Source: Candidatus Nitrotoga sp. CP45 (GTDB lineage: Bacteria > Pseudomonadota > Gammaproteobacteria > Burkholderiales > Gallionellaceae). Taken from it: a DNA stretch of 64,000 nucleotides. Positions 1 through 64,000 of the stretch are shown here, one piece after another. The first letter of the stretch is position 1. The number at the start of each line of letters is the position of its first letter. Below the pieces are notes generated by a model that was given only the letters and a program-made list of their open reading frames with translations, was not told where the DNA came from and searched no databases. The stretch lies in the NCBI GenBank assembly GCA_945874105.1, contig CAMCFJ010000009.1:16592-80591 (forward strand). Direction: 5' to 3'. The position numbers and the translations under genes were made by a program.

Positions 1-1892
1 TGGTATTGAGTGCCAAGGAAATGCATAAGGCGTTGCATGGCGATACTGTCGTGGCACGTGAAACGGGCACCGACCGGCGCGGACGCCGCGAGGCCAGTAT
101 AGTGGAGGTGCTGGAGCGCGCCACCCAGCGTCTGGTCGGGCGCTTGTATGAGGAGCATGGCATTCAGTTCGTGGTAGCGGAAAATCGTCGCATTAGCCAG
201 GATATTCTTGTTGCTTCAGGTGAGCACATCGGGGCAAAGGCGGGGCAGGTGGTGATGCTGGAAATTGTGCAGCAACCCAGCAAAAATACACAACCCATAG
301 GCCGCATTGTGCAGATTTTGGGCAATTATGCCGATCCTGGCATGGAAATTGAAATTGCGTTGCGCAAGCACGATCTGCCGTATGAGTTTCCAGCCGACAC
401 GAAACACCAAGCTGAACAAATCGCGCCCCAAGTGCAGCCGGAAGATTATGCAGGACGCGAAGATGTACGCAAGTTGCCACTGGTCACCATAGACGGCGAG
501 ACTGCGCGGGATTTTGATGATGCGGTGTATTGCGAGCCGCATGCCAATGGCTTCCGCCTGGTGGTGGCAATTGCCGATGTAAGTCATTACGTAAAGCCCG
601 GCGATGCGCTGGATAAGGAAGCTTTGAATCGCGGTAACTCGGTATATTTCCCTCGCCGCGTTATTCCAATGTTGCCGGAAGAGCTTTCCAACGGCCTTTG
701 TTCGCTTAATCCGCATGTTGAACGCCTGTGCATGGTATGTGATATGCAGATCAGCGCTCAAGGCGGTATTGAAGCTTACCGCTTCTATCCATCGGTTATG
801 TTCTCGCAGGCGCGCCTGACCTACAACCAGGTAGCCGATATGCTGGATCACCCACAAGGCGAAATGGCACAAAAGTTTGCCTCCGTACTGCCGCAAGTCA
901 ATCATTTGCATGCCTTATTCAAGACCTTGCTGCAAGCCCGCGAGAAGCGTGGTGCGATTGACTTCGAGACCATAGAAACCCAGATGATGTTTACCGATCA
1001 GGGCAAGATTGATCGCATCGTACCGTTGGTGCGAAATGATGCGCATCGCTTGATCGAGGAATGCATGCTGGCGGCCAACGTGTGCACCGCCAATTTCCTC
1101 AACGAAAGTAAGCACCCGGTGTTATACCGTGTGCATGAAGGTCCCACACCCGAAAAATTGGAAGCTGTGCGCGAGTTCTTTAAGGAATTCGGCATGGAAC
1201 TTGGCGGGGGCGAAAAACCTGAGGCTGGCGATTACGCCAAGCTGCTCAAGCAGGTCAAGGGGCGACCTGACGCAGCCTTATTGCAAACAGTGATGTTGCG
1301 TTCATTGCGCCAAGCGCGTTATTGCCCGGAAAATGCTGGTCATTTCGGTCTCGGCTACGATGCTTATACACACTTCACATCGCCCATTCGCCGTTATCCC
1401 GATTTGCTGGTGCATCGCGCCATTAAGGCTGTGTTAAATAGCGTGCAATACAAACCAAAAGAGAAGTGGGAAGAGCTGGGCATACATTGTTCCATGACAG
1501 AGCGCCGGGCTGACGATGCCACGCGTGATGTAGAAGCATGGCTGAAATGTTTCTACATGCGGGATCATCTCGGCAGCAGCTTCGAAGGCACCATATCTTC
1601 AGTGACTGGCTTCGGCCTGTTCGTTGCGCTGGACGATCTTTTCATCGAAGGGCTGGTTCATGTGTCAGAACTCGGCGCGGATTATTTCCATTACGATGCG
1701 ACCAAGCACCAGATGCTAGGCGAGCGCTCTGGCAAGCGTTATCGCCTGGGGGATCGCGTGCGCGTCAAAGTTGTGAGAGTGGATATGGAAAGTACCAAGC
1801 TCGACTTCATGCTGGATCTGCCAGCTGGGGAAGCGCCAGCCAAGGACGCGAAAATCAAGAAACCGAAAAAAACCAAAGAACGTCATGGCTGA
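1..1892 (+). CDS. rnr: Ribonuclease R (5' end outside window)
   Basis: RNB catalytic domain text ([23 protein letters not shown]) and C-terminal S1 domain ([17 protein letters not shown]), basic tail; followed by rlmB. Confidence 0.95.
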
Positions 1893-2622
1893 AACTCGTG
1901 TAATTCATGGCTTTCATGCCGTCACTGCGCGCATTCGCCAGCAGGCGGACAGCGTGCTGGAACTTTATGTCGATACCCAACGCCGCGATCCACGTGCTCG
2001 TGATCTGTTGAAGCTGGCGGAAAGTAACAACGTGCGCGTGGTTCCAGTGGACACAAAACGCCTTGATGGCATGGCTGGCAATGCTCGTCATCAAGGGGTC
2101 GCTGCTCGCGTAGATGCCGCGCAAAAGGTGAGGCATCTGGACGACGTGCTGGATACCCTCACCGAACCCGCGTTATTACTAGTGCTGGACGGTGTACAAG
2201 ATCCGCATAACCTGGGTGCTTGTTTGCGCAGTGCCGATGCTTTCGGCATACATGCCGTTATTGCTCCCAAAGATCGCGCCGTTGGCCTGAATGCGACCGT
2301 GGAAAAAGTTGCCTGCGGCGCGGCAGAAACTGTCCCCTACATTACCGTCACCAACCTCGCGCGTACTCTGCGCGAACTACAGGAGCGCGATATCTGGGTA
2401 GTCGGTGCGGATAGCGAGGCCAAAACTGATTTGTATGAATTCCGGCATACCGGCGCATTGGCCTGGGTGCTGGGAGCGGAAGGAGAAGGCCTGCGCCGGC
2501 TTACCAAAGAGACCTGCGACCAGCTGGTGCGCATCCCCATGCTGGGCAGCGTGGAAAGCTTGAATGTATCTGTGAGCGCCGGCGTGTGTCTGTTTGAGTC
2601 GAGAAGACAACGGACGGGGTAA
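1885..2622 (+). CDS. rlmB: 23S rRNA (guanosine-2'-O)-methyltransferase RlmB (SpoU/TrmH family)
   Basis: SPOUT motifs [21 protein letters not shown] and [11 protein letters not shown]; overlaps rnr end, as is common. Confidence 0.95.
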
Positions 2623-2641
2623 ACAAAAGAGCTTGAGGCTA

Positions 2642-2748
2642 CGCTGAACAAATCCGTTCGCATTGAGCTTGTCGAAACGAACATCCTGAATCAGTAAGTT
2701 GCAAATAGCTTCGACAGGCTCAGCCCGAACGGAGGGACTTGTTCAGCA
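2642..2748. repeat. MITE-like palindromic dispersed repeat, copy 1
   Basis: ctgaacaaatccgttcgcattgagcttgtcgaa ... ttcgacaggctcagcccgaacggagggacttgttcag; imperfect inverted arms; reverse-complement copy at 24928-25041. Confidence 0.8.
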
Positions 2749-2790
2749 TGACCTGAACTTTACGTTCCGAGCTTAACCATCCAGTTTTCG

Positions 2791-4779
2791 TCAGCCTAAC
2801 ATCGCCTTCAATCGAGCTAGTTTAGCCATCCCCACATCTTTGCTTACTTCGGGTGTGCTGCCTGTTGGTAATACACCCGAAAAGATTAGTTCATCTGCGG
2901 GCAATTCTTGCAAGAAGCGGCTTGCTTCGCATACTCGCCATTCTTTTCCGAGTTTGCGTTTGGTGCAATAGCTGATTTGCAGCGAGCGTTCTGCGCGAGT
3001 TATGCCTACGTACATCAGGCGACGTTCTTCCTCAATCTGTTCCGGTTGCTCGCTTTGGTGGTGCGGCAGGGTGCCTTCTTCCACGCCAACCATGAACACA
3101 TGGCCGAATTCCAGACCCTTGGCCGCATGCAGAGTGGATAATGAAACTGCATCCGCTTCTTCTTCGCGGGATTCGAGCAGATTCATCAGCGCGATGGTTT
3201 GTGTCATCGCCAGTAACGTTTTGTCGTCGGCTTCCGATTTGCGGTTGATCCAGCCGACAAAATCCGTAACATTCGCCCATTTGCTTTCCGCCTGACGCGG
3301 TTCATGGCTGTCGAAAAGCCATGCCTCGTAATCGATCGCGCTCATTAAATCTGCCATCACCGTTGCGCACTCCTCCTTGTCGGCACGCGCTTCCATGCGA
3401 TTAATGAAATTGCAAAAGGTTAGTAACTCTTCATGTTGTCGCGCAGGAAGTTGATGTGCCATGGCGCTCTCGAAAGCTGCTGCGAACAAGCTGATATTGC
3501 GTGTGCCGGCATAGCTAGCAAGCTTCTCCAGTGTCTGGTTGCCGATACCTCGTTTAGGCGTGGTAATGGCGCGAATGAAGGCCGGATCATCATCCGTGTT
3601 TGCAATTAAGCGCAAATAGGCAGTGAGATCTTTGATCTCCGCGCGATCGAAGAAGGAGCTGCCACCACTGACGGTATAAGGCACTTTCTGCCCACGCAGT
3701 TGTTCCTCAAAAGTACGCGATAAGTGGTTGCTGCGATACAGGATGGCATAGTCGGAAAAGCGTGTATTGTGTTCAAATTTATGGGCCAGCAAACGCATTA
3801 CTACGGACTCTGCTTCGTTCTCGCCGTCCTTGGCTGCGAAGATGCGGATAGGGTCGCCCGGTCCATGATCGCTCCACAATTTTTTTTCAAATAGCTTGGT
3901 GTTGTTGCGTATTAAATGATTGGCACAGGTCAAAATACGTTGCGAAGAGCGGTAGTTCTGTTCCAGCTTGATGACGCGCAAATTCACGTGGTCATTTTGT
4001 AAATTCTGTAAATTCGCAGTGCTCGCTCCGCGCCAGGCGTAGATCGCCTGATCATCGTCGCCCACTGCCGTCAGTGCTGCGCGACTGCCAGCCAGCAAGC
4101 GGGTCATTTGATACTGGCAATCATTGGTATCCTGATATTCGTCGATCAACAAATAGCGAAAACGTTGCTGCCAGCGGAGCAGGGCTTCAGGAAAACCCTG
4201 AAATAAATCCACTGGCAAACGGATCAAATCATCAAAATCCATCGCCTGATAGGCGCGTAATGTTTCCTGATAACGCGCATAAAGTAATGCCATGCGTTGA
4301 TCTGCTTCGTTTTCCACCAGACTTAACGCTTGTTCCGGCGAGGTGAAAGAGGATTTCCATTTGGACATCACGCTTTGTGCGATACGGATATCTTGCTTGT
4401 CCGGTGCACCCAACAGCTCACTGATGATCTTTGCGGTGTCAGCACTATCGAAGATGGAAAACTGTTTTTTGTAGCCAAGCAGACCAGCCTCCTCACGCAA
4501 GATTTGCATACCCAGCGCATGAAAGGTGCTAATGGTTAAACCCTTGGTATTGCGCCCGGATAACAGCTTGCCCACACGCTCACGCATTTCATTCGCAGCC
4601 TTGTTGGTGAAGGTGATTGCGGCGATGTTGCGCGGCGCATAGCCGCATTGTTCAATCAGATAGGCAAGCTTATGAGTGATAACACGCGTTTTGCCGCTGC
4701 CTGCGCCAGCCAGCACCAACAGGGGGCCATCCAGATATTTAACTGCTTCGTATTGAGAGGGGTTGAGTTTGCTCAGCAT
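2791..4779 (-). CDS. rep: ATP-dependent DNA helicase Rep (UvrD/Rep superfamily 1)
   Basis: Walker A GAGSGKTRVITHKLAYL, AITFTNKAANEMRERV, DEYQDTN, VGDDDQAIYAWRGA, TLHAAKGLEF. Confidence 0.95.
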   Translation of the reverse strand: MLSKLNPSQYEAVKYLDGPLLVLAGAGSGKTRVITHKLAYLIEQCGYAPRNIAAITFTNKAANEMRERVGKLLSGRNTKGLTISTFHALGMQILREEAGLLGYKKQFSIFDSADTAKIISELLGAPDKQDIRIAQSVMSKWKSSFTSPEQALSLVENEADQRMALLYARYQETLRAYQAMDFDDLIRLPVDLFQGFPEALLRWQQRFRYLLIDEYQDTNDCQYQMTRLLAGSRAALTAVGDDDQAIYAWRGASTANLQNLQNDHVNLRVIKLEQNYRSSQRILTCANHLIRNNTKLFEKKLWSDHGPGDPIRIFAAKDGENEAESVVMRLLAHKFEHNTRFSDYAILYRSNHLSRTFEEQLRGQKVPYTVSGGSSFFDRAEIKDLTAYLRLIANTDDDPAFIRAITTPKRGIGNQTLEKLASYAGTRNISLFAAAFESAMAHQLPARQHEELLTFCNFINRMEARADKEECATVMADLMSAIDYEAWLFDSHEPRQAESKWANVTDFVGWINRKSEADDKTLLAMTQTIALMNLLESREEEADAVSLSTLHAAKGLEFGHVFMVGVEEGTLPHHQSEQPEQIEEERRLMYVGITRAERSLQISYCTKRKLGKEWRVCEASRFLQELPADELIFSGVLPTGSTPEVSKDVGMAKLARLKAMLG

Positions 4780-4901
4780 TAGGACACCTCTAAAAAATCC
4801 AAATTTCTTCCCGGCTGACGCTGTGAAAAATGGGTGTTTGCGGCGATACTCAAAGATGAAATGATCAGGCTAGCGGGAATGCTTTGATGGGCTGAGCAAA
4901 A

Positions 4902-5813
4902 CTACAACGGAAAGTCAGATTGTGCATTGAATGGAAACTTTGTTTTGACCAGTTCCACGATCGCAGCACCGATTTTATTTCCATGCGGTACCGTGAGTGC
5001 TTGTACTGTCATTTCCAGCGCGTTATCAAGCACGGCCCACTTATTCATCCATTCTTGAGAGAGCGGCACGCCGGGTAGTTGAAGCGCCGGAATAAGTCGA
5101 TGTGCCATCCAGCAGACTTCGAAATATAGATTCACAAACATAGCGAACTGTTCCGCGTCGAATCGGGGCAGAGCTGGTTGCAGCTCAGTTCCTTTCATAA
5201 AGCCCAGTGTAGCAGCAAGCGACAAATGGACGCCGTGGACTTCGGAATGAAATAATGCATCCCAATTACTAAGTTCATCTTGTGTTTGCTGTGTCAGGCC
5301 ACTCTCTTTTCCGGTCATTTTTTGGCATATGTCAAACTCTGTACGCTTGCGTAGCTCTCGCACCTGCGCGATATCAACCGGTTTGCCTGGAGTTACACCA
5401 TCAACGCTATAGAAGTCTGTAACTTTTTGTAGGGCAGCAGAGGACAGCACAAGGTCGTTGAAAACATCCTGAAGTAGCGTGTAGGCTTGATAAGGATATC
5501 CGCATATCGCGACTCGATCAGCGCCACATAAAGATTTAAAACTGTAAATCAATCGAGTGACGAAAATTTCATGAAGCTCGGAGAGTGGCTCCGTCATGTT
5601 TTTTCGGCTAGCCGGATTGATTAATTCGACCGTTTCAAGAAAAAAACACTTGAAGGCATCCGACAGGGCAAGATACACAGTGTACTGAAGAATTGCTCGC
5701 TGATGTCTTTGCTCTGCATCGGAAAGAAGGCGAGCACGGCCATACAGCATGCCATCATTTTCCGAAATGGCATCAAGCTGCTTAACGAAATCTTCAAGAG
5801 ATGGTGAGGTCAT
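4902..5813 (-). CDS. Hypothetical protein (303 aa)
   Basis: Long ORF with no motif I recognise; start overlaps the stop of a 47 aa upstream ORF (ATGA). Confidence 0.75.
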   Translation of the reverse strand: MTSPSLEDFVKQLDAISENDGMLYGRARLLSDAEQRHQRAILQYTVYLALSDAFKCFFLETVELINPASRKNMTEPLSELHEIFVTRLIYSFKSLCGADRVAICGYPYQAYTLLQDVFNDLVLSSAALQKVTDFYSVDGVTPGKPVDIAQVRELRKRTEFDICQKMTGKESGLTQQTQDELSNWDALFHSEVHGVHLSLAATLGFMKGTELQPALPRFDAEQFAMFVNLYFEVCWMAHRLIPALQLPGVPLSQEWMNKWAVLDNALEMTVQALTVPHGNKIGAAIVELVKTKFPFNAQSDFPL

Positions 5814-5953
5814 AGTCTATGTTGCCCGGTAGTATTTTCAGCTGATTGTGATCTTGGGTTCGCAGAGCTAACCGTAAGAATGTCGCCGTTAATTTTGGCG
5901 GCAGCCTTGAAAGTCCGATCATTGCATTTAATTTCAATATCGAAATTATTCAT
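5810..5953 (-). CDS. Small hypothetical protein (47 aa), not in ORF track
   Basis: MNNFDIEIKCNDRTFKAAAKINGDILTVSSANPRSQSAENTTGQHRL*; ggagaggg RBS upstream; ATGA overlap with the 4902-5813 gene. Confidence 0.65.
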   Translation of the reverse strand: MNNFDIEIKCNDRTFKAAAKINGDILTVSSANPRSQSAENTTGQHRL

Positions 5954-6043
5954 TGACCCTCTCCGGTTGCTTACATAGTGCTTACGTGAGATGTCGTTAC
6001 AGTCGCCAGAAAAATTAGCAAATTCTGTAACTTGTTGATTGTT

Positions 6044-6132
6044 TGGTGCCCGGGACCGGACTTGAACCGGTACAGCCGTTTCCAGCCGACGGATTTTAAG
6101 TCCGTTGTGTCTACCAATTTCACCACCCGGGC
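6044..6132 (-). tRNA. tRNA-Leu(TAA)
   Basis: Reverse strand GCCCGGGTGGTGAAATTGGTAGACACAACGGACTTAAAATCCGTCGGCTGG...GGTTCAAGTCCGGTCCCGGGCACCA: acceptor, anticodon, long variable and T arms, CCA. Confidence 0.95.
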
Positions 6133-6320
6133 GAGATAAAGCAAGTTTTGAGTGAGGGTTATTAACAGACTCATTTCACGGTGTGCATTATACAGAGATG
6201 CCTGTCACGTTAGCAAAAACATCGTGGTTTTCCTCAATCAAACCGGGTAATTGGTGAATTAACTTATGCCGTTTTCTTGACACTGATAGCAATATCTTTA
6301 TAATGCGGACTTCGTTTTTT

Positions 6321-6396
<76 letters not shown>

Positions 6397-6452
6397 CCTT
6401 CTTGGGAGAGTATCTTTCTTTCCCTCATTTTTGCTTAAAGCATGCGTAACAT

Positions 6453-6526
6453 GGCGGGGTGGCAGAGTGGTCATGCAGCGGCCTGCAAAGCCGTGTACGC
6501 CGGTTCGATTCCGACCCCCGCCTCCA
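6453..6526 (+). tRNA. tRNA-Cys(GCA)
   Basis: GGCGGGGTGGCAGAGTGGTCATGCAGCGGCCTGCAAAGCCGTGTACGCCGGTTCGATTCCGACCCCCGCCTCCA cloverleaf. Confidence 0.96.
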
Positions 6527-6593
6527 TCTTCAAGTGTACTTTCCCCAAATTTTTATCCGTGGATTTTTGTTGCTCTGTTATAATTTGCACCTT

Positions 6594-6670
<77 letters not shown>

Positions 6671-6748
6671 TATAATCAAGGTGTTAGGATATAAATCTAG
6701 CTCCGTTGTTTTTTCTGTAGTCAAAAACGTACCACTTTCCAATAAATC

Positions 6749-7744
6749 TTAAGCCAAAACAGCAGGCTTGCGATCTACCCATTGTGCAAGATGTTCACTG
6801 GACAGGTGCGCATACTTCTGCACCATCTCCGGTGATGACCATCCGCCCAATTCCTGCAATACATGCATCGGAGTGCCTTCTTGAATGTGCCAGCTTGCCC
6901 AAGTGTGCCTGAGATCATGCCAGCGAAAATTCTCGATGCCTGTTCGCTTTAATGCCTTGTGCCATGCCTTGGTGTTCACATGAGAAACGGACATGCCGTT
7001 GAAGGTGAACACATAAGCTAGATGCTTGCCGATCTGTTTGTGCAGCACTAAAACCGCTGCGCTTGACAGTGGAACGGGAATCGCTTTTCTGGCCTTGGCT
7101 TGATCGGGGTGTATCCATGCCGTTTTGCGCAATAAATCCACCTGTGACCATTGCAGACCAGTGACATTGGAACGCCGCAAGCCTGTTTCCAGACTGAATC
7201 GCGCCATGTCAGCAAGATGCAAAGGCAATTCGGTAATCAGCCGGTCAGCTTCATTCCGAGTTAGCCAGCGCACTCGCTTGGTCGGTTCCGGCAGCATACG
7301 CACCACCGGAGCACGATCCAGCCATTCCCATTCATTGCAGGCTTTCCTGAGAATTGCCCGGACAACTTCCTGCATACGATTGACCGTTGAGTTTGCGACC
7401 CCTTCGGCTTGCTTCGCGGCAGAAATCCTGTCCAGCACATCTCGTTTGATTGCCTGCAATTCGATGCCTGTCAGATATTGATCCAGCCAGCGCAAATGAT
7501 AAATGTCGCTGACCTGCGAGGCTTTATGTTTCGTCTCGCCCAGATACTTAACAACAGCATCGTTCCACTTGTAGATCGGCTTGGCTCCTAGCCTTTCCTG
7601 CTCCCACAAGGACGACTTCAGCTTTGCTTCGTACTCTTCCGCTTTATCGCGGACGGGAGTGCCAGAACTTTGCTGTACTCGCTTGCCCTTGTGGGTGAAA
7701 CGAACCCACCAGACTGATGAGTCCTCACGCTTGTAGAGTGACAT
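6749..7744 (-). CDS. Tyrosine recombinase / phage-type site-specific integrase
   Basis: C-terminal catalytic text FSLETGLRRSNVTGLQW, FRWHDLRHTWASWHIQEGTPMHVLQELGGWSSPEMVQKYAH; adjacent to the tRNA att site. Confidence 0.95.
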   Translation of the reverse strand: MSLYKREDSSVWWVRFTHKGKRVQQSSGTPVRDKAEEYEAKLKSSLWEQERLGAKPIYKWNDAVVKYLGETKHKASQVSDIYHLRWLDQYLTGIELQAIKRDVLDRISAAKQAEGVANSTVNRMQEVVRAILRKACNEWEWLDRAPVVRMLPEPTKRVRWLTRNEADRLITELPLHLADMARFSLETGLRRSNVTGLQWSQVDLLRKTAWIHPDQAKARKAIPVPLSSAAVLVLHKQIGKHLAYVFTFNGMSVSHVNTKAWHKALKRTGIENFRWHDLRHTWASWHIQEGTPMHVLQELGGWSSPEMVQKYAHLSSEHLAQWVDRKPAVLA

Positions 7745-7950
7745 GGTAAATTCTCCTTTGTGTCACCTTCCAGCGTTCGCCACTTGGAAGAATAGAGCGA
7801 ACGCAGGTACGACACAAGGTCTTCTTGGATGAATGCCCAGCACTTGCCGGGCTTGGCTGCTGGTATCTCGCCAGAACGTGCCTTGGCTTGAACCGTGACA
7901 GGGTGCATTTTTAGAAATGCGGCGGCTTCTTGTAGATTCAAGATTTGCAT
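7618..7950 (-). CDS. Helix-turn-helix excisionase-family DNA-binding protein
   Basis: MQILNLQEAAAFLKMHPVTVQAKARSGEIPAAKPGKCWAFIQEDLVSYL: MerR/Xis-like HTH; directly upstream of the integrase. Confidence 0.8.
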   Translation of the reverse strand: MQILNLQEAAAFLKMHPVTVQAKARSGEIPAAKPGKCWAFIQEDLVSYLRSLYSSKWRTLEGDTKENLPCHSTSVRTHQSGGFVSPTRASEYSKVLALPSAIKRKSTKQS

Positions 7951-7952
7951 CT

Positions 7953-9353
7953 CTAACCGCCTTTAGATGCCTTGCGATAAGCTTCAGCAGCAATTTCAGT
8001 TTCTAGTCGCTTTTGTTCTTCGAGTCTTCGTTCTTCGTCAGAGTTATTCGAAAGTGTGTTGAACTCTCTTGCACGCAGACGGACTTTCTCAAGTAAAAAT
8101 TCTTCCGCAGCCAACCCCATAAATTGCCCGCTAGTTTGCAAATACGCATAGAAGTCGTAAAGAAAACGATCAAGACCATTCCCATAATTCGTAATGCCAT
8201 ACTTTGCCATGTACGAAGCAATCGAACTTGCCCCCAAAGAAAATATCCTTTTATCGTCTGGTAATCGTGTTGCCTTGAATGACCTTGTAAGCGCCCCTCC
8301 ATCGGTTTCCCAGTCAATTGAAGATAGATATGCCCATAGAGGATGAACAGGCCATCGGGAACGCGTCTGGTCGTCTGGATTAGGCAGGGTCAGGCGCAAC
8401 CACTCTGTTGAGGCGTAGCTCCAGAGGCCGTTCAGATTCGCCAATACACTGTCGAGACTTACAAGGCCATGCTGTGCCAATACTTCACGCCTGAATTGAA
8501 ATTCCACGCGCCAGATGGATTCGTCACTCTTCCACCCTGCTGCTTGCCATAACGGGATAAGGTCACCACGACCACTGCTAAATGTTTCCAGCAATTTGTT
8601 ATATAAACGGCAAGCCATGATGCCACCCAGACCAACAGTCCAGCCTGTGAACTGTTCCGCTACAGCGTAGGCAGCTATGTTTTTGCCGCGAGTTACCCAT
8701 GCTTTACGATCCCATGACTCCATGTCTTCATTGGAGACAAAATCAGCACATAGATCGAGGCGGCTAACGTGAGCAGAATCGGTGAGCTTGCCCAACTCTT
8801 CCAAAATTGAGCGCAAGTGTATTTCTGCTTCTTTGGGTGTGACGCTAGATAGATACTGCGAAGATAGCTTTACATAGGCCATAGGCGTTCGTTTACTGGC
8901 TCTAGATAGGCTAATGCGGAATGCACCATCTTCTAGGACGTATGGGAACACCGACGAGCCTTTATCCTTGACCTCGAAGATATGACCCGCAATGGAGTAT
9001 TGCGCAAGAGCTTGCTGATCTATTTCGGTATGTTGGGCGAGTTGCTTGAGCTTGGTTAAATGTTCCTGAACCGGCGGGAAAATCTCACCCTGATAGGAAA
9101 GATAAAGACTATCAACCCCAAACCTTAAAAGCTTGAAATACTCATTATTGCTGTTATAGGGTTCTCTGTTAGTAGGCGTCGAACCCTTTGCCACCTCGAC
9201 ACGAGTCCGGTCGGCCGCACCGCGCACGCTGGCGCGTGCACCCGTGCGACCGGCCGGACTCGTGTCTGCGGCGGCTTGAATGGTTGTATCGCTCTCTGAA
9301 CCGAGAGACTGACGATCTGTTGATTTTTTCTGCATGATAAACTCCTTGACCAT
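7953..9353 (-). CDS. Replication initiation protein, Rep_trans / rolling-circle-like
   Basis: Motif VSRLDLCADFVS and overall Rep_trans-like layout; position beside int/xis. Family call by eye. Confidence 0.65.
   Translation of the reverse strand: MVKEFIMQKKSTDRQSLGSESDTTIQAAADTSPAGRTGARASVRGAADRTRVEVAKGSTPTNREPYNSNNEYFKLLRFGVDSLYLSYQGEIFPPVQEHLTKLKQLAQHTEIDQQALAQYSIAGHIFEVKDKGSSVFPYVLEDGAFRISLSRASKRTPMAYVKLSSQYLSSVTPKEAEIHLRSILEELGKLTDSAHVSRLDLCADFVSNEDMESWDRKAWVTRGKNIAAYAVAEQFTGWTVGLGGIMACRLYNKLLETFSSGRGDLIPLWQAAGWKSDESIWRVEFQFRREVLAQHGLVSLDSVLANLNGLWSYASTEWLRLTLPNPDDQTRSRWPVHPLWAYLSSIDWETDGGALTRSFKATRLPDDKRIFSLGASSIASYMAKYGITNYGNGLDRFLYDFYAYLQTSGQFMGLAAEEFLLEKVRLRAREFNTLSNNSDEERRLEEQKRLETEIAAEAYRKASKGG
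9198..9266. repeat. 69 bp GC-rich palindrome inside the rep gene
   Basis: GACACGAGTCCGGTCGGCCG (9198-9217) vs reverse complement of 9247-9266, 18/20 identical; inner GCACGC/GCGTGC arms. Confidence 0.85.
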
Positions 9354-9435
9354 TGGCGGACATGCGATTGCTTTCCGCTACTGACAAGGAATTTATGCTT
9401 CAGGAAGGATTGATTCGAGGCACTAAAAAATAATT

Positions 9436-10338
9436 TCAGTGCCTTGACCTTTTGTTGATAGTCTGAAACTCGCGATATTCGCGTAAGCGCTTAGACAAAT
9501 AACCGACATCCTCTATTCTGTTCTCGTAACCACCAACACCTGCATCCTCACAAATATCAAGAATTTCACGGTGCTTGAGCGATCCGTCCAGATAGCCGCC
9601 TTCATCCAAAAAGGCGAAAGTCAGCCACAGAGTTTTGTAGCGTATTTTACTGCGTAGGAGTGGACTTGTGAGACGATAGTGCAACTTGTCCAGGAAGCCT
9701 ACTTCACCGCCTGAAATTGCTTTTTCATAACGTTCCTTGAAGTAGGGTAAGGCCGACAAAATACGCTTGTCAATCTGCACGGCAAGGCAATATGCGTCGT
9801 CATCGCCTCGTTCTGCCGCCGGTACCAAGTCAGTCATTTTGCGCCCATGAACCATAATGGCAATAGTGTTAAAGAAAGCTGCAAAGAATGCAGACATGCT
9901 AATCCGGGTCTGTTTAATAAATTCAGCTTGTTCTTCCGGTTTAAGTTCGCCGAATTCCTTATTTACATCCTGTTCCTTTTGTGGGGTGTCCGGCAGATTC
10001 TCTAAAATGGTATCGGTGGACTCACCCATAAACTGGATTAGTTCTTCTGCGCAGCATACTTGCTCATCCTGGGACATCAGTTTGAATTTTGTGCCCAATT
10101 CATTTATTTGTTCGGCTGGCATATAAGCTAAAAACAACATCTTAATAAATATTTCCTCGCTTCTATAGAGTTCAGGATAATTGTGGATTTTGAGCCTATC
10201 TACCAATTCAGCCATTTTGGGAGGAAGGCTGATCCAGCCACCATGCTGTTCAATGTAAATCAGCATTTCTTCATACTCAGGGATGTTTTCCTTGAGAGAT
10301 GAGGAAATGAATTCGCGAGTGAGTTTCAGTCGTTGCAC
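9436..10338 (-). CDS. Hypothetical protein (300 aa), element A cargo
   Basis: Long ORF, no recognised motif; divergent from the RM operon. Confidence 0.7.
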   Translation of the reverse strand: MQRLKLTREFISSSLKENIPEYEEMLIYIEQHGGWISLPPKMAELVDRLKIHNYPELYRSEEIFIKMLFLAYMPAEQINELGTKFKLMSQDEQVCCAEELIQFMGESTDTILENLPDTPQKEQDVNKEFGELKPEEQAEFIKQTRISMSAFFAAFFNTIAIMVHGRKMTDLVPAAERGDDDAYCLAVQIDKRILSALPYFKERYEKAISGGEVGFLDKLHYRLTSPLLRSKIRYKTLWLTFAFLDEGGYLDGSLKHREILDICEDAGVGGYENRIEDVGYLSKRLREYREFQTINKRSRH

Positions 10339-10511
10339 TTAAAGGGCTTGGGCTAATTTTGCGGGAGGCGCCGCATACTATACACTGGCGCGCAAATAGA
10401 AACACACAGGGGCGGGGACGGTGGCTGTTAACGCGATATACAAGGACTATCTGGCTAAAATATTGAAAAAGCCTTTCCGCTTTTCGTCGCCCATTGGCGC
10501 GGATGTGCTAA

Positions 10512-13500
10512 GTGGGAAGTAGTTTGATGGCCTACATATCTAAAACTCCAAGCAAATCACTGTCTCCGGCATTGCTGAAAATCAAGCCGGGCAGGGAACA
10601 ATTCGAGCAATTCAAGGCAAAGCTGTCTGGGCTTGAGGGGCAGATAAATGGCAGCCCGAACGAAAGCGAAGAGCATCACAAAAACCATATTTCTGATTTC
10701 CTGAAATACGCTTTTAAATTTCCTGCTTACTTCATTAACACCAATGACCGAATCGATCTGGTCATCCACAACGGCAAAGCTCCCACGGATCCGGTTGGCG
10801 TCATCATTGAGGCCAAGCGTCCATCCAGCCAGACGGAAATGCCGTCGCAGGACAGTCTCAACGTCAAGGCGATGCAGGAGCTGGTACTTTATTACCTGCG
10901 CGAGCGTGTTACGGCGAACAATCTGAACGTAAAGCACCTTGTCATTACCAACGGCTACGAATGGTTTATTTTCGATGCTCATGTTTTTGAGAAAGCCTTT
11001 GCCAACAACAAAGCCCTGGTCAAGCAATTCAACGAGTTTGAGGCGGGACATTTATCTGGCAACACCACGGACTTTTTTTACAGGGAAATCGCCAAGCCTA
11101 CCATTGAAAAAATGGGCGATGTCGAATTTACCCGTTTCGATTTGCGTGAAGAGAATAGTGACAAAAAACTCATTGCCTTGCTCAAGGTGTTTTCGCCGGA
11201 GCATTTGCTCAAACTCCCGTTTGCCAATGACAGCAACAGCCTAAACAAAGATTTTTATTCGGAGTTGCTACACCTCATTGGTTTGATCGAAGTCAAAGAG
11301 GGCAGTAAAAAACTCATCCAGCGCAAACAGGAGGGCGAACGCAATCGTGGCTCGTTGCTGGAAAACGCCATCGCCAAACTGGATGCACAAGACAGGCTGC
11401 GCCATTTTGAAAAGCCGAGTTTGTTTGGCGAAACCAAACAGGAGCAGTTGTTCAACGTCGGGCTGGAGCTGGTTATCACATGGGTCAACCGCATCCTGTT
11501 CCTCAAACTGCTCGAAGCCCAGCTCATCACTTACCACAAGGGCGATAACTCCTACGCATTCCTCAACTCGCAAAGAATAAAAAGCTTTGATGAGTTGGAC
11601 ACCCTTTTTTTTGAAGTGCTGGCGCGCAAACTTGATGAGCGTGAAGAGCCCATCAAACAGGCCTTCGCCAAGGTGCCCTATTTGAACAGCTCCCTGTTTG
11701 AGCCGACCGAGATAGAAAGCAAGTCGCTATTCATAGGCAATCTGGTGGGAGAGGTAACGCTGCCGCTCTTCGGTTCAACCGTGCTCAAAGACGCAAAGGT
11801 GAAACGCAGGACGGGCGAGCTGAATACGCTGGAATACCTATTCGCTTTTCTGGATGCTTACGACTTTGCCAGCGAAGGCAAGGGCGAGCTTAAAGACGAC
11901 AACAAAGCGCTGATTAACGCCTCCGTGCTGGGGCTGATTTTCGAAAAGATCAACGGTTACAAAGACGGCTCGTTCTTCACGCCCGGCTTCATCACAATGT
12001 ACATGTGCCGCGAAACCTTGCGGCGCGCAGTGGTGCAAAAGTTTAACGAAGTGAAGGGCTGGAATTGCAACAGCCTCACCGATCTTTATAACAAAATTGA
12101 AGACCGCACCGAAGCCAACACCCTCATCAACAGCCTGAAGGTATGCGACCCCGCCGTTGGGTCGGGGCACTTTTTGGTCTCCGCGCTGAATGAGTTGATC
12201 GCCATCAAAAGCGAACTGGGTATCCTGCAGGATGCCGAGGGTAAGCGGCTCAAGAATTATTCCATCGAGATCATCAATGACGAGTTGCTTGTTCTGGATG
12301 AGGAGGGAGACGAATTCAGTTACAGCCCGGCCAACCCGGAAAGCGCGCGCATCCAAAAAACGCTGTTCAACGAAAAGCAGACCCTCATCGAGAATTGCCT
12401 GTTCGGCGTGGATATCAACCCCAACTCCGTCAAGATATGCCGCCTGCGCCTGTGGATCGAGCTGCTGAAAAACGCCTATTACAACGCCGACGGGCAACTC
12501 GAAACCCTGCCGAATATTGACATCAACATCAAGGTCGGCAACTCGCTCATCAGCCGCTTTGCGCTGGATACGGATTTGAAGGATGCTCTGAAGAAAAGCA
12601 AGCTGACTTTGGCTGGCTACAGGAAGGCGGTGGATACATACCGCAACGCCACCAGCAAAGAGCAGAAGCGCGAAATGGAGAAGTTAATTGCGGAAATCAA
12701 GAATGATTTTCGCACCGAAATTCTATATCACGACCCCAAAGCCAAGAAGCTGGAAAACATGCGGGCAGAGCTTAAGCTCTTGGAGCTTCCGCAAACTCTG
12801 TTGGAAGAACCAGCAAAAGAAAAAAAAGAACGGAAACAGAAACAGGAAAAACTGAAACTACAATTCGATAAACTGAATGTCGAAATCGAAGAGATCAAGA
12901 ACAACAAGATTTACGAAAATGCTTTCGAGTGGCGCTTTGAATTTCCAGAAGCATTGAATGACGAAGGTGTATTCGCGGGCTTTGATGTTGTGATTGGGAA
13001 TCCACCATATATCTTTACTCGTGAGTTAATTAGCGAAGAAGATAAGGTTTATTTCAATACCAACTACATGCAAACACAGTTCAAAATTAATTTATATTTT
13101 TTGTTTGTTGAGCGTGCGTGGAGATTGTTAAATGTTAAAGGTGCATTTGCTTTCATTATCCCTAATAACTGGCTTACGCTTGAGACCGCATCAAATTTTA
13201 GAAAATTTATTCTTGGTGATACTAAGAATACGTTAATTGTTAATTGCAGAGATAATATTTTCGATAACGCAAGTGTGGATTCAAGTATATTAATTTTTGA
13301 CAAGTTTGGCGAGCAAGAAACTATTGTTTTTGAGCTTATTAATGGAAGCCTCACACTCACAAAACAATCTCCTTCTTCTATCTATCTTAACAACAAAAAT
13401 CATATTATTAATTATAGTCAAGTAGGTGGCGGGAGCAACTCTTCGTTGTTGGAGAAGATTGATGTTAATAGTGTGAAATTAGAAAGTATCGCTGAAGTCA

Positions 13501-14222
13501 GAAATGGAATTCAAGCTTATACAGTTGGTGAGGGTACCCCACCATTAACAGATGAGATGAAAAATGCTCGTGTATATCATAGCAAAGTCAAAAAGGGGGA
13601 TGATTGGCTTAAGTATGTTGATGGTGTAGATGTAGGTAGGTATAAATTAGGATGGAGCGGGCAATTTGTTAAATATGGAAATAACTTGTCGCGTCCTCGT
13701 AAAAATGAACTCTTCATTAACGAAAGACTATTAGTCAGGCAAATTCCTTCTAAGCCCCCGTACTCTATTTTTTCTTGTTATGTAAATGAAATTGTTGTTA
13801 ATGACAACAACAGCATGGTTGTTACTAACGTAACTAATGGATATAACTTAAAAACTATTCTTGCATTAATTAACTCTCGCCTAATTTCATATTGGTTTTT
13901 ACAAAAATTCGGCAAGTTGCAGAGGAAAGTTTTTCCTCAATTCAAAGTTAAAGAGCTTAGAGAGTTCCCTATTAAATATTTAGATTTTTCATCAGCCAAA
14001 GATATTGAATTGCAAAATATCTTAATTAATTTGGTCGATGACTATGAAAGACTAAGTCTAAATGGGGAGCTTGCTGATACATTAGAAGCTGTAAATATCA
14101 AAATTGATCGCATTGTTTATGCGCTGTATGGTTTAACCCCAGAAGAAATCGCCCTCGTTGAAGGCAATGCGGAAGAAGTTCTTTCAGTGCCGAACGCAGA
14201 TGCGGCGGAGGTGTGCGAGTGA
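10512..14222 (+). CDS. Type IIG restriction-modification enzyme: N-terminal PD-(D/E)xK-like nuclease fused to Eco57I-type N6-adenine methyltransferase and TRD
   Basis: D...PVGVIIEAKRP (D-ExK-like), VCDPAVGSGHFLVSALNE (SAM motif I), FDVVIGNPPYIF (NPPY), C-terminal TRD. ATG at 10527 is an alternative start. Confidence 0.85.
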   Translation: MGSSLMAYISKTPSKSLSPALLKIKPGREQFEQFKAKLSGLEGQINGSPNESEEHHKNHISDFLKYAFKFPAYFINTNDRIDLVIHNGKAPTDPVGVIIEAKRPSSQTEMPSQDSLNVKAMQELVLYYLRERVTANNLNVKHLVITNGYEWFIFDAHVFEKAFANNKALVKQFNEFEAGHLSGNTTDFFYREIAKPTIEKMGDVEFTRFDLREENSDKKLIALLKVFSPEHLLKLPFANDSNSLNKDFYSELLHLIGLIEVKEGSKKLIQRKQEGERNRGSLLENAIAKLDAQDRLRHFEKPSLFGETKQEQLFNVGLELVITWVNRILFLKLLEAQLITYHKGDNSYAFLNSQRIKSFDELDTLFFEVLARKLDEREEPIKQAFAKVPYLNSSLFEPTEIESKSLFIGNLVGEVTLPLFGSTVLKDAKVKRRTGELNTLEYLFAFLDAYDFASEGKGELKDDNKALINASVLGLIFEKINGYKDGSFFTPGFITMYMCRETLRRAVVQKFNEVKGWNCNSLTDLYNKIEDRTEANTLINSLKVCDPAVGSGHFLVSALNELIAIKSELGILQDAEGKRLKNYSIEIINDELLVLDEEGDEFSYSPANPESARIQKTLFNEKQTLIENCLFGVDINPNSVKICRLRLWIELLKNAYYNADGQLETLPNIDINIKVGNSLISRFALDTDLKDALKKSKLTLAGYRKAVDTYRNATSKEQKREMEKLIAEIKNDFRTEILYHDPKAKKLENMRAELKLLELPQTLLEEPAKEKKERKQKQEKLKLQFDKLNVEIEEIKNNKIYENAFEWRFEFPEALNDEGVFAGFDVVIGNPPYIFTRELISEEDKVYFNTNYMQTQFKINLYFLFVERAWRLLNVKGAFAFIIPNNWLTLETASNFRKFILGDTKNTLIVNCRDNIFDNASVDSSILIFDKFGEQETIVFELINGSLTLTKQSPSSIYLNNKNHIINYSQVGGGSNSSLLEKIDVNSVKLESIAEVRNGIQAYTVGEGTPPLTDEMKNARVYHSKVKKGDDWLKYVDGVDVGRYKLGWSGQFVKYGNNLSRPRKNELFINERLLVRQIPSKPPYSIFSCYVNEIVVNDNNSMVVTNVTNGYNLKTILALINSRLISYWFLQKFGKLQRKVFPQFKVKELREFPIKYLDFSSAKDIELQNILINLVDDYERLSLNGELADTLEAVNIKIDRIVYALYGLTPEEIALVEGNAEEVLSVPNADAAEVCE

Positions 14223-15676
14223 CTAAGCATTGGGTTGCCCAAGCGCTGAACTGGCTCACGCAAAGCCTTGAGCCGGTTCCTCACGAGCTCAACGAGCTGG
14301 ATTGGAAAGCGAGTTTGACTGGCAATAAGGAGCGTTTAATTGAACACCTGATTGCTTTTGCTAATCATTCGAATGGCGGCTTCCTCGTGTTCGGTGTGCA
14401 GGATGATGCCACTCTGACAGGCGTGGAACAGATTGCGGTGGCGCAAATCGTTAATACGCTCGCCAACCTTGGGCGCGATGCAGTGGAGCCACCCTTGGTG
14501 ATTGACCATGCGGTGGTTGATTATCGGGGGGTGGCGCTGCTGATCGTTTACGTGGCCGAGCAAAGCAATAAACCTGTGCATCGGCGCGGTAAATCTATCG
14601 AGGAAGCATGGATACGTTCGGGAGGCACTACCCGCAAGGCATCGCGTCAGGATGTGGGCGGCTTGATGTTGAACAGCAAGGCGCCGCGATGGGAGTCACT
14701 GCGTGCATCCAATCTTTTGCAAGGTACAGCGCTTTTAGTTTTGCTCGATCTTTCGGTCATTGCGAATTTGCTCCAGCGCCCTTTGCCTGTCGAGGAGAAC
14801 GAGCTTTTGCGCTGGCTGGCAGATGAGGGCATGATTACCCCGGATGGCAATGGTTACTACATCACTAATTTCGGCGCGATTGCGGCTGCGCGCAACCTTG
14901 AACAGTTCGACACGCTTAAACGCAAGCGCATTCGTCTCATCCGCTACCGGGGCATGAACAAGGTAGAGACCATAGATGAGATGATGGGTCAGAAGGGGTA
15001 TGCTGCGGGATTCGAGGGGTTGATTGCTCATCTCAAGCGTGTGCTGCCGCACTCCGAAGTGATCCAGCAATCGTTGCGCACGGAAGTCTGTATTTATCCT
15101 GAAATCGCTTTGCGCGAACTGGTCGCCAACGCGCTTATCCATCAGGATTTCACCATTACCGGTAGCGGGCCGATGATTGAGGTTTTCGATGATCGTATTG
15201 AGTTTACCAACCCCGGTAGTTTGTTGCCGGGCAAGCGACCGGACAGGTTGATCGGCACTACGCCTGAATCGCGTAACGAAATTCTGGCATCTGCATTCAG
15301 GCGTTATCGAATTTGTGAAGAACGTGGTACTGGTTTTCAAAAAGTCGTCGCAAGTATTGAGCTATTCGGGTTGCCTCCGGTGGTGTTTACCCCGATGGAG
15401 AATGCGTTTAAGGTTACGCTCTATGCACCGAAGAAATTTGATGACATGTCACAAACTGAACGCATAGAGGCTTGTTATCAGCACGCTGTGCTTCAATATT
15501 TGTCGAGTCAGGCTGTGACTAACACCACAGCACGAAAACGTTTCAAGCTACATGAAAAACGTCGCACCGCAGTATCCAATTTGCTCAAAGAAGCGGCAGA
15601 AAAAGGGCGGATTAAGCGTAAAGACCCTGATGCAACCTCGTCTAAATTTGTCGAGTACGTTCCTTACTGGGCATGA
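14213..15676 (+). CDS. AlbA_2 (Schlafen-like) domain / HATPase_c_4 ATP-binding protein, putative transcriptional regulator
   Basis: ELDWKASLTGNKERLIEHLIAFANHSNGGFLVFGVQDD (AlbA_2) and LRELVANALIHQDFTITGSGPMIEVFDDRIEFTNPGSL...RNEILASAFRR...ERGTGFQK (HATPase_c_4); overlaps the RM gene by 10 bp. Confidence 0.85.
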   Translation: MRVTKHWVAQALNWLTQSLEPVPHELNELDWKASLTGNKERLIEHLIAFANHSNGGFLVFGVQDDATLTGVEQIAVAQIVNTLANLGRDAVEPPLVIDHAVVDYRGVALLIVYVAEQSNKPVHRRGKSIEEAWIRSGGTTRKASRQDVGGLMLNSKAPRWESLRASNLLQGTALLVLLDLSVIANLLQRPLPVEENELLRWLADEGMITPDGNGYYITNFGAIAAARNLEQFDTLKRKRIRLIRYRGMNKVETIDEMMGQKGYAAGFEGLIAHLKRVLPHSEVIQQSLRTEVCIYPEIALRELVANALIHQDFTITGSGPMIEVFDDRIEFTNPGSLLPGKRPDRLIGTTPESRNEILASAFRRYRICEERGTGFQKVVASIELFGLPPVVFTPMENAFKVTLYAPKKFDDMSQTERIEACYQHAVLQYLSSQAVTNTTARKRFKLHEKRRTAVSNLLKEAAEKGRIKRKDPDATSSKFVEYVPYWA

Positions 15677-15693
15677 GTGTCGTGAGAATTTCT

Positions 15694-15770
15694 TTACTTC
15701 ATTTGAAAACGGAAAGCTGCAAAAATAATAATGAAATCAATTGGACTTTACTTCATTTGAAAATGGAAAT
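15694..15770 (+). repeat. Two 23 bp direct repeats TTTACTTCATTTGAAAA(C/T)GGAAA
   Basis: 15694-15716 and 15748-15770, one mismatch, 54 bp offset. Confidence 0.85.
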
Positions 15771-15792
15771 GCTAGGTCTGCCTGATTGGATT

Positions 15793-15918
15793 CACAACAG
15801 CGATGCTCTTGTGAGGGCTTGGTCACAGACTGGCAAGGCCAGACTGTGGAAATTTAATGGGCACAACAGAGATTCTCTTGTGCAATGCGTAGTCACAGAC
15901 TTGCGATGCAAGACTGTG
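15793..15918 (+). repeat. Two tandem hairpin pairs (A1-B1, A2-B2) with compensatory stem changes
   Basis: A1 15793-15813, B1 15824-15848, A2 15862-15882, B2 15894-15918; stems preserved despite base changes. Confidence 0.85.
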
Positions 15919-15980
15919 GGGCTGTAGTCAAAACTGTACCACTTCCACGCTTTGTAGGTGTTCCTGTAGCTGTTTTATAC

Positions 15981-16092
<112 letters not shown>

Positions 16093-16103
16093 GTATAATC
16101 AAT

Positions 16104-16140
16104 GGGTTAGATCGTAAATGATCTAGCCCGTTTTCTTTTT
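16104..16140 (+). terminator. Rho-independent terminator after middle att
   Basis: gggttagatc gtaaat gatctagccc gttttcttttt. Confidence 0.75.
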
Positions 16141-16233
16141 ATAGGCTCCATGGGTACACCAGAGAGGTGCTTGGCACTTAATACTGCGTTAGTAAGTACC
16201 TTTAGCAGCACACCTTCATATTGTCGTTAAATA

Positions 16234-16446
16234 TTGAAAATTCAGAAAAATATTATTTTCGAACTTCCATCAATACCAAACCTGATGATCGCCACACTCG
16301 TGTTCATAGTGGCAACGTGGCGCGTGAATCGCATTCTTGATGCACAGAACATTTCCAAAAGTGCTGCGCGCAGTTTATCGGTGTTTGCACTGGCCTATCT
16401 ATTGTCATGGGGTAGGGGTGGGGCTGTATGTCAAACAGCGTGTTGA
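16234..16446 (+). CDS. Possible small membrane protein (weak)
   Basis: Hydrophobic segments MIATLVFIVATW and SLSVFALAYLLSWG; stop lies within an inverted-repeat arm. Confidence 0.35.
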   Translation: MKIQKNIIFELPSIPNLMIATLVFIVATWRVNRILDAQNISKSAARSLSVFALAYLLSWGRGGAVCQTAC

Positions 16447-16574
16447 AATTTCCATTTTTTGTGAATTCAGCATCTGTGGAAACAACTCACAACCCCCTTG
16501 TAGTATGTGGATTCTTGGAAAGACCACTGGCAAATATGAGCGCTGCTTGGCAGAAAATTTTGTACGCTGTTTGA
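16429..16574 (+). repeat. Inverted-repeat (attC-like) structure 1
   Basis: TCAAACAGCGTGTTGAAATTT (16431-) ... AAATTTTGTACGCTGTTTGA (-16574); 10 bp perfect outer arms. Confidence 0.6.
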
Positions 16575-16713
16575 GGGGCGAGAGCCTGTTCTCTACCAAT
16601 TGATTTCTCTTGATTTACCCGGCCATGGCCGTTCAGCGGTGCTGCTGGCCGCGTGACCCTAGTTGCGCAACTACACGAAAGTTGACTCAACGCTGTGAGA
16701 ATTGGGTGATTGC

Positions 16714-16755
16714 ACTGGGGTATTTCACCCAGTCGACGGGGTGAAATACCCCAGT
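16714..16755 (+). terminator. Strong hairpin, terminator-like
   Basis: Perfect 17 bp arms actggggtatttcaccc / gggtgaaataccccagt, 8 nt loop, followed by cccccattttttc. Confidence 0.65.
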
Positions 16756-16965
16756 CCCCCATTTTTTCTGCTCCGGCAGTAGAGCGCTGTGCTTCGATTA
16801 TCTGAAACAAATTAAAAAATCAAATAGTTATATATAAAGTGCCAATGTGGCCTAATTTTTGCTTATATATGGATAAGTTATTCGCGCAAACCCAAAGGCG
16901 CGCGTCTAGCAGCAGCAAATATTAAACCCGTTTGCTAACAGTTAGATTTTTTTCGAGGAGTTTTT

Positions 16966-17658
16966 ATGAGAAAGTTGATTGCGTTGTTCCTGCTCACGAC
17001 TTCAGCCGTTGCACAGGCATTTGATGTCAATACCACATCCAGCCCATTGAGTTTTCCAGAATGGGTCAATGTGAAAACTTATACCACTGTCTTTGTCGAC
17101 ACCCGCAAGCTCAAAACGTCGCTGCAAGTAGCGTTGCAGCAGTGGCCGAATGAGGAATGCCTAGTGGTCAACGACGTAAATGCGCAGCTGCATTGCAAGG
17201 GTGCGTTGGTCGAAGGTGCATGGAGTTACTCGATTTCGGATGGCTTTCCTTGTTATGCCGATCCCAGGGATCCGCGCAAGTGCCTGAAAATCGACGGACT
17301 AAAACAAAAGAGTTTCACTAATTTTATATCGCCGACGACATGCACGGCTACGAGTTGCCCGCCCGGGCCACCCCCTGTGCCGATGACTTTGACGTTCGAT
17401 CATGACGTGAGGCATTTCGCGATGATTTATCGCTTCAACTGGGATATTGCCGGCTTCCCGCAGTGGAGCAAGAGTATGGTTGTTGCGGTCAACGGTGTAG
17501 AAATCGGCACCTATGACATCCCGTTAATGGCCGGTCATTCCATGATCAGCATATCGGCTGCGGAAGGCGAGATTATTGGGAGCGTCACGTTTACGCCTAT
17601 CGATGTAAACGGAAACACAACCGGCGCCCTTGTTGCGTCGAGGTTTTATTTCGAATAA
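16966..17658 (+). CDS. Secreted/periplasmic protein of unknown function
   Basis: Signal peptide MRKLIALFLLTTSAVAQAFD; RBS gaggag upstream; paired Cys residues; no recognised domain. Confidence 0.75.
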   Translation: MRKLIALFLLTTSAVAQAFDVNTTSSPLSFPEWVNVKTYTTVFVDTRKLKTSLQVALQQWPNEECLVVNDVNAQLHCKGALVEGAWSYSISDGFPCYADPRDPRKCLKIDGLKQKSFTNFISPTTCTATSCPPGPPPVPMTLTFDHDVRHFAMIYRFNWDIAGFPQWSKSMVVAVNGVEIGTYDIPLMAGHSMISISAAEGEIIGSVTFTPIDVNGNTTGALVASRFYFE

Positions 17659-17668
17659 TGCTTGCGCA

Positions 17669-17738
17669 TGTCAAACAGCGCGTTGAAATTCTCACTTTTA
17701 TGCACGCTATTTGGTGGATAAAATTGTACGCTGTTTGA
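17669..17738 (+). repeat. Inverted-repeat (attC-like) structure 2
   Basis: TCAAACAGCGCGTTGAAATT (17671-) ... AAAATTGTACGCTGTTTGA (-17738), right after the stop of 16966-17658. Confidence 0.6.
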
Positions 17739-17740
17739 TA

Positions 17741-17852
<112 letters not shown>

Positions 17853-17861
17853 GCATAATCA

Positions 17862-17902
17862 ATGGCTTATCGGAATTAACCTGTAAGCCATTTTTATTTT
17901 TA
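17862..17902 (+). terminator. Rho-independent terminator after distal att
   Basis: atggctta ... taagccat followed by tttttattttta. Confidence 0.75.
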
Positions 17903-18095
17903 CGTGCTTAGTGGTAAACAAAGGGGTACCCCTAATAGTTGCTAGGCGCACAAGTCGTATTCAGTAATTTCCATACGCAGTTCACTCAAACTCATTTTCA
18001 TACTCGCCAACAAGTACCGTTCAGTTGATCGCATAAAGCTCACAAAAAATTTAACGAAGATCAGCGAAATTTGTTTAAGAAGCGCAAAATGAACA

Positions 18096-18722
18096 ATGGC
18101 TCGTTACGGCACAGATCAATTAACCGAAGCTCGATTTGAATTGGGTTCGCGTGGGCGTGTTCTGAAAAATCTCCTTGGCATTTGTAGCAAGCGCGAAATG
18201 GATGAGATGGAGGCAACCAAGCTAGTCGCGGTAACTGACTGGGCAATCCGGCACGTTTCTGCTGACCAGCGTATCACCTCCGCCGATATTTGCCTGCTGC
18301 ACAAGCAATGGCTAGGTGAAGTGTATCCGTGGGCAGGCGAGTATCGGCAGGTGAATATTAGCAAGGGTAGTTTTGTATTTGCGATGGCGGCGCAAGTGCC
18401 GCGCTTGATGTTGGAGTTTGAGCGGAAGGAGCTGGCACGATTTACGCCATGCGCTTTTGACGACCTGGATGATGTGCTGGAAGCATTGGCTATCACACAT
18501 TGCGAGTTGGTGCTGATCCATCCTTTCCGCGAGGGCAATGGGCGCGTGTCACGTTTGCTATCTACGCTTATGGCTTTGCAAGCGGGTTTGCCGTTGCTAA
18601 ATTTTTCCAGCATCAAAGGAAAACAGCGCGAGGCTTACTTTGCCGCAGTGCGGGCAGGGATCGGGCGCGACTATCAGCCGATGATAGAGGTTTTCAGAAA
18701 AGTGGTAGCTGCCAACAGCTAG
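18096..18722 (+). CDS. Fic family protein (putative AMP transferase toxin)
   Basis: Canonical Fic motif HPFREGNGR followed by LLSTLMALQAG; NISKG flap region. Confidence 0.95.
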   Translation: MARYGTDQLTEARFELGSRGRVLKNLLGICSKREMDEMEATKLVAVTDWAIRHVSADQRITSADICLLHKQWLGEVYPWAGEYRQVNISKGSFVFAMAAQVPRLMLEFERKELARFTPCAFDDLDDVLEALAITHCELVLIHPFREGNGRVSRLLSTLMALQAGLPLLNFSSIKGKQREAYFAAVRAGIGRDYQPMIEVFRKVVAANS

Positions 18723-18889
18723 CGGGTTTTTGCTGGCTTATTACGGGGGATGGAAGTGAGTGCTCGTTCAGCCGCTTTCTTCACGCCTTCAATCGCGGTC
18801 GAAGAAAGCACGTTCGCACGCAAGGCGCATTGATAGTCTCGCGCATTGTGCAAGTGTCGATTTTGTTGAAGCAGAGATTTTGGAGTCAT
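18719..18889 (-). CDS. Putative Fic antitoxin-like small protein (56 aa from internal Met; ORF extends to 18946)
   Basis: MTPKSLLQQNRHLHNARDYQCALRANVLSSTAIEGVKKAAERALTSIPRNKPAKTR; S-x-x-x-E-G inhibitory-type motif; stop overlaps the fic stop. Confidence 0.55.
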   Translation of the reverse strand: MTPKSLLQQNRHLHNARDYQCALRANVLSSTAIEGVKKAAERALTSIPRNKPAKTR

Positions 18890-18969
18890 GGCCGCACTAT
18901 AAGGCACACGGTGTGATAACTCAACAGCCACAAACGCCGCAAACATCGTGTCAATTACGCTGATCTTTT

Positions 18970-20817
18970 TTATGGCCTACTAACGCCATTTCCCTCATCC
19001 TCAATTACTTTCAGAAAATCATTTCCATAACGGGCTAACTTGGCTAAGCCGACTCCGCTAATTTTTCCTAAATTGGTGAGATTGCCGGGACGATGGTTGA
19101 GAATTTCCAGCAAAGTGCTGTCGTGAAAAATCACGTAAGGCGGTACGCCTTGTTCGCGGGCGAGCTCCATGCGCTTGGCTTTAAGCGCCAGCCACAGCGG
19201 GTCTTCATTTGCACCGGCAAATGCTTCACGCATTCTTGCGCCGCGTTCGACCTTGCTGATTTTGTTTTTAGCCGGTTCAGCATCGCGCCGCAGCCATACT
19301 TCAGATTCACCGCGTAGCACCGGGCGCGCTTGTTCGGTAAGACGCAATCCGCCGTAAGCTTCCATGTCCACATTGAGCAAACCAGCAGCAACCAACTGGC
19401 GATAGACACTGCTCCATTGAGCCTGCGCGAGCGACTGGCCAATCCCAAAAGTACTCAGTTGCTGGTGGCGAAATTTTTCGACCTGTGCAGTGGCCTTGCC
19501 CAGTAGCACGTCGATCAAATAACCAACGCCGAAGCGCTGCCCAGTGCGGTAAACACACGACAATGCCATACGTGCCGCTTGAGTCGCGTCCCAAGTATCC
19601 ATCGGCTCCAGGCAATTGTCGCACTGAGCACAGTTGCCTGGATGCTCCTCTCCAAAGTAACGCAAGATAATTTGGTGGCGGCAGGCAGTGGATTCGCAAA
19701 ACCCCAGCAGAGCGTCAAGTTTATGCAGCTCTAACCGTTTGCGCTCCTCGGGCGCATCGCCGGATGCCAGCATCTGACGCATGGAAACCACATCGCCCAA
19801 ACCGTAAGTCATCCATGCATCTGCGGGCAAGCCGTCGCGTCCGGCACGGCCAGTTTCCTGATAATAGCCTTCCATGCTTTTGGGTAGATCAAGGTGAGCG
19901 ACAAAGCGCACGTTGGGCTTGTCGATGCCCATGCCGAAAGCGACTGTGGCAACTATGATGACGCCCTCCTTGCGCAGGAAAGAACGTTGATTCTCGCTAC
20001 GCACGGCCGCATCCAGCCCGGCATGGTAAGGCAATGCATTCCAGCCGCGCTCCTGAAGCCACGCGGCAGTTTCATCCACTTTTTTACGCGACAGGCAATA
20101 TACGATGCCAGCATCATTAGCATGTTCCGTTTCCAGGAAGGTCAGCAATTGCTGCCGGGCATTGGCTTTCAACGTTATCCGGTAACGAATGTTGGGACGG
20201 TCGAAGCTGGAAATAAATTGGCGCGCCTGCTCCAGCGCCAACCGCTCGACGATCTCCCCTCGCGTTGGCGCATCCGCCGTGGCCGTCAGCGCGATGCGTG
20301 GCACATCCGGAAAGCGTTCATGCAATACAGTCAAACCGCGATACTCTGGACGGAAATCATGCCCCCATTGCGATACGCAATGCGCCTCATCAATGGCAAA
20401 CAACGCTATGCCATGCTCGGCTTGCACCTGTTCCAGCATGGACAAAAATCCAGACATCAGCAACCGCTCTGGAGCCACATACAAGAGATCTAAATCACCC
20501 CGCAACAAACGGCTCGACACGGCGCGCGCCGTGTTCGCATCCAGGCTGGAGTTAAGAAAGGCGGCGCGCACACCAAGCTGGTTAAGTGCGTCCACCTGAT
20601 CCTGCATCAGCGCAATTAACGGTGACACCACAATGCCCACCCCACGCCGCATCAATGCCGGAAGCTGATAGCACAACGACTTGCCGCCGCCGGTTGGCAT
20701 TAATACCAGCGCATCACCCCCAGCAACAACATATTCAACTATAGATTGCTGTTCACCACGAAAAGACGAATAGCCGAAAACATCGTGGAGAATTTGTTGG
20801 GCGGTAGGAGTAGTCAT
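18970..20817 (-). CDS. recQ: ATP-dependent DNA helicase RecQ
   Basis: [53 protein letters not shown] and HRDC domains. Confidence 0.97.
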
Positions 20818-21044
20818 AAAAAGAAAGGTATCACACTCGAAGTTAATCTGCCCCGGCGCATATGCTTGCTACAGAATTATTCATAGTGAACAGATATTTA
20901 TGTGGTTGCTTATTACTTGCAAGATGACATGTTTACCTTTGCGGGCAAACAAGTAAAATCCATCGGTGACTTTGAGCTCATCACTTGGTTGGTCATCAAG
21001 TAAACTGTGCGAACAGTACCCCATTAACGAATAGGAGCAAACAA

Positions 21045-21248
21045 TTGAGACCCGAAAATTCACCACCTTCTCCAAGATCCATTATTCGCACCATCGTCGA
21101 GAACCAGCCAGAGGATGCCTCTTACGATGAAATCATGCGCGAGTTAGCGTTTGACCGTATGGTCGAACGCGGCTTGCAGGATGTGCGCGCTAACCGCGTA
21201 GTGAGCAACAACGAAGCCGCACAGAAAATCCGGTCATGGCGGAATTAA
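21045..21248 (+). CDS. Antitoxin of a ParE/RelE-type TA pair
   Basis: TTG start with aggag RBS; small charged protein with AFDRMVERGLQDVRANRVVSNNEAAQKIRSW; overlaps the toxin ORF. Confidence 0.75.
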   Translation: MRPENSPPSPRSIIRTIVENQPEDASYDEIMRELAFDRMVERGLQDVRANRVVSNNEAAQKIRSWRN

Positions 21249-21535
21249 AGTGGACGAACGAAGCGCTAGATTGGCTGGAAGAAATTTATCGCTACATTGC
21301 CCATGATATTCCTGAAGCGGCGGCGCAAGTCGTGGATGGGATATTCGAAAAGGCACAAGTGCTGCTTCAGCATCCAGACATCGGCACCAGATTGCGTCAA
21401 GTCGAAGAGGGGGATGTACGTTTTATCTTGTATGGTCATTACCGCATTGCCTATTTACGGCACACCAACGATGAACTTATACATGTAATTGGCGTGCTTC
21501 ATGGCGCGCTCGACATAGAAAAATACCTGCCATGA
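21236..21535 (+). CDS. RelE/ParE family toxin
   Basis: LKWTNEALDWLEEIYRYIAHDIPEAAAQVVDGIFEKAQVL...VRFILYGHYRIAYLRHTNDELIHVIGVLHGALD. Confidence 0.88.
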   Translation: MAELKWTNEALDWLEEIYRYIAHDIPEAAAQVVDGIFEKAQVLLQHPDIGTRLRQVEEGDVRFILYGHYRIAYLRHTNDELIHVIGVLHGALDIEKYLP

Positions 21536-21573
21536 CTGGCCTCACCGTTTAATCCCTGAGTACAAGAGCCAGC

Positions 21574-21942
21574 ATGTCATCCGCAACTACACGACGCGAA
21601 CAAGTCCAAGCAGCACTCAAGGCGTTTGCGGACACGTCAGTCCAGAAAACAGCTACGAACCTGCTCAATGCGCTCGGCTACGTCAGCGAGAAGACCACCG
21701 ACCTTGGGAACAATGTTGAATCCCTACTCGGCAACATCGAACAGTTCAAACCGGAACTTGGCAACATTATCCGCGACAAGATCAAGGCCGACCGTTGGAA
21801 ATCCTGTGCCTTCTTGTTCCAACTTCCCAACGACGAAATCCCTTTGCTGGCGATGGGGCAGCAAGCATTTTCCAACGATAACAAGCTGGCGCGCAGCCAC
21901 CCGAAGCTGGCAGCCGGTTCTCGTTGCGCACTTGAATCCTGA
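21574..21942 (+). pseudogene. Possible truncated N-terminal fragment of a large DNA methylase/restriction-type protein
   Basis: SVQKTATNLLNALGYVSEKTTDLGNNVESLLGNIEQFKPELGNIIRDKIKADRWKSCAFLFQLPNDEIPLLAMGQ then divergent tail; family call tentative. Confidence 0.4.
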
Positions 21943-22034
21943 TCGGTGCTCATAAAAAATATTTCCTTGCGTATCACCCATGAATAATCCGTGCCAAGCT
22001 CCTTTAATTCTACGAACACATTGCACCCACCAAG

Positions 22035-23615
22035 ATGAAAATAATTAACGCCAGTCAGTGGCAATGCCTGAAAACTCAGGACATATCTCACTATTATGTT
22101 GGCCAGCACGTAGCTTCACCATCGTTGTGTGCTCAAAGTTTTAGGCCTTTTGCGTGGCTGGAATTTAATCATCAGAGCGGTGAATTGAGTGCGGCTCGTG
22201 ATCATTTTGGCCAAGAGCCGTTCTATTACCATTACCACGAGCATGCCCAGCTCTTTATTTTTGGTTCAAATATTCCCGATATATTGCGGCATTTACTTAC
22301 TCACCCGAATTCGAATGAAAAGTGCGAGCAAGAAATTTTTGATCGGCCTCGGGACAATGATGACCCACCTTACAGCACAGAAACTTATTTTCAGGGGATT
22401 TTTCGCCTTACGCCTGCCCATATTCTGCGCATCAACAAGAAAGGAGTAAGCGAAAGCGCCTATTGGTCATTGGATCCGAAAGTGGAATCACTCAACTACT
22501 CTCGTGACGAGGAGTATCTCGAACATTTTTCAGCACTTATGGATGAAGCACTCAGCTGCCTTCTTCCAAAAGACACTAAATTTGCTGCAGAATTCAGCGG
22601 CGGTCTTGACTCATCAGCTATTTTTGTAGCCTGCCGTAAAGCTCATTTGAGCCCGGCTTTATTTACTCAGCCACCGCCAGCAAGCTACAGAATCAGCGAT
22701 GAAGATCTCAATGTTCAGCACCTTCTTAAATATTTTCAATGGCATGACCATCATTGTTTCGTAGATGCCCGAGATTTTGACCCCATTTCAGTTTTCAAAT
22801 ATTTTTCTCAAGTCTATGCTGGCTGCCCGCCTTATTGGCTATCCATGTTGGCCAGCAATGTATACAAAAAAGCTGTGGAGCAAGGCTACACCACTATCGT
22901 TTCTGGTTATGCCGGCGATGAATGCGTGTCACTGGATTGCCCGCCTTATTTAAGCTATTTTCAGCACCTGCAAGAGCACGGCCTATTCTCACTCCTGAGA
23001 TTATGGAGACAAGACTCCGCCAAAAGTGCGCCCGGCTTACCACGATTAAAATTATTTTTTCGTCTACTTCAATACCTGAACCCCCAAGTTGGCTCCAGAA
23101 TCTTCCAGATATCTAAACTTTTGGGGTTTCGTGAACAGCAAATACAATTTTACCGTTCCCTTCGCGACTATGAATTCGCTGTCCTGCAAGGAGACATATC
23201 CCATGAAGTACGGATGAAGGTTGAGTGTAGCGCCGTACTCGCAAAATCCTTAGGCTTTACTTTTGTCTATCCGTTCTTGTACCCACCCCTGATTGAATTT
23301 TGTTTCCGCTTACCATTGCACAAAAAAAAACAAGGAACGCTAATGCGATGCCTTATCCGAGAGTATCTATCCGCCCATGTTAGCGGCCTAAAATCAAATA
23401 CCAAAGGCGGGGCTTTTGTGCCGAGCACCATGCAGAAGTGTCGAGATTATGCGGCGCAGGGCGCATTTTTAGAACATTTCTCCAATCTACCTTTCCAGTA
23501 TAAAATCAACGCGAACAAACCTTCTGAATTTAGGTTTATGTTAGAAGCACGAGCCTTCATGCTCAAACATTATCGTTTAACCCAAACACATACCCCACAC
23601 AAATGCGAGAAATAA
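22035..23615 (+). CDS. Asparagine synthase-related protein (amidotransferase-like)
   Basis: SAARDHFGQEPFYYHYHE and PP-loop FSGGLDSSAIFVACRKA, VSGYAGDE; no N-terminal Cys nucleophile after Met. Confidence 0.85.
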   Translation: MKIINASQWQCLKTQDISHYYVGQHVASPSLCAQSFRPFAWLEFNHQSGELSAARDHFGQEPFYYHYHEHAQLFIFGSNIPDILRHLLTHPNSNEKCEQEIFDRPRDNDDPPYSTETYFQGIFRLTPAHILRINKKGVSESAYWSLDPKVESLNYSRDEEYLEHFSALMDEALSCLLPKDTKFAAEFSGGLDSSAIFVACRKAHLSPALFTQPPPASYRISDEDLNVQHLLKYFQWHDHHCFVDARDFDPISVFKYFSQVYAGCPPYWLSMLASNVYKKAVEQGYTTIVSGYAGDECVSLDCPPYLSYFQHLQEHGLFSLLRLWRQDSAKSAPGLPRLKLFFRLLQYLNPQVGSRIFQISKLLGFREQQIQFYRSLRDYEFAVLQGDISHEVRMKVECSAVLAKSLGFTFVYPFLYPPLIEFCFRLPLHKKKQGTLMRCLIREYLSAHVSGLKSNTKGGAFVPSTMQKCRDYAAQGAFLEHFSNLPFQYKINANKPSEFRFMLEARAFMLKHYRLTQTHTPHKCEK

Positions 23616-24412
23616 TAAAGAAACTATTCAAGCAATTTCTTGAAATTCTCATCACGGTTTCAGGGTTTATTATTTCCAAAATGCGCACTCCGCAACAGCG
23701 CTATCGGGTTGCACTTCTCTGGGTAAAATGGCTTTTTCCCTTGGCTGCCTTTGTTCATTGCTGGGTTTTTCGGCTACACAAAAAAGCACCCCTCAAAAAA
23801 TCATCGCTCTTGAAATATATTCTTTCTGCCATAACTCGCTACGCTTATATTGAAATTCCTCTCCGTAGTATTAACGAACAGGCGCTCTTGGAATACCACC
23901 GTAGATACGGTGGATTCATACTATGCACCGCTCATTTTGGTTTAACCTTGGCCGTCTTGGGTTTGCAAAGAAAACACGGGCTACCATGTACGATTATCTC
24001 TAGTGGCGGTCCCAGCAAAAAAGCCTATGGTTGGAATTGGGGCTGCACCGAGCCCCTACGTTTAATTAAACCCGATGCAAAATCCTTCATCAAAGTTCGC
24101 AAAGCAATAGCCAATGATGAGATTGTTCTGGTTTGCTGTGACTATGCATCAGTTGAGGATATGCAAAATAACGTACTGTTCCTATCCCCCAATATTTTTG
24201 AATATGCGCACAGAGCAAACGTCCCCCTGCTTTTTTTAGGAGCCGCATTGGCTGATGACACAATTATTGAGATCGAATTTGTCGAAGCGTCGCATCCCAT
24301 CCCTGCATCGGCAGAAGAATTGGCCGTGGTGATGGAGGAATTTCGCTTCTTCGTGGCACAGCGCATGGACAAAAACGTCATCTTCAAAAAAAGCTTACTT
24401 TCGTGGGTGTGA
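23603..24412 (+). CDS. LpxL/HtrB-like lysophospholipid acyltransferase-like protein
   Basis: GGFILCTAHFGLTLAVLGL (acyltransferase-like H block), overall lipid A acyltransferase-like layout; overlaps upstream gene. Confidence 0.6.
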   Translation: MREIIKKLFKQFLEILITVSGFIISKMRTPQQRYRVALLWVKWLFPLAAFVHCWVFRLHKKAPLKKSSLLKYILSAITRYAYIEIPLRSINEQALLEYHRRYGGFILCTAHFGLTLAVLGLQRKHGLPCTIISSGGPSKKAYGWNWGCTEPLRLIKPDAKSFIKVRKAIANDEIVLVCCDYASVEDMQNNVLFLSPNIFEYAHRANVPLLFLGAALADDTIIEIEFVEASHPIPASAEELAVVMEEFRFFVAQRMDKNVIFKKSLLSWV

Positions 24413-24486
24413 TGATTGTGGGCACGACTTCAAAGGCTTCTCTTTGCTCAGGCTGATTTCTGGATTAAAAAATACTGGAGAGTTTT

Positions 24487-24816
24487 ATGTCACAAGGTTT
24501 GTGCACTTCATGCGGCTATGTAGGTGAGACGGAATCTATAACCAAAGGCAGCACCGATACTGAAATCATCCTCTGGTTTTGTTTTTTGATTCCGGGCTTG
24601 ATTTATTCAATTTGGCGTTTCCGTTCCCGGTATGAAGAATGCCCAATCTGTGATCAGGCAACGATCATTCCGGCTGATTCTACCGAAGCCCAGCAGATCA
24701 TTCGCGAGAACCTTGCAAAACAGGTTGCGGCGATTCCGGAATTCAGGCCGCCATCGAAAGCAGCTATTGGAGCAGGCAGGGTGGTTGGGCGTTTCGTTGG
24801 TCGGTTACTCAAATGA
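24487..24816 (+). CDS. Hypothetical zinc-ribbon membrane protein
   Basis: CTSCGYVG ... hydrophobic ILWFCFLIPGLIYSIW ... CPICDQ; gag RBS. Confidence 0.6.
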   Translation: MSQGLCTSCGYVGETESITKGSTDTEIILWFCFLIPGLIYSIWRFRSRYEECPICDQATIIPADSTEAQQIIRENLAKQVAAIPEFRPPSKAAIGAGRVVGRFVGRLLK

Positions 24817-24927
24817 CTCCCAAAAATATTGAGAGCCTGTGAAGAAAACAGCCCTATCGTTCAGTCTTCTTGCTGCATATCATGCTGCATGGCAGCATAG
24901 AAAATGCGTGCCTTTGAATTAAGGCAA

Positions 24928-25041
24928 TGCTGCACGAGTCCCTCCGTTCGGGCTGAGCCTGTCGAAGCCATTGGCAACTTATCGATCTGCAAGAAGTGCG
25001 TTTCGACAAGCTCAACGCGAACGGATTTGTTCAGCGTAGCC
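24928..25041. repeat. MITE-like palindromic dispersed repeat, copy 2 (inverted relative to copy 1)
   Basis: tgctgcacgagtccctccgttcgggctgagcctgtcgaag...gtttcgacaagctcaacgcgaacggatttgttcagcgtagcc. Confidence 0.8.
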
Positions 25042-25189
25042 TTAACCTGACTTGAAGTAAATTTACTTGTTATTCACGCAAGAAGAGTTCAACCTCCGTT
25101 TCTACTATCATGTAGCTAGTATCGTAAATAACGAAACATATTGTTTTTGGATTTAGCCGCAGCATGGCAGTTGAGTTGCGGTAATTACC

Positions 25190-25236
25190 CTCTCCCTAAC
25201 CCTCTCCCGTTTACGGGAGAGAGTTGGAGAGAGGGT
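25190..25236. repeat. Palindromic CCCTCTCCC repeat
   Basis: ccctctccctaaccctctcccgtttacgggagagagttggagagaggg. Confidence 0.8.
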
Positions 25237-25318
25237 GTGCGTAACTGAGTATCACACCATGCAACGTATGTTTCGCAATTAACAGGTCGTGATACCAGTC
25301 TGTTGAGAGGAGAGAAAA

Positions 25319-27703
25319 ATGGAACAGCAACGGTATATCGTGTGGCTTGAGGCATTGCGTATGAGCGATGTGGCCACGGTGGGCGGCAAAAATGCATCGC
25401 TCGGAGAAATGATCAGCCAGCTTGCCCATCTCGGGGTGCGTGTGCCGGGTGGTTTTGCTACCACGGCCGCAGCCTATCGTGATTTTCTCGCGCAGAGTGG
25501 TTTGGATAATCGCATTCGGGTAGTGCTTGAGGATCTTGCTGTGACCGATGTGACTGCGCTGGCTGAGGTGGGTAGCCGGATACGCCAGTGGATTGTAGAC
25601 ACGCCTTTGCCGCCGCGTTTGGAAAGTGAAGTACGCGTCGCTTATGGAAAGATGCAGGCTGAGGCCGGTGTGGATATTTCCTGGGCTATTCGTTCCTCTG
25701 CCACGGCGGAAGATTTGCCGGACGCTTCGTTCGCCGGGCAGCAGGAAACCTTTCTCAATATTAATGGCGTGGATCATGTCTTGTCAGCCATTAAGCTGGT
25801 GTTCGCTTCGCTGTATAACGATCGTGCCATCGCCTACCGTGTCCACCAGGGATTTAAACATCAGGATGTGGCATTGTCGGCTGGCGTGCAGCGCATGGTG
25901 CGTAGCGATTTAGGCGCAAGCGGCGTGATGTTTACGCTGGATACTGAGTCTGGTTTTGATCAGGTGGTACTCATCAATTCCGCATATGGGCTGGGCGAAA
26001 CGGTCGTGCAAGGTTCGGTCAACCCGGACGAATTTTATGTGTACAAGCCTGCATTAAAGCAAGGTAAAGCTGCGGTGATCAGCCGTAATCTTGGCGGCAA
26101 GGCGATAAAAATGATATTCGGTGCAGGACTCGAAACAGGGCGTTCAGTTCTCACGGTAGAGGTGCCGCCGGCTGAGAGGCAGCACTTCTCCATTACCGAT
26201 GCAGAGGTGGAAGAGCTGGCGCGTTATGGGCTGATTATTGAGCAGCATTATGGTCGCGCGATGGATATCGAGTGGGGCAAGGACGGGTTGGATGGCAAGC
26301 TCTATATATTGCAGGCACGGCCAGAGACTGTTCAGTCACATGAAACTCAAGGCAAGCTGAGGCGTTATCGGTTAAAGCAACATTCCCAAATATTGGTTAG
26401 CGGGCGGGCCGTCGGGCAACGCATAGGCGGCGGCCCGGTATGTTTGGTAGCGGATGCCAGCAAGATGAACCAAGTGCAGCCAGGCGACGTGTTGGTGACG
26501 GATATGACCGACCCTGACTGGGAGCCGGTAATGAAGCGCGCCTCTGCGATTGTCACCAACCGGGGTGGGCGCACCTGTCATGCGGCCATAGTGGCGCGCG
26601 AACTCGGCATTCCGGCGGTAGTGGGGTGCGGTGATGCAACACAAATTCTTGAACATGGCGATGCGGTAACAGTTTCTTGTGCCGAGGGAGATATCGGCAA
26701 GGTGTATCAGGGCAAGCTCGACATCGAGGTGTCGGATTTGGCGCTGGATAAAATGCCGACCCCGCCAATTAAAATCAGTCTGAATGTGGCGAACCCTGAA
26801 TTGGCGTTTGAGTCCAGCCGCCTGCCCAATGCTGGTGTGGGGCTGGCGCGGCTGGAATTTATCATTGCACGGATGATAGGCATACATCCCAGGGCGGTGC
26901 TCGACTATCCCAATTTGTCAGCAGAGTTAAAAGTGCAGGTGGAGGCAAAGACCGCAGGCTATGCCACGCCGGTAGATTTTTATGTTGAGAAGTTGACCGA
27001 AGGCATCGCCATGCTGGGCGCGGCTTTTGCACCTAAGCCGGTGATTGTTCGCTTTTCGGATTTCAAGTCCAACGAATATTCCAGCTTGCTCGGGGGGTCT
27101 CAATACGAGCCGAATGAAGAAAATCCGATGATCGGTTTACGCGGTGCCTCACGTTACATCGTGGACAGCTTCCGTGATTGTTTTGCGCTGGAGTGCCGTG
27201 CCATACGCCGGGTGCGCGAAGAAATCGGGCTGACCAATATTGAAGTGATGATTCCCTTCGTACGCACGCTGGACGAAGCCGAGATGGTGATAAAAGAACT
27301 GGCTAAAAATGGCTTGCGACGGGGCGAGAACGGCCTGCGCCTGATAATGATGTGCGAGATTCCGTCCAACGCATTGCTGGCCGCGCAGTTCCTGGAATAT
27401 TTCGATGGCTTCTCCATTGGTTCAAATGACCTGACCCAGCTTACTCTCGGCATAGACCGTGAATCGGGGTTGATAGCGGGGGCATTCGATGAGCGCAATC
27501 CGGCAGTGAAGGTGTTGCTCAGCATGGCGATTCAGGCTTGCCGCAAGGCCAATAAATACATCGGCATTTGTGGACAGGGGCCGTCCGATTATCCGGATTT
27601 GGCGCAGTGGCTGGTAGAGCAGGGTATTGAGGCGGTTTCGTTGAATCCGGATACCATCGTGGAGACATGGCTATATCTGGCTGAACAGGCCGCTAAAAAA
27701 TAA
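25319..27703 (+). CDS. ppsA: Phosphoenolpyruvate synthase
   Basis: [57 protein letters not shown]. Confidence 0.97.
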
Positions 27704-27712
27704 TAGGCAAAG

Positions 27713-28468
27713 TTATATCTCAAGCATTCCGCCTTTACAGGTATGTACTTGCTCCAATCGCGTCAGGGTTGGCAGCAGGTTGAGGCCAATTTCTTTTTTT
27801 AAAATAGCCGCCTTCTCCTTCAAGTCATCCATCGAAATGCAGACTGGTTCGCCCGCTACGGCAAAGGCAATGGCATTGCCACTGTCACAGGAAGGAAAAG
27901 CCAGGGCGCGGCCATCAAAGGCGCTGCGGATGCGTTCGACACTGTCCTTGAAGCCACGGCTGTGCCCCAAAAGATTGACGGCCATGATGCCAGCTTCGCT
28001 CAGATGGGCGCGTGCAACCTGGTAGAACGGCAAGGTGTCGAGGGCACCAGCGCGGGCATCGGCATCAAATCCATCCACCAGTATCAGGTCATAGGTCTGG
28101 TCGCTATTGACGAGAAATTCGGCACCATCAGCTATCACTATTTTCAATCGCTTGGGGTCTTCCGGCAGCTTGAAGAATTGGCGGGCGGCAGCAACTACTG
28201 AGGGTTCGATTTCTACCACAGTGAGGTTGGCCAGAGGTTGGTTGCGATAAAGAAACTTGGTGAGCGAAGCGGCACCGAGACCAATCAATAATACCTTGCG
28301 GGGAAATCTGGACTCATCGCGTAATAGTAAGCTCGCCATCATTTCTTTGGTGTAATCGAGCTCCAGGTTCCATGGACGCGCGATGCGCATCGCACCTTGG
28401 GTCCACTCAGAACCAAAGTGCAGGGTGCGGATGCCGGATTCCTCGCGAATATCAATCGAGACGCTCAT
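27713..28468 (-). CDS. Spermidine synthase-like methyltransferase-fold protein
   Basis: VLLIGLGAASLTKFLYRNQPLANLTVVEIEPSVVAAARQFF...DLILVDGFD. Confidence 0.8.
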   Translation of the reverse strand: MSVSIDIREESGIRTLHFGSEWTQGAMRIARPWNLELDYTKEMMASLLLRDESRFPRKVLLIGLGAASLTKFLYRNQPLANLTVVEIEPSVVAAARQFFKLPEDPKRLKIVIADGAEFLVNSDQTYDLILVDGFDADARAGALDTLPFYQVARAHLSEAGIMAVNLLGHSRGFKDSVERIRSAFDGRALAFPSCDSGNAIAFAVAGEPVCISMDDLKEKAAILKKEIGLNLLPTLTRLEQVHTCKGGMLEI

Positions 28469-28531
28469 AATTTTTACCGTAACTTGTTTTTGTTGTGCAG
28501 GTGCTGTGCTTGGATGCAGGTCTGCGTGGCC

Positions 28532-29410
28532 TCATGTTATCCATTGATTCAATAACCAGCGCGCCCATTCTGTTACTTCAGTGGCTGTCATGCCGATTGT
28601 AACTTTTTGTTTTGCAATTGCATCACCTGCCGCGCCATGCAGGTGCACTGCCAACAATAAGGCTTGATCCACATTTAATCCTTGGGCGATAAAAGCGGCG
28701 ATCATACCAGTCAACACATCGCCCATGCCGGGGCTGCTCATGCCGGGGTTGCCGGTCTTGTTTACAACTATCTTGCCATTGCGAGTGACGCACAGGCTGT
28801 GAGCACCTTTCAGTACTACGGTGCAATGAAAGCGTTTAGCTAGTTCTCGTGCGGCTTCGGCGCGTGCGGCCTGTACCGCTTCAGTGTTGCAGCCGAGTAG
28901 GTGTGCGGCTTCTCCCGGATGAGGGGTCATTACGCTGGCATTCTTGCGTGAAATTAATGCAGTGCGCAAATCTGGGCGGAGGGCGAGAATGTTAAGCGCG
29001 TCAGCATCCAGTACCAGCACGGTATCCAGCTTGAGTGCATCTTGCAAAATTTGCTGAGCAGCATCGTTATGCCCCAACCCGCAGCCGATGGCCAGCACAT
29101 CCAGCTTGGGTAGGCGCAATGCAGCTTGTGCGCTATGCAGCATTAGCTCGGGTTGCAATATATCGACACTCGGGGCGTTGTTCGCCAGCATGCCTACATG
29201 TACGCAGCCAGCTCCCAGTTTGAGCGCCGCACGCGCAGCCAGCAGCGGTGCGCCGACCATGCCGCTGGCACCTCCTATAACGGCCACTGTGCCAAACTTG
29301 CCCTTATGGCTGTCAGGCGGGCGAGGGGAGAGAAACGCGGCGACTTGTTTTTGTGTAATGGTGGGGATGCGCGGCGCAGCTGGCATGAATGAATTTTCCT
29401 TCGAGTGCAA
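28532..29410 (-). CDS. nnrD: ADP-dependent NAD(P)H-hydrate dehydratase
   Basis: YjeF C-terminal/carbohydrate kinase-like: GGASGMVGAPLLAARAALKLGAG, MTPHPGEAAHLLG, GNPGMSSPGMGDVLTGMIAAF. Confidence 0.92.
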   Translation of the reverse strand: MHSKENSFMPAAPRIPTITQKQVAAFLSPRPPDSHKGKFGTVAVIGGASGMVGAPLLAARAALKLGAGCVHVGMLANNAPSVDILQPELMLHSAQAALRLPKLDVLAIGCGLGHNDAAQQILQDALKLDTVLVLDADALNILALRPDLRTALISRKNASVMTPHPGEAAHLLGCNTEAVQAARAEAARELAKRFHCTVVLKGAHSLCVTRNGKIVVNKTGNPGMSSPGMGDVLTGMIAAFIAQGLNVDQALLLAVHLHGAAGDAIAKQKVTIGMTATEVTEWARWLLNQWIT

Positions 29411-29467
29411 ATGAGGTCACATAGTATAATGGCAAGCTGTTTTTAACAGCCCCCTGAGAGCCTGTTT

Positions 29468-32400
29468 ATGTTCCGCGTGTCCCCCGGCAAGTCCTCGCTG
29501 TCTTCCTTCCGTCTCGAAAAATTGCGTGCTGTCATCAGCAACGCCCTTCCAAATGTATATTTAGCAGATGCATGCCATTGGTATTTCGTGGCGCTCAATG
29601 CGGATTTGTCAGCCACTGAAGCCAGCTTGCTGGATAAGTTGCTTGATTTGGATGATGCGGGAGAACTTAGTGGCAAGGGCAAGTTGCAACATCTGCTGGT
29701 TGTGCCGCGCTTGGGCACCATCTCGCCGTGGTCCTCCAAGGCCACGGATATTGCGCAGCATTGCAGTCTGCATAGGGTAGAGCGCATTGAGCGCGGCGTT
29801 GTGTACGCCGTCAAGACCAAGGATGGCAAAGCGCTGACGCAAGCAGAATTGAAAGTGTTGCTGCTGCTAATGCATGACCGCATGACAGAGTCCGTGTTTG
29901 ATCCTGTGGTTAGTCTCAAAACAGGCTTCAATGATGTGGCAAAAAAGATTTTCCGTCATGGTGAGCCACTGCCGCTGTCTACTGTGGATATTATGCACGG
30001 CGGCAGTGCGGCGCTGGCAGCGGCTAATATCGAGATGGGGCTGGCGTTGTCCAGCGATGAGATTGACTATTTGGTGGAGAGTTTCCGTCGAATCGGGCGC
30101 AATCCTACCGATGTAGAGTTGATGATGTTTGCACAGGCGAACTCCGAACATTGCCGCCACAAAATTTTCAATGCGGATTGGGTGATAGACGATGAGCAGC
30201 AAGCGATCTCGCTGTTCGGCATGATCCGCAATACCCATAAGCTGCATCCTGAAGGTACGGTGGTTGCGTATTCCGATAATTCTTCTGTGATCGAAGGAGC
30301 GCGCATTGAGCGCTTCTATCCGCGCGCCGATGGCAGCTATGCCTACAACGACGAGCTGACGCACACGCTGATGAAAGTGGAAACGCATAACCATCCCACA
30401 GCCATCTCACCCTTCGCCGGTGCAGCCACCGGAGCGGGTGGCGAGATACGCGATGAAGGCGCGACTGGTTCCGGTTCCAAACCCAAGGCGGGGCTAACCG
30501 GGTTCTCAGTGTCCAATTTGAATATTCCTGGCTTTGAGCAGCCGTGGGAAACTTATGGCAGCGCACTCGCTAACCCCATTGCGGGTGGAGAGGGAGCCCC
30601 TCCGATTTATGGCAAGCCGTCACGCATCGCTTCAGCATTGCAGATCATGCTGGAAGGACCACTTGGCGGTGCAGCGTTCAATAATGAGTTTGGCCGTCCC
30701 AATCTGGCCGGTTATTTTCGCACCTTTGAAGAGACCGTCAACGACGAGGTGCGCGGTTATCACAAGCCCATTATGCTGGCCGGCGGGGTGGGCAGTATCG
30801 CGGCGCAGCATACGCACAAGCATGCATTGCCTGTGGGCGCGCTGCTGATCCAGCTGGGCGGGGCAGGGATGTTGATCGGTCTGGGCGGCGGTGCGGCATC
30901 CAGCATGGATACCGGTGCCAATGCGGAAAATCTGGATTTTGCTTCGGTGCAGCGCGGCAATCCCGAGATGCAACGTCGTGCGCAGGAAGTCATTGACCGG
31001 TGCTGGCAGATGCGTGAGAACAATCTCATCTTGTCCATACACGATGTTGGTGCGGGCGGCATCTCCAACGCTTTGCCGGAACTGGTACATGGCGGCGGAC
31101 GCGGCGCTCGTTTTGAATTGCGTGCTGTTCCATCTGAAGAGCGCGGGATGTCGCCGATGCAGATTTGGAGCAATGAAGCGCAGGAACGCTATGTGCTGGC
31201 GATTGATCCGTCACGTTTGGATGAGTTTAAAGCGTTGTGCGAGCGTGAACGCTGTCCCTTCGCCGTGCTGGGGCGCGCAATTGCCGATGACCAATTGATC
31301 GTGCATGACGAACTATTTAAAAATAATGCGGTGGATATGCCGTTGTCGGTACTGTTGGGCAAGCCACCTAAAATGACGCGCAATGTAAAGCGCGAGGGTG
31401 TGAAGCTGCCTGCATTTGATGTCAGCAAAATAAATCTTAAAGATGCAATCGAGCGCACGCTGCGCTTACCCTCCGTGGCCGACAAAACTTTCCTTATCAG
31501 CATCGGTGATCGCACTGTGGGTGGATTGACTGCACGCGACCAGATGGTGGGGCCGTGGCAAGTTCCAGTCGCGGATGTGGCAGTGACCTTGATGGGCTTC
31601 AATACGGCATTGGGTGAGGCTTTCGCCTTGGGTGAGCGCACCCCGCTGGCGGTGTTGAACCCTCCGGCTTCCGGACGAATGGCTGTGGGAGAGGCGATTA
31701 CCAACATTGCAGCGGCGCGCATCGAAAAGATCGGCGACATTAAGCTATCGGCCAACTGGATGGCGGCTGCCGGTCATCACGGAGAAGATGCTGCGCTGTT
31801 TGACACCGTGCGTGCGGTGGGCATGGAACTGTGTCCGCAACTCGGCATTAGCATTCCGGTAGGCAAGGACTCCATGTCCATGCGAACAGCATGGCAGGAA
31901 GGCACCGAGAAAAAGGCGGTAACGGCCCCATTGTCGCTCATCGTGACAGCCTTCGCGCCGTGCATGGATGCACGTTTGACATTGACGCCGCAATTGGCAG
32001 CCAATTTGGATACCGTATTGCTGCTGATTGATCTGGGCGAAGGCAAGAACCGCATGGGCGGCTCGGCGCTGGCGCAGGTGTATAAACAGGTGGGTAATGT
32101 TGGACCCGACCTCGACGATGCGGGCAAGCTCAAAATATTTTTTGACGTTGTCCAGCGCATGAATAGTGAGGGCAAGTTGCTGGCTTATCATGACCGTTCG
32201 GACGGCGGATTGTTTACCACGCTGTGCGAAATGGCGTTTGCTTCCCATGTCGGCCTGACCATAAATCTTGATGAATTGCAGGGAGATGTCCTAAGCACAT
32301 TGTTCAACGAAGAGCTGGGAGCGGTGGTGCAGGTATATGGCCGCGATTTACAGTATGTGCTGGGCGTGTGCCATAGCGCAGGGCTGTCGGCGGTTCGTTC

Positions 32401-33418
32401 GGTTGCCAAGCTAAATGTAAGCGGCACGATAGATATTGTGCAGCAAGGCAAAACATTGTTCAGCGAGACGGGTGTTAACCTGAAGCGCATCTGGTCGGAA
32501 ACGACTTACCGGATGCAGATGCTACGCGACAACCCGGCTTGCGCCCAGCAGGAATATGATCGCATCCTGGACGCTGCCGATCCTGGCTTGCAAGTGAAAC
32601 TCACTTACGATCTGAACGAAAATATTGTCGCGCCTGCGCTGCTGAAATGTCGTCCAACAATCGCCATCTTGCGTGAACAGGGTGTGAACGGCCATGTCGA
32701 GATGGCGGCGGCGTTTGACCGTGCCGGCTTCGCGGCGGTGGACGTGCACATGAGCGACATCATCACTGGCCGCGTTAAGTTGGCGGATTTTAAAGGGGTG
32801 GCGGCGTGCGGCGGTTTTTCCTATGGCGATGTACTAGGGGCGGGCGAAGGCTGGGCAAAATCCATCTTGTTCAACCCACGTGCACGGGATGAATTCGAAG
32901 CCTTCTTCAAGCGTGATGATACGTTTGCTCTGGGCGTGTGTAATGGCTGCCAGATGATGAGCAATTTGCACGAAATTATTCCAGGGGCAGAACATTGGGC
33001 CCATTTTGGGCGCAATTTGTCGGAGCAGTTTGAGGCGCGTTTCGTGATGGTAGAAGTGCAGCCCTCGCCCTCGATTTTATTTGATGGCATGGCAGGTAGC
33101 CGTATGCCCATCGTGGTGGCGCACGGCGAGGGATACGCCCATTTCGGCAGCAACAAGCGCTTGAAGACGGCGCAGCCGTTGGTCACACTTCGTTATATAG
33201 ACAACTACGGCCAGCCGACAGAAACTTATCCACTTAATCCAAACGGTTCGCCACAGGGTATTACCGGACTGACCACAGCTGACGGACGATTCAGCATCAT
33301 GATGCCGCACCCGGAACGGCTGTTTCGGGCGTTGCAGCATTCCTGGCATCCAGCAGAATGGAAGGAAAGTGGAGCATGGTTGAAAATGTTCCAGAATGCG
33401 CGCAAGTGGGTTAACTAG
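29468..33418 (+). CDS. purL: Phosphoribosylformylglycinamidine synthase
   Basis: 1316 aa; [31 protein letters not shown], glutaminase [32 protein letters not shown]. Confidence 0.98.
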
Positions 33419-33491
33419 CTCTTATCCAAAATGCGCGGAACCACACATACCGAACGCTGCCCTAACTTTCTACCTATCACAATTCTAATGT

Positions 33492-33911
33492 TTGAATAAC
33501 ATGCACGAAAAAATGGACGAAAAAAAAGATAACGCCAAGTTTCGCATAGACAAATGGCTATGGGCTGCACGGTTTTTCAAAACCCGATCTTTAGCTGTGG
33601 ATGCATTAGAGTGCGGCAAAATATTATGCAATGGCGTGCGCGTTAAGCCTGCAAAATCTGTAGCAGTAGGCGATATGCTTTCTATCCGCCTTGGACCATA
33701 TCAATTCATGGTAGAGGTATTAGCGCTGTCCAGTAAACGAGGGCCGGCTCCCCAAGCGCAGATGCTTTACAGTGAGACGGAAGAAAGTCTCCTACGGAGG
33801 AAAGCGCTATCTGATGAGTTAAAAGCACAGCCTATGCCCACTTTCCCCGGAGGGAGGCCGACCAAACGCGATCGAAGAGAAATTGAGAAGCTGAAGGGTG
33901 GTGTTTGGTAA
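33492..33911 (+). CDS. hslR: RNA-binding S4 domain protein, Hsp15 family
   Basis: FRIDKWLWAARFFKTRSLAVDALECGKILCNGVRVKPAKSV S4 domain. Confidence 0.9.
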   Translation: MNNMHEKMDEKKDNAKFRIDKWLWAARFFKTRSLAVDALECGKILCNGVRVKPAKSVAVGDMLSIRLGPYQFMVEVLALSSKRGPAPQAQMLYSETEESLLRRKALSDELKAQPMPTFPGGRPTKRDRREIEKLKGGVW

Positions 33912-34129
33912 ATTCATGTTGAGCACTTGGTAAAGATATTGCTTGTCCAGGGTGGATGGGTTTAGTGTCGTCATACGAGTCCTTTCTATTGAAACTCATT
34001 ATCATCGTATGACTTCTTTCACACAAAAATTCTGATAGGCTCAGAATTCGCGTCCAGTACCGTTTGCACAAAACTAATAACGCTCTCGTTTAGTTTGAAC
34101 AGGAACCAAAACCCCTTCGAAATCACATA

Positions 34130-35059
34130 TTACTTTTTATGTTTCATCATCCACTCAGTAGCCCGTCGCTGAGCTTCGGTAATTTCTGCTGGTGTCATGA
34201 ATGATTCCACAATCCCCAGTCCGTCCCCTATATCTGCATCATCGCCCATGCCCGCAATATTATTGACCCATTCACCAGCAACTTTAAACCATTTGCCACC
34301 TGCGCCAGCAATATTGAACCACTTATGCGCTTCAATGTAGTCACGGGGAACACCCAAGCCCATGTCATACATGACCCCCAGATTGTTTTGGGCCTCCACA
34401 TCGCCCTGTTCAGCAGCCTTGTTCCACCAAAATACAGCTTGCTGGGTATCCTGAGGAACGCCTATGCCGTTGTCATACATGAACCCCAGCTTAAATTGCG
34501 CGTGTACGACTCCCTGCTCTGCGGCCTTGCTATACCAGAACACAGCCTGCTCGTCGTCCTGAACAACGCCGTTGCCCTCTTCGTACATAACGCCCAGTTT
34601 GTATTGCGCCTGCGCAATCCCCTGCTCTGCGGCCTTGCTATACCAAGATACGGCCTGCTTGTGGTCCTGCGTAACGCCTTGGCCTTTTTCGTACATAAGA
34701 CCTAGCGTGTATTGCGCCAATGCATCGCCCTTTTCCACAGCCTTGTTATACCAATGCACAGCCTGTTCGTAGTCTTGCGTAACGCCCTGGCCTTTGTAAT
34801 ACATCACTCCCAAATTAAATTGGGCCTCCGCAAAACCCTGATCTGCGACCTTACGATACCAATGCATAGCCTGCGGGTAGTCTTTTTTAATGCCTTGACC
34901 ATCGGCATACATATTTGCCAGATAAAATTGCGCTTCCACATGTCCATGCTCCGCCGCTTTTTTTAAAGATTCAGCAGCTTTAACATAGTCCTTGCGGTCG
35001 ATAAATTTCATTCCATCCTCAAAGTCTTTTTTAAAATTTTGAGGTGTCAGTGCTGCCAT
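34130..35059 (-). CDS. Sel1-repeat (tetratricopeptide-like) protein
   Basis: Repeated ...AAEQGxxxAQxxLGVMYxxGxGVxQDxxQAVxWYxKA units. Confidence 0.93.
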   Translation of the reverse strand: MAALTPQNFKKDFEDGMKFIDRKDYVKAAESLKKAAEHGHVEAQFYLANMYADGQGIKKDYPQAMHWYRKVADQGFAEAQFNLGVMYYKGQGVTQDYEQAVHWYNKAVEKGDALAQYTLGLMYEKGQGVTQDHKQAVSWYSKAAEQGIAQAQYKLGVMYEEGNGVVQDDEQAVFWYSKAAEQGVVHAQFKLGFMYDNGIGVPQDTQQAVFWWNKAAEQGDVEAQNNLGVMYDMGLGVPRDYIEAHKWFNIAGAGGKWFKVAGEWVNNIAGMGDDADIGDGLGIVESFMTPAEITEAQRRATEWMMKHKK

Positions 35060-35225
35060 GAAGTCATCCTTCCCATTAATAGACGCATAATTTATTCCTT
35101 GAGTTTAATGTGAAGAAAAATAAACAATTGTGGTGCTGTATATCGCGTTAAAAATTCTCTGTTTCATTACTATATCAACTTCTCCCAGATAGTCCATTAG
35201 ACCTGATTCACGCGATGACGACGCA

Positions 35226-35340
35226 TGCCCCCCTTTGAAAAAGGGGGGCTAGGGGGGATTTAAGCGTTGCAGGGACACAAAAATCCCCCTCAGTCCCCCT
35301 TTTTCAAAGGGGGAGGCTGGTTAAATTTATCCGGGTTTAT
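35226..35340. repeat. Palindromic G/C-run dispersed repeat, copy 1
   Basis: gcccccctttgaaaaaggggggctagggggga...acaaaaatccccctcagtccccctttttcaaagggggaggctggttaaattt; related inverted copy near 62790. Confidence 0.75.
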
Positions 35341-35380
35341 TGCCCTCGTCGGTATTGCTGGGCTAGCGCTCTCAATAGCT

Positions 35381-36076
35381 TCATACAACCGTTCCAAACA
35401 GTGCGCCAACGCCAGCGGTCAACCCCATGGCTAGCGCGCCCCAAAATGTGACGCGTATTGCACCTGCAGCCACTCGCGCTCCACCGGCACGCGCAGCCAC
35501 ACCACCCAGAAGCGCCAGGAACACAAGTGAAGTAACTGAGATGATGGGAATCAGGCTTGCTTCCGGAGCAAATGCTGTGACGACGAGAGGCATGGCTGCT
35601 CCAACAGCGAAGCTGCCGGCTGAAGCAAAGGTAGCCTGAAGCGGACGCGCATTATGTGCTTCAGATATCCCAAGTTCGTCGCGAATGTGTGCACCAAGCG
35701 CGTCATGCGCCATGAGTTGATCGGCTACCTGCTTCGCAAGGGCAGGATCAAGGCCGCGACCGACATAGATTGCTACCAGCTCTTTGCGCTCGCCAGGATC
35801 ATCTGTCTCGAGTTCTTTTCGTTCACGCTCAATGTCTGCTCGTTCGGAATCTGCCTGTGACTTGACGGACACATACTCGCCTGCAGCCATCGACATGGCC
35901 CCTGCGACAAGACCAGCAATTCCCGCAAGCATTATGTTGTCGTGGCTTGCATGTGCAGCTGCAACACCCAGCACCAGGCTTGCAGTGGAAACGATACCGT
36001 CGTTTGCGCCCAACACTGCGGGGCGGAGCCAGCCGATTTGTCCAGCGAGATGTCGTTCAATGTGGCGTGAGCGCAT
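35381..36076 (-). CDS. VIT1/CCC1 family iron/manganese transporter
   Basis: RPAVLGANDGIVSTASLVLGVAAA...AGLVAGAMSMAAGEYVSVKSQADSERADIERERKEL. Confidence 0.93.
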   Translation of the reverse strand: MRSRHIERHLAGQIGWLRPAVLGANDGIVSTASLVLGVAAAHASHDNIMLAGIAGLVAGAMSMAAGEYVSVKSQADSERADIERERKELETDDPGERKELVAIYVGRGLDPALAKQVADQLMAHDALGAHIRDELGISEAHNARPLQATFASAGSFAVGAAMPLVVTAFAPEASLIPIISVTSLVFLALLGGVAARAGGARVAAGAIRVTFWGALAMGLTAGVGALFGTVV

Positions 36077-36461
36077 TTTTTAATGTTTCCGTGAAATGAT
36101 GTGTGTTAAGTAAAGAAATTTGTATTGACCCTTGGGAGCTATGCCAAAGTGGCAAAGGGCGAGAATAATTACAATACGCCCCAAAATGCAAATGATAGCC
36201 TGTCTTGGTTGACTGATGGGTTAAGAAAAAAATTCCATTGAGTTAGACGGTCTAATCAAATAGTGAATGTGTTACGTATACAAGTATAGCGGGCTGCGTC
36301 CTGTTATTCGTGGCGGGCAGTGGCAAACATTCAACGGATATACCCCAATCAGCTTGCAAGAAAGGAGGGCGCATTTGGTGCGCGGTCGTTATAATTAAAA
36401 ACGGACGTCAAAGCACATTGGCGGGTGTCAAGCCCACACAGAACAAAAGGATAGTAGCAAT

Positions 36462-37214
36462 ATGATGCTTATGCTTAGCAATGATGATGGTTATTTTTCA
36501 CCTGGCTTGGCTTGCCTTGCGGAAACGCTGTCTACTATTGCCGAAATAATAGTGGTGGCGCCAGAGCGCGACCGCAGCGGTGCAAGCAATTCTCTGACGC
36601 TGGATCGCCCACTCAATTTACGCCGCGCAGCCAACGGTTTTTATTATGTAAATGGAACGCCGACCGACTGCGTGCATTTGGCGGTTACCGGCATGCTGGA
36701 TACTCAACCGGACATGGTCATTTCTGGCATTAATGCGGGTGCCAACATGGGTGACGATACAATTTATTCAGGCACGGTGGCAGCTGCGACAGAAGGTTTT
36801 TTGCTGGGCATTCCGGCCATTGCCGTATCGTTGGCGGGCAAGGGGTTGGCGCATTACGATACTGCGGCACGTGTGGTGGCTGATCTGGTACGGCAATTTG
36901 AAAAGCGCACTCATCCTCTTCCGTGGCTGCTCAACGTGAATGTGCCAGACATTCCCTACGAGCAATTACAAGGCCGCGAAGTGACCCGCTTGGGCAAGCG
37001 CCATAAGGCCGAGCCAGTGGTGAAGAGTACCAATCCGCACGGAGAGACTGTGTACTGGGTCGGTGCGGCTGGCAAGGCGCAGGATGCGGGTGCGGGTACG
37101 GATTTTTATGCCATTGCTCAGCACCGTGTATCAATTACGCCGTTACAGATTGATCTGACGCAATATAGCCAGCTTGATGCGGTGGGAACGTGGCTGGCAG
37201 GTGACGCCGCATGA
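36462..37214 (+). CDS. surE: 5'/3'-nucleotidase SurE
   Basis: [52 protein letters not shown]. Confidence 0.96.
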
Positions 37215-37867
37215 GCGGACGCCATAGTGGCATTGGCATGACCTCGCAGCGCACACGCGGGCGGTTGATAGAACGGTTGCGTGCGCAGGGGATTGAGGAT
37301 GAGGTGGTATTGGCGGCAATGAATGCGGTGCCGCGCCACATATTTATCGACGAAGCGCTGGCCAGTCGTGCCTATGATGATGTGTCGTTGCCGCTGGGTT
37401 TTGGCCAGACCATTTCGCAGCCTTACATTGTGGCGCGCATGATTGAAATTCTGCGCAATGGCATGGCGCTAAAGCGCGTGCTGGAAGTGGGTACCGGTTG
37501 CGGTTATCAGGCGGCGGTGCTGGCGCAGGTGGCACAAGAGGTATATTCGGTGGAACGCGTGCAGCCTCTGTACGAGCGCGCAGTAAGCCACATGAAAGAA
37601 TTGCAAATAAGAAATGTTACCTTGCGTTATGCGGACGGCAACATTGGTTTGCCGGCAGTCGCACCGTTTGATGGCATCATTATGGCGGCAGCAGCGACGC
37701 ATGTATCACCGGCATTGCTGGAGCAGCTGGCCGTGGGTGGTAGAATGGTGCTGCCATTGGGCGCACAGGAGCAGTTTCTATGCCTGATTGAGCGTGGGAC
37801 ACAGGGCTATCGAGAAACTCGCCTGGAGGCGGTGAAATTCGTGCCACTATTGATGGGGAAAGTATGA
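37211..37867 (+). CDS. pcm: Protein-L-isoaspartate O-methyltransferase
   Basis: [36 protein letters not shown]. Confidence 0.96.
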
Positions 37868-38832
37868 CGTTGAAAAAATTCACTTTTCGATTACAGATCA
37901 TTGCAATTGCAGTCATTGCCGCAGCGCTAGTGGCAGGCTGTTCTTCCGGCGGGGCTCACGCGCCCGTAGTGGAACGTGGGGTAGAGCGCGAAATGGATAG
38001 CGGAGCCAAGTTGAAAAAACCGGCTGCATCGGTAGTTGCACCAGCCATGAAAGCTGTGCCACGCGATAAAGAGGAGCGTCCGCAGATTTACGTAGTACAA
38101 AAAGGCGATACTTTGTATAGCATAGCCTTTAACTATGGTCTGGATTATCGCGAAATTGCCGAACTGAATAGCATTCAAAATCATGGCATGATCCAGATAG
38201 GCAAGGAGTTGCGTTTGCCCGCTGCCAGCACTTCGGTCGTGGCTAAAACTTCGGTTGAAAGCAAGCCTCTGGAAGTTCCTGTCAAAAGTCAGCCTAAGGT
38301 GGCTCAGCTGCCATATACCGAGCAGGCTGTGGCACAGATTGAAAAAATGCAGGAAGGCTTGCAAAAACCTGAAGTGATGGCGGTGGCAAAAGTTCAGGCC
38401 AAGTCTGAAATCAGAGCCGAGGCCAGGATCGATAGTGATGCCGATGGCGATGGCAGTACGTTGGAGTGGAGTATGCCAACGTCCGGAAAGTTAATAAGCG
38501 AATTTTCTGAAACTGCCAACCGCAAGGGAATCGATATTGCCGGTAAACTGGGCCAAGCCATAGTTGCCACTTCGGCGGGCAAGGTAGTCTATAGCGGCAA
38601 TGGCCTGCGCGGATATGGCAAGCTAATCATCATCAAGCATAACAAGACTTATCTCAGCGCTTACGCCCATAACGACCAGCTGCTGGTAAAGGAAGGGCAG
38701 ATCGTAAGCAAAGGGCAGAAGATCGCAGAGATGGGCAACACTGATACAGATCAGGTTCGTCTGCACTTCGAGATACGCCGCTTTGGCAAGCCAGTTGATC
38801 CTGCCAAATTCCTGCCACTCGTAAAGTTTTGA
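37864..38832 (+). CDS. nlpD: LysM/M23 peptidoglycan DD-metalloendopeptidase-like lipoprotein (NlpD-like)
   Basis: Lipobox LVAGCSS, LysM YVVQKGDTLYSIAFNYG, M23 domain KGIDIAGKLGQAIVATSAGKVVYSGNGLRGYG. Confidence 0.9.
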   Translation: MTLKKFTFRLQIIAIAVIAAALVAGCSSGGAHAPVVERGVEREMDSGAKLKKPAASVVAPAMKAVPRDKEERPQIYVVQKGDTLYSIAFNYGLDYREIAELNSIQNHGMIQIGKELRLPAASTSVVAKTSVESKPLEVPVKSQPKVAQLPYTEQAVAQIEKMQEGLQKPEVMAVAKVQAKSEIRAEARIDSDADGDGSTLEWSMPTSGKLISEFSETANRKGIDIAGKLGQAIVATSAGKVVYSGNGLRGYGKLIIIKHNKTYLSAYAHNDQLLVKEGQIVSKGQKIAEMGNTDTDQVRLHFEIRRFGKPVDPAKFLPLVKF

Positions 38833-38844
38833 GCAACACTGGCC

Positions 38845-39699
38845 TTGAGTAATACTGGTCTTGATGTAACCGACCACAGTCGCGACAGCGCGGGATTGCG
38901 CTATGTCTATCCGGTGGTGTCGCGGCGGGCGGGCGGGGTGTCAGTTGGCATCAATCTCAATACCGATAATGCCTGCAATTGGCGCTGCATATATTGTCAG
39001 GTGCCGGAGCTCAAGCGCGGCACAGCTCCACCGGTTGATCTGGTGTTGCTGGAGCAGGAGTTGCGTGGTTTTTTTCATGAGTTGCTGCACGGTGATTTCA
39101 TGCAGCGCCGCGTGCCGGAAGGGGCGCGCCGCATTAACGATATTGCGTTGTCAGGCAATGGTGAACCGACCAGCGCCAAAGAGTTTGAGCAAGTTATTAC
39201 GCTCATCGGCAAGCTGCGACAAGAGCTGGCGCTGCCCGCCCATATCAAACTGGTTCTCATCACCAATGGCAGCCTAATGCACCGCAAAAACGTGCAGCAA
39301 GGCCTGCGCAAGATGGCTCAACTTAATGGTGAAGTGTGGTTCAAGGTTGACCGTGCCAGCAAGGCGGGCATGCAACGAATCAACAACAACCGCACAAGTC
39401 TGGTTAAGGTACGCGAAAACTTTGCCACCTCCATCGCGTTGTGCCCGACTTGGCTGCAAACCTGCTGGTTCATGATGGAAGGCGAGCCGCCGGGCAAGCA
39501 GGACGAGGACGATTATCTGAATTTTCTGGCTACATTGCTGCATGACAATATCAAACCTGAAGGTGTGTTGCTTTACAGCCTGGCACGCCCCACGTTACAG
39601 CCGGAAGCGCCGAAACTGGCTACGCTGTCAGAGCAACAATTGGAAGCGTTCGCTACGCGCATTCGAGCATTAGGAGTAGAAACGAAGGTGGCAACTTGA
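38845..39699 (+). CDS. Radical SAM protein (COG0731-like)
   Basis: CNWRCIYC (CX3CX2C) and NGEPTSAKEF. Confidence 0.85.
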   Translation: MSNTGLDVTDHSRDSAGLRYVYPVVSRRAGGVSVGINLNTDNACNWRCIYCQVPELKRGTAPPVDLVLLEQELRGFFHELLHGDFMQRRVPEGARRINDIALSGNGEPTSAKEFEQVITLIGKLRQELALPAHIKLVLITNGSLMHRKNVQQGLRKMAQLNGEVWFKVDRASKAGMQRINNNRTSLVKVRENFATSIALCPTWLQTCWFMMEGEPPGKQDEDDYLNFLATLLHDNIKPEGVLLYSLARPTLQPEAPKLATLSEQQLEAFATRIRALGVETKVAT

Positions 39700-39868
39700 G
39701 TTGGGAAAAACGGTTTCCAAGCGTGCAAGCTTTTTTCGATTCTGAAAACTGTTCTGTTACATATCATATTTTTGAAAAAATAAATCCGCTGCAATTAACC
39801 GCGCACTTGGAGAATGGCTTGCCTGCCTTTAGGTATAATCCGCGCCTCATTTATTTCTTGAACTCTCC

Positions 39869-40648
39869 ATGAGCATTTTGGTCTGGATTATTACCACCTG
39901 CATTGTAGGTGGCACGTTGAGCGTAGTTTGCGCAGCAATATTTGCGCTCAATAACCGTACACAGCATTACCTTGGTGGCATGGTGAGCTATGCAATTGGT
40001 GCGTTGCTTGGAGCAGTATTTCTCAATATTTTGCCCGAGGCAATAAAACTAACCCCTAATGTAGCTATTTTGAGCGGTACGGTGTTGTTTGGCATCCTGC
40101 TGTTTTTCATTCTGGAAAAACTGGTGTTGTGGAGGCATTGCCACCATGAGCATTGCGAAGCACATTTAGCAATGGATGCAGAGCATGGGAACGACCATGG
40201 TCGCAGTGGCATGATGATTATCATCGGTGACACTTTCCATAACTTTGTGGATGGCATCATCATAGCAGCGGCTTTTCTGACTGACGTGCATCTGGGCCTC
40301 GTCACGGCTTTGGCCATCATCGCACACGAGATTCCGCAGGAAGTGGGCGATTTCGCGATCCTGCTGCATTCTGGTTATAGCAAACTGCGTGCCTTTCAAT
40401 TGAATTTAATATCCAGCTTCGCCTCTGTAGCGGGCGGCATACTTGGATACTTTACCTTGCAGACCATGCAGTCATGGATACCATCGTTGCTGGCGCTGGC
40501 AGCTGCGAGCATGATTTATGTTGCGGTGGCAGATCTGATACCCGGCTTGCACAAGCGCGCGCAGTTACGCGATACCGTGCAGCAAGTGGTGCTGATTGTA
40601 TCGGGCGTAGGAACAGTGTGGTTGATGAGCGTGTTAATGGTGGAGTAA
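39869..40648 (+). CDS. ZIP family metal transporter
   Basis: IIGDTFHNFVDGIIIAAAF...AIIAHEIPQEVGDFAILLHSG. Confidence 0.93.
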   Translation: MSILVWIITTCIVGGTLSVVCAAIFALNNRTQHYLGGMVSYAIGALLGAVFLNILPEAIKLTPNVAILSGTVLFGILLFFILEKLVLWRHCHHEHCEAHLAMDAEHGNDHGRSGMMIIIGDTFHNFVDGIIIAAAFLTDVHLGLVTALAIIAHEIPQEVGDFAILLHSGYSKLRAFQLNLISSFASVAGGILGYFTLQTMQSWIPSLLALAAASMIYVAVADLIPGLHKRAQLRDTVQQVVLIVSGVGTVWLMSVLMVE

Positions 40649-40762
40649 AAAACGTTTCCTCCTGCACTATCCTATACCGCTCTTTGAGCAACTATTGAGG
40701 GCGCAGCAAAGATAAAGATGGCTGCAAAAAAATATGTTCAATCCAATATACAAAGTTAAAAC

Positions 40763-42085
40763 ATGAGCAAACAGAACACAGCGCCACGCGTCGGCTTCGT
40801 ATCTCTCGGTTGTCCTAAGGCGACGGTGGATTCCGAGCATATCCTTACGCGCTTGCGCGCTGAGGGTTACATTATTTCTCCCAACTATGCGGATTCCGAT
40901 CTGGTGGTAGTCAACACGTGCGGTTTCATCGACAGTGCGGTGGCAGAATCGCTTGAATCAATCGGCGAGGCACTGGCCGAGAATGGAAAAGTTATTGTTA
41001 CCGGCTGCCTGGGTGCCAAGGGCAATGTGGTGAAAGAAGCGCATCCAAAAGTATTGGCAGTCACTGGTCCGCATGCGACAGATGAGGTGATGGAAGCCAT
41101 ACATGCCCATTTACCCAAGCTGCATGATCCATACAGCGATCTGGTCCCGCCGCAAGGCATACGGCTGACACCCAGGCATTATGCTTATGTGAAAATTTCC
41201 GAGGGCTGTAACCATCGCTGCACCTTTTGCATCATCCCCAGCATGCGCGGCGACTTGGTGAGCCGTCCGGTGGGTGACGTTATGCAGGAAGCGCAGAATC
41301 TGGTGAACGCGGGCGTTAAAGAATTGCTGGTGATCTCGCAAGACACCAGCGCCTATGGCGTGGACATAAAATACCGCACGGGTTTCTGGGGCGGTCGACC
41401 GATCAAGACGCGTATGACCGAGCTAGTGCAGGCGATGGGGGAGTTGGGCGTATGGGTGCGATTACATTACGTTTACCCTTATCCACATGTAGATGAAGTC
41501 ATCCCGCTAATGGCGCAGGGAAAAATTCTGCCTTATCTGGATATTCCTTTTCAGCACGCCAATGCGCGCATTCTTAAACTAATGAAACGTCCCGCCAGCA
41601 GTGAGAACGTGCTTACGCGCATTCAGCAATGGCGAAAAATTTGTCCGGATATCACTTTACGCAGCACGTTTATCGTCGGATTCCCCGGCGAAACAGAAGA
41701 AGAATTTGAAGAGCTGCTCGATTTTCTCGAAATGGCTCAACTGGATCGCGTTGGCGCATTTATGTATTCGCCGGTGGAAGGTGCTGTAGCCAATAATTTA
41801 CCGGATCACATCCCGCTTGAAGTCCAGCAAGAACGTTTGGGACGTTTGATGCAATTGCAGGAAGAGATCAGTGGCGAACGCCTCGCATGTAAGATAGGCA
41901 AGACCATGCAGGTGTTGGTGGATGAAGTGGACGAGGAGGGCGCAATTGCACGTAGTTCAGCTGATGCACCAGAAATCGATGGTCTGGTTTACATCGGCAA
42001 CGGCCAGACATTAAATGTAGGTGATTTTGTGAGTGTCCGAATAATTGATTCTGATGAACACGATTTGTGGGCGGAAACGGTTTAA
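40763..42085 (+). CDS. rimO: Ribosomal protein S12 methylthiotransferase RimO
   Basis: [54 protein letters not shown] end. Confidence 0.95.
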
Positions 42086-42279
42086 CCAGTCAGCTACGCT
42101 TACAGCGAGTAAAAAAATGTTCGGGTTTGAATAACTGGAGTCCCGTTTTGTATCAGCGGATTAAAGTTCGAAGTGCAACAACCTGTGGTTGCTTGGTGTA
42201 ACGTAATTCCGAAAGTCGAATTCTCAGATTTCCTGGACCACCGCAGTTTACAATCCGCTGTTTGCGGCGTGGCGCTTTA

Positions 42280-43467
42280 TTACACTAGCAAGTTAAGAAT
42301 TCTATTCCTTGATTTTTGATAGGCGTATTTAAGTTTTATCCAGTATTTTCCAGGTATCAATGGCTTAAATTCTTTAATCACCTTTGTTTTAATTTTTCTG
42401 ATAATGAGATACAAAACAATTGCATGATGATCTTTATTTGGAATGTACTTCCAAACGCAATAACGATTGATTACGAGCTCCCATAATTTAATTCTTGAAA
42501 AATATGGCAAGAGAATTTCATCAGGATATGCGTGATTAATCGGATAAGGATGCTGTAATGTATGGCCATTCGAAAAAAACTTTCTAATTTGAACGGCTGG
42601 GTCATCCCCGAAGAATTTTGAGAAATCTACCCAAGCGGTTGGCCTCATATCTGCTTCCAAAAAATATATTTTTTGATCGTGATCCGATTGGATACAACCA
42701 ACATTTACAAAGCCATTTGCGCCAAGCGCCTTTCCTAACAAGTCTAACTCATCAAAAATCTCTTTTTGTAGATGTCCTATTTGTACATACGTTCTTAGTG
42801 CAGATGCGCCAAATTTACCATTGATTCTTTCTATCCTCGAATAGCTAAAGTGTATCAACTTGGCATTCTGATAAAAGCCACTTAAATCCAACCCAATACC
42901 TTGAATTTTTTTCTGTAACAGCACAGGATATGTCTGCAATTTATTCAATAAAACTTCAACATCGCCATTGCTCGAGCATTCAAATACGCCGAAACCGCCA
43001 CCCGAGGAATCAACCTTGACGAAAACTGGATATCCTAAAGATTCAGCGGATGGTTTTAATTCTGATTTATCGTTTGCAATGCGAAATTCAGGCGTGTTAA
43101 TTCCGAACCCTTGAAATACCTTTGAAAGCCCAATTTTGGAATAAATGTGATCAAGATTTTTTATTGTCTGAATGGGTAGCAACTCTGATTTTTCTTCAGC
43201 TGACAAATCCGAATTCAAGATTTTTTGTAATGTGTTGTCGTCTCCAATAACAATTAACGAGTAATTATTTTTGAGATTTTCAGAAGCAACTCTAGCGATG
43301 TCATCAGAATTAGCTACAAATTCAAAACTTCTTATAGCTGGATGTTTTTTAAAAATATAGCTATTCGTTATGACGTCCACAGCAAAACCTGCCCTACTCA
43401 ATAAAGTTGGCACCGCCATCATTAATTCAACATTTTCGCCCACTAGCAAGGCTTGCAAATTTTGCAT
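42280..43467 (-). CDS. ATP-grasp domain protein
   Basis: YPVFVKVDSSGGGFGVFECSSNGDVEVLLNKL...FVNVGCIQSDHDQKIYFLEADMRPTAW; AT-rich. Confidence 0.7.
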   Translation of the reverse strand: MQNLQALLVGENVELMMAVPTLLSRAGFAVDVITNSYIFKKHPAIRSFEFVANSDDIARVASENLKNNYSLIVIGDDNTLQKILNSDLSAEEKSELLPIQTIKNLDHIYSKIGLSKVFQGFGINTPEFRIANDKSELKPSAESLGYPVFVKVDSSGGGFGVFECSSNGDVEVLLNKLQTYPVLLQKKIQGIGLDLSGFYQNAKLIHFSYSRIERINGKFGASALRTYVQIGHLQKEIFDELDLLGKALGANGFVNVGCIQSDHDQKIYFLEADMRPTAWVDFSKFFGDDPAVQIRKFFSNGHTLQHPYPINHAYPDEILLPYFSRIKLWELVINRYCVWKYIPNKDHHAIVLYLIIRKIKTKVIKEFKPLIPGKYWIKLKYAYQKSRNRILNLLV

Positions 43468-43559
43468 TTTTTTTGTTTTTGATTTCTAAAAATGTAAAGG
43501 TAAACTATACATCACCTCAGAGAATGCAAGTTTTTAATGTACGGAAAGCTGTGTAACTA

Positions 43560-43778
43560 ATGTGTATTCGCGGTCCACCAGACTCAGAATGCTCTGAAAT
43601 TGATTATACGGTTGCTGGGATGCAAAGGATATTTGATAGCGATCTACTCCATGATCATAGGTATGCTGTAAACCGGTTATCAAAGGGATGTGGAATTGAG
43701 GCGCGTGGCTTTGGAAGCTTTACTCTGAATGACAATCCGCCACTGCAGGTAATCGGTACTAACAAGTGGGGAAGCTAA
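43560..43778 (+). pseudogene. Degraded IHF/HU-like DNA-binding protein remnant
   Basis: RLSKGCGIEARGFGSFTLNDNPPLQ resembles IHF-beta signature RIEIRGFGSFSLxxRPPR. Confidence 0.5.
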
Positions 43779-43856
43779 AATGTCGTCAGACGCAGCCGAC
43801 CTTGATTCATCGTACAAGCGTTCTCTGACTCATTGGGTATCCGTTGTTATATATTA

Positions 43857-43893
43857 ATCAAACCCGGCGGCCTGACAGGTTGCCGGGTTTGTG
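43857..43893 (+). terminator. Hairpin terminator-like
   Basis: caaacccggc ... gccgggtttg. Confidence 0.6.
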
Positions 43894-43982
43894 GAAGGCT
43901 ATCACCTCCCAGTCAATCGACTGACCACCACGTCAGCCAAGTTGCGCCCGCACGCAACGCGCCATGCTTACGCACCAATAAA

Positions 43983-44010
43983 AAAGGCGACCATTGGTCG
44001 CCTTTGTATT
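43983..44010 (-). terminator. Terminator for the PpiC gene (possibly bidirectional)
   Basis: aaaggcgacca / tggtcgccttt perfect hairpin with flanking A/T runs. Confidence 0.8.
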
Positions 44011-44025
44011 TTCACTTAAATCAGT

Positions 44026-44811
44026 TTATTCAATCTTTGCTTTGGCGCGCATGTCAACGATTGCCTTCTGTATGGTTTGCTGTTGCAGGCGTTGCATTAT
44101 GTTCGCTTTCACGTCCCGGTAAGAAGGGAACTTGAAATCACGCACATCGTCTTGCTTAATCAGATGCCAGCCAGCATCAGATTTCACCGGTGCACTCACA
44201 CCACCTTTTTTCAGATTTACCAGCGCGTCAGCAAACGTCTGCATGAAATTGCCTGGCAGAGCCCAACCCAGAGAACCACCCTTGTCGCGCGAACCCTGGT
44301 CCAAAGAGTGTTTTTTTGCCATATCTTCAAACTTGGCTCCCTTTTTTAGTTGAGCAGCAATAGATTTCGCTTCACTTTCATCTTTTACCAAAATGTGACG
44401 CGCATTGTATTCCTTGCTGCCAGTGGTTTGTTTGACGTTTTCATATTCCTGCTTGATTGCATCTTCGCTAATGGGATGGTTTTTAAGATGATCCTGTAAA
44501 AATGCATTTACCAGCACGGTCTGTTTGGCTAGCTCAAATTGGCTAATGGTTTCAGGTAGTTTATCGACCCCCTGCTTTATCGCTTCTTGCGCCATTATTT
44601 CACGGTTGATTAGTTCATCTTTAATGGCAAGACGCATCTCCGGGGAATCCATTTTCCCTTGCGAAGCGGCAGCCTTGACGTGCATGTTCACGCGTGCTTG
44701 CGGGATGACGACGCCATTCACTACTGCGGCGGGTTTTTCTTGCGCATAAACCTGATTAATTGCAAATGCAGAAAATAGAGCGATAGTGGCAAGTTTTGAA
44801 TATTTCAGCAT
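44026..44811 (-). CDS. Peptidylprolyl isomerase, PpiC/parvulin family
   Basis: Signal peptide; ARHILVKDESEAKSIAAQLKKGAKFEDMAKKHSLDQGSRDKGGSLGWALPGNF. Confidence 0.93.
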   Translation of the reverse strand: MLKYSKLATIALFSAFAINQVYAQEKPAAVVNGVVIPQARVNMHVKAAASQGKMDSPEMRLAIKDELINREIMAQEAIKQGVDKLPETISQFELAKQTVLVNAFLQDHLKNHPISEDAIKQEYENVKQTTGSKEYNARHILVKDESEAKSIAAQLKKGAKFEDMAKKHSLDQGSRDKGGSLGWALPGNFMQTFADALVNLKKGGVSAPVKSDAGWHLIKQDDVRDFKFPSYRDVKANIMQRLQQQTIQKAIVDMRAKAKIE

Positions 44812-44846
44812 TGTTCAGTCCTCGTTGGAAGTTTAAATAAAAGAAA

Positions 44847-45137
44847 TTATAGTTCTTCTGGTGTATAGGCAGCAATGGCCAGTGCATGAATATCGTGCTT
44901 CATCATGTCTCCCAGCGCGGAATATATCATACGGTGCCGTGTCAGAGTAGGCTTGCTAGCAAACTGTGAGGACACAATCAGGAGCCGATAATGTCCGCCA
45001 CCACCCCGTGCGCCAACGTGTCCTGCATGCTTATGGCTATCATCGGCAATCTCAATTTTTGTGGGTTGGAGCGCCGCAAGAAGGGCATTCATCTGATCTA
45101 TGCGGTTGTTTGCGTGATTGGCTGCGGGATGGTTCAT
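44847..45137 (-). CDS. BolA family protein
   Basis: [61 protein letters not shown]. Confidence 0.92.
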
Positions 45138-45436
45138 GTTGGAAATACTTTCTTAAACGGTTTGACCAGAATTTGCGCATATATCCCGGCAGCCATATAG
45201 GGGTCAGCCTGTGCCCATACTTCCGCGTCCGTCAACGTAGCGAATTCAGCTACGATCAAGCTGCCGGAAAATCCCGCAGCACCGGGGTCAACAGCATCCA
45301 CAGTGGGGAAAGGGCCAGCCAGAATTAAACGCCCTTCGTTTTGCAATATCTGTAGCCGTGCCATATGAGCGGGTCGTGTCGCCAGACGTTTTGTCAGGCT
45401 GTCAGGTACGTCATGGCCGATAATGGCGTACAGCAT
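45134..45436 (-). CDS. YciI family protein
   Basis: [22 protein letters not shown]...[29 protein letters not shown]. Confidence 0.92.
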
Positions 45437-45982
45437 TTAGTTACTTTCCTTCTCTTCTTCAGGCATGTATTTTGACAGCACCATTGCTTGTAGCAGCACG
45501 AATACTAGCATCATTCCGGTGGCACCGAAGAGTTTGAAATTAACCCATGCATCTGTAGAAAAATTAAATGCAACATATAAATTTACAATGCCGAGCAGGA
45601 CAAAAAACAGACTCCAGCCCAGGTTGACTTGGTTCCATACCTTAGTCGGAAGCGTAAGTTTTTCCTTCAGTAAAGTACGCATCAGGTTCTTTTTTAAAAA
45701 CAGATTAGAACCCAACAATATGGTGGCGAAAACCCAATACAGAATAGTGGGTTTAAATTTGATGAAGGTCTCATCGTGAAGAATGAGTGTCGCGCCACCG
45801 AATACGCCAATGATGGCAAAGCTTACCCATAGCATGGTGTCTACCTTGCCGTGCCGCCATTTAACCCATCCAATTTGGGCAATAGTGGCGGCAATTGCAG
45901 TGCCCGTGGCAACATAAACGTTGAATATCTTGAAAGCGACAAAGAACAGGATAACGGGGAATAGGTCAAATAGTAGTTTCAT
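45437..45982 (-). CDS. yciB: Intracellular septation protein A (YciB/IspZ)
   Basis: MKLLFDLFPVILFFVAFK...PTILYWVFATILLGS; multi-TM. Confidence 0.92.
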   Translation of the reverse strand: MKLLFDLFPVILFFVAFKIFNVYVATGTAIAATIAQIGWVKWRHGKVDTMLWVSFAIIGVFGGATLILHDETFIKFKPTILYWVFATILLGSNLFLKKNLMRTLLKEKLTLPTKVWNQVNLGWSLFFVLLGIVNLYVAFNFSTDAWVNFKLFGATGMMLVFVLLQAMVLSKYMPEEEKESN

Positions 45983-46006
45983 GGCGACAGGTTATGTTGG
46001 GGGAAT

Positions 46007-46402
46007 TTATTCTCGGTCTAGCGTCAGAGCGGCGGAGTTGATGCAGTAGCGTAGTCCAGTCGGTTTCGGGCCATCTTCGAATACATGGCCAAGATGGGCG
46101 TCACAGCGGCTACACAGAACTTCCGCGCGCTCCATGCCATGCCTGTCATCTTTTTTCACGGCAATGCTGTCAGATAGGTGCGGCTGCCAGAAGCTGGGCC
46201 AGCCGCTGCCGGATTCGAATTTCACATTTGAATCGAACAGTGCGTTACCACAGCACACACAGCGATATAGTCCGCTGTCATGGCAATCCCAATAGGTACC
46301 AGTAAACGCGGGTTCAGTGCCGCACTGGCGGCATACTTTGTATTGTTCGGGGGTCAGTTCGTCGCGCCAGATGGCGTCAGGTTTTTGGATTTTTTCGCTC
46401 AT
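46007..46402 (-). CDS. msrB: Peptide-methionine (R)-S-oxide reductase
   Basis: [29 protein letters not shown]...[32 protein letters not shown]. Confidence 0.97.
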
Positions 46403-46502
46403 TAGGCAATCTTAAAAACAGGGGTAATCGGCAAATACTTGCCCAATTTGAGTGCAAGGGAAGCTGGAAGGGTTGAAATTGGGATAACGGAATGACGGTA
46501 AC

Positions 46503-47918
46503 TCACAGCACCTCTCCGGCATGGTCGGCCAGACGTGAGCGTTCTCCTCTTTGCAAGGTGACATGCCCACTGTGTTGCCAGCCCTTGAAACGATCCACCA
46601 CATAAGTCAGCCCGGAGCTGCCTTCGGTCAGGTAAGGTGTGTCAATCTGTGCGATATTGCCCATACAGACTACCTTGGTACCTGGGCCAGCGCGCGTGAT
46701 CAGCGTTTTCATCTGCTTGGGCGTGAGGTTCTGGGCTTCATCAATGATCAGATATTTATTCAAAAAAGTGCGTCCACGCATGAAGTTAAGGGATTTGATC
46801 TTGATGCGCGAACGGATCAGGTCGCGCGTGGCGGCTCGCCCCCATTCTCCGCTTTCGTCGCTGGGCTTGTTGAGTACATCCAAATTGTCATCTAGCGCGC
46901 CCATCCAGGGCGACATTTTTTCTTCCTCGGTACCTGGTAAAAAACCAATGTCTTCACCAACCGGCACGGTAACGCGGGTCATGATGATTTCTGAGTACAA
47001 CTTGTGTTCCAGCATTTGCACCAACCCAGCGGCGAGTGTCAGCAGAGTCTTGCCGGTACCAGCCTGGCCGAGCAGGGTGACAAAATCAATCTCCGGGTTC
47101 ATCAGCAAATTGAGCACAAAGCTCTGTTCGCGATTGCGTGCAGTAATTCCCCAAGTGGCATTTTTGCTGTGAGTATAGTCAGTCAAAGTGCGCAGCATGG
47201 CAGTGCTGTTATTCTGTTCTGTGACTACTGCATAGAAAGGTTGACTGCCGTTTTCTTGATAGACAAACTGATTTAGCAGCATGTCACGGCATAGCGGCCC
47301 CTGAATATTGTAAAAAGTGTGCTCACCTTGTGGCCCGGATTTCATGTCCTTGCCGTGTTTGTCCCAGAAATCCTCTGGTAACGCCAGTACGCCGGTGTAA
47401 AGCAGGTCGGTATCTTCCAGCACCTTGTCATTAAAATAATCCTGCGCATCCAGTCCCAGTGCACGCGCTTTAATGCGCATGTTGATATCCTTGCTGACCA
47501 GGATCACGGAACGCTTGGGTTGCTGATTGTGGAGGAACATTACTACCCCAAGGATAGCGTTGTCCGCTTTGCCAATCGCCATATTGGCAGGCAATTCGTT
47601 GTCGATGAACTGGGTTTGTAAAAACAGGCGGCCGGTAGCGCCCTTGTTGCCGGGCATTTGTAACGGTACGCCGGCATCAATGTTATGTGTGCTTTCGCAT
47701 ATCAAAGAGTCGAGGAAACGGCTGGCCTGCCGCGCATTGCGTGCGACTTCAGTCATGCCCTTTTTATTGTTGTCCAGCTCTTCCAGCACGAATATCGGTA
47801 AATAAATGTCATGTTCCTCAAAACGGAACAGGCTGGTTGGATCGTGCATTAGCACATTGGTATCCAGCACGAACAACTTGGTCGTATGATTTGCAGCCAA
47901 TTCTTTGCGGGAGGGCAT
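46503..47918 (-). CDS. PhoH family protein with N-terminal PIN domain
   Basis: LFVLDTNVLMHDPTSLFRFEEHD (PIN) and GQAGTGKTLLTLAAGL...FLNKYLIIDEAQNLTPKQMKTLITRAGPGTKVV (PhoH). Confidence 0.95.
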   Translation of the reverse strand: MPSRKELAANHTTKLFVLDTNVLMHDPTSLFRFEEHDIYLPIFVLEELDNNKKGMTEVARNARQASRFLDSLICESTHNIDAGVPLQMPGNKGATGRLFLQTQFIDNELPANMAIGKADNAILGVVMFLHNQQPKRSVILVSKDINMRIKARALGLDAQDYFNDKVLEDTDLLYTGVLALPEDFWDKHGKDMKSGPQGEHTFYNIQGPLCRDMLLNQFVYQENGSQPFYAVVTEQNNSTAMLRTLTDYTHSKNATWGITARNREQSFVLNLLMNPEIDFVTLLGQAGTGKTLLTLAAGLVQMLEHKLYSEIIMTRVTVPVGEDIGFLPGTEEEKMSPWMGALDDNLDVLNKPSDESGEWGRAATRDLIRSRIKIKSLNFMRGRTFLNKYLIIDEAQNLTPKQMKTLITRAGPGTKVVCMGNIAQIDTPYLTEGSSGLTYVVDRFKGWQHSGHVTLQRGERSRLADHAGEVL

Positions 47919-47926
47919 GATGCTCC

Positions 47927-48388
47927 TTATGTGGTTTGAGATTGCACGAATTGCAACACTTCCTGAGCGTGGCCGTCGGCTTTAACACCGCGCCATTCAC
48001 CACGCAGTATGCCATCCCGGTCGAGCACGAAAGTGCTGCGCTCGATGCCGCGCACTTGTTTGCCATACAGATTTTTCAGCTTGATTACGCCGAACTGTTC
48101 ACATACTGTTTCGTCTGAATCGGCAAGTAGAGCGAACGGCAGATTAAACTTGGCTTTGAATTTTTCATGCGACTCCATGCTGTCGCGTGAAATACCAACC
48201 ACCTCACAATCAGCTTTTAAAAAAGCTGCATACAGGTCGCGGAATTGTTGGCTCTCAGTCGTGCAACCCGGAGTGTTGTCCTTGGGGTAGAAATAAATCA
48301 CTAGCGATTTGCCGCGAGCGGCAAAGAGTTTGAAAGTCACTCCACCAGTGGCTGGTATTACAAAATCGGCAATCGCTTGATTAAGCAT
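47927..48388 (-). CDS. bcp: Peroxiredoxin, Bcp/PrxQ family
   Basis: VIYFYPKDNTPGCTTESQQFRDL. Confidence 0.95.
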   Translation of the reverse strand: MLNQAIADFVIPATGGVTFKLFAARGKSLVIYFYPKDNTPGCTTESQQFRDLYAAFLKADCEVVGISRDSMESHEKFKAKFNLPFALLADSDETVCEQFGVIKLKNLYGKQVRGIERSTFVLDRDGILRGEWRGVKADGHAQEVLQFVQSQTT

Positions 48389-48667
48389 CTAGGTAAATTC
48401 TCATTAGGAGATGCCATTGTTGACAAAATTCTCGCACAAGGCAAGCATCTCATGGGCTAATGCGTGAAAAGCTTTTTAGCTCAGCCTGTTATTCCACATG
48501 GGAAGTGGCTCGCGTTTGAGTTGATGGGGCGCTTAGGTTACAATGTGCGCCCTGCATATTCGGCAGGAGTTTAAATAGCAGTAAATTCGCACACTCGTTC
48601 ACGTTGGGGTGCCTGCAAAGGTCGATCTGACGAGTGGAAGACTTAACCCTTAACACATGGAGTGATT

Positions 48668-49393
48668 ATGGCTGTAATTATGCGTCAAATGTTGGAAGCG
48701 GGCGTCCATTTTGGGCATCAAACTCGTTATTGGAATCCCAAGATGGCTCCTTTTATTTTCGGCCATCGCAATAAAATTCATATCATCAATCTGGAAAAAA
48801 CCGTTGTTATGTATAACGACGCGTTGAAGTATGTACGCAAGGTTGCTGCCAATAAGGGCACGATATTGTTTGTTGCTACCAAGCGGCAAGCTCGTGAAAT
48901 TATTAAAGAAGAGGCTCTTCGTTGTGGCAGCCCTTTTGTTGATCACCGCTGGCTGGGCGGTATGCTAACTAATTTCAAGACGGTACAGCAATCTGTCAAG
49001 CGTCTGCATGAGCTGGAAGCGATGATGCTGGATAGCGTAGCCATGGAAAAAATTTCCAAGAAGGAAGGTCTGATGATGCAGCGCGAGCTGGAAAAGCTGG
49101 ACCGCAGCCTTGGTGGCATCAAGAATATGCAGAATCTGCCTACCGCGATTTTTGTGATCGATGTTGGATATCAAAAGGGCGCTATCGTCGAAGCTCAGAA
49201 ATTGAGTATTCCGGTGATTGGCGTGGTAGACACCAACCATAGCCCACTAGGTGTGGATTATGTTATTCCGGGTAACGACGACTCCAGTCAGGCAATACGT
49301 TTGTATGCGCGCGGAATGGCCGACGCAGTGTTGGAAGGGCGCGAACAGGCGCTTAACGAGATTGTGGCGCAGGTCGAAGAACCGACGGCGTAA
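48668..49393 (+). CDS. rpsB: 30S ribosomal protein S2
   Basis: [25 protein letters not shown]...[29 protein letters not shown]. Confidence 0.97.
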
Positions 49394-49410
49394 GCATATT
49401 TCGATTGGCC

Positions 49411-49437
49411 AAAAGGGGCGAGAGCCCCTTTTTTTAG
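49411..49437 (+). terminator. Rho-independent terminator/attenuator between rpsB and tsf
   Basis: aaaaggggc gaga gcccctttttttt. Confidence 0.85.
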
Positions 49438-49460
49438 GTTATGTTTTAAAGGAGTGGGAA

Positions 49461-50339
49461 ATGGCAGAAATTACCGCAGGCATGGTAAAGGATCTGCGTG
49501 AGGCAACTGGTCTCGGCATGATGGATTGCAAGAAGGCGCTAGTTGAAACTGATGGCGACTTCAAGGCAGCTGAAGAGCTGCTGCGCATAAAGAGTGGCGC
49601 CAAGGCTAGCAAGGCGGCTTCGCGTATAGCGGCCGAGGGCTTGGTGAGTGCTTTTATCAGTGCGGATGGCAAAGTCGGTGCGCTGGTGGAAGTGAACTGC
49701 GAAACTGATTTTATGGCAAAAAATGATGATTTCATGGCATTCGCGAATAATGTGGCGCAAGCCATTGCCCAAAATAATCCAAGTGATGCTGTGGCTTTGT
49801 CCTCAGCTGTGTTGGCGGGTGGCGGCAGTGTTGAAGATGCGCGCAAATCGCTAATCATGAAGTTGGGCGAGAATGTCAGTTTGCGTCGTTTCGTGCGTTA
49901 TAGCACAGCGGGCAAGGTGGTGGCTTATTTGCACGGCAGCAAAATCGGCGTGCTCTTGGATGTCAGCGGCGGCGACGATGCATTGGGTAAAGATTTGGCG
50001 ATGCATATCGCTGCGAGCAAGCCGATTTGTGTTTCCAAAGATCAAGTATCTCAAGAGTTGCTTGATACGGAACGCAAGGTGTATACCGCACAAGCCGCAG
50101 AAAGCGGAAAGCCGGCCAACATTGTTGAAAAGATGGTGGACGGACGTATTGCCAAGTACTTGGCCGAAGTTACTCTGTTGGGCCAGCCTTTCGTGAAAGA
50201 TGCCGATATTTTGGTAGAAAAATTATTGTCCACACATGGTGCGAAGGTCAATGCGTTTCAGATGTTCGTGGTGGGCGAGGGTATAGAAAAGGCGGTCGTG
50301 GATTACGCTGCCGAAGTTGCTGCTGCCGCAAAGGTATAA
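49461..50339 (+). CDS. tsf: Elongation factor Ts
   Basis: [36 protein letters not shown] ggag; ORF track start at 49251 is too far upstream. Confidence 0.97.
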
Positions 50340-50343
50340 ACAG

Positions 50344-51066
50344 ATGTCAGCTGTTCCAGCGTACAAGCGTATCCTGCTCAAGCTTTCCGGGGAAGCCCTG
50401 ATGGGCGATGATAGTTACGGCATTAATCGTGCCGTGATTGAGCGCATCGTTGGCGAAATTGGCGAGGTGGTTGGGCTGGGCATACAGGTGGCGTTGGTGA
50501 TCGGCGGCGGCAATATTTTTCGCGGAGTTGCCCCTGCCGCTGCTGGAATGGATCGCGCCACCGCCGACTATATGGGAATGTTGGCCACTGTGATGAACGC
50601 CATGGCCTTGCAGGATGCCATGAAACGTTTTGGTTTGGATTGTCGGGTGCAATCGGCCCTTAATCTGGAACAAGTGGCTGAACCATTTATACGAGGCAAG
50701 GCATTGCGCTACCTGGAAGATGGCAAAGTGGTGATATTTGCTGCCGGTACGGGCAATCCATTTTTTACCACCGATACCGCCGCCGCCTTGCGTGGCGTGG
50801 AAATGGATGCGGAAGTTGTCATTAAGGCAACCAAGGTGGACGGGGTGTACACCGCCGACCCGAAACTGGATCCCGCCGCTATTCGTTATCAGAAATTGAG
50901 TTTTGATGAGGCGATTAGCAGAAACCTTAAGGTAATGGATGCCACTGCATTGACCCTGTGCCGTGATCAGAGCTTACCAATCATTGTATTCAGCATCTTC
51001 AAGCATGGCGCGCTGAAGCGCGTAGTGATGGGGCAGGACGAAGGGACGTTGGTACACTGTAATTGA
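50344..51066 (+). CDS. pyrH: UMP kinase
   Basis: [20 protein letters not shown]...GGGNIFRG...[13 protein letters not shown]. Confidence 0.97.
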
Positions 51067-51081
51067 TGGAGGACAAGTGTA

Positions 51082-51639
51082 ATGATTTCTGATATCAAAA
51101 AAAATGCTGAACAGAAGATGAATAAGACGCTGGAAACGCTCAAGGTGGATTTCGGCAAGATTCGTACTGGTAGGGCACACACTGGTATTCTGGATCATGT
51201 GACTGTGGATTATTACGGCAGTCCCACGTTGATTAGCCAAGTTGCTAATGTGACTCTGATTGATTCGCGCACCATCGGGGTACAGCCGTGGGAAAAAAAT
51301 ATGATAGCAGCGGTGGAAAAAGCGATACGCGACGCTGATCTGGGACTGAACCCAGCGACCAATGGGGATTTAATCCGCGTACCCATGCCGATGTTGACCG
51401 AAGAGCGTCGCCGTGACTTGATCAAGGTAGTGCGTAGTGAGTCGGAGAGCGCCAAGGTGGCTATACGAAACATACGTCGCGATGCCAACGAGCATCTCAA
51501 GAAGTTACTCAAGGATAAAGAAATTGGCGAGGATGATGAGCGCCGTGGTCAGGATGAGGTACAAAAACTTACTGACCATTTCGTAGTAGAAGTAGACAAG
51601 TCTCTGCAAATAAAAGAAGTAGACCTGATGGCGGTTTAA
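51082..51639 (+). CDS. frr: Ribosome recycling factor
   Basis: [38 protein letters not shown]. Confidence 0.97.
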
Positions 51640-51742
51640 CTGAACTGCATATGGAGTCGTATATCATGAGAAAGCGAGTGCATTGCTCGCTTGTGCGACC
51701 AAAATGGTCGCTGCCTTCGCGAAATTGCTGCAGAGGCTCTTG

Positions 51743-52522
51743 ATGGCGTTATTTCAAAGTCCCACTCGCACCGTCCCGGCTATCCCTCAAGTGCCACGCC
51801 ATATTGCCATCATCATGGATGGTAATGGTCGCTGGGCGAAACAGCGCTTTCTACCACGTATTGCCGGGCATCAGCGCGGTGTGGAAACGGTACGCGAGAT
51901 GGTGAAAGTCTGCCGCGAACTGGGGGTCGAATACCTGACCCTGTTTGCCTTCAGTAGCGAGAACTGGCGTCGCCCGGCAGACGAGGTTTCTTTTCTGATG
52001 CAGTTATTCCTGAAAATGCTTGAACGTGAAGTACTCAAGTTGCATGAAAATAATATTCGGCTAAAAATAATCGGTGATCGCAGCCGTTTCGATGCCAATC
52101 TTAATCAATGCATTTTGGACGCGGAACAATTGACTGCAGGCAATGTTAGCTTGACGCTTACTGTTGCTGCCGACTACGGCGGACGCTGGGATATTATGCA
52201 AGCCATGCAGACGATGCTGCAAGCGCGCCCTGATCTGGTGGGCGGTTTTAATGAGGAAGACCTGGAGGCGTATCTTTCCATGCATTATGCGCCTGAGCCG
52301 GATTTATTTATCCGCACTGGCGGCGAACAACGCATCAGCAATTTCCTGTTATGGCAACTGGCTTATACCGAGTTATATTTCACCGATACGCTGTGGCCTT
52401 CCTTTGATGGCGAAGCATTGAAATTGGCTATCCAGTCCTACTATGCACGGGAGCGTCGCTTCGGTCGAACGAGTGATCAAGTTCAGAGCGAGCGAAAGCA
52501 GGATGGGGAAACTAATGCTTAA
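51743..52522 (+). CDS. uppS: Undecaprenyl diphosphate synthase
   Basis: HIAIIMDGNGRWAKQRFLPRIAGHQRGVETVREMV; start chosen at ATG 51743. Confidence 0.96.
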   Translation: MALFQSPTRTVPAIPQVPRHIAIIMDGNGRWAKQRFLPRIAGHQRGVETVREMVKVCRELGVEYLTLFAFSSENWRRPADEVSFLMQLFLKMLEREVLKLHENNIRLKIIGDRSRFDANLNQCILDAEQLTAGNVSLTLTVAADYGGRWDIMQAMQTMLQARPDLVGGFNEEDLEAYLSMHYAPEPDLFIRTGGEQRISNFLLWQLAYTELYFTDTLWPSFDGEALKLAIQSYYARERRFGRTSDQVQSERKQDGETNA

Positions 52523-53336
52523 GCAGCGTGTGATCACCGCCGTCATCCTGCTGGCGCTGTTCCTGGCAGCACTCTTTTTATTGCCCACTTTGGGGTGGGC
52601 TGCACTGGTGATTATCATTGTGATGCAAGGATCACTGGAATGGGCGCGCTTATCCAAGCTGACCAGAATGCCTGTCAGTGTTTATGTGTGGCTGACTGTG
52701 GCTGTGATGCTGGGTATCGTTTGGCTGGATACGCAATATCCCGGGCAGCGTGAGTCATCGCATTTGCTGATATATGGTATGTCGGCGCTGTTATGGTTAA
52801 TAGTGGTGCCACTTTGGCTGAATGCCCGTTGGCAAGTGCGCCAACCGCTGTTGATGATGCTAACCGGTTGGATACTTTTGATTCCGACTGGCTTGGCGAT
52901 GATGGACTTGCGTTTACAAAATCCCTGGTGGCTATTGGGAGTGATGGGGCTGGTATGGGTGGCAGACACAGCTGCCTATTTCAGCGGACGCAAATTTGGC
53001 AAGAACAAGCTTGCGCCCAATATCAGTCCCGGTAAAACTTGGGAAGGAGTATTCGGCGCACTGCTCGGCGTTACCGTGTATGTACTGCTGATTGTTTGGA
53101 CAAACAACCTTTTTACTAACTACCAAGCGCTTTCCGGCATGCTAATAGCGTCCTGGGGATGGGTGGGACTGGCCGTGATCGGTGATTTGTTCGAGTCGGC
53201 TATTAAGCGCCAAGCTGGAGTTAAGGACAGCGGCTCATTGCTTCCCGGCCATGGTGGCCTACTGGATCGCATTGATGCACTGACCTCCACTTTGCCATTG
53301 GCTGCAATGGCGATTCTGCTGCTAAGGCTGGCATGA
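52515..53336 (+). CDS. cdsA: Phosphatidate cytidylyltransferase
   Basis: C-terminal CDP-diglyceride synthase signature [29 protein letters not shown]. Confidence 0.96.
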
Positions 53337-54541
53337 GAAATATAAGCCATCTCACCATACTGGGTTCCACTGGTAGCATAGGGATCAGCACGCTGGATGT
53401 AGTGGCGCGCCACCCTGAGCGCTACCGCATCATGGCGCTCACCGCACAGTGCCAAGACAATATTCTGTTTGAGCAATGCATTCGTTTCACGCCACGCTAT
53501 GCGGTATTGATGGATGAGGGAGCAGCCATGCGTCTGGCGCAGCGTATCGCCGCAGCTGGCTTGGATGTGGAAGTTTTATGCGGTGTCGAGGCGCTGGAGC
53601 GGGTGGCGTCATTGCCGGAGGTGGATACGGTAATGGCGGCCATTGTTGGTGCAGCAGGGTTGCGCCCTACGCTGGCTGCTGCACGCGCAGGCAAGAAAAT
53701 TCTGCTGGCGAACAAGGAAGCTCTGGTAATGGCGGGGCGAGTGTTCATGGACGTGGTACAAAAACACGGTGCCACTTTGTTGCCCATTGATAGTGAGCAT
53801 AACGCCATCTTCCAGGCTTTGCCCCATAATTATTCCCGCCATCACACGGATAGTTTAGCTGCCAGCGGGGTAAGTAAAATATTGCTCACTGCATCCGGCG
53901 GCCCGTTTCTAAATACTACGTTATCTGCATTACAACATGTCACGCCGGAGCAAGCGTGCGCGCACCCTAATTGGATAATGGGACGCAAGATTTCGGTAGA
54001 TTCCGCAACTATGATAAACAAGGGGCTGGAAGTTATTGAGGCACACTGGTTATTCAACGCGCCAGCCGATGCGATTCAGGTAGTGGTTCATCCGCAAAGC
54101 ATTATTCATTCGCTGGTGCAGTATGTTGACGGCTCGGTACTGGCGCAACTGAGCAACCCGGACATGCGCACCCCGATTGCTTATGCGTTGGCCTATCCGG
54201 AACGCATTGAAGCGGGTGTCGAACCGTTGGATCTGCTCAAGGTAGCTACACTCGATTTTGTTGCGCCGGATTTTATACGTTTCCCAGGCTTGGCTCTGGC
54301 CTACCAGGCTTTGCGCGCCGGTGGCACAGCACCTGCCGTGCTGAATGCGGCCAATGAAGTAGCCGTGGCTGCCTTCCTGAACAAACAGATTCCGTTCCTT
54401 GCCATTCCACGTCTGATAGAAGATGTCCTGGCTGACTTGCCGGTAACCACGGTTAACACGCTGGAGGATGTGATAAGCGCGGATGCCGCTGCGCGCGTAG
54501 TGGCAAATGATTTAATGAAAAGTACGATTTGTTTATCATGA
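53333..54541 (+). CDS. dxr: 1-deoxy-D-xylulose 5-phosphate reductoisomerase
   Basis: [59 protein letters not shown]-like. Confidence 0.97.
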
Positions 54542-55890
54542 TTACACTACTGTCTTTCATTGCCGCAATAGCAATACTCGTAGTGATCCATGAGATGGGC
54601 CACTACTGGGTAGCACGATTGTGTGGTGTGAAGGTGTTGCGTTTTTCAGTCGGTTTCGGCAAGGCAATTTATACCAAACGCTTTGCAAATAGCGAGACAG
54701 ATTGGGTGGTCTCCGCCATTCCTTTAGGCGGTTATGTCAAGATGCTGGATGAGCGTGAAGGTGAAGTGGCAACGCATGAGCTGCATCTTGCATTTAATCG
54801 TCAGCCCGTGCTGCAGCGCATGGCTATCGTGGTGGCGGGGCCGGTGGCCAACCTGTTGCTGGCAATTATCCTGTTCTGGGCATTATTCATCTATGGCGTG
54901 CCTAGCCTTAAACCTGTGCTGGGCGAAGTATTACCGAATACCGCTGCCGCAGCAGCATCCATGCATGCGCAGGAAACCATCGTCAGCATTAATGAACAAG
55001 CCATTCCGAGCTGGGAGCAGGTGAGCTGGGAATTATTGGATATCGTTCTGCAAGGCGCTACCGAAGCTCGCATAGAAGCGCGCACTGCACAAGGAGATAT
55101 AGTCCGGCATGTGCTCGATCTGAAAGCGCTCACCCCTGATAATATGAATGAAGATTTTTTGCACTCTCTCGGTTTGCAACCTTATCAGCCATTGGTGCGC
55201 CCCGTCATCGGGAAGTTGGTAGAAGGCGGGGTTGCCCAACGTGCAGGGTTACGCCCGGACGATAAAATCCTGCGTGTGGATAGCCGGAGCATCGAAGATT
55301 GGAAAGACTTGGTGAAGGCAGTGCGCGGTCATCCGGGACAGCTACTGCAGTTGGAAATTGAACGGAACGGCACGCTTCAGGTTCTTCATCTCACACCTGA
55401 AGCAACCAGTGAAGCGAACATAACGGTAGGCAAGATTGGCGCTGCACCGCACATAGACCGGCGTGAGTTCGACGCCTTGTTGACTACAGTGCATTATGCG
55501 CCGCTTGCAGCATTTGGACATGCCGTGCGTAAAACCTGGGATATTTCCAAGGTGAGTTTGAAGTCGCTGGGCAAAATGGTGGTAGGTGAAATGTCGCTGA
55601 AAAATCTGAGCGGGCCAATTACGATTGCCGATTATGCTGGGCAGTCTGCACAGATGGGTGTGGTCGCATACCTGAGTTTTTTGGCGCTGATCAGTATTAG
55701 TCTCGGGGTGTTGAATTTGTTGCCTATTCCCTTATTAGATGGGGGGCATTTGCTGTATTATATGGTCGAGTTAATTAAGGGCAGTCCGATGTCAGAGAAG
55801 GTTTGGGGAGCAGGGCAAAAAGTTGGAATTGCACTGCTCGTTACTTTGATGGCTCTTGCGTTGTTTAACGATTTTAGTCGCCTGTTTTAG
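54538..55890 (+). CDS. rseP: RIP metalloprotease RseP
   Basis: [30 protein letters not shown] domains, [16 protein letters not shown]. Confidence 0.97.
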
Positions 55891-55903
55891 GTTGAAACAA
55901 TAC

Positions 55904-58180
55904 ATGAAATTAAAAAATCTAGTGGGACTTATCCCGCTGCTGTATGCCGCGTCCGCCGTAGCTATCGAACCCTTCGTAGTTAAGGATATTCGTGTAGAAG
56001 GTATACAACGTACTGAGGCAGGCACTGTATTTAGTTATTTACCGGTCAAGGTCGGTGACAAGCTGGATGATGAGCATGCAGCTGCGGCAATCCGTGCACT
56101 GTTCGCCACTGGGTTTTTCAAGGACGTGCGCCTTGAGATGCAACAGGGCGTGTTAATTGTGTTGGTGCACGAGCGTCCGTCCATCGCCAGCATTGAAATT
56201 AACGGAGTGAAGGACATTCCGAAAGATACGCTACAGGACAATCTTAAGTCGGTGGGGCTGGCCGATGGTCGTATTTTCGACAAATCTGCCTTGGACAAAG
56301 CGGAGCAAGAACTCAAGCGTCAGTATGTGGCGCGCGGCAAATATGGGGTAAAAGTCAACACTACTGTCACCGAGTTAGAACGCAACCGCGTCGCCATCAT
56401 CTTTAATGTGGTAGAGGGTGAAACTGCCAAAATCAGGCAAATTAATATTATCGGTAACCAGGCTTTCAGCGAAAAAAAATTAAAGGGCTTGATGCAACTT
56501 GGCACGCCAAACTGGATAAGCTGGTTTACCAAAAATGATCAATACTCCAAGCAAAAACTGTCTGCCGATTTAGAAATTTTGCGTTCACTTTATCTTGATG
56601 CGGGTTATCTGGAGTTTGCCATAGACTCTACCCAGGTTTCCATTACACCGGACAAGGAGAACATTCACATCACCATTAATCTTAGCGAAGGCGCCAAGTA
56701 CACAGTTTCCGATGTTAAGGTATCTGGGCCGGAGAGTATCTTGCCGCATGTAGAGACGCGAAAATTGATTAAAGTACAAACGGGTGATGTGTTTTCTCGC
56801 AAGGAGCTGACCGAGTCCAGCAAGAAAATAGGCGACCGCCTTGGCGAGGATGGTTACGCCTTCGCTAATGTCAATGCGGTACCGGATGTAGATAAAGAAA
56901 AGCACCTGGTCGGGTTCACCTTTGTAGTCGACCCTGGCTCGCGAGCCTATGTACGACACATCGATATTACTGGCAACACTAAAACTCGCGATGTTGTGAT
57001 TCGACGCGAATTTCGTCAGATGGAGGGCGCGTGGTATTCAGCATCTAAAATTAAGACATCCAAACAAAAAGTCGATCGCCTGGACTTTTTTAGTGAGGTC
57101 AATATTGAGACCATCCCGGTGCCTGGTTCAGCCGACCAGGTAGATGTCAGTTTGGCGGTCAAGGAAAAGTCCACTGGGGATTTTTCGATCGGTGCCGGAA
57201 TATCCAGTAACGTTGGGCTGGTGTTTACTGGTTCTGTCACTCAGCGAAATTTGTTTGGTACCGGCAATGTTCTGTCTACACAGGTGAATACCGGCAAGAT
57301 TAATAGAGTATATTCAGTCTCTTATACCAATCCTTATTATACTGATAATGGAATGAGCCGAGGCTTTGATGTATACAAGCGCGACGTGAATTCCACCTTC
57401 ACGGCGGTCAGCCCATACCTGTCATCAACAATTGGTGGAGGCGTGCGTTTTGGCGTACCAATCAGCGACTTTGAAAGTACATCTTATGGTATATCGGCGG
57501 AAAAGACCGAACTGACACTTACCGATGCCAGCTCAATACAAATGAAAGATTACGTTAAGATATTTGGACCTTCCACAAGTAACCTTATAGGCTCGGTGGG
57601 CTGGAATCAGGATAGCCGTGACAGCGCTATTTACACAACGGCGGGGACGGTACAGCGTGCTTTTGTGGAAGTAGCTCTGCCGATCTCCAACCAGCAATTT
57701 TTCAAGCTTACTTATCAGCATCAGTGGTTCTACCCGATCAGTCAAAATGTGGCTCTCATGCTGAATGGCGAAGCGGGAGGTGCGGAAGGCTATGGCGGCA
57801 AGCCGGTGCCATTCTTCAAGAATTTCTATGCTGGTGGGCCAGGTTCGGTGCGTGGTTTCAAGCCGTTTTCTATTGGGCCGAAGGACATTAATAATAGTTC
57901 CTTGGGCGGCACAAGACGCATAGTCGGAAACGCTGAATTACTATTTCCCATGCCTGGAATGAACAAGGATAGATCAGTACGCTTGAGTGCTTTTGTGGAT
58001 GTGGGCGCGGTATTTGGCCTGGGTCTTACAGGGTCCGACAGCTTGCGTTATTCTACTGGTGTCGCCGTTACCTGGGTATCACCGATGGGTCCACTTAAAG
58101 TTAGCTTGGGTGTGCCGCTCAACAAGCAACCCGGTGATAACCTGCAAATGTTCCAGTTCACGTTGGGTTCGTTATTTTAA
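55904..58180 (+). CDS. bamA: Outer membrane protein assembly factor BamA
   Basis: POTRA repeats and C-terminal barrel ending in QMFQFTLGSLF; VRGF motif (GGPGSVRGFKPFS). Confidence 0.97.
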   Translation: MKLKNLVGLIPLLYAASAVAIEPFVVKDIRVEGIQRTEAGTVFSYLPVKVGDKLDDEHAAAAIRALFATGFFKDVRLEMQQGVLIVLVHERPSIASIEINGVKDIPKDTLQDNLKSVGLADGRIFDKSALDKAEQELKRQYVARGKYGVKVNTTVTELERNRVAIIFNVVEGETAKIRQINIIGNQAFSEKKLKGLMQLGTPNWISWFTKNDQYSKQKLSADLEILRSLYLDAGYLEFAIDSTQVSITPDKENIHITINLSEGAKYTVSDVKVSGPESILPHVETRKLIKVQTGDVFSRKELTESSKKIGDRLGEDGYAFANVNAVPDVDKEKHLVGFTFVVDPGSRAYVRHIDITGNTKTRDVVIRREFRQMEGAWYSASKIKTSKQKVDRLDFFSEVNIETIPVPGSADQVDVSLAVKEKSTGDFSIGAGISSNVGLVFTGSVTQRNLFGTGNVLSTQVNTGKINRVYSVSYTNPYYTDNGMSRGFDVYKRDVNSTFTAVSPYLSSTIGGGVRFGVPISDFESTSYGISAEKTELTLTDASSIQMKDYVKIFGPSTSNLIGSVGWNQDSRDSAIYTTAGTVQRAFVEVALPISNQQFFKLTYQHQWFYPISQNVALMLNGEAGGAEGYGGKPVPFFKNFYAGGPGSVRGFKPFSIGPKDINNSSLGGTRRIVGNAELLFPMPGMNKDRSVRLSAFVDVGAVFGLGLTGSDSLRYSTGVAVTWVSPMGPLKVSLGVPLNKQPGDNLQMFQFTLGSLF

Positions 58181-58198
58181 ATTAGGTTAGGAGAAAAA

Positions 58199-58702
58199 AT
58201 GAAAACTTTGAGTATGAAGTTTATGCAGATATTGCTGTTGGTCGGCTGCACTCAAGCATTTGCGGCCGATTTTCGGGTCGGCATAGTGAATACCGAACGC
58301 ATTTTGCGTGAATCTGCACCGGCTGTGAAGGCTGAGAAAAAGATTGAGAAGGAGTTTTCCGGACGTGATCAGGAAATCAAGAAAGTTGTTAAGCAGGCGA
58401 AAGATGTCCAAACACTCATGGAAAAGGAACGTCTGACCCTGTCGGATGCTGAGAAACGTAACAAGGAACGTGAGTTGGCCAATCTCAACATGAATCTGCA
58501 GCGTATGCAGCGCAGTTTCAGCGAAGACTTGAACCTGCGCAAAAATGAGGAAATGTCAGTGGTTCTGGAGCATGCCAACAAGGCCATTCAAGCACTTGCA
58601 GAAAAAGAAAAATATGATTTGATATTACAGGAGGCTGTATACCGCAACCCAAGTATTGATATTACCGAAAAGGTTTTGAAATATATGGCAAATGAAAAAT
58701 AA
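58199..58702 (+). CDS. skp: OmpH/Skp family periplasmic chaperone
   Basis: Signal peptide, FRVGIVNTERILRESAPAVKAEKKIEKEF; follows bamA. Confidence 0.94.
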   Translation: MKTLSMKFMQILLLVGCTQAFAADFRVGIVNTERILRESAPAVKAEKKIEKEFSGRDQEIKKVVKQAKDVQTLMEKERLTLSDAEKRNKERELANLNMNLQRMQRSFSEDLNLRKNEEMSVVLEHANKAIQALAEKEKYDLILQEAVYRNPSIDITEKVLKYMANEK

Positions 58703-59768
58703 GTCCAAGTCCTATTCAAATTGCATGAAGCTGACAGACTTTAGCCTTAAAGAAATCGCAGCACGTTTCGGTGGTTGTTTGCTGGGCGATGCCGAGATAA
58801 CAGTTAATCAAATAGCTACACTGGAAAACGCGCAAGCAGGGCATCTAACTTTTTTGGCAAGTGCAAAGTATCGCCCGCTGCTAGCTGTTACGCGTGCCAG
58901 CGCAATAATTGTAAGCACGGCAGACGCTGAGGCAACATCACTTCCCCGTATCGTATGCGACAACCCTTATGTTTATTTTGCCAAGGTTTCCGCATTCCTG
59001 AATCCTCCAGCTTTGGTTGCGCCGGGCATACACCCCAGCGCCGTGATTGAGGAAGGTGCTCAAATTGATCCAACCGCCTGTATTGGTCCGAATGTAGTAA
59101 TCGGTGCAGATGCCAGGATAGGAGCCGGCTGCACGATCATGGCAGGATGCAGTATCGGTGCCGGGGTATCCATAGGTATTAATTCACGCTTATATCCACG
59201 CGTCGTGGTCTATCACAATTGTGTTTTGGGAAACAGACTGATAGCGCATTCCGGCGTAGTGATTGGCTCGGACGGTTTCGGCATAGCGATGGATGAAGGC
59301 CGCTGGCTGAAAATTCCGCAGATCGGACGCGTAGTCATTGGCGATGATGTGGAGATCGGCGCGAATACCACTATAGATCGTGGCGCGTTGGATGACACCG
59401 TGATTGAGGACGGCGTCAAGTTAGATAATCTGATTCAGATTGCGCACAATGTTCGCATTGGTGCACATACCGCTATTGCCGGATGTGTTGGCATTGCAGG
59501 TAGCGCGATTATCGGGCGCCATTGTCGAATAGGGGGTGGAACCGGTATTTTAGGACATACAGAGATATCGGATCATGTAGAGATTTCTTCTTATACGATG
59601 ATAGGAAAATCTATTCGGGAGCCCGGTACCTATACTGGAATTTTTCCATTCAGTTCGCACAAAGTGTGGCAAAAAAATGCTGCCCAGCTGCGTCACTTGG
59701 ATGAGTTAGCCAACAAGATGAAAATGCTGCAGCAAGAGGTTGCGACTTTAAGAAAGGAACGTTCATGA
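58692..59768 (+). CDS. lpxD: UDP-3-O-(3-hydroxymyristoyl)glucosamine N-acyltransferase
   Basis: LpxD N-domain plus hexapeptide repeats; ATG at 58725 is an alternative start. Confidence 0.96.
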
Positions 59769-60217
59769 GCACAGATACCCAAATGGACATCCATGAAGTT
59801 TTGGAATACTTGCCGCACCGTTATCCGTTTCTACTAATCGATCGTGTGATGTCATACGAGCCCGGCAAGGATATCGTGGCATTGAAAAATGTTACTATTA
59901 ACGAACCTTTCTTTGGCGGTCATTTTCCGCACCATCCGGTTATGCCCGGTGTGCTGATCGTCGAAGCCATGGCGCAGGCAGCGGCAATCCTGACATTCAA
60001 GACACTGGGTACCAAGCCGGACGATAAATCAATTTATTATTTTGTTGGTATTGATGGAGCGCGTTTCAAAAAGCCAGTGAGCGCGGGCGACCAACTCATG
60101 TTAAAGGTATCGTTCCTACGTAATTCGCGCGGCCTATGGAAATTTTCCGCCACTGCGGAAGTAGATGGACAGGTTGCGGCAGAGGCTGAATTGATGTGTA
60201 CCGTACGGGAATTGTAA
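59765..60217 (+). CDS. fabZ: 3-hydroxyacyl-ACP dehydratase FabZ
   Basis: [14 protein letters not shown]...[21 protein letters not shown]. Confidence 0.97.
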
Positions 60218-60987
60218 TGCGTCACCCGACGGCTATCATCCACCCAAATGCCAAGCTGGCAGATGACGTTGAGGTGGGCGCGTATTCAATCATCGGCGAG
60301 CATGTCGAGATCGGCGAAAACACACAGATCGGTCCGCATGTAGTGATCGGTGGGCACACCAGCATCGGTCAGCACAACCGCATATTCCAGTTTTGTTCAC
60401 TGGGCGAAATCCCACAAGACAAGAAGTATGCCGGTGAGCCGACGCGTCTGGAAATTGGTGATAACAATACCATTCGCGAATTCTGCACCTTCAATATAGG
60501 CACCTCACAGGATGCTGGCGTGACGCGTGTCGGGAACAATAACTGGATCATGGCTTATGTGCATTTGGCGCATGACTGTCAGGTCGGAAGCCACACTATT
60601 TTTGCCAATAACGCAAGTCTGGCCGGGCATGTCAGGATTGCTGATTATGCAATATTGGGAGGGTTTTCCTTGGTGCACCAGTTCTGTCAAATTGGCATGC
60701 ATGCGATTACTGGAATGGGATCTGTTCTCTTGCAGGATGTTCCGCCTTATGTCACTGCCGCTGGCAACCCTGCTGCACCCCACGGAATTAATTCGGAAGG
60801 CTTGAAGCGGCGTGGTTTTTCAAGTGCAGCGGTGATGGCGATTAAGCGCGCCTATAAGACACTATATAAATCCGGGTTGATGCTGGAGCAGGCAAAAGTT
60901 GCCATTGAAGAACAGGCAGCAGAATATCCAGATCTAAATGCACTGGTTGATTTTCTAGGTCGTTCGCAACGCGGCGTTATTCGTTAA
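60217..60987 (+). CDS. lpxA: UDP-N-acetylglucosamine acyltransferase
   Basis: Hexapeptide repeats, [27 protein letters not shown]. Confidence 0.97.
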
Positions 60988-60996
60988 TCTCGTTAT

Positions 60997-62166
60997 ATGA
61001 CAGAGCAAGTAAAAGTGATCGGCATTGTTGCCGGTGAAGCTTCAGGTGATCTGCTCGCCAGTCATATGATGGAAGAGCTGAAACGGGCAGTGCCCGGTGT
61101 GAGATTCATCGGAATCGGTGGGCCCAAGATGCAGGCCGTTGGTATGCAAGTGTTATTCCCGCAGGAAAAACTTGCGGTGTTCGGTTATATCGAGGTGCTG
61201 AAACATTATTTCGAAATAGTGAGTATACGTCGCAAGCTTCGAGCGTATTTCTATGCCCATCCACCAGATTTGTTTATTGGTATTGATGCGCCAGATTTTA
61301 ATTTTGATCTGGAGTTGAAGCTCAAGGAACGTGGCATTCCCACCATACATTATGTGAGTCCATCTATTTGGGCATGGCGCGGCGAACGCATCCACAAGAT
61401 CAAGCGTGCGGTATCGCATATGCTGGCGTTATTTCCTTTTGAACCCCCGTTATATGAAAAAGCAGGCATTCCAGTAACCTATGTCGGGCACCCGCTGGCC
61501 GATATGTTGCCAGAGGAACCTGATCGGGACGCAATGCGCAAGCAGATGCGTTTGCCCACACAAAGCAAAGTGTTCGCCTTTCTGCCGGGAAGCCGCCAGA
61601 GTGAGGTACGAAATCTGGCCGCAACCTTCATTGACACCGCCAGAATTATTTTACAAATACTGCCTGAATCAAACTTTCTTGTACCATTGGCGACCAGTGA
61701 AACGCGTCGAATTTTTGAGGAAATTTTGTGGCAACGCGGGGGACAGGATTTGCCTATCAGGATCCTGTTTGGTCATGCGCACGATGCGGTAATCGCTGCA
61801 GATATTGTGCTGGTTGCATCGGGTACCGCTACGTTGGAAGTCGCGCTACTCAAACGTCCCATGGTTATCACTTACAAGATGCCAGCCTTGTTATATTGGC
61901 TATTGAAGCCCAAGGCATACCAGCCATATTTTGGCCTTCCAAACATACTTTCAGGTAAATTTATAGTGCCGGAGCTGTTGCAGAATGATGCAACACCGGA
62001 GAATCTTGCACAGGTGCTGCTAAATTTTCTTTCAAACAAGCAGGCAGTTGCTGAGCTAGAGGTAATTTTCACCGATATGCATTCCACCCTTAGGCAGGGT
62101 AATGCACATAAGGCGGCGCAAGCTATCCTGCCATATCTGGGCGTGCAAAACGGGGGGGGCAAGTGA
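60997..62166 (+). CDS. lpxB: Lipid-A-disaccharide synthase
   Basis: [16 protein letters not shown]...[14 protein letters not shown]...[17 protein letters not shown]. Confidence 0.97.
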
Positions 62167-62747
62167 AAAACCACCTGCTTATCTGTGGAGTGGATGAGGC
62201 CGGGCGCGGCCCGTTAGCCGGGCCAGTCTTTGCCGCTGCGGTAATACTGGACAGCTGCCGGCCAATAGAGGGGCTGGGCGATTCCAAGAAGCTCAGCGAA
62301 AAGCGACGCAATTATCTGGCGTTGGAAATAAAGCAACATGCCTTGGCGTGGGCGATTGCAGAAGCTTCAGTCGAAGAGATTGATTCCATCAATATTTTGC
62401 GTGCCAGCTTGTTGGCTATGCGCCGTGCAATTGATATGCTGCACATCCGACCGCATGAGGTTTTGGTCGACGGCCTGTATTGCCCGGATACGGGACTACC
62501 AAGCCGTGCCATTGTGCGAGGGGATAGCAGTGTTGCGTCCATCTCGGCAGCCTCTATCTTGGCCAAGACCGCGCGTGATGCTGCCATGCTGATACTGCAT
62601 GAGACCTATCCACAATATGGTTTTGCTGCGCACAAGGGCTACCCGACTGAGGCACATCTGGTGGCATTGAGTACGCATGGCGCTTCCGCCGAACACAGAA
62701 AAAGTTTCCGACCCGTACGAGAAGTATTGCAACAGAAGAAGGGTTGA
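62163..62747 (+). CDS. rnhB: Ribonuclease HII
   Basis: [23 protein letters not shown]...[12 protein letters not shown]. Confidence 0.97.
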
Positions 62748-62789
62748 CGTCAAATCCCGAGCAGCAGTAAGCGCGGCTTCAGGTTTCTT

Positions 62790-62862
62790 TAATCCGGATA
62801 ATCCATTAGGAAATTTAACCAGCCTCACCCTCTGCAAAAGGGGGGCTGAGGGGGATTTTTGT
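62790..62862. repeat. Palindromic G/C-run dispersed repeat, copy 2 (inverted)
   Basis: aatccggataatccattaggaaatttaaccagcctcaccctctgcaaaaggggggctgagggggatttttgtg. Confidence 0.75.
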
Positions 62863-62891
62863 GCCCCCCGCAAATTTCACTGGAGAAAATT

Positions 62892-63260
62892 GTGCAGACA
62901 CCCTTACAAATCACCATTCGCGATGTTGAACATTCAGAGGCGCTGGAAACACGTATTCGCGAAAAGGCGCAAAAACTCGAGGAATTCTTCAAACATATCA
63001 TGTCCTGCCGTGTCGTGGTCGAGGCGCCGCACAGGCATCATCATCAGGGCAAGCAATTTAATGTGCGCATCGACGTTGGTGTACCCGGTAATGAGATTGT
63101 GGTTAACCGCGATCATCACGAAGATGTTTATGTCGCCTTGCGCGATGCCTTTGATGCCGCCAAACGCCAACTGGAGGACTATGTGCGTATAACCCGTGGG
63201 GATATCAAAACTCACGAGCCAAAGCGCTCGGACGAACGCGATAATTCAATTGCAGAGTGA
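62892..63260 (+). CDS. hpf: Ribosome hibernation promoting factor HPF/RaiA family
   Basis: VQTPLQITIRDVEHSEALETRIREKAQKLEEFF...NEIVVNRDHHEDVYVALRDAFDAAKRQLEDYVR. Confidence 0.88.
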   Translation: MQTPLQITIRDVEHSEALETRIREKAQKLEEFFKHIMSCRVVVEAPHRHHHQGKQFNVRIDVGVPGNEIVVNRDHHEDVYVALRDAFDAAKRQLEDYVRITRGDIKTHEPKRSDERDNSIAE

Positions 63261-63307
63261 ATGGATGGGCGGTTCAATCAAATCGTAACGGCAAAAATCA
63301 AAAACCG

Positions 63308-64000
63308 CTACGTTGCTTCTATTTTTCTAACGGGCTGCGCTTCTGCAAATTCAAACGCCTCGTCGATCGCACTCATAAATTCATTGAATTTAAATGGTTT
63401 GGTAAGGTAACGAAAGAACCCTGATTCCAAGGCATTTGCAATATCACGGGGCAGGACATTTGCACTCAGGGCAATGACGGGAATATGTTTCGTTAACGGG
63501 TCACTGCGCAATATTCTCAGAACATCGACACCACTGATGCCCGGCAGATTGATGTCCATCAGGATAACATCCGGCAGATGAGCGAATGCCAGCTCGATAC
63601 CGACATTGCCGTTCATCGCACTCAACATGCTAATATCGGGGCGAGAATTAATAATATGCTCAACCAGCGACAAGGTAGCCGGGTTGTCTTCAATATACAT
63701 CAGGGTGCGCGGTTGAGATTCGTTATAAATTTTTGTTGCATCCGTTACGGATTCGTTGCGAACCTCTGCAAGCCGTAACTTATCAACCATAGCCAGTTCA
63801 AACCAGAACTCACTTCCCACGCCTACAGTGCTTTCCACACCGATAGTGCCGCCCATCTGTTCTATTAGTTTCTTGGCTACTACCAGACCGATGCCAGTCC
63901 CTTCGACTGCATTGGATTTTTGCCCGAGACGATTAAATGGCTGGAATAGTTGCGCAAGTTTTTCCGGGGGTAATCCCTCGCCGGTATCCTTGATGCTGAT
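63308..64000 (-). CDS. Hybrid sensor histidine kinase/response regulator (partial, continues beyond window)
   Basis: HATPase end (IGVESTVGVGSEFWFEL) plus receiver domain (MYIEDNPATLSLVEHII...PDVILMDINLPGISGVDVLRILR...VIALSANV). Confidence 0.92.
   Translation of the reverse strand: MSIKDTGEGLPPEKLAQLFQPFNRLGQKSNAVEGTGIGLVVAKKLIEQMGGTIGVESTVGVGSEFWFELAMVDKLRLAEVRNESVTDATKIYNESQPRTLMYIEDNPATLSLVEHIINSRPDISMLSAMNGNVGIELAFAHLPDVILMDINLPGISGVDVLRILRSDPLTKHIPVIALSANVLPRDIANALESGFFRYLTKPFKFNEFMSAIDEAFEFAEAQPVRKIEAT

Follow-up and report, generated by a model that had tools for sequence, protein, structure and literature searches.

Results and Discussion

An integrated element with hairpin pairs near its right end

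The window, by which we mean the whole 64,000-nucleotide stretch of contig CAMCFJ010000009.1 from Candidatus Nitrotoga sp. CP45 that was analysed, carries a 9.5-kb element integrated in a tRNA-Pro gene. Inside this element, near its right end and 130 nt before attR, two pairs of short hairpins are located at 15793-15918, each consisting of a hairpin A and a hairpin B (together called AB in the following). An earlier reading made from the letters alone (the sequence-only reading) had described these tandem pairs as lying next to attR. Their positions and sequences were found to be exact with a spacing of 69-70 nt between the two units, and the tRNA-Pro 3' end, repeated directly over 54 nt at 6626-6679 and 16048-16102, places them beside the attachment site as proposed. 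The features of the region are as follows.

6626-6679, plus strand: attL, 3' end of the intact tRNA-Pro gene (6594-6670) and the following bases
6715-6737, plus strand: 23-nt repeat near the left end, candidate integrase arm site (putative role)
6749-7744, minus strand: tyrosine integrase (PF00589)
7953-9353, minus strand: Rep-like protein of 466 aa, with PHROG 'replication initiation protein' matches in 7 of 9 family members
9436-10338, minus strand: companion ORF, conserved beside rep in relatives, no Pfam match
10512-14222, plus strand: cargo, type IIG restriction-methyltransferase
14213-15676, plus strand: cargo, Schlafen/AlbA_2 protein with HATPase_c_4 domain, ending 117 nt before A1
15793-15813, plus strand: hairpin A1, CACAA-c-AGC-gat-GCT-c-TTGTG
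15824-15848, plus strand: hairpin B1, CACAG-a-CTGGC-aag-GCCAG-a-CTGTG
15849-15861, plus strand: 13-nt linker between B1 and A2, gaaatttaatggg (family form roughly NNNNTTTRAYTGG), carrying an inserted toxin-antitoxin module in relatives
15862-15882, plus strand: hairpin A2, CACAA-c-AGA-gat-TCT-c-TTGTG
15894-15918, plus strand: hairpin B2, CACAG-a-CTTGC-gat-GCAAG-a-CTGTG
15922-15944, plus strand: partner of the 23-nt repeat, directly 3' of B2 (role likewise putative)
16048-16102, plus strand: attR, repeat of the tRNA-Pro 3' end
18096-18722, plus strand: Fic gene, part of a degraded second cassette that lies outside attR; full hairpin sites follow the same cassette in other genomes
18929-18937, plus strand: truncated start of an A hairpin (CACAAACGC) that ends the Fic cassette; relatives have a full site here

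A complete site has the layout A1 - 10 nt - B1 - 13 nt - A2 - 11 nt - B2, and many loci possess a single A-B unit only. The pattern of hairpin A occurs twice in the window compared to 0.01 matches expected from shuffled sequences. Treated as single-stranded DNA, the minus strand folds as described in both units (z -3.5 and -4.0) and the plus strand does so in unit 1 (z -2.8); in unit 2 the minimum-energy fold of the plus strand has hairpin A slightly displaced. The left edge of the cargo in the window itself (10338-10512) was searched for a hairpin too, with a negative result. The second cassette of the window, 18096-18937, is the one with the Fic gene that terminates in the truncated A hairpin.

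The surroundings show some further repeats. Positions 17725-17869 are 93% identical to 15965-16109 and include another copy of the tRNA-Pro 3' end; this is what is left of the right end of a second element, which had inserted at this tRNA in tandem. Just 5' of the hairpins a 24-nt direct repeat (CTTTACTTCATTTGAAAAYGGAAA) is present at 15692-15715 and 15746-15769, both copies being 96% identical and 54 nt apart, and a near-perfect palindrome of 21+21 nt with zero spacer is found at 16714-16755. An ORF of 84 aa (15673-15927) overlaps the AlbA_2 stop by ATGA and crosses the hairpins, probably by chance; a coding role of the hairpin region was set aside because spacers and linkers vary by single bases in length among the copies.

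Evidence that the fold is under selection as a single strand

From the changes between the two copies in the window the sequence-only reading had proposed selection on a folded single-stranded DNA or RNA, and the covariation indeed extends to further homologues. Across 66 units, 96.5% of the pair cells are standard-paired and two-sided changes occur in 8 of the 18 pairs (65 cells), a value that was reached in none of 500 shuffles, while slid registers are paired to at most 44%. A second set of 27 units from Nitrosomonadaceae gave 92% paired cells compared to a shuffle maximum of 89% and 26 two-sided cells, although these units were retrieved with the covariance model and are therefore biased towards it. 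The mismatch within the B stem is A.A in nearly all copies, as counted without requiring A.A, and hairpin A shows A or C facing A or C. In the reverse strand this A position frequently forms a G.T pair instead, leaving the constant unpaired position on the plus strand only. Selection on the fold as a single strand is well supported by the covariation together with this constant mismatch on one strand. Mutation bias probably explains the pattern poorly, since mismatches of this kind should be lost when quasi-palindromes are corrected by template switching.

Distribution of the family

By DNA search, the AB motif was found in 41 of 159 Gallionellaceae genomes, and a covariance model built from the 66 units identified it in 37 of 127 Nitrosomonadaceae genomes with up to 12 matches per genome, a few of them being weak reverse-strand echoes of the same site; as most assemblies are drafts, the counts of absence are soft. 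Applied to 400 genomes of the order, the same model matched in 19, weak matches counted. When the exact B pattern was searched in GTDB genomes, nearly all matches were labelled Gallionella, Gallionellaceae, Nitrotoga, Nitrosomonas, Nitrosospira, Nitrosovibrio or Nitrosomonadales, and a few were MAGs with other labels. The window's genome has four AB units, with further copies on another contig. The motif was absent from the IMG/VR, plasmid and phage collections searched.

Association with a Rep-like gene

The elements from Nitrosomonas show the order tRNA - int - rep - companion ORF - AB - cargo with a distance of 1.05-1.23 kb between AB and rep in 11 cases, and one of these elements (L250) has a second AB after the cargo. 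The coordinates of the 27 linked cases without exception place AB and rep on opposite strands. A Rep-like gene was detected in 19 of 41 AB-positive and 8 of 118 AB-negative Gallionellaceae genomes (p=8e-8) and in 23 of 37 and 15 of 90 Nitrosomonadaceae genomes, respectively (p=1e-6); since genomes and cassettes are related, these and the following p-values overstate independence. The gene was found in less than two thirds of the AB-positive genomes and 23 Rep-positive genomes have no AB, many of the assemblies being drafts. AB also adjoins P4-type integrases with no rep seen nearby. The region 5' of rep in Rep-positive genomes lacking AB contained no clear substitute hairpin, except for one A-like hairpin in L301.

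The label Rep for the 466-aa protein is tentative. The PHROG matches of its family are weak (best E 8e-8), and the homologues share the conserved motifs VSRxDL..D, RLYxK and WRxEF, which presumably recall Rep_trans initiators. Searches against Pfam and NCBIfam returned nothing for the Rep-like protein or the companion ORF, a PDB sequence search with the former gave no credible match, and used as a query in IMG/VR it also found nothing; its predicted structure was unusable (pLDDT 38). The companion family (window 9436-10338; L053, L159, L250, L251 and L253) is a conserved neighbour of the Rep-like gene in tRNA-integrated elements of both families and showed no convincing match in PHROG either.

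Linkage to a Rep-like gene, strand polarity and hairpin structure are shared with rolling-circle origins and oriT hairpins as used by Rep_trans proteins and HUH relaxases. In the main rival explanation AB simply serves the element as an origin of replication, transfer or packaging, such as a dso, sso or oriT, its duplication around the cargo and the mosaic junctions resulting from ordinary RecA recombination between these origins. The association with the Rep-like gene, the fixed strand relative to rep and the position of AB 5' of the rep operon in Nitrosomonas all agree with such an origin, and hybrids of the type A1-B2 fit a deletion between B1 and B2, the near-identical 57-nt repeats probably being long enough for homologous recombination. 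However, loops and spacers are variable among the 66 units, so that no evident nick motif or constant unpaired nick site is seen, the Rep family is unassigned by Pfam, and several AB copies per element that bracket cargo as well as a module inserted into the middle of a site are odd for a single origin. We regard this explanation as rather unlikely, even if it is the strongest of the competing ones.

Cassettes between the hairpin copies

The modules found between AB copies comprise toxin-antitoxin systems (a RelE/MqsA-like pair called HigBA-type, YafQ and HigB), Fic and restriction modules, and in Nitrosomonas also defence genes, for example a ThsA-like SIR2 protein and a HEC-06/type IV-like protein. 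Adjacent sites share one orientation in 21 of 21 pairs with the genes lying between them, as in integrons. The same cassettes recur across genera with the homology stopping at the hairpin edge: For the HigBA-type cassette (~90% identity) it ends 0-2 nt past B in many comparisons and is followed by several unrelated right contexts. In a family-wide search with this module, HigBA-type copies of 89-92% identity were mostly bordered by a site at either end. The older homologues of 74-86% identity lack such sites altogether, and the stretch over which they match is confined to the operon, beginning near its start and stopping at about the stop codon. In Nitrosovibrio, this HigBA-type module occurs with an A2B2 of the Gallionella type beside the local hairpin type.

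The cleanest filled site is found in G104, where the arrangement is A1B1-gcggTTTGATgcag ... ccgTTTGATagg-A2B2 and TTTGAT flanks the module on both sides; uninterrupted sites near the same integrase type are present in G063, G010, G034 and G081. Among 18 full sites the similarity of A1B1 tracks shared left flanks (p=0.04) and that of A2B2 shared right flanks (p=0.02), and not the reverse. We therefore place the break between B1 and A2, in a small sample with few independent pairs.

As regards mechanism and ALTERNATIVES, we favour, with a confidence just short of even, a strand-polar folded-DNA site at the border of core and cargo that is processed by the element's own enzyme, the cargo being exchanged between direct repeats. 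The AB pair would be a site acting in cis in one family of elements that integrate in tRNA genes and are built as int - rep-like - companion ORF - cargo; it is located where the conserved core meets the cargo and would act when one strand is single and folded. Direct-repeat copies at both ends of the cargo would make the module a cassette, so that elements, also those of different genera, could acquire, lose or exchange toxin-antitoxin and defence modules. The processing enzyme is probably the Rep-like protein of the element itself, which would start at one AB and end at the next, instead of RecA-dependent recombination taking place between the copies. Junctions within repeated sequence can, of course, also come from homologous recombination. 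The more far-reaching version, namely an integron-independent gene-cassette system in which a replication-initiator-like protein acts on paired single-stranded DNA hairpins from one AB to the next and thereby excises toxin-antitoxin and defence modules and inserts them between integrative elements of nitrifying and iron-oxidising bacteria, seems unlikely to us at present. The sequence-only reading had offered a replication origin or nick site, a single-strand recombination site and a structured RNA as candidates. The two DNA candidates may each still be right, and our data connect them in that the motif marks the core/cargo borders of mobile elements and tracks the Rep-like protein.

The structured RNA has lost ground. 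AB could function as RNA, as a structured 3' end or a bidirectional terminator between cassettes, and several cassette genes do have their stop codons within ~8-20 nt of AB, which also occurs where the ends of two genes converge; the RNA fold z is -1.85 for a region of 251 nt. But 15793-15918 drew no match from the Rfam covariance models with E values of up to 5 allowed, the window sequence contains no T-run 3' of the hairpins, AB is also found 5' of genes in Nitrosomonas, and the cassette borders would be left poorly explained. We consider a function as RNA highly improbable.

The TTGAT-like sequence of the linker core on both sides of the inserted module also brings transposition into play, as ISDra2 targets TTGAT. 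AB might be a REP- or MITE-like non-autonomous repeat that is moved by a Y1 (HUH) transposase on folded single strands and carries cassettes like composite elements do. Remnants of Y1 transposases are present in the window's genome; the Y1 genes found are located elsewhere with no AB beside them. The low copy number of AB and its strong tie to integrative elements do not fit. Like AB, REPs and REPINs with their TnpA-REP (RAYT) are short, imperfect and intergenic hairpins, and a conserved stem mismatch as in AB is common to REPs and the ends of IS200/IS605 (PMC8266576); in REPs it can be essential to single-strand processing (PMC8266576). The definition of REPs, however, includes GTAG/CGTC tags (PMC3733652), and neither tag is present at a fixed place in the flanks of AB. 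That AB is such a repeat appears improbable to us.

For the preferred reading, AB looks like an undescribed site for the handling of folded single-stranded DNA; neither the repeats nor the elements were described in the open-licence papers that we searched, which makes the novelty provisional. If AB is processed in this form, it would be a cassette route outside integrons by which genes for toxin-antitoxin and anti-phage systems spread within bacterial families that matter for nitrification and iron oxidation. The covariance signature offers a means to find the core/cargo borders of such elements, and the Rep-like protein and the AB hairpins form a specific candidate pair of enzyme and substrate.

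Comparison with integrons and pdif modules

Integron attC sites and their gene cassettes resemble AB in having a foldable site at the 3' end of genes, head-to-tail order, toxin-antitoxin cargo and strand-specific unpaired bases. In contrast to the one long hairpin of attC, AB consists of two short hairpins per unit, and the complementary R''/R' boxes RYYYAAC ... GTTRRRY at 50-150 nt from each other were found in 0 of 16 hairpin loci, while the integron contig of the genome yields one. The integron integrase was detected in 32 of 41 AB-positive and 57 of 118 AB-negative Gallionellaceae genomes (p=0.001), but in Nitrosomonadaceae the numbers are 8 of 37 and 18 of 90 (p=0.81), showing no association, and one complete genome with five AB units has no integron integrase at E<=1e-60. 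As the box motif is absent and the correlation with IntI from Gallionellaceae is not replicated in Nitrosomonadaceae, we rejected membership in the attC family.

The pdif/Xer modules of Acinetobacter are similar in that small modules with toxin-antitoxin cargo lie between short, partly palindromic sites. They differ in the architecture of the site, B having 11-bp arms around 3 nt compared to the 6-nt centre generally known for dif-like sites, and to our knowledge neither the A-B layout nor the constant mismatch is a feature of dif.

The window's genome also has, at G000:C22 (L209), an integron integrase with single-ORF genes alongside and at least one canonical attC, at L209:8282-8344, which is separate from the hairpin family.
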